Origin: a virus
Reading direction: 5' to 3' (one strand)
Virus record (IMG/VR): IMGVR_UViG_3300024518_000921
Span: 1-21,202 of that record
Length of the DNA stretch: 21,202 bases
Below, piece by piece: positions 1 to 21,202 of the stretch. Both the position numbers and the translations under genes were made by a program. The stretch's first letter is position 1, and each line of letters opens with the position of its first letter. Under the pieces are notes generated by a model. The model was not told where the DNA came from, did no database searches, and was given only the letters and a program-made list of their open reading frames with translations.

Positions 1-17
1 CACCAAAACAAAAACAA

Positions 18-39
18 TGAATGCCCAGATTAGGGCTCA
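18..39 (-). terminator. Possible terminator hairpin after the last gene
   Basis: On the minus strand, GCCC and GGGC arms (33-36 and 23-26) enclose a 6-nt loop. Outer TGA/TCA bases can pair across a 2-nt bulge. The T-rich stretch TGTTTTTGTTTT follows. The hairpin lies about 20 nt beyond the stop codon of the gene ending at 60, where a transcript could end. The stem is short and bulged. A reading frame from an ATG at 40 also runs through it to the window edge, so the call is weak. Confidence 0.35.
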
Positions 40-46
40 TAGAATC

Positions 47-57
47 GTAAAGATAAG
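47..57 (-). promoter_or_regulatory. Promoter-like -7 motif repeated from 8560-8570
   Basis: The minus strand reads CTTATCTTTAC here, and the same 11 bases occur at 8560-8570 just before the protease gene. TATCTTTA is one base from the Bacteroidota -7 consensus TAnnTTTG. No convincing TTG -33 element was found at the usual spacing. In both copies an ATG follows within about 10 bases. It could drive a gene beginning at 40 and continuing beyond the window. Inference only. Confidence 0.25.
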
Positions 58-59
58 AA

Positions 60-482
60 TTATTTATTTTTAAAAACGCTAAATAGCTTACTAAATGGCT
101 TATACTTTTCAACAAATGCAGTGTACAAAGCTGCGATGCCACCACCACCAGCAAATTGTTGACCCAAAGTAAGCGAGGTTATTATTCTTTTTATTGATGT
201 AAAAAATTGAAACACAAAATTTCGCTTTGTTTTTTGCTTCTCTTTTTGTTTTTCTGTTTTGGCGTGTATCTTTTCAATTTTACGCTTTGTTTTTAGCGCT
301 TTTTTTGGCGCTTGAGCCTCTTTTGCGCTATAGATATAGATTGTATCACTTATCGTGTCTTTTGCGCTCAAACACGCAGATAATACCCTCTCACAATCGT
401 GGAGATTGCTTCTTAACTTCTTCTTGTTGACTTGTGCTTGACTCGTTCCAAATAATAGGATAATTAATATTGCTTTTTTCAT
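60..482 (-). CDS. Secreted lysine-rich protein, possibly lysis-related
   Basis: 140 aa, family not recognised. The N-terminus is a clear signal peptide: MKK, a hydrophobic run (residues 4-11), then GTSQAQ with a plausible signal peptidase I site after SQA. No lipobox is seen. Residues about 18-95 are strongly basic and probably helical, with two cysteines near residues 29 and 37. The C-terminal third is amphipathic to hydrophobic and holds a GGGG stretch (about 113-116). It starts 2 nt downstream of the nuclease gene stop and is the last gene of the visible operon. A basic exported protein at the end of a late operon after holin and amidase genes could be a spanin-like or other envelope-disrupting factor, but nothing in the sequence proves this. 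Confidence 0.7.
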   Translation of the reverse strand: MKKAILIILLFGTSQAQVNKKKLRSNLHDCERVLSACLSAKDTISDTIYIYSAKEAQAPKKALKTKRKIEKIHAKTEKQKEKQKTKRNFVFQFFTSIKRIITSLTLGQQFAGGGGIAALYTAFVEKYKPFSKLFSVFKNK

Positions 483-484
483 AT

Positions 485-829
485 TTAAAATAGTTTATTT
501 ATGGGTAAAAGTATTCCTTTGCTTGTATTCATATCCCCGCCCTTTTTATCTCTATTGGTATTTAGATATTCTCTACATCTTTCTTTTAGCAAAGTTGTTT
601 TTATTAAATGCCAAGTATCTCCAAAAACAAAGCAATAATAATCTGCTTGGGTTGTGCTTATTCCACTTGGTTTATTTCTGCTTTCATATTCAACAAATAC
701 ATTCCCAGTAGTAAGTGCTTGTAAATCATATTTTACCTCAATTTTAGCGCATTGAAAAATAGCACCCAATTCTTTTTCTTTTACTTGCCCTACTTGTAAA
801 TCATATTTAAAGTCATTGTTGTACTTCAT
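485..829 (-). CDS. Putative PD-(D/E)XK-type nuclease
   Basis: 114 aa from the ATG at 829, which overlaps the phosphoesterase stop as ATGA; a TTG two codons upstream (835) is a poorer start. The N-terminal half has the layout of small phage nucleases of the PD-(D/E)XK type: Glu20 in a helix, then the IEVKYD strand with Glu31-x-Lys33, then TGNVFVEYESRNKPSGIS and a TTQADYY segment. The conserved-looking core of E, ExK, a second acidic strand and SGI...T.AD resembles restriction-like or Holliday-junction-processing enzymes. It would cut or trim DNA in the cytoplasm during replication, repair or packaging; the exact substrate is not visible. It sits directly after a metallophosphoesterase gene. 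The fold call rests on motif reading only. Confidence 0.65.
   Translation of the reverse strand: MKYNNDFKYDLQVGQVKEKELGAIFQCAKIEVKYDLQALTTGNVFVEYESRNKPSGISTTQADYYCFVFGDTWHLIKTTLLKERCREYLNTNRDKKGGDMNTSKGILLPINKLF
508..527. repeat. 20-nt exact repeat, copy 1
   Basis: The plus strand reads AAAGTATTCCTTTGCTTGTA, identical to 15818-15837. This copy is inside the nuclease gene near its C-terminus, and is read in a different frame from the other copy, so shared protein sequence does not explain it. Function unknown. Confidence 0.6.
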
Positions 830-2019
830 AACCAAATCGGCGTAGATGTTTTTCTTTTGCCATCTATTTCTTCAATGGTAAACCCTCTGCGACCTTTAGC
901 AAAATTAACTGAAACCCACTCACTACTCGGAGATAACGCCATATAACTGTTATACTCAAATTTAGGATTACTTGCGTCTTGTATGTGCTGGTGCGAATCG
1001 CCTTTACAGAATACCACTTTATAGTTGTGTAATTTATGGGTGTCAATGTAGCTTATTATGTGGTCTTTAGCTTTGTCATTTAGTTGTGCCTTAAAGCCGA
1101 ACTTCATAAATTCTTTTTCCTTTCCGTGCGACAATAAAAAACACCAATCGTTTATAAAATAGTGTGAAATAAACTGCGGGTAAATATTGTATTCAACATC
1201 TGGAAGCAAGTATTTCAATGTTTCTTTTGCCCCAATATTTACTATGTGTTCGAAATCGCCACCGTGATTAGAGTTTACTACATTGTGGAACTCCAAAGGA
1301 ACGCCAAGTTCTGCCAATTCTTTAGCTAATGCAACTTTAAACTTAACACCAACATTATAAGCTTCAACATTGCTCATATTCTGCGGTATTTTATGGTTTC
1401 TTCTCGTTGTCATTGCATCAAATCCATCCATAAAATCCCCATAGTCATCTATAACTATTTTACAATGCCCATCAAATTTGTATTTAATTTCCGAAACCAT
1501 TATCTCAAGCGTTTCAAATAATAATTTTTCATTCCAAACTCCATTGCCGTACAAATCATTTTCAATGTGCATCGCTATGTGTAAATCCGTATACACAACT
1601 CTTAACACTTTATTGCTCGTAGAATTGATTTTAGGCGTGTTTAAGGGCTTTAAATCGCAGTCCTTTAATGTTTGCTCTATTAAGTCTTTATTTAGCTTGA
1701 GAAGGGATTTATTCTGGCTTTCTTTGGAGTAGATTCGCCACTCTTGCCCTGTAGTAACATTAGTACTTAATCTTGATAACTCTAAACCATCGGGAACATC
1801 TAAAAAATTTTGTTGTTGTAGTTTCTCAACTCGGCTTATGACATTTCCGTTTTTGTCATATTTGCGCTGCGTTTCTACAAAATTTCTATGGGTGTAGAAA
1901 TACTTGTTTAACGACATATGGTGTAAGTTAGTGAGTTGAGCTACTCGTTTAAACCATCCGTTGTTACTTTCCGAATCTAATTTCGGATACGTTGTTAATG
2001 CTTGCTTGCAATTCATCAT
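826..2019 (-). CDS. Calcineurin-like metallophosphoesterase
   Basis: 397 aa. From residue about 138 the metal-binding motifs of the metallophosphoesterase superfamily appear in order: TDLH (Asp145, His147), YGDFMD (Asp195, Asp198), NSNHGGD (Asn251, His252), LSHGK (His298) and KGDSHQH (His343, His345). They would hold two metal ions for phosphoester hydrolysis. The N-terminal about 135 residues are helical and of unknown role. Phage proteins with this core are often annotated as DNA exonucleases or phosphatases; the natural substrate cannot be read here. The gene overlaps the upstream 87-aa gene by 56 nt and the nuclease gene downstream by 4 nt, so the two enzymes are probably translationally coupled. 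There are two adjacent ATG codons at the start. Confidence 0.85.
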   Translation of the reverse strand: MMNCKQALTTYPKLDSESNNGWFKRVAQLTNLHHMSLNKYFYTHRNFVETQRKYDKNGNVISRVEKLQQQNFLDVPDGLELSRLSTNVTTGQEWRIYSKESQNKSLLKLNKDLIEQTLKDCDLKPLNTPKINSTSNKVLRVVYTDLHIAMHIENDLYGNGVWNEKLLFETLEIMVSEIKYKFDGHCKIVIDDYGDFMDGFDAMTTRRNHKIPQNMSNVEAYNVGVKFKVALAKELAELGVPLEFHNVVNSNHGGDFEHIVNIGAKETLKYLLPDVEYNIYPQFISHYFINDWCFLLSHGKEKEFMKFGFKAQLNDKAKDHIISYIDTHKLHNYKVVFCKGDSHQHIQDASNPKFEYNSYMALSPSSEWVSVNFAKGRRGFTIEEIDGKRKTSTPIWL

Positions 2020-2227
2020 TGTTTTGTGTTTTTGTTTGTTTATAAAATTGTAAAAGTCGTTTGTAATAGCAAATATAAGTAATATTTCCGGAATTGGTTT
2101 CCAAGAATGAAATATGGGTATCTACGAACTTCTGGGCGTCTACTATGGTACCACTATCTAAATGAGTGCCATCGTAGTCTTTGAGGTTTAATTTTTGTAG
2201 ATTTTTTTTTAAGTCGTTAAATTTCAC
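1964..2227 (-). CDS. Small hypothetical protein with GTG start
   Basis: 87 aa, not recognised. The only possible start in the frame is GTG at 2227; an in-frame stop lies just upstream at 2246-2248 and there is no ATG anywhere in the frame. The protein is hydrophilic and mostly helical, with lysine- and asparagine-rich segments and no signal peptide or membrane span. It follows the amidase by 18 nt, with a 10-bp inverted repeat covering the gap, and overlaps the phosphoesterase start by 56 nt. The long overlap and GTG start make it less certain than its neighbours. It fills an otherwise empty stretch of about 200 bases. Confidence 0.5.
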   Translation of the reverse strand: MKFNDLKKNLQKLNLKDYDGTHLDSGTIVDAQKFVDTHISFLETNSGNITYICYYKRLLQFYKQTKTQNNDELQASINNVSEIRFGK

Positions 2228-2228
2228 G

Positions 2229-2256
2229 AATACAAATATACGATATTATTTGTATT
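2229..2256. repeat. 10-bp perfect inverted repeat at the amidase stop
   Basis: On the minus strand AATACAAATA, an 8-nt spacer, and TATTTGTATT form a perfect dyad. The left arm contains the last codons and stop of the amidase gene; the right arm ends 1 nt before the GTG of the next gene. The right side also contains TATATTTG, an exact match to the Bacteroidota -7 element TAnnTTTG, though without an obvious -33 TTG. It may be an operator, a weak AT-rich hairpin, or both. Confidence 0.5.
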
Positions 2257-2764
2257 TTTCTATTAGGTGTGCGTATTCGGGTATACAGTCGTAACTCGGA
2301 CATTCCTTGATGCGTTCCCACGAATCCACTATACCGTTTAAATTCTTGTCGGGCGATATATCCCTATGTCCGAGTATCTCAACATCATCTATACGCTGAA
2401 ACTGTTTAAGGTATAGTAAGGCATTCTCAATCTCGCAAATTAAGGCTTCTTTCTGCTCTTTCGTGCGTGTGTCTTTAGCTTTGTGTACGTTTTCTCGCTC
2501 TACGCCACCGATATATGCCACGTGTATACTTGTTGCGTTGTACCCCTTAACTCCGTTAGTAACCTTATAGTACGGAGCCAACTGAAACACCTCGCCATCT
2601 TCAGCGATAATACGATGGTAGCCAACGGATTTCCATCCGATACTTTTCCAATACCTTTTTATTCCCTCTACGCTGCCAAACCCAGCTGTGCAGTGCACGA
2701 ATATGCGTTTAATTTGCCTCATATCTTCAAATTTATTATCTATCCAATCTGTAAAATCAATCAT
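2246..2764 (-). CDS. N-acetylmuramoyl-L-alanine amidase (endolysin)
   Basis: 172 aa, the usual size of a single-domain T7-lysozyme-type enzyme (Amidase_2). It cleaves the amide bond between N-acetylmuramic acid and L-alanine in peptidoglycan to release progeny. Zinc ligands can be placed at His24 (IFVHCTA), His133 (ILGHRD) and Cys155 (KECPSYD), with Lys153 two residues before the Cys as in T7 lysozyme. SVGYHRII (46-53) matches the conserved YH strand. There is no signal peptide or added cell-wall-binding domain, so export would depend on a holin. The start overlaps the preceding GAF-like gene by 4 nt (ATGA), and holin-like and membrane-anchored genes lie just upstream, making a lysis cassette. 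Confidence 0.95.
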   Translation of the reverse strand: MIDFTDWIDNKFEDMRQIKRIFVHCTAGFGSVEGIKRYWKSIGWKSVGYHRIIAEDGEVFQLAPYYKVTNGVKGYNATSIHVAYIGGVERENVHKAKDTRTKEQKEALICEIENALLYLKQFQRIDDVEILGHRDISPDKNLNGIVDSWERIKECPSYDCIPEYAHLIEKYK

Positions 2765-3411
2765 TTATTTACTGTTACTCTAAAGTTTAAACCCGCTATT
2801 TGTTCTGACGCCATTCTTATCAGATTCTTTTCCTTTTTACTATATGGTTTTTCGTTATGAGTTGCAAAAGAGTAGTATAAGATTACGTGCTTCTCCTTTG
2901 TTAGCGGATACCTCGCTTGAAAACTTACCGCACTATGCTTTACCTGCTCTTCTTGATAAAAAGTTTTTAAATCGCAATCGTGCATTTCATTCACGTCTAA
3001 ATAAATTAAACTCTTATCCATTTCTATTTTATCAAGCATAGATTTGTAAGGTGCGTCGAACCGAACGTGAATATATTTTTTTGTAGCTCCCAAAGACAAA
3101 ACCATATACATTCCGCTGGAGTGCCTTTCAAGAATAGCCGTTGTGAATGTCAACGGATTAACTCCACCATTCTCCGCCTTAAATATCACAAATCTATCAA
3201 CCTTTGTCTTTTCAAATAGTTGGTTGATGATTTTATCTAAAGTATTGATTTCGGGCAAACTTAAACTAATATCAGTTTTGATTTGGTTTTGAATTGCCGT
3301 TAATTCATCTTTTAAATCTTGATTTTCTAAAAAGTATTTGAGCCAAATACCAAACATTGTAAAAACCCCGGTGCAAAAAGACCCGAGAAACAACCACGCC
3401 CCACTCGCCAT
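2761..3411 (-). CDS. Membrane-anchored GAF-like protein in the lysis cassette
   Basis: 216 aa. An N-terminal transmembrane helix (about residues 5-27) is followed by a short coiled linker (29-50) and a soluble domain (about 56-210). The start of that domain, LDKIINQLFEKTKVDRFVIF followed by NGG, resembles the first helix and strand of GAF-fold domains found in some phage proteins. Polar termini and a single anchor suggest the domain faces the cytoplasm or periplasm, which cannot be decided here. It lies 5 nt after the holin-like gene and overlaps the amidase start by 4 nt, so it is probably co-expressed at lysis. A role in sensing or timing lysis is an inference; a spanin or signal-anchor function is an alternative. 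Confidence 0.7.
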   Translation of the reverse strand: MASGAWLFLGSFCTGVFTMFGIWLKYFLENQDLKDELTAIQNQIKTDISLSLPEINTLDKIINQLFEKTKVDRFVIFKAENGGVNPLTFTTAILERHSSGMYMVLSLGATKKYIHVRFDAPYKSMLDKIEMDKSLIYLDVNEMHDCDLKTFYQEEQVKHSAVSFQARYPLTKEKHVILYYSFATHNEKPYSKKEKNLIRMASEQIAGLNFRVTVNK

Positions 3412-3416
3412 CCTAT

Positions 3417-3809
3417 TTAAATTTGTGCGTTTCTAATTAATTTTGCTTTCTTCAATATAGACTCTAATATACTCCCAAACGATAAACCTATAACATAATA
3501 GATGTACATCGGATTCTCCGTCTTCATACCATCTGGCAGAAAGTTTAACCCAAGCCAATGCACAAAGTCCTCTGTGAACACAATAATAGGAAAAGACATT
3601 AAGAAAAATGACACCGCACTATTATAGTTGTCGATTAGCCAGAACTTCCACGACACATCAAACGGCGTCCTATCGGAATACTTATCTCTAATGCTAAACA
3701 GAAACCATTTGCTCGTCACAAACGCCAAGAAAAGAAAAAAGAAAGCAGCCATAATAAAGCTACTATCTATTCCATTGGTTAGGTAATCTTGAACGTAAGT
3801 ACTATCCAT
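3417..3809 (-). CDS. Holin-like membrane protein
   Basis: 130 aa with three predicted membrane segments: about residues 18-39 (very Phe-rich), 64-79 and 101-118. The C-terminus is basic (KKAKLIRNAQI), as often seen at the cytoplasmic end of holins. No named holin family was recognised. Size, topology and position immediately upstream of a membrane-anchored protein and the amidase argue for a holin that opens the inner membrane at the end of infection. Its ATG shares one base with the stop of the connector gene (TAATG), so it is translated with the end of the head genes. The function is inferred mainly from context. Confidence 0.6.
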   Translation of the reverse strand: MDSTYVQDYLTNGIDSSFIMAAFFFLFLAFVTSKWFLFSIRDKYSDRTPFDVSWKFWLIDNYNSAVSFFLMSFPIIVFTEDFVHWLGLNFLPDGMKTENPMYIYYVIGLSFGSILESILKKAKLIRNAQI

Positions 3810-4249
3810 TACATTATAATTATTTTGTTTATTATTTGGTTATCTCTTGACTCTCCTTTCCATAGTGCCGGCTTGGTGTTGTCTAAGTAAGTAATCATTT
3901 GACGCTTGTACTTGGTCGCCATATTCATTGCCTCACGCTTTGCGAACTCCACGTTGGCGATTTGCTCGTTACTACCTTGAGCAGTTTGTGCGCCTTTATT
4001 TCCAGTCTTAATGTGATTAGCTTTGCTCAAATAAGCCTTTACATTATAAGCGATATAAGGCTTTAAATAGGTGTCTATAAGCGTTGTATAACTCGCTGGA
4101 TTAGCTACCACATCATCGTAAAAATCAGCACCAAATAAAGACAATACTTGCTCCCATTCTACTAATTGGATAAGGTTATCCTTTACCGCGTTTATGTCAA
4201 ACGTATTACTAAATGCTAACGCTTTTATCTCTGCTTTACTCGCTATCAT
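3809..4249 (-). CDS. Head-tail connector-like protein
   Basis: 146 aa, helical. The N-terminus (SKAEIKALAF, then FDINAVKDNLIQLVEWEQVLSLFG) followed by a YLKPYIAYNVKAYLS helix resembles small head-completion or connector proteins of Bacteroidota phages (a DUF6712-like pattern). These form the ring beneath the portal to which the tail joins. The central TGNKGAQTAQGSNEQIAN stretch may be a flexible loop. The gene overlaps the portal stop by 14 nt and is the last head gene before the lysis cassette, which fits a portal-adjacent adaptor. The family match is by eye and moderate. Confidence 0.6.
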   Translation of the reverse strand: MIASKAEIKALAFSNTFDINAVKDNLIQLVEWEQVLSLFGADFYDDVVANPASYTTLIDTYLKPYIAYNVKAYLSKANHIKTGNKGAQTAQGSNEQIANVEFAKREAMNMATKYKRQMITYLDNTKPALWKGESRDNQIINKIIIM

Positions 4250-5507
4250 TTCCCACTATTATTTTAGCTTGTTCTTCATCCATTCCCATCATCATTAGCA
4301 ACTCATAAACTGCTGCTTCGCCGATTATATCCTTTTTCTCTAATAGCGCAGTAATAGCCGCCAAGTCGTTTACCACGTTCATCGGCGATTGATTGTTAAA
4401 CATTACCTCTCCCTCGTATGCAGTACCTTTAAACGCTTTCTGCAAGGCTTCCATTATAATATCTTGCTCGTTTCTAATCAATCTCTCGGCTAACTCCCAC
4501 TCGTTTCGTAGTTGCTGATTGTTTCCTAAAGTTCCTGCACTCTCTAAACCCGCCAAGCTTCTAAACCAACTACAAGCTTTTACGATGTTGTTCTCAACTA
4601 ACTTCTGCAACTCAATAAAACTGCCCTCTTTTTGCATAGGGTAGGTAATATATTCGGGTGCTTCAACATCTCCACTCTTTGGTACAATTAAACTCTTTCC
4701 GCTTCGCCCTTGACTTGTGCCTTTAAGCTGACTTTCTAACTTTTGTTTCTGTCTTGCTAAACCTTTCTCTGCATCTCCATTGGCATCGGTAGTATCTCCA
4801 AAGTCAAACATTAAGATACTGGACAAAGTTACTCCGTTCTCGAACTGATTAGCATTGTACTGACCTATAAGACTCTCAACTTGCGCATCGAAAAACGCAC
4901 CACTCCACATAGGCAGAGGATAATCTATCATTCCACTTTCATATTCCATAATAGGAATAATGGTGCGCCCCTCTTCATCGTAGTTAGGGTACAATGTACG
5001 CTCTATTGGGCGTATTCTCGTATCGTTCCAGTCTTTGCTAATCGCTACTGCTTCGGGTTTTTCACCTAAATACTCCACAAATCGCACCTGCGAAGCATCT
5101 AAATGGTAAACGAATACCTCGCTACCCTTACGTATTGCTTCAATAAAGCCATAGCCATACGTTCTGCGGTCTTTAGCTACTCGTTTAGACAACTCAAACC
5201 AGTTGTAATACTTGTTTAAGTCCTTTGTTAACTTGCGCTCTAACTGCATATTTTCAGTTAATAACGCACCATAGCTTACATACTCGGCAAACGAGTTAAT
5301 TACCGCTTTTAATGTGCTACTTTCTTTAGCTAATTTAGATACCTTTTGAGGAAATAGATTGTTATCTACTGTAGATACAATTCTTAATCCTTGTTTGGTA
5401 ACTATCTTCTGCTTATCTGTGTAGTCGGGTAACTGAATTACGTTATTCGTTACTTGGAAGCTTGCTTGCTGACTTTTTCTTGGATGGTTTTTTATTCTCT
5501 TCTGCAC
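4236..5507 (-). CDS. Portal protein
   Basis: 423 aa, the normal size for a siphovirus portal, whose dodecamer forms the DNA entry vertex and docks terminase and tail. Family-like features are the N-terminal STLKAVINSFAEYVSYGALL region, DRRTYGYGFIEAIRKGSEVF, VYHLDASQVRFVEY (wing strands), the long ARQKQKLESQLKGTSQGRSG segment with a following IVPK strand, and the C-terminal stem/crown helices with NNQQLRNEWELAERLIRNEQ. The start is not simple: the open frame has no ATG before residue 85 or so, and the best initiation codon is GTG at 5507, giving a 65-nt overlap with the preceding small gene. It follows capsid and tail tube genes, the reverse of the usual order. Confidence 0.85.
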   Translation of the reverse strand: MQKRIKNHPRKSQQASFQVTNNVIQLPDYTDKQKIVTKQGLRIVSTVDNNLFPQKVSKLAKESSTLKAVINSFAEYVSYGALLTENMQLERKLTKDLNKYYNWFELSKRVAKDRRTYGYGFIEAIRKGSEVFVYHLDASQVRFVEYLGEKPEAVAISKDWNDTRIRPIERTLYPNYDEEGRTIIPIMEYESGMIDYPLPMWSGAFFDAQVESLIGQYNANQFENGVTLSSILMFDFGDTTDANGDAEKGLARQKQKLESQLKGTSQGRSGKSLIVPKSGDVEAPEYITYPMQKEGSFIELQKLVENNIVKACSWFRSLAGLESAGTLGNNQQLRNEWELAERLIRNEQDIIMEALQKAFKGTAYEGEVMFNNQSPMNVVNDLAAITALLEKKDIIGEAAVYELLMMMGMDEEQAKIIVGNDSE

Positions 5508-5652
5508 GTTCGATAAATCTTATCAGTTTGGTAAATTGTGGTAACAAGCTATACTTGTATATTAACTCCGCTGAAAGGGTGTTGGTGTCAAGGATACCAA
5601 AACCCTTAACACCAAATTTTTTCCCTTTATACTTCTTCTTGTAAACCCACAT
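5443..5652 (-). CDS. Small basic hypothetical protein before portal
   Basis: 69 aa, not recognised. The ends are very basic: KKKYKGKKFG near the start and KKPSKKKSASK near the end, with a short helical middle (SAELIYKYSLLPQFTKLIRF). It begins 1 nt after the stop of the tail-tube-like gene and overlaps the portal frame by 65 nt. Such lysine-rich small proteins could bind DNA or the capsid interior, but no role can be assigned. Joining it to the portal would need a +1 shift, and no good +1 site is evident, so it is called as a separate gene. Confidence 0.6.
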   Translation of the reverse strand: MWVYKKKYKGKKFGVKGFGILDTNTLSAELIYKYSLLPQFTKLIRFIERAEENKKPSKKKSASKLPSNE

Positions 5653-5653
5653 A

Positions 5654-6226
5654 TTAAACAGATGTTGCTGCTATTAATTCCGCTACGATTTCCGCTGGAG
5701 TTGTAGCTGGAACAGTTGCTCCGCTAATACCACTCAATACACGCAAAAACTCGCCTTGCTCCGCCATCATAGTAAATGAGAATAAGTTATCGTCTGCTTT
5801 TGCTCTACCACTTGTAGACTCTGCACTCATAAACGCTGCGAATGCCTCATCGCCAAACTCTTCATCGTATCCGACAAACAATAGTCTGTCACCATCGTAC
5901 AAACGAGCAACCATATACTGCTCACAACTATTTTTAATTGCTTGTAATTCTTTACGTTGTTCTTTTGTTGGGTTAGATACTGCAAAGTTTACCTCTACTT
6001 GGTTACTTCTCTCCATTGCTTCCGTTACTTCACATTCTCCACGCTTGAAATTGATTTTACCAAAACCAGTACCTGCCGCTGCAAACGTGATGTCTGTAAT
6101 GTCGTGGTCAGTCCCTAACGTGATGCTTGCAATATCTGCAACTGGGATTGTATAGAGTTCTTTGACTCCTGCCGTTCTTGGGCAGTTTGAACCTGCCACC
6201 GCCGCTAAACTTAAATTTGCTGCCAT
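5654..6226 (-). CDS. Probable major tail tube protein
   Basis: 190 aa. It is rich in beta-type sequence and alanine, with GVKELYTIPVADIASITLG near the start, a repeated ITDITFAAAGTGFGKINF strand pattern, and DNLFSFTMMAEQGEFLRVLSG near the end. This pattern resembles structural proteins of Bacteroidota phages in the tail-tube position. Tail tube subunits stack as hexamers around the tape measure. It has its own A-rich leader after a strong hairpin behind the capsid gene, so it may be produced at a different level from the capsid. The tail-tube call is by pattern and size; a head decoration or neck protein is the main alternative. Confidence 0.6.
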   Translation of the reverse strand: MAANLSLAAVAGSNCPRTAGVKELYTIPVADIASITLGTDHDITDITFAAAGTGFGKINFKRGECEVTEAMERSNQVEVNFAVSNPTKEQRKELQAIKNSCEQYMVARLYDGDRLLFVGYDEEFGDEAFAAFMSAESTSGRAKADDNLFSFTMMAEQGEFLRVLSGISGATVPATTPAEIVAELIAATSV

Positions 6227-6251
6227 TTTATATTTATTTTTTTGTTGTTAA

Positions 6252-6275
6252 AAGGGGATGAATTAACACCCCCTT
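6252..6275 (-). terminator. Strong hairpin between capsid and tail tube genes
   Basis: On the minus strand AAGGGGGTG pairs with CATCCCCTT (9 bp including one G-T wobble) around the loop TTAATT. It lies 12 nt after the capsid stop codon. Only four T follow the G/C core, two of them in the stem, so it may be a leaky terminator or an mRNA-stabilising 3' end that separates abundant capsid message from downstream genes. Confidence 0.6.
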
Positions 6276-6287
6276 AATTAATTAATA

Positions 6288-7466
6288 CTATCGGAATAAA
6301 ACGATGTCCTCTCCGTTGGTGTAGTTTACGTCAAAAGCGTAATCACATCTGTAACGAACTGTTCTATCTCCAGTCACTTCGTACTGAGGTAAGATAGATA
6401 CGTTATTCCACTCTGCATCTAAAGCAGTTCCAAAGTGTAGGTTAGATACGTTAGCTGCTACGATTGTGTTTGCAGATACGAAAGGCAAAATAGCCAAACG
6501 ATTACCTAAGAAATCCAATTCTTTAGCACCAATGTAGTAAGAACCTGCTCCGTTAGCTGCTGCTGCTTGAGCCAAAGAATAAGCTTTGCCTAAACCTTTG
6601 TTACCGAAGATATAGAAGTCTGGGTCATCTTCTACTGACTCGCTCAATCCGTTGTATACGCTTGTTAATACAGATAAAGCGTTAGATGCGTTGATGTAGT
6701 TGATGTCCCCACTTGTAAAAGTTCCGGTAAAAGCAGTTGACGTGATATTGATAGAGAAAGTAGTTCCACTCAATACTGTGATAGCGAATGATTTACCCTC
6801 TAAATTATCGTACCAATCTGTGCCAGTTGACTCAACGATTGAAGAAAAAGTAACTACATCACCAGTTTTAAGGTTAGATGTATCTGCCACTGTTGCAACT
6901 GCTGGACCTGCTTTAGTTATTCCAGTTACCGCTACTTTATCAGAATCCAATTTGCTTACATCTGAACCAGCTTCCATCAAAGGAATAAGACCAGTTACTA
7001 CATTAGAAGAAGCAGAAACGGTGATTTTAGATAACTCACCAGCAGCTACTGAACCTCTCCAAATAGAAGCGTCAATGAACTTAGAACGAATCAAAGCTTG
7101 TTGCTCAATTAAAGCCTCTTCGATAGTTGCAGGTGGAACGAAATCGCCACCACGTCCTCTTGGCTGCTGAGCAGCGTACCAAGTAGCGTTCAATGATTGG
7201 TAATCGTACTCAACTGCTTCCATAAATTTCTTCGGGTCAAGGTATTTCTCGCCCAAAGTCATAGAACCTGCGCTATTGAAAGCTGCTACAGAGTCTTGTA
7301 CGTTAATTGTGTTAGCCATAGTCTTAACTACCGCTCTTGAGTCAATATCAGTATGTACTGAAATCAATCCGTTTTCAATCGTTCTACCTCGTAGGACCGA
7401 CTGAGCTATTATGCCTTCTAAATCCTTACCGGCATAAGTGTTTGGTGAAATTGTTGGTGTTGCCAT
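6288..7466 (-). CDS. Major capsid protein with inserted beta domain
   Basis: 392 aa. The N-terminal 175 residues (KYLDPKKFMEAVEYDYQSLN, then PATIEEALIEQQALIRSKFI) and the C-terminal part (SVYNGLSESVEDDPDFYIFG and DAEWNNVSILPQYEVTGDRT) fit a HK97-fold major capsid protein of Bacteroidota phages. Residues about 178-253 look like an inserted Ig- or FCCH-like module: VTGITKAGPAVATV, LKTGDVVTFSS, LEGKSFAITVLSGTTFSI. Without the insert the protein would be about 315 aa. The gene follows the protease/scaffold gene with a one-base TAATG overlap, the classic arrangement, and is followed by a strong hairpin. There is no obvious N-terminal delta domain; scaffolding is probably supplied by the protease C-terminus. 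Confidence 0.9.
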   Translation of the reverse strand: MATPTISPNTYAGKDLEGIIAQSVLRGRTIENGLISVHTDIDSRAVVKTMANTINVQDSVAAFNSAGSMTLGEKYLDPKKFMEAVEYDYQSLNATWYAAQQPRGRGGDFVPPATIEEALIEQQALIRSKFIDASIWRGSVAAGELSKITVSASSNVVTGLIPLMEAGSDVSKLDSDKVAVTGITKAGPAVATVADTSNLKTGDVVTFSSIVESTGTDWYDNLEGKSFAITVLSGTTFSINITSTAFTGTFTSGDINYINASNALSVLTSVYNGLSESVEDDPDFYIFGNKGLGKAYSLAQAAAANGAGSYYIGAKELDFLGNRLAILPFVSANTIVAANVSNLHFGTALDAEWNNVSILPQYEVTGDRTVRYRCDYAFDVNYTNGEDIVLFR

Positions 7467-7882
7467 TATTTAATAAAATTTTGAAAGTTGTTAAAATGTT
7501 GCTTCCAAATAGGGTCATTAACGCTATTTGTCTTATTTGATTTTGTTGGAGTAGGCTCAACGAAATTCTTAAAAGCCTCAGCGATTTCATTCTTGATAAC
7601 CTCGCTTAGGTTTTCTTTTTTGTCTTCTACTACTTCCTCCTCCATTGGCTCTTCTTCTGCCTCTTCTTCTTTAGGCATTAATTCAGCCATAGCTTCTTCT
7701 AAAGCTACGATTCTTGACTCAAGTAGTTGCATTACTTCATCTACGATTGCCGTTTGTTCTTCTGGTGTAACCTCGTTGTCCACTTCGTTTTCAGCAGTTG
7801 GCTCATTCTCGTTAGAGATTTTGTTCCAAATCTTCTGAAGCAAAGTTTTTTCTTCAGTCACAACTGGTGTTGTTTCTTCCAT
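7466..7882 (-). CDS. Possible nested scaffold protein (in-frame start)
   Basis: An in-frame ATG at 7882 (Met225 of the protease gene) would give a 138-aa protein identical to the protease C-terminus. The bases just before it, AAAGAAGAAAAA, are the A-rich type of leader that supports initiation in Bacteroidota. The product is very acidic (EEEAEEEPMEEEVVED) with coiled-coil-like helices, and ends in a WKQHFNNF segment, resembling scaffolding proteins that bind capsid subunits through the C-terminus. The arrangement parallels lambda C/Nu3. Independent expression is an inference. Confidence 0.45.
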   Translation of the reverse strand: MEETTPVVTEEKTLLQKIWNKISNENEPTAENEVDNEVTPEEQTAIVDEVMQLLESRIVALEEAMAELMPKEEEAEEEPMEEEVVEDKKENLSEVIKNEIAEAFKNFVEPTPTKSNKTNSVNDPIWKQHFNNFQNFIK

Positions 7883-8554
7883 TTTTTCTTCTTTTTGATT
7901 TTTTATAAAATTAGGTACTAATAAGTCTTTATTCACGAATGTGTCACGAGAGTAGTTAGCTACTTTTTTAGTCTCCCACTCTTTGCCTACAAATCCGTAT
8001 TTTTTCGCTTCTTTAAAGTTTAGATATTCGCCGTGCCCACCATTGCGTTCCATTAACTCGTCAATCACTTCTTTTTCTACGCCCAAGTTCAAATATGCTT
8101 GATTGATTGCGCCTTGCCATTTTTCAAGGTCGTTAATCATATCTTGCATATCGTTCTCATTGCCCTCAACGTAACTCATAACCTTATGAACAAGGAATAA
8201 ACCAGTATTGTCCATATAAATGTTCTTTACGTTGGTAGCTGCACTTCCTATAATAGTAGAAGCCGAAGCGTTTACACCTCTATAGTATGTATTAATCGTT
8301 GCACCGCTATTCTTTAATAGGGAATAAATAGCTAAAGCGTGACTAACATCTCCGCCCAAACTCTCTAAAGTCACATTGATTACATCAACACCTAAATTCT
8401 GCAAGGCTTTAATCTCCTCTGCTTTCTGTTCGCTTGTATTGGATTTATACTCCTCGTATGTATCCGCCCAAACGTTATACCCTATGTCGCCAAATATCTC
8501 AATATCTGCGACATTATCGGTTTTCTTTATGTTTAAAAAGGGTGTTACTTTCAT
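7466..8554 (-). CDS. ClpP-like head maturation protease fused to scaffold
   Basis: 362 aa. Residues 1-200 are a ClpP/S49-type fold: VTLESLGGDV (62-70), nucleophile region GVNASAST with Ser97 aligned to the ClpP serine, and LFLVHKVM with His123. The third catalytic residue is unclear: at the usual acidic position before the LNFKEAKKYGF motif there is Gly175, with Glu176 next to it. Residues 225-362 are acidic, Glu-rich and helical, typical of a scaffolding domain. The enzyme would process scaffold and capsid during prohead maturation. It precedes the capsid gene with a TAATG overlap and follows palindromic, promoter-like DNA. Confidence 0.9.
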   Translation of the reverse strand: MKVTPFLNIKKTDNVADIEIFGDIGYNVWADTYEEYKSNTSEQKAEEIKALQNLGVDVINVTLESLGGDVSHALAIYSLLKNSGATINTYYRGVNASASTIIGSAATNVKNIYMDNTGLFLVHKVMSYVEGNENDMQDMINDLEKWQGAINQAYLNLGVEKEVIDELMERNGGHGEYLNFKEAKKYGFVGKEWETKKVANYSRDTFVNKDLLVPNFIKNQKEEKMEETTPVVTEEKTLLQKIWNKISNENEPTAENEVDNEVTPEEQTAIVDEVMQLLESRIVALEEAMAELMPKEEEAEEEPMEEEVVEDKKENLSEVIKNEIAEAFKNFVEPTPTKSNKTNSVNDPIWKQHFNNFQNFIK

Positions 8555-8559
8555 ATATT

Positions 8560-8585
8560 GTAAAGATAAGTACTTATAATTATAA
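8560..8585 (-). promoter_or_regulatory. Promoter-like element under two palindromes
   Basis: In the 41-nt gap before the protease gene, ATAAGTACTTAT (8566-8577) and TTATAATTATAA (8574-8585) are perfect 12-bp palindromes sharing four bases. The minus-strand TATCTTTA (8561-8568), one base from the Bacteroidota -7 consensus TAnnTTTG, overlaps the first palindrome. The start codon follows at 8554. No clear TTG -33 box is seen. This may be the promoter and operator of the head gene block; AT-richness makes chance palindromes possible. Confidence 0.4.
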
Positions 8586-8595
8586 TTTTTGTAAA

Positions 8596-8799
8596 TTATC
8601 TATTAGTAATGTTGTAAATAGTTTGAAGCGATACGCCATACTTTCGAGATAGCTTATTCCTCAACTCCATAACGCTAATTCTGCCAGTATTTTGATTGTA
8701 GAAATCTGCCTTTATTACTTCTTTAATTCTGTCCTTATGGTATAACCCTTTATCGGCTAAACCTAACGCCTCGTTAATATGTCCTTGCTTGTTCAACAT
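8596..8799 (-). CDS. Small helix-turn-helix protein
   Basis: 67 aa, all helical. The C-terminal RISVMELRNKLSRKYGVSLQ followed by TIYNITNR has the spacing of a helix-turn-helix, with GVS as the turn and LQTIYNITNR as a recognition helix. The start at 8799 overlaps the tape measure end by 26 nt, and the stop is 41 nt before the protease start. DNA-binding proteins are unusual in the middle of structural genes; together with the palindromes just downstream it could be a local regulator. It could instead be a DNA-binding morphogenesis factor. No named family was recognised. Confidence 0.6.
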   Translation of the reverse strand: MLNKQGHINEALGLADKGLYHKDRIKEVIKADFYNQNTGRISVMELRNKLSRKYGVSLQTIYNITNR

Positions 8800-11707
8800 T
8801 TGATACTTTTGTTTGTAGTTTGGTAAAATCTTGCTCTACGTTGATGACTTGCAGTTGTCTGTTCTCCGTTACGCTAACTAACTCGCTAACCCCTCTGCTC
8901 ACTTGGTCGCTTATCGTTCCAGTTGGAGTAGGTGCTATATATCCGCCCTCTGCGAACATCTTCGGAATACGCATATTATTCAAAGCATTCATAAAATCCA
9001 CTCCATAGTTGTCTACTGTGCTTTTCTTTACGATGTACTCGCCACCCTCTGCCTCAAATCCACCACGACCAGCTACACTAAACGGCACTCCGCCTTGTGA
9101 ATGACTTGCACCTTGAATAAGTCCGCCATCCTGGAACTTCTGCGCTGCGATTGTAGCTACTTGAGCAGCACCCAAAGCACCAATAGCGACAGCGTTTGCA
9201 GTTCTTAATACTTGTAATGGTGTAAAATCAGTAGTTTGCGAGAGTGTTGCTAACACCGCTTGAGCAGTATTAACAATAGCCATACTCACTTGCATTGCTT
9301 TCTGTCGTTTAAAGGCTTTACGCTCTATTTTCTCAAGTTTTTTATCTGCTTGTTCTTGGCTTAAAACTCCTGCTTCTACCTGCTCTTGAATTTTTTGTTT
9401 ATTACGCTCAGTAATAGTAGTCATTAAGTTGCCTAAGTTAGTTAGAGTGTTTGATACTTCGCCTAAAGAAGCCTTTAATTTCTCACGCCCCTCTTCTCCT
9501 AATCCTAAACCTTCAACTAAATCAATTCCCTCAATTCCTTCATCTGCATTACCTTGAATGGTATTTTGCAATTTTTGCATTTCGGCATTTATCTCGTTAA
9601 GTTGCTTTTTAAGCGCTGTTTCTTCTTCTGGTGTTAATGGCTCAATAAGACCACCACCAGCATCAGCGGTTAATCCGTCTAATTCTGCTTTAATCATTGT
9701 AGCTTGATTGGTTAAAGACTCCAACTCTAACTGCGCTTTTTGTTGTTGGTATTTTCTTTCGATTGCCAGTTTTTGTTCAGCAGTTAAATTGGCTTGTTCT
9801 AACTCTCTAAACTTTTTATAGTCCAATTCTGCTAACTCATTTTGTAAATCTTCTTCCCTTTGTTGTTCTTCTTCTTCAATAGCTTTTAACTTTAACTTTG
9901 CTATCTTGTTTTCACTCTCTGCTATAATTGCTTGGCGTTCTAACTCACTTAAACTTGTTTCAGCTAACTGCGCATCTCGCTTGTTCTTTTCTATTTCTAT
10001 TAATGTAGCTACTTCATCTCCTCCTTGCGCTTGGATTAGTTTTAACTGCGCTGCAAGGTTTTCTTTTTGCAAAGTATATCGTTCTGCTGCTATCTGTTTT
10101 TCCAATCGGACTAATCCACTCTTTTCATTTGCTTGTGCTTGTAAAAGTGCTATTTCTTTTTGCGCTAATTCTTCTGCTTCATCTGCATTATCCGTAGCTA
10201 ATGCACTTCTTCCTGCTTGTATGTCTTTTTCTACTTGTGCAATGTAGGTAAGATTTTTAAGTTTTTCGGTTTCTTTTTGTTTAGCTTCTTCTAATTTAGC
10301 AATAATTTCATCTTGAGTTAAATTAGCCTTATCCGCTGCATCTGCTCTTAACTGCGCTATCTCGCCCTCAAGTATTGCGTTATCTTTCAATAGTTTTCTA
10401 CGCTGGAATACTAAATCATTTTCTTTTTCTTGTAGTGCTGCCGCCTCTTCTGCATCGTCTAAAATTTCCGCATAAAAACCTTTTGCCGATTCTTTTGTTG
10501 ACTCCCACGCATCGCCTAAATTTTCTACACCTGCTTGTGTTTTGCCTATTACATCTTCTACTCCACTTGCACCTTGCAAAATTGCGTTGCCTAAATCCTT
10601 AAAGCCATCCTTCATATTATCAAGACCACCGCTAAATATTTTAACGATTGCCTTACCAGCTAAACTAAAAGCCTCGAGCCTATTCATTATGTTGTCTTGA
10701 ATAGCATCTCCAATTCGCTTAAATACGTCGCTAAGTTTTAATTCTTTAACATTGTTGAACGCATCAAAAATAACCTTACCAAAGTCAGCCATTTTGCTCG
10801 TGATATTAGCAGTAACACTACCTAAAGCAGCCATAATAACTTTGAGTTTCATCGCACCTTCTTCCGTGCTTTTGAAATAAGCTACTAAACTCCCTACCAC
10901 TACCACGAATGCACCTATACCAGTAGCAATCAATGCGAGTTTAAACACGTTCATTGCCACCTTCCCGGCTAATGTTGCTACGTTTAACGCTTTCTGCGCT
11001 GCCGTTTGTGAGTTAGTCGCTGCGGTGTGTGATTTTTGCACGCTTTCAGTAACCACTAATGCCTCAACGTGTGCCAATGTAGCCTCTTTAGTTTCTTTAA
11101 AACTCTTTGTAAGACCGCCCAAGTTAGTGCCGAAGATTGTCACGTTGCCTAAAGCATCTTGAATAGACTCGGAGTAGTTACCTACGTTTCTTCGGTTATC
11201 GCCTACTGCGCTCTCGTTATCTTTTAACTTATCTGTGATGTCCTTTATTTGCGTAGTAAGTTGTTGACCCTCTTCGGTGTTTTCTCTTTGCTCTGCACTT
11301 AACGAGTTATACTCCTTTGTTAAGATGCCTAATTGCGCCTTTAATTGCTCGTTACTGCCAAGTTCAGCATTCAATGCAGTGTTGTATTGGTCTACCTCTT
11401 TAACTGCCGCTCTACGCTCTGCATTTACTTTGCTTAACTCATCTTTTTGACTTGCTAATTCTACTTTGCTTGTTTGGATGTTTGCAGTTAATTCTTGCTC
11501 TCTTGCTATCTGCTCATCTGTTAACTGACCTCCAGCCTCTTGCTCTTTACGGAGTGCTGCTAATTCTTTTTCATACTCCTTGATTTCGGCAGTTGTTTGC
11601 TTAATTTCATCACGTTGTTCAATCTGCTTTTTAGTTAAATCATCAAGACCCTTTTTAGCATCGCCCAAACCCTTTAATTCTATGTCTATTACTACTTTTT
11701 CTGCCAT
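8774..11707 (-). CDS. Tape measure protein
   Basis: 977 aa, the longest protein here. Residues 15-180 and about 420-720 are long coiled coils rich in Glu, Lys, Gln and Ala. A hydrophobic segment lies at about 246-278 (AMNVFKLALIATGIGAFVVV), suited to membrane insertion during DNA injection. The C-terminus has a second hydrophobic alanine-rich stretch and the glycine motif FQDGGLIQGASHSQGG then GGEYIVKKSTV, typical of the tape measure end. It sets tail length, about 145 nm by the usual scale of 0.15 nm per residue, and so implies a siphovirus. Its ATG shares a base with the stop of the upstream tail-tip gene. The tail chaperone is not adjacent upstream, which is uncommon. Confidence 0.93.
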   Translation of the reverse strand: MAEKVVIDIELKGLGDAKKGLDDLTKKQIEQRDEIKQTTAEIKEYEKELAALRKEQEAGGQLTDEQIAREQELTANIQTSKVELASQKDELSKVNAERRAAVKEVDQYNTALNAELGSNEQLKAQLGILTKEYNSLSAEQRENTEEGQQLTTQIKDITDKLKDNESAVGDNRRNVGNYSESIQDALGNVTIFGTNLGGLTKSFKETKEATLAHVEALVVTESVQKSHTAATNSQTAAQKALNVATLAGKVAMNVFKLALIATGIGAFVVVVGSLVAYFKSTEEGAMKLKVIMAALGSVTANITSKMADFGKVIFDAFNNVKELKLSDVFKRIGDAIQDNIMNRLEAFSLAGKAIVKIFSGGLDNMKDGFKDLGNAILQGASGVEDVIGKTQAGVENLGDAWESTKESAKGFYAEILDDAEEAAALQEKENDLVFQRRKLLKDNAILEGEIAQLRADAADKANLTQDEIIAKLEEAKQKETEKLKNLTYIAQVEKDIQAGRSALATDNADEAEELAQKEIALLQAQANEKSGLVRLEKQIAAERYTLQKENLAAQLKLIQAQGGDEVATLIEIEKNKRDAQLAETSLSELERQAIIAESENKIAKLKLKAIEEEEQQREEDLQNELAELDYKKFRELEQANLTAEQKLAIERKYQQQKAQLELESLTNQATMIKAELDGLTADAGGGLIEPLTPEEETALKKQLNEINAEMQKLQNTIQGNADEGIEGIDLVEGLGLGEEGREKLKASLGEVSNTLTNLGNLMTTITERNKQKIQEQVEAGVLSQEQADKKLEKIERKAFKRQKAMQVSMAIVNTAQAVLATLSQTTDFTPLQVLRTANAVAIGALGAAQVATIAAQKFQDGGLIQGASHSQGGVPFSVAGRGGFEAEGGEYIVKKSTVDNYGVDFMNALNNMRIPKMFAEGGYIAPTPTGTISDQVSRGVSELVSVTENRQLQVINVEQDFTKLQTKVSNVEQARTY

Positions 11708-13650
11708 TACTTCATAATTAATTTAGCTTTCACTAATCGTTTAATAATATCATAAGACCATTCTACAATCTTGTAAACTTGGTCTTTGTAAATGTACTCT
11801 CGTCTATTGCTAACTATCGTACCTAACTCGTCTTTGAACGTTACCTCTATTATTTTGTTGTTTTTCTTTTGGTTTAAGGTGTTGATGAATAATCCATTTA
11901 AAACTTTACCTATCATAACTGGCTCGCTCCAAGTTATTAAAGCATCTATATTCGTTGTGGTTGTATCGCTATTAGTGTAATTAATGTTATCAGCACCATT
12001 ATATACGTTGTTTCTCCAATCAAATCTTAAAGACAAAACTTTACTCCACGATGTAGGTTCATCAGCCAAATATGGATAATTTTTTGCGAAATTACCATCT
12101 CTTGTAGACCTGCTAACCGAATCATAAAGACAATTAAAAAAACTTTCCACAGTTTCAACATTAGAACTATTAAATGTATTTAAATTATACAAATAACTTC
12201 CATAGGATTGATAAGGTAATAGTTGAGTTGTTTTAATATATGAATCATTTTCTATGTTTTGTTTTAAATATATTAAATCGCCTTGCAAGTATTCTATATC
12301 CGTTACCGTTTCATCTAATACGATGCTATCTAAATTATATTGCTCAATCGTTATGCTTGGTAATGATGCTGGACTTGCACCTATTGGCTCTGTTCCCTCA
12401 TCTTGTAGCTCAATATAAGCCTTATCTCCCTCAATTTGCAAAACTAAATTAAATTGCTTTAATACGCCTTTTAAAAAATCTAACTGTGAAAAATTGCTAA
12501 CATAATCAGCCCAACTAACTGCATCTCCTTGGGCAATATTATCATAACTTATCGAACATCTATCTACAACTATACTTGCTTCTGTTAATGGATAACTTGC
12601 ATTCGTATCTAAAAATACTCCAAATGTAATAATTTCGCCAGAACTAAAACTATAATCTAAATCAAGAGAAAATGTGTTTATTCCATTTTGCAAACTATTA
12701 CCTACACCAGTTAATTGATTGGTTGTATATCTATTATTTACTCCAAAACTATTCCATATATCTATAAATAACTGTGCGCTATTTAACTCGCCTAATTCGC
12801 AAGTTATTTGACCTTTTATTTTAAGTTTATTTATATTTCTATCCAGTTGGTAACTTTTCCCATTAGCAAAAGTAGAAACTGTCATTACGTTATTTGTTAA
12901 TGCCGTTCCTAAATCAAGTATTTGATAATTAGGGTAGTTATATGTGTAAATTGTAGCCGTTGGGCTTGATGATGGAATTTGCTCTCCACTATTTTCAAAA
13001 CCATTATGGCATAAAGAAAATCCACTGAAATCGGAATAAACAATTGATTCTCCATAATCGGAATCAAAAAAGTTAGATACCATAGAGTATCCCTCATCCG
13101 ATAATACTTTATAAACCAAGTGCTTTAAACTAAAAAATGGCGCAGAGTTTTCTGCACTTAATGGAGTTGGGAATAATTGTTCATAAAATGGATTGGCAAA
13201 ATTAAAACTTATATCAGTTCCTAATGATTTTGGGATAACTGCCTCTAATGCGGTTTTAATATTTGCGTCATTATAAATAAATTGCTGGTCGCTTGGGAAT
13301 AATTTCCAAAATGGTTTATTCCTTAAAGTCTTAATCAAGTCATTATCCTGCCCCATAAACAAGCACTTGAAATTGTCATTATCGTAGCCAGTAACGTAAA
13401 GTACTCCTTTGCTGAAGATATTACCCTCAATAGTGATGTAAGCTTCTCCGCTTGTTTGCGTTTGTGCGCCCTCTGTTGTAATGTTACCAAAAGCCAATTC
13501 GTTGTTAGCCGTTCTTGGTAAGGTAAATTGAGTAGATGCCGTTCCCGTTCTGTCCGTGAGGTTTTCAATCTTTGTCAAACCACCCTTAATAACTAAACCG
13601 CTTAATGCATCTTCTTTGTAATCAAGTTCTATTTCGTTGTACGTTATCAT
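11707..13650 (-). CDS. Tail tip / baseplate hub-like protein
   Basis: 647 aa. The N-terminus (KIENLTDRTGTASTQFTLPR and TANNELAFGN) looks like hub or distal-tail domains in Bacteroidota phages, where a bound peptide pattern such as RTxTxSxxFTLP recurs. The middle is beta-rich and Asn/Ser-rich (about 230-380), possibly a carbohydrate-binding or jelly-roll insert. Residues around 395-415, SQLDFLKGVLKQFNLVLQIE, match the conserved DxLKGxxxxFNL helix and strand of hub proteins. It is translationally coupled at both ends (ATGA with the upstream gene, TAATG with the tape measure). It would sit at the tail end, close the tube and organise receptor-binding parts. The order hub then tape measure is the reverse of the common one. 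Confidence 0.65.
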   Translation of the reverse strand: MITYNEIELDYKEDALSGLVIKGGLTKIENLTDRTGTASTQFTLPRTANNELAFGNITTEGAQTQTSGEAYITIEGNIFSKGVLYVTGYDNDNFKCLFMGQDNDLIKTLRNKPFWKLFPSDQQFIYNDANIKTALEAVIPKSLGTDISFNFANPFYEQLFPTPLSAENSAPFFSLKHLVYKVLSDEGYSMVSNFFDSDYGESIVYSDFSGFSLCHNGFENSGEQIPSSSPTATIYTYNYPNYQILDLGTALTNNVMTVSTFANGKSYQLDRNINKLKIKGQITCELGELNSAQLFIDIWNSFGVNNRYTTNQLTGVGNSLQNGINTFSLDLDYSFSSGEIITFGVFLDTNASYPLTEASIVVDRCSISYDNIAQGDAVSWADYVSNFSQLDFLKGVLKQFNLVLQIEGDKAYIELQDEGTEPIGASPASLPSITIEQYNLDSIVLDETVTDIEYLQGDLIYLKQNIENDSYIKTTQLLPYQSYGSYLYNLNTFNSSNVETVESFFNCLYDSVSRSTRDGNFAKNYPYLADEPTSWSKVLSLRFDWRNNVYNGADNINYTNSDTTTTNIDALITWSEPVMIGKVLNGLFINTLNQKKNNKIIEVTFKDELGTIVSNRREYIYKDQVYKIVEWSYDIIKRLVKAKLIMK

Positions 13651-14798
13651 TTAAAACTCGGTTTTTTTTGTGCGTATCTGTATTTAAAATTAAAATCAAT
13701 GCCTCGTGATTTGTCAACTAATTTAAAGCTGCCGTCTAACACGTTGATAGGTCTTATCTCTCCATTGATTACTATTGCTTGTATAGGACTGCTCACAAAG
13801 TCTTGCAATTCGCCCTTATGTCTGCTTGTGAAAAAGTTACCACGTACCTCATAATCCTCAACGATTGACTGATTCACTTTTACATTAGTAGCTGACGTAT
13901 TAAAAAAGTTAGTGTTGCCAGTATGAGTGTAACCCCCCGCCAAATAGCTTTCGCTTGATGTCTTAACGCTCTCATAATCGTAGGTCTCAAACTTGATATT
14001 CTCTTTAACTCCATATCGGTTAATAAACACAAACTCTTGCACCTTACATCTGTCCTCTACATAGTAGTACATATCGCCTAACGATGCGTGACTTGCTTTA
14101 AATCCAGCGTATTTCGATAGTGGTGTACTACTTGGTGGCACAAGTGCGTTAGTCGCTAAAAAAGTTCTATTCAATGGTACGCTAATTAGCCTATTTGTCC
14201 AGCTTGAAATATCTATCTCGGCAAACTGTTTCGGTGTAGTGTATTGGTTTGGCTTATCCGCTTCATACGTTACGATGCTAATCTGTGGACTTTGAGCAAA
14301 CACTACGCACCTATCGTATGCACCTTGATATTTAGGTGCAAAGCTACCATTAAACAACTCCGAGCCGTAAAGCATACCTTTTCGATTTATGCCATCGTTT
14401 GCAGTCTGGTCATTAGAGTATCTCAATCCGTCAATATTAGCAAAAGCATAAAACTCATTCGATGTCAATGCCGTTACTCCGTTAATAGGGTCAGTTACTT
14501 CGACCTCATATTTGCCGTATAAGTCAGTTAATTCTTCTATGGCAGTTGTGCTATACCCTTGCCCAGAAAGGATGTCTAAAACGCTCTTTAAATAGTTAGA
14601 GGCATCAAATGTATATGTATTATTTACTTTTAATGCTCGGTACTTTGGTACGTTAGGAATAGATGCGCCTGCGCTTGTCTTTAGTTCAAACTCTAAATAA
14701 GCTGGGTCGTTAGCCGTTTCAGTCGCTACAAACTTAACTGGTAAGTAAGCCGAATATAAGCCGTCTGCCGTTGGTTGTGTTGTTAATGCTATCGCCAT
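13647..14798 (-). CDS. Tail tip / distal tail-like structural protein
   Basis: 383 aa, beta-rich. The first 120 residues resemble an Ig-like domain (LPVKFVATETANDPAYLEFE, then YGKYEVEVTDP). The C-terminal half has VQEFVFINRYGVKENIKFET, followed by a SPIQAIVINGEIRPINVLDG region, a pattern seen in tail-end proteins of Bacteroidota phages. It lies immediately upstream of the hub-like protein with a 4-nt overlap, which supports a role in the same tail-tip complex. No enzyme motif, signal peptide or membrane segment is visible. Confidence 0.6.
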   Translation of the reverse strand: MAIALTTQPTADGLYSAYLPVKFVATETANDPAYLEFELKTSAGASIPNVPKYRALKVNNTYTFDASNYLKSVLDILSGQGYSTTAIEELTDLYGKYEVEVTDPINGVTALTSNEFYAFANIDGLRYSNDQTANDGINRKGMLYGSELFNGSFAPKYQGAYDRCVVFAQSPQISIVTYEADKPNQYTTPKQFAEIDISSWTNRLISVPLNRTFLATNALVPPSSTPLSKYAGFKASHASLGDMYYYVEDRCKVQEFVFINRYGVKENIKFETYDYESVKTSSESYLAGGYTHTGNTNFFNTSATNVKVNQSIVEDYEVRGNFFTSRHKGELQDFVSSPIQAIVINGEIRPINVLDGSFKLVDKSRGIDFNFKYRYAQKKPSFK

Positions 14799-14801
14799 AA
14801 T

Positions 14802-15068
14802 TTATAGTGCTCCTAATAAAACAATAATATCCATACATAGTGCATCCATCTTCGCAATCAAAGATGCTTGAGTGTTTTCTAATGCAGTTATCTTGTCATC
14901 TCGTAATTCAACAAACACCAAGCCATCCGTTATGAATGTTTCTTCGTTTATGGTAATCTTTCCGCTTGTCTGTCCAGTTATCGCAGTTTCTTGAGCCACC
15001 GCTGCCTCGTAGTTAACCGCATCCACTTCAAGTTCTGCTATCTTTGCCTTTATACTTTCTATGCTCAT
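14802..15068 (-). CDS. Small coiled-coil hypothetical protein
   Basis: 88 aa, not recognised. The N-terminal 35 residues and C-terminal 30 residues are helical with heptad-like spacing of Ile/Leu/Ala; in between is a short beta patch (GKITINEETFITDGLVFVEL). The ATG overlaps the preceding gene stop as ATGA and the next gene begins after 3 nt. It is probably a minor tail or assembly factor by position. Its C-terminus (MDIIVLLGAL) is hydrophobic but too short to be a clear membrane anchor. Confidence 0.6.
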   Translation of the reverse strand: MSIESIKAKIAELEVDAVNYEAAVAQETAITGQTSGKITINEETFITDGLVFVELRDDKITALENTQASLIAKMDALCMDIIVLLGAL

Positions 15069-15484
15069 TTCCTCAATTTTAGTTCTTGTGTAATAACGTA
15101 TACTTGTGCTTTTCTTGCTATCTCTCTTCTATTTTCATCTAATACTTGCTTGGTAATTTGTAGCCTTTCTTTTTGGTCGTTTATCCAAGCATTGCCCTCA
15201 AAAATGTTTTTTTGTACTAATAATCCGCTTTTCCCCCAGTCATTTGGATTAGGGTATCTTTTGCTTCTATTTACAACCCATCCCCTTAACTCATCCAGTC
15301 CAACTCTTGTACCTGCTGGTATGCCGTTGTTAATTTCTTCCCAATAGTCAACTCCATAAATGTACAAATGGTCTCCATCTATAACCTCTCGCAAACTTCT
15401 TACCGCTTCGCCACTTGCAGAGCGTTTGTGATAATCCATTTTTTGCTCAATCTTAATTTTCAAAAAGTCACCTAATTGGCTCAT
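15065..15484 (-). CDS. HK97 gp10-like neck / tail completion protein
   Basis: 139 aa. The central ASGEAVRSLREVIDGDHLYI followed by YGVDYWEEINNGIPAGTRVG and LDELRGWV resembles the HK97 gp10-like family: a helix, then strands with a YW...G.P loop. These proteins act at the head-tail joint or as tail completion factors. The C-terminal 50 residues are a long charged helix. It overlaps both neighbours by 4 nt (ATGA). The match is by pattern; a minor tail protein is possible. Confidence 0.5.
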   Translation of the reverse strand: MSQLGDFLKIKIEQKMDYHKRSASGEAVRSLREVIDGDHLYIYGVDYWEEINNGIPAGTRVGLDELRGWVVNRSKRYPNPNDWGKSGLLVQKNIFEGNAWINDQKERLQITKQVLDENRREIARKAQVYVITQELKLRK

Positions 15485-15723
15485 ACCTCAAAATCACTTA
15501 ACCGGTTTAACACTCTCTCAATTAGGTTAACATAACCCTCGTAGTTTAGGTTCTCGACTGGAACATCTGTAAGATGCACTCCAAACTTTGCAGTATCAGT
15601 AGTGAATGTGACATCCACGCTAATGGTGTTCTTTGATACGTGTAATTGGATAGTATCTTCATCCGCCCAAACTGTTGGGTCTACTATCTCTACATTGAAT
15701 TGTTCAAATTTATAAGTTGCCAT
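15481..15723 (-). CDS. Small beta-rich hypothetical protein
   Basis: 80 aa, not recognised. It shows alternating hydrophobic and polar residues typical of short strands (TIQLHVSKNTISVDVTFTTD), then a C-terminal helix (YVNLIERVLNRLSDFEV). It starts after a 9-nt gap with an A-rich leader and overlaps the next gene by ATGA. The position between tail and neck-like genes suggests a minor structural component. Confidence 0.6.
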   Translation of the reverse strand: MATYKFEQFNVEIVDPTVWADEDTIQLHVSKNTISVDVTFTTDTAKFGVHLTDVPVENLNYEGYVNLIERVLNRLSDFEV

Positions 15724-15732
15724 AGTTTTATT

Positions 15733-17145
15733 TTAAGTTAGTGTTGCGCCATCCCAAGTAAATGTTCGCACCCACATAGCGTAGTTATTAGATGTTTTAG
15801 AAATCGCCTCTAAATCGAAAGTATTCCTTTGCTTGTAGATAGCGGTTGCAGTATTACTTGGTACTGTTGTTGATGTATACAAACGATTACTAAATGGGTT
15901 GTAAAACGGATAGTCATTTATCCCAGATTCATCATTGTAGTTAATTAAAGTAGACATTTCCGAAGCATTAACTACATACCAATTTCCAAAGCCACCAGTA
16001 GTGTAAGGTTGACCACTCATCCAAGTTGTCCAATCGGCAATGCCATTATTACTATCGCTATTAGAACTTAAAATATATCCATTGACATTTGTTCCACCAT
16101 CCCATGTTCCCCAATCTATCACAATGTTTTTAGTGAACGTTTGACCACCGAACTCATCAGTAAATCTTTCAGTATTTCCAAATCCGTTATTATAGAATAA
16201 TGTATTTACATCTACCTCTCTACCGCGCTGCAAATCGCCATCATCTCCAGTCGCATAGCTTGTCGTTTGACCACTTTTTAAAGGTAATAATCCTTTTGAA
16301 GAACACCCAGCAGATGTATCAACTACTATCTTGTTTCCCACTACACTATCTGGAGTAATCGGTGCATCGCTTGTATCTACCAATTCAATGTCTTGGTCTT
16401 TTACGCTCGGCTTCGTTAGAAATGCGCCACTATTCAAGGTAATGTTTTCATCGGGCAGTTCTAAATCTCCACCACTTACTACGTTAACATCGTACGAATC
16501 ATCACTATTGCTTACTCTTGCATCTGCTCCGCCCTGCGTTACTACTATCTCATAGCCAGTAAATGTAGCATCGTTGATTAAATCTCCATCTTGATTCTTT
16601 AAGATAAGTTCTAAATCCACGTTACACGCTTGTGTATATCTCAATACATCGTTGAAATACACTTGTACTTGGCTTGGTGTAGGTGCTATTTGCTCTGGGT
16701 CAACGCAGAAATCTCGCTTAATGGAAATATTAACCCGGAAATCAACAGTTAAAAACTCATTTATTCCTAAACGTTCCGCTATTGGAATTTCCTCTGTGCT
16801 AATTATCTCTAAATAATCATCTCCACTCTCAAATGGCATAGCTTGTAGCCAGTTGTAGAAATACGTTCTAAGCGCGTTTTGTTGAGTTACTATGTAATCA
16901 CGTTGGTAGGTGTCTGTTTCCACCCTTACGCTATCCGGAAAGGTAGTAATCAAGTAGACATTTAGGCTCATCTCTGTCCCTACTTCATCAAAGTTATTAG
17001 TCTCGCCACTATAACGCCACATAAGGCAAGGCATTGTCTGCTCTAACAATAAGTTGACGTCAAAAAGTGTTTCTATCTCTGTATAAGTAAGCCCATTATC
17101 TATGGCTTTATCTCTTATTCTATTCCTTAACTCAAGCAAGTTCAT
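15733..17145 (-). CDS. Tail protein with DUF1566/Lcl-like C-terminus
   Basis: 470 aa of apparently composite architecture. Residues 1-145 are alpha/beta (LELRNRIRDKAIDNGLTYTE, a YNWLQAMPF helix, then FLTVDFRVNISIK) and could be a tail terminator or completion domain. Residues 155-280 are beta-rich and Asp/Ser-rich, probably a linker or Ig-like stalk. Residues about 310-470 resemble DUF1566 (Lcl C-terminal) domains: NIVIDWGTWDGG, GFGNWYVVNASEMSTLINY, RLYTSTTVPSNTATAIY and MWVRTFTW. Such domains occur in surface and fibre proteins and may bind host surfaces. It follows the chaperone-like gene after 41 nt. It may be the receptor-binding protein of this phage; fusion with an N-terminal tail domain is unusual. 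Codons 437-443 contain the 20-nt repeat. Confidence 0.65.
   Translation of the reverse strand: MNLLELRNRIRDKAIDNGLTYTEIETLFDVNLLLEQTMPCLMWRYSGETNNFDEVGTEMSLNVYLITTFPDSVRVETDTYQRDYIVTQQNALRTYFYNWLQAMPFESGDDYLEIISTEEIPIAERLGINEFLTVDFRVNISIKRDFCVDPEQIAPTPSQVQVYFNDVLRYTQACNVDLELILKNQDGDLINDATFTGYEIVVTQGGADARVSNSDDSYDVNVVSGGDLELPDENITLNSGAFLTKPSVKDQDIELVDTSDAPITPDSVVGNKIVVDTSAGCSSKGLLPLKSGQTTSYATGDDGDLQRGREVDVNTLFYNNGFGNTERFTDEFGGQTFTKNIVIDWGTWDGGTNVNGYILSSNSDSNNGIADWTTWMSGQPYTTGGFGNWYVVNASEMSTLINYNDESGINDYPFYNPFSNRLYTSTTVPSNTATAIYKQRNTFDLEAISKTSNNYAMWVRTFTWDGATLT
15818..15837. repeat. 20-nt exact repeat, copy 2
   Basis: Identical on the plus strand to 508-527 (AAAGTATTCCTTTGCTTGTA). Here it encodes part of IYKQRNTF in the DUF1566-like domain; the other copy is read in another frame. 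The two copies are about 15.3 kb apart in direct orientation. Confidence 0.6.
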
Positions 17146-17186
17146 ATCTCGGTAAATTTAACTATTCTAAATTACAAATTTTTTAA

Positions 17187-18013
17187 TTATTGAGCCGATG
17201 CACTCTTATATTCTATAAACGCCATAACCTCATCTAATCTTGTGTTCAGCACTTGGTCGAATCTATTCAAATCCTTTTTCCAAAACTTCCACCACGCTAC
17301 ATCGTATGAAAAGACTCCAGACTCTGCGACACTTGCGAATAAAGGATAGTAGCCCAACTGACCGAGGTACTTGTTAGCTTTTCCATTTCCTCTACTACTG
17401 CCGAATGTCGCTGGGTGTCTACCTTGTAACTCCTCAACGAACTCAACAAAAAAAAAGCGCACGAGTAAAATAAATCCATTCTGCCGTACTTCTTTAAAAA
17501 CTCTATACGCTGATTGATTTCTTCCAAGTCTTGATAGTATTCTCCGTTTCTCATGTAAACCGCAGCAATCAATAATCCTTTTTCTGCATCGTTGTAGTCT
17601 TCGTGCATAGCTAATAAACTCATTACATCCATAAAATCTCCACAAGTACCTTGCTCAAATTTAGGTACGCTAAACTTCTTGCCTTTTATCTTAAAATTGC
17701 GCTTTGGCTTTTCTTCGGATAACCACCCAAACTGAATGAGGAACAAGTTATTAATCTTATTAAATTCTACGTTCAGTAATTCCTCGTAAGTAATCCCCTC
17801 GCCTAACGATGCGATAGTGCCACACATAGACTCTATGACCTTTACTTGGCTTTCTTCAAGTTTACCCTCCTCAAACAATCTATTAGCCTCTAATGCTAAC
17901 TCTACATACTTGTAAGCGTTGTTCCATTGCTCAAGAGTAACCTCGTGTCTACCAGTAGGTAGCTTAACTATTTTCTTCTCTTTGCCGTTTGCTGTGATTC
18001 TGTATTCGTTCAT
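17187..18013 (-). CDS. Tail assembly chaperone, -1 frameshift fusion product
   Basis: Reading from 18013 with a -1 shift in the T run at 17448-17456 gives a 275-aa protein: 188 residues of the first frame, then 87 of the second. The first frame alone stops at 17299. The shifted frame reads as genuine protein (ELQGRHPATFGSSRGNGKAN, LGYYPLFASVAESGVF, then NRFDQVLNTRLDEVMAFIEY), whereas the unshifted tail looks random. A short and a long product from a -1 slip is the signature of lambda gpG/gpGT-type tail assembly chaperones, which coat the tape measure and recruit tube subunits. No homologue was confirmed, and the gene lies next to terminase rather than beside the tape measure. A real frameshift mutation or a homopolymer sequencing error is the alternative. 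Confidence 0.65.
17297..18013 (-). CDS. Tail assembly chaperone, unshifted short product
   Basis: 238 aa if the ribosome does not slip. Residues 1-185 are helical with an N-terminal beta piece (YRITANGKEKKIVKLPTGRH followed by EVTLEQWNNAY), resembling small phage chaperones where a loaded T-L-x-Q-W helix follows a strand. After the slippery codons the zero frame continues for 50 residues (LLSSLRSYKVDTQRHSAVVE...). The ATG at 18013 overlaps a possible 50-aa gene by 50 nt. This product would be the major, G-like form. Confidence 0.6.
   Translation of the reverse strand: MNEYRITANGKEKKIVKLPTGRHEVTLEQWNNAYKYVELALEANRLFEEGKLEESQVKVIESMCGTIASLGEGITYEELLNVEFNKINNLFLIQFGWLSEEKPKRNFKIKGKKFSVPKFEQGTCGDFMDVMSLLAMHEDYNDAEKGLLIAAVYMRNGEYYQDLEEINQRIEFLKKYGRMDLFYSCAFFLLSSLRSYKVDTQRHSAVVEEMEKLTSTSVSWATILYSQVSQSLESFHTM
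17447..17456 (-). promoter_or_regulatory. -1 ribosomal frameshift site (TTTTTTTTTG)
   Basis: The zero frame reads GCT TTT TTT TTG. This places T TTT TTT and, three bases on, T TTT TTG in the phase needed for -1 slippage (X XXY YYZ). The downstream open frame is exactly in the -1 phase. No clear stimulating stem or pseudoknot was recognised in the 70 nt that follow. Confidence 0.65.
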
Positions 18014-18116
18014 CTTCTATTTTTGCCAGTAGTTTGTATAACTTATTCTCATCCCTTAAGTTAGGGCAATCATTCAACTTTTCAATTAGTTCTAATATCT
18101 GTGATTCTAACTCCAT
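17964..18116 (-). CDS. Possible 50-aa coiled-coil protein
   Basis: MELESQILELIEKLNDCPNL begins a 50-aa helical, charged product. Its ATG shares a base with the terminase large subunit stop (TAATG), the same coupling used by clear genes here, and it fills the 102-nt space before the chaperone start. Its last 50 nt overlap the chaperone gene in another frame, which is more than most neighbours overlap. No family recognised. Confidence 0.45.
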   Translation of the reverse strand: MELESQILELIEKLNDCPNLRDENKLYKLLAKIEDERIQNHSKRQREENS

Positions 18117-19312
18117 TATAGGTACACTTTAGGTTTAGCCTTTCCGTAATTATACCAAACAAAATACCCCATCGCATCTGTACTGTGGTTAATGCTTTTA
18201 TCTGGCTCATCGTTCTTATATCCTATCGTTTCTAAATGCTCTGTGAAGATAGGGCATTTATAGGTATTTATAAAAACCGTTTGATTTTCGAACACCTTGT
18301 TCATCGTGTTAATCCTATCCCTTACAAACGGATTGCTTGTTAATGCCTTAATCCCAAAGTTGTACTTCTTGAGGATGTTAATGTCCGTTTCCGCTGCGCT
18401 TGTTTTTCTATTCTTACCACTTGCATCCGGGTACACTATTACTCGGTTATTAGGAAAGTCTTGCTTTATCTTACTCGCTACTGAATCGGTGTTGTAGTAA
18501 TTAATATACTCTGCTACCGCAGTCGCTACTCCGTTCTCTATCACGTTCACAATAGCGCACATTTGATTAATATTAAAGTCCATTCCAACGTGTAATATTT
18601 CTCCTTCTTGTGCTTCTCTATTCGAATGGTTATTTACCCTATCAAAAGCATAGTAAACGTTTCCGCTTGTGATATTTACAAACTCGCCATTGAGATAAGC
18701 CTCTAATTCCGTAGCTGAATAGATGCCTTTTAAGGTTTCAATGTATGCACTTGGGAGATATGGGTTATCTTTTGTTTTCGCTTTAACCAGCACTCTATTT
18801 TCATCCTTATTTTTAACAAAGAAATCGTACATAAACCTAAACCCCTCTGGAGTGCTTACAAAGTCTAACGAGTTATGCTCTCCATTAGGTAGCTTCTTTC
18901 TATTCCTTGCTACCACATTGACTAATACTTGTCGCATTTTGTCTTTAGGCGGTATATCTGCTTCGTCTATTAAGCTATAACCTACCTCATACCCAATTAT
19001 GTACTCGGGACTATCTATTGACCTCATTATTATTTTCCCGTATTCGGTGTTAAACTCTTTATCCGACTTATTAAGGTCGTAAGTAATACCCATCATTTGC
19101 AGGTACTTCTCAAAATTGGGGAATGCGATGTCTTTTATTAGAGAATAAGTAGGTAGATAATAAGCTACCGAGATGTCTGGATACTGCTTCTTCTTTTCAA
19201 TAGTCTTAATTGTAGCTGCGATACTCTTTCCACTACCGAAACCAGCAACCAATCCAGTATGTACTGCGTTGCTCTTTAAGAACTCAGCTTGATGTGTTAG
19301 TATTTCTATCAT
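18116..19312 (-). CDS. terL: Terminase large subunit
   Basis: 398 aa, a normal though compact TerL. The ATPase domain has Walker A GFGSGKS (24-30), Walker B YSLIDEAD with Asp116 and Glu117, and the coupling motif STPEG (153-157). The RNase H-like nuclease domain has acidic residues in GMDFN (Asp245), VYPDASGK (Asp296) and HSTDAMGY (Asp379). The enzyme cuts concatemeric DNA and pumps it through the portal. The start at 19312 overlaps the small subunit by 29 nt. The strategy (cos or headful) cannot be inferred from the motifs alone. Strong call. Confidence 0.97.
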   Translation of the reverse strand: MIEILTHQAEFLKSNAVHTGLVAGFGSGKSIAATIKTIEKKKQYPDISVAYYLPTYSLIKDIAFPNFEKYLQMMGITYDLNKSDKEFNTEYGKIIMRSIDSPEYIIGYEVGYSLIDEADIPPKDKMRQVLVNVVARNRKKLPNGEHNSLDFVSTPEGFRFMYDFFVKNKDENRVLVKAKTKDNPYLPSAYIETLKGIYSATELEAYLNGEFVNITSGNVYYAFDRVNNHSNREAQEGEILHVGMDFNINQMCAIVNVIENGVATAVAEYINYYNTDSVASKIKQDFPNNRVIVYPDASGKNRKTSAAETDINILKKYNFGIKALTSNPFVRDRINTMNKVFENQTVFINTYKCPIFTEHLETIGYKNDEPDKSINHSTDAMGYFVWYNYGKAKPKVYL

Positions 19313-19739
19313 TCACTATGACGTATTGCGTAGGCTCTACTGTTCGGTTTGTGTTATCTACTTCTTGTTTATCTTTATAGCCGTGGTTGTTCTTTAAATC
19401 GAAAATCGTAATAGTCGGATTGGATAGCCCTACTAAGCCGTTAACCACCTTTTGCCGTTGCACTCTTAACTTCGCTTTTTTTATTGCTCCAAAAAACGGC
19501 TCATACCCTTTGGCTTTTTCGTAGTTGCTTAATGTTTGATAAGTGCAGTCTAAAGCTATGGCTAAACCCTCTATCGTGTAAGGCTCTGTAATTGGCTTTC
19601 CGTCTTTTACCAGTACTACGTTCTTATCACAAGCATCAAAATAAGCGTCTATATCCTTTTGCAAATCTTCTGGTGTTTCCCACTTCTTCGCTCTCCCATC
19701 ATTGCCTATCTTAAACCATCCACTATTTTGCTCTGCCAT
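19284..19739 (-). CDS. terS: Terminase small subunit
   Basis: 151 aa. After an N-terminal helix (TPEDLQKDIDAYFDACDKNV) there is a helix-turn-helix at 54-74 (YTIEGLAIALDCTYQTLSNY) and a conserved-looking TIFDLKNNHGYKDKQ segment (111-125), a hallmark of this phage DNA-packaging family. It binds the packaging initiation site and hands DNA to the large subunit, whose start it overlaps by 29 nt. Its own start shares one base with the stop of the preceding 93-aa gene (TAATG). Confidence 0.92.
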   Translation of the reverse strand: MAEQNSGWFKIGNDGRAKKWETPEDLQKDIDAYFDACDKNVVLVKDGKPITEPYTIEGLAIALDCTYQTLSNYEKAKGYEPFFGAIKKAKLRVQRQKVVNGLVGLSNPTITIFDLKNNHGYKDKQEVDNTNRTVEPTQYVIVNDRNTNTSS

Positions 19740-20020
19740 TATTCAATGCTTTTTATTATCTCATACGCTACCATTCGGTAATCTTCTTCGTCTCTATCTT
19801 CGTTAATCATAGCGCATAACTCTTCAAATGTTGTTTCGGTTAGTTTACTTGGTAGATTCCAGTCGTTTGATAAGTTCATTATTAGTATCGTTAGGTATAT
19901 TATTTCACATTCCTCGTATCTCTCCTCTTTTTCGAGCCAATCCATAACGACTAAAGCGATGTAAACACCGTATTCCAAAATAAACTCGGCGCACTCCTCT
20001 AAATCATCTACCGTAAACAT
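19739..20020 (-). CDS. Small acidic hypothetical protein before terminase
   Basis: 93 aa, not recognised. It is very rich in Glu and Asp and predicted helical (EFILEYGVYIALVVMDWLEK, CEIIYLTILIMNLSNDW). The first helix is hydrophobic on one face but does not look like a true membrane span. It is the first gene after the terminator-like leader and is coupled to terS. The acidic content would fit a DNA mimic or a binding partner of the small terminase; this is speculation. Confidence 0.65.
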   Translation of the reverse strand: MFTVDDLEECAEFILEYGVYIALVVMDWLEKEERYEECEIIYLTILIMNLSNDWNLPSKLTETTFEELCAMINEDRDEEDYRMVAYEIIKSIE

Positions 20021-20027
20021 TTGTCAT

Positions 20028-20046
20028 CTCTTAAACTTAAAAAGAG
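20028..20046 (-). promoter_or_regulatory. Second hairpin competing with the terminator
   Basis: On the minus strand CTCTT (20046-20042) can pair with AAGAG (20032-20028) around a 9-nt loop. The CTC is also the last part of the terminator 3' arm, and AAGAG lies 7 nt before the ATG of the 93-aa gene. The two structures cannot form fully at once, which would suit an attenuation or translation-control switch. With only 5 bp the helix is weak. Confidence 0.3.
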
Positions 20047-20072
20047 CAGGTGCATAGTCCAAACACCCACTC
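20039..20072 (-). terminator. Rho-independent terminator-like hairpin
   Basis: On the minus strand GAGTGGGTG and CACCTGCTC form a 9-bp stem with two G-T pairs around an 11-nt loop, followed directly by TTTTT. It lies 69 nt after the stop of the last small gene (20141) and 19 nt before the start of the 93-aa gene. It would end the upstream small-gene operon or attenuate the packaging operon. In the plus direction there is no T tract. Confidence 0.7.
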
Positions 20073-20094
20073 GTTTAACCAAATTAAATCGGCT

Positions 20095-20102
20095 TAAATA
20101 TA
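20095..20102 (-). promoter_or_regulatory. Promoter-like -7 element before packaging operon
   Basis: The minus strand reads TATATTTA, one base from the Bacteroidota -7 consensus TAnnTTTG, preceded by the same TCG as the TCGTATATTT element at the amidase stop. No TTG -33 box was found. If active, it would start an RNA leader of about 70 nt that contains the terminator hairpin. Confidence 0.3.
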
Positions 20103-20140
20103 CGAAACATATTTTACTTTATTGTTTAAAGTTATTAACA

Positions 20141-20239
20141 TTAGTTAAAGAAGTTGCCCTCCACTAATTTGTTTACTGCGTAGGTTAAGTAAATAATAAT
20201 AATATACAAGCCTATTAGCCATCTGTCTATCTGTTTCAT
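20141..20239 (-). CDS. Very small membrane protein (32 aa)
   Basis: 32 aa from ATG at 20239 to TAA: MKQIDRWLIGLYIIIIYLTY then AVNKLVEGNFFN. Residues 7-21 form one hydrophobic helix with basic and aromatic flanks. It begins 14 nt after the PspC-like gene, so it is probably the last gene of the small-gene operon, before the terminator. No family recognised. Its short length leaves some doubt. Confidence 0.5.
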   Translation of the reverse strand: MKQIDRWLIGLYIIIIYLTYAVNKLVEGNFFN

Positions 20240-20253
20240 AGCTTTTATTTAGT

Positions 20254-20409
20254 TTAACAATCTACCAATGCCCAGGCGGTCAAGTAAACAATAGAGCTAA
20301 ATGGTACCACTACAAATAGCACTCTCCATAACCAAATAGGTAATGGCGTATGCTTACCTAAATAAGAACATACACCACCTATTAATCTATCGTCATTTAT
20401 TGCTTTCAT
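20254..20409 (-). CDS. Small PspC-domain membrane protein
   Basis: 51 aa. MKAINDDRLIGGVCSYLGKH and LWRVLFVVVPFSSIVYLTAW match the core of the PspC domain: DRxIaGVCxxLa, then an R-L/V-F hydrophobic helix (26-48) ending in YLxxW. In cells PspC is an inner-membrane sensor of the phage-shock envelope stress response; here only the minimal domain is present, without the linker or partner domain. Its ATG overlaps the previous gene's TGA (ATGA). A phage copy could damp envelope stress, exclude other phages or be a small membrane effector; none of these is shown by the sequence. Confidence 0.75.
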   Translation of the reverse strand: MKAINDDRLIGGVCSYLGKHTPLPIWLWRVLFVVVPFSSIVYLTAWALVDC

Positions 20410-20651
20410 ATACTATCTATTGCTTCTTCAATCATTTGCTTTACTTGTGGAATCGGAGTATAACATTCCTTAAGTTCTTTAAAATCTTGTTTCCACTTTC
20501 TATTGACGCTATGCTTTATAGCTCTTACTCCATTGCCTTTGTCATTGAAAAATGCAAGAAACTTGATTTCTTCTTTAGTCACTTCGTAGACATAAGCCAA
20601 TTTATGTGGCACATAGTCAAGCTTGTAAAAATTTCCAGTCATCTCTTTCAT
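20406..20651 (-). CDS. Small hypothetical protein (81 aa)
   Basis: 81 aa, not recognised. The first half is beta-like (FYKLDYVPHKLAYVYEVTKE), then FLAFFNDKGNGVRAIKHSVN and a charged C-terminal helix (PQVKQMIEEAIDSI). It carries no signal peptide or membrane span. Both ends are coupled by ATGA overlaps, to the 53-aa PPIP-motif gene upstream and to the PspC-like gene downstream, which supports its being a true gene. Confidence 0.7.
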   Translation of the reverse strand: MKEMTGNFYKLDYVPHKLAYVYEVTKEEIKFLAFFNDKGNGVRAIKHSVNRKWKQDFKELKECYTPIPQVKQMIEEAIDSI

Positions 20652-20809
20652 CTTAAATGCTCTTGCTCAAGTAAATTGTCTATAGCTTCCTGCTCTGTTC
20701 TTCCATATCCGATGAAATCGCCCTCATCCCAATCTTCTCGTGATGCTGACCAGTCATAATCCCTTGATGGTATCGGTGGGCAGTCGTGGCTTGTTGTTAT
20801 CTTTCTCAT
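20648..20809 (-). CDS. 53-aa PPIP/DW-motif phage protein
   Basis: 53 aa: MRKITTSHDCPPIPSRDYDW, SASREDWDEGDFIGYGRTEQ, EAIDNLLEQEHLR. The PPIP-x-R-x-x-DW-x-A motif followed by an acidic patch and a GYGRTExEAIxxLL helix is a recurrent pattern in small uncharacterised phage and plasmid proteins. The ATG at 20809 follows the preceding gene by 14 nt with an A-rich leader; the TGA overlaps the next ATG. Function unknown. Confidence 0.75.
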   Translation of the reverse strand: MRKITTSHDCPPIPSRDYDWSASREDWDEGDFIGYGRTEQEAIDNLLEQEHLR

Positions 20810-20823
20810 TGTTTTAATATTTT

Positions 20824-21202
20824 TTATCTACAATCATCTTGTAAATTATTAGCTGCGATAGAAACCCAAGCAGCGGCATTATTTCTTTTATAATTGTTTT
20901 GTGCAAAAAATGGGTCAAATGATTTGTTGATGGCATCAGTCTGCAATGAAATGGCTGATACTACTTCATCAAAAGATAGATTTTCAACATCTTGAATATT
21001 TAACCCTAATTTTTTCGTTGACAAATAACCACTTTTTGTTTTATACCCGATAAGCAATATAATTTGTTCATTATCTAATCCTTTTTCTTCGCTTTTCAAG
21101 TCAACCCATTCAAGTTGCACATTAAATGATAAATTGTTACCGTCTATACTTGCATTTGAGTAGGATAAAATATTTACATCACAACCAATGGCACTATAAT
21201 TT
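20824..21202 (-). CDS. Hypothetical protein, 5' end outside the window
   Basis: The frame stays open from the stop at 20824 to the right edge, so the gene begins beyond 21202. At least 125 residues are visible: NYSAIGCDVNILSYSNASID near the edge, GNNLSFNVQLEWVDLKSEEK, then LNIQDVENLSFDEVVSAISL and a C-terminus AAAWVSIAANNLQDDCR. A GTG at 21120 is in frame but need not be a start because coding-like sequence continues upstream. The protein is mixed beta and helix with no recognised motif. It is followed after 14 nt by the PPIP-motif gene. Confidence 0.7.
   Translation of the reverse strand, partial: NYSAIGCDVNILSYSNASIDGNNLSFNVQLEWVDLKSEEKGLDNEQIILLIGYKTKSGYLSTKKLGLNIQDVENLSFDEVVSAISLQTDAINKSFDPFFAQNNYKRNNAAAWVSIAANNLQDDCR

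Follow-up and report, generated by a model that had tools for sequence, protein, structure and literature searches.

The window analysed here, a stretch of 21,202 nucleotides from a virus (IMG/VR record IMGVR_UViG_3300024518_000921), carries on its minus strand a morphogenesis-type gene with two alternative ends, located directly after the gene of the large terminase subunit. The features of this region are the following:

18116..19312, minus strand: terminase large subunit, the next gene upstream (PHROGs terminase matches)
17297..18013, minus strand: 0-frame ORF of 238 aa, formed of a common N-terminal domain (residues 1-188) and a 50-aa unshifted tail (homologues; AlphaFold2 model of residues 1-188)
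17448..17456, minus strand: slippery run of nine T with two in-phase heptamers (at least nine T and an in-phase T_TTT_TTT in 95 of 95 sequences)
17187..17450, minus strand: C-terminal extension in the -1 frame, 87 codons and TAA, with a predicted fusion product of 275 aa (purifying-selection pattern in the -1 frame)
17297..17449, minus strand: putative dual-coded stretch, in which the 0-frame tail (50 codons) and its stop overlie the -1 extension (reduced synonymous change in the -1 frame; 0-frame similarity above a codon-shuffle null)
15733..17145, minus strand: 470-aa gene after the frameshift gene, its N-terminal part putatively tail-terminator-like (synteny)
15065..15484, minus strand: 139-aa neck-type gene (the syntenic P12024L gp43 weakly matches HK97-gp10_like)
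11707..14798, minus strand: two tail-type genes (383 aa and 647 aa) that separate the frameshift gene from the tape measure gene (minor tail, weak, E 0.028; synteny)
8774..11707, minus strand: tape measure protein, 977 aa (PHROGs tape measure matches)

Slip site and conservation of the two frames

The 238-aa ORF (18013..17297) contains the run of nine T at 17456..17448, which is read as GCT TTT TTT TTG at codons 186-189. Two overlapping canonical heptamers lie on it in the right phase, T_TTT_TTT (17456..17450) and T_TTT_TTG (17453..17447), and the -1 frame entered at 17450 stays open for exactly 87 codons until a TAA at 17189..17187; heptamers and extension had both been described in a preliminary description of this DNA, and both are confirmed on the sequence. 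As a control, about 59 in-phase X_XXY_YYZ heptamers were scanned over the 25 genes of the window, where the -1 extensions of the other genes had at most 39 codons and passed the 0-frame stop by at most 26 nt; the same scan of these 25 genes gave no second frameshift candidate. A second nine-base homopolymer is found at 2202-2210, being A9 in the sense of an 87-aa gene (1964-2227) and in phase near the start of that gene, with a -1 extension of merely 16 codons.

Relatives were gathered from viral contigs by protein search and profile searches. The T run is kept in all 33 window-like sequences, a set that counts the window itself and whose identity in the common domain goes down to 48%, and their -1 ORF is kept as far as each contig extends. 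A query with gp40 of Nonlabens phage P12024L added 63 viral contigs, 62 of which span the slip site, each with T9 or T10. Together they make 95 site-spanning sequences (68 distinct neighbourhoods, 18 clusters at 80% identity), and a run of 9-10 T, an in-phase T_TTT_TTT and a -1 ORF are present in every one of them. Thus the in-phase X_XXY_YYZ heptamer of programmed -1 ribosomal frameshifting is found throughout, and so is a mark of gpG/gpGT genes, a conserved slippery site linking two ORFs in different frames, together with a conserved -1 product. From codon usage alone the chance of an in-phase heptamer in 95 of 95 would be about 10^-16, a figure that assumes independent clusters and overstates the significance. 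When the fused products of the window-like and P12024-like groups were compared, hhalign gave a probability of 98.1% (E 1.3e-13, 227 columns) with coinciding slip sites, and 96% and 77% for the N-terminal and C-terminal parts taken separately; on this sequence comparison the genes of the two groups are homologous and collinear from one side of the slip site to the other, the N-terminal domain of the window gene sharing 13-22% identity with P12024-like ones. Independent translation of the -1 ORF was considered as well and rejected, as no start codon is conserved close to where the ORF begins: in 88 of the 95 loci the first 40 codons of the extension are free of ATG, which makes such translation unlikely.

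Homopolymers of nine are prone to error, and a sequencing or assembly mistake in the T run, or a decayed gene, could in principle give the same picture. Yet many metagenomes have contributed to the 95 sequences in which the same run and two-frame layout recur, the cultured phages P12024L and P12024S show them too, and selection is seen in both frames; no homologue with one continuous frame was found among the relatives collected. A sequencing error in the nine-T run is excluded by these sequences, cultured phages included, and error or decay of any kind appears extremely improbable. Since the T run and both frames are kept in 95 related sequences, the switch probably works and is no sequencing mistake. 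The preliminary proposal of a real -1 frame switch, for which an alignment of homologues over the T run and the -1 frame had been suggested as a check, is therefore supported.

The unshifted frame runs on for 50 codons (150 nt) past the slip, and for 16-84 codons in the relatives. Published tail-chaperone sites have means of 26 and 36 nt from slip to stop, against the 150 nt of the window gene (PMC10885494). Among close relatives, substitutions fall at third positions of the 0 frame upstream of the slip and at third positions of the -1 frame past the 0-frame stop, a pattern of purifying selection, while neither pattern dominates in the overlap. At four-fold sites of the -1 frame, distant window-like relatives show an identity of 0.53 in the overlap versus 0.32 beyond it. 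Moreover, the similarity of the 0-frame tails exceeds that expected from random synonymous choice in the -1 frame, with a mean z of 2.9 (15 pairs) and 3.7 (21 pairs), these pairs sharing sequences and not being independent; the third-frame control gave z 1.0 and 1.6, and control regions averaged about 0, with a highest mean of 1.15. A codon-shuffle test of the openness of the 0 frame alone was modest in window-like sequences (P 0.006-0.2) and strong in many P12024-like ones (P <0.00025 to 0.017), L073 and L075 not among them; the similarity test, having control frames and regions, is the better of the two. Most window-like lineages keep the stop of the 238-aa frame (GTA-G when read in -1) in one position, from which it is shifted in L042. 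Similarity of the tail beyond the -1-frame null indicates that the unshifted product has its own conserved end, and the 50-codon tail itself appears to be conserved as protein and under selection. The switch would then give two alternative, dual-coded C-termini, which is new here.

Genomic position and the overlooked gene of cultured phages

From the -1 stop to the start of the tape measure gene (11707) there are 5480 nt, and in the relatives measured in both groups this gap is 3.5-6.8 kb. The odd position pointed out in the preliminary description, beside the terminase and more than 5 kb from the tape measure gene with tail and neck genes between, is thus borne out, as is its remark that tail chaperones normally lie directly before the tape measure gene, seen in lambda and HK97. 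What it missed is that this position seems to be a trait of the whole lineage, a cultured phage included, rather than of one odd genome: by comparison of contigs, both groups have the common order terminase, frameshift gene, tail-terminator and neck-type genes, two tail genes, tape measure, protease and capsid. In two P12024-like contigs (L098 and L099), an insert of about 3 kb separates terminase and frameshift gene. The C-terminal part of the 470-aa gene has a weak Lcl_C match that fails the cut-off (E 4.7e-4), and in L058 and L068 its later part finds matches at two or three separate places, which suggests repeats or duplication.

The Nonlabens phages P12024L and P12024S (also known as Persicivirga phages) carry a homologous gene, which is likewise the first after the terminase and has its T9 in phase. 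In P12024L (locus L072, 23946-24640), gp40 is the first gene after the large terminase gene; its -1 extension runs to 81 codons, some of them annotated as gp41. The two are listed as hypothetical proteins, the frameshift that joins them having gone unnoticed in the annotation. The division made in GenBank recurs in PHROGs, as phrog_32199 and phrog_38404, both of unknown function. The 0-frame tail of this gene has 25 codons versus 50 in the window. AlphaFold2 models of the common domain (residues 1-188) reached pLDDT 82 and later 86.6, and the modelled fold matched uncharacterised viral proteins in BFVD, including a 175-aa protein of P12024S which, by its length, is probably the counterpart of P12024L gp40 (UniProt entry). 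Two scans of genome contigs gave no relative for the host of the window, and Bacteroidota is suggested as host by association with P12024 only.

A putative tail assembly chaperone

In long-tailed phages, a conserved low-level -1 switch that adds a second domain is a hallmark of the tail chaperones, whose sequences otherwise have little in common (PMC5009743). By analogy with lambda G/GT, most translation would yield the 238-aa short form, and a minority of events would shift to -1 on T9 and yield a product of 275 aa, in which the first 188 residues are shared and the last 87 differ. By the same analogy, the common domain would be the part that binds the tape measure, recruitment of the tail tube protein falling to the -1 domain. 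Like lambda G/GT and HK97 gp13 with its frameshift product, the window gene would thus have a short form and a rare -1 form with a common N-terminal domain, and like lambda G/GT it is located among morphogenesis genes. It differs from them in many respects: the lambda and HK97 genes lie just before the tape measure gene and lambda T overlaps its start, whereas the window gene is 5.5 kb away beside the terminase; 5 codons follow a GGGAAAG slip site in lambda and 50 follow a U9 site in the window; and no homology to lambda G/GT is detectable. A place directly upstream of the tape measure gene, a further mark of gpG/gpGT, is found in none of the loci measured in the two groups.

No match to a known chaperone was obtained in Pfam, PHROGs, NCBIfam, PDB or with a profile of B40-8-type chaperones, and PDB gave nothing meaningful by fold or by sequence; in the fold list the sole named chaperone stood at E 1.6, the remaining BFVD hits being uncharacterised viral proteins and that of P12024S. 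The B40-8-type chaperones of Bacteroides, Parabacteroides and Croceibacter phages have the same proposed role, a total of about 250 aa and a homopolymer run near the middle; unlike the window gene they lie directly before the tape measure gene, mostly in one open frame, and their run is of A. Homology to them was rejected, with hhalign probabilities of 0.3-0.5%. In the eight B40-8-type genomes read (within L142-L149, L137 and L141), the A9-A10 run (AAA AAA AAA) has a fixed place at about codon 131, where slipping would give the short form, the reverse of lambda. Croceibacter phage P2559S (A8) and a close metagenomic relative (A9) are both out of frame and split into two frames.

Other phages are known to have frameshifts in capsid and tail-tube genes (PMC5009743), so the frame switch by itself is no proof of a chaperone. 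The gene could instead encode another two-form morphogenesis protein, such as a factor acting on the terminase side, in the neck or in head-tail joining; its place next to the terminase and to neck and terminator-type genes rather than the tape measure gene would suit such a role, as would the undetected chaperone homology. We regard this as unlikely, as low-level -1 switches that are conserved and lead to a second domain are known in long-tailed phages chiefly from tail chaperones, and the window holds no other candidate chaperone by anatomy. The chaperone identity given in the preliminary description is hence plausible for its frame switch, its two-domain layout, its tail and neck cluster and the lack of a rival in the window, even though the searches gave no match to a known chaperone. 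The slip site, the -1 protein, the 0-frame tail and the position after the terminase are conserved on comparison of sequences; the occurrence of the switch, its ratio and all chaperone activity are what we infer. A low-level -1 switch being the hallmark and a family match being absent, our confidence in the chaperone reading, drawn from anatomy, is moderate: the gene probably works like gpG/gpGT as a lineage-specific tail assembly chaperone, and membership in gpG/gpGT is not claimed.

Ribosomal or polymerase slippage

An in-phase heptamer suffices for ribosomal slippage, and slippage of the ribosome at U_UUU_UUU is slightly favoured by us as the cause of the switch. The same products would arise if RNA polymerase slipped on T9 and inserted one U, a serious alternative to which we give somewhat less credence and which the preliminary description, though right about the -1 switch, had missed, as it had missed selection on the unshifted tail. 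Bacterial polymerases slip on runs of nine, nine A or T being the slippage-prone size, and in E. coli ribosomes slip only weakly at U_UUU_UUU (PMC5009743). Moreover, the run has 9-10 T in 95 of 95 sequences though 7 are enough for the ribosome; its extra T's lie 3' of the heptamer, 5' of it or on both sides according to lineage, with a total of nearly always 9; and chaperones at the ordinary position in Bacteroidota phages carry A8-A10 runs. Against polymerase slippage speaks the placement of the run, which in every case leaves a T_TTT_TTT in phase; the extra T's, moreover, follow largely from the hydrophobic residues conserved in the two frames, so that run length may not be selected itself. 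The lack of a conserved stem-loop downstream also points to the polymerase. A hairpin does follow the slip site in the window (17376-17447, minus strand; -18 kcal/mol, z -2.67), and was rejected as a stimulatory element: it is lost already in L017, at 88% identity, as it is in other relatives, and the alignment gives no consensus structure. Such a stimulatory RNA structure is not obligatory for ribosomal slippage.

Perhaps, and this we hold to be doubtful as a whole, T9 serves to switch between two C-terminal domains, both dual-coded and selected, rather than between a truncated and an extended form, working at least partly by polymerase slippage, in a chaperone family unrelated to the known ones and fixed beside the terminase across a broad aquatic phage lineage. 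With an invariant U9 and no conserved RNA structure, these genes would offer a clean natural system for comparing ribosomal and polymerase slippage in phages. The conserved unshifted tail implies that the short form has a functional end of its own. The cultured phages P12024L and P12024S carry an overlooked frameshift gene, kept as two hypothetical genes and two PHROGs families of unknown function. A morphogenesis gene that switches frame can lie away from the tape measure gene, so that annotation based on position misses it.
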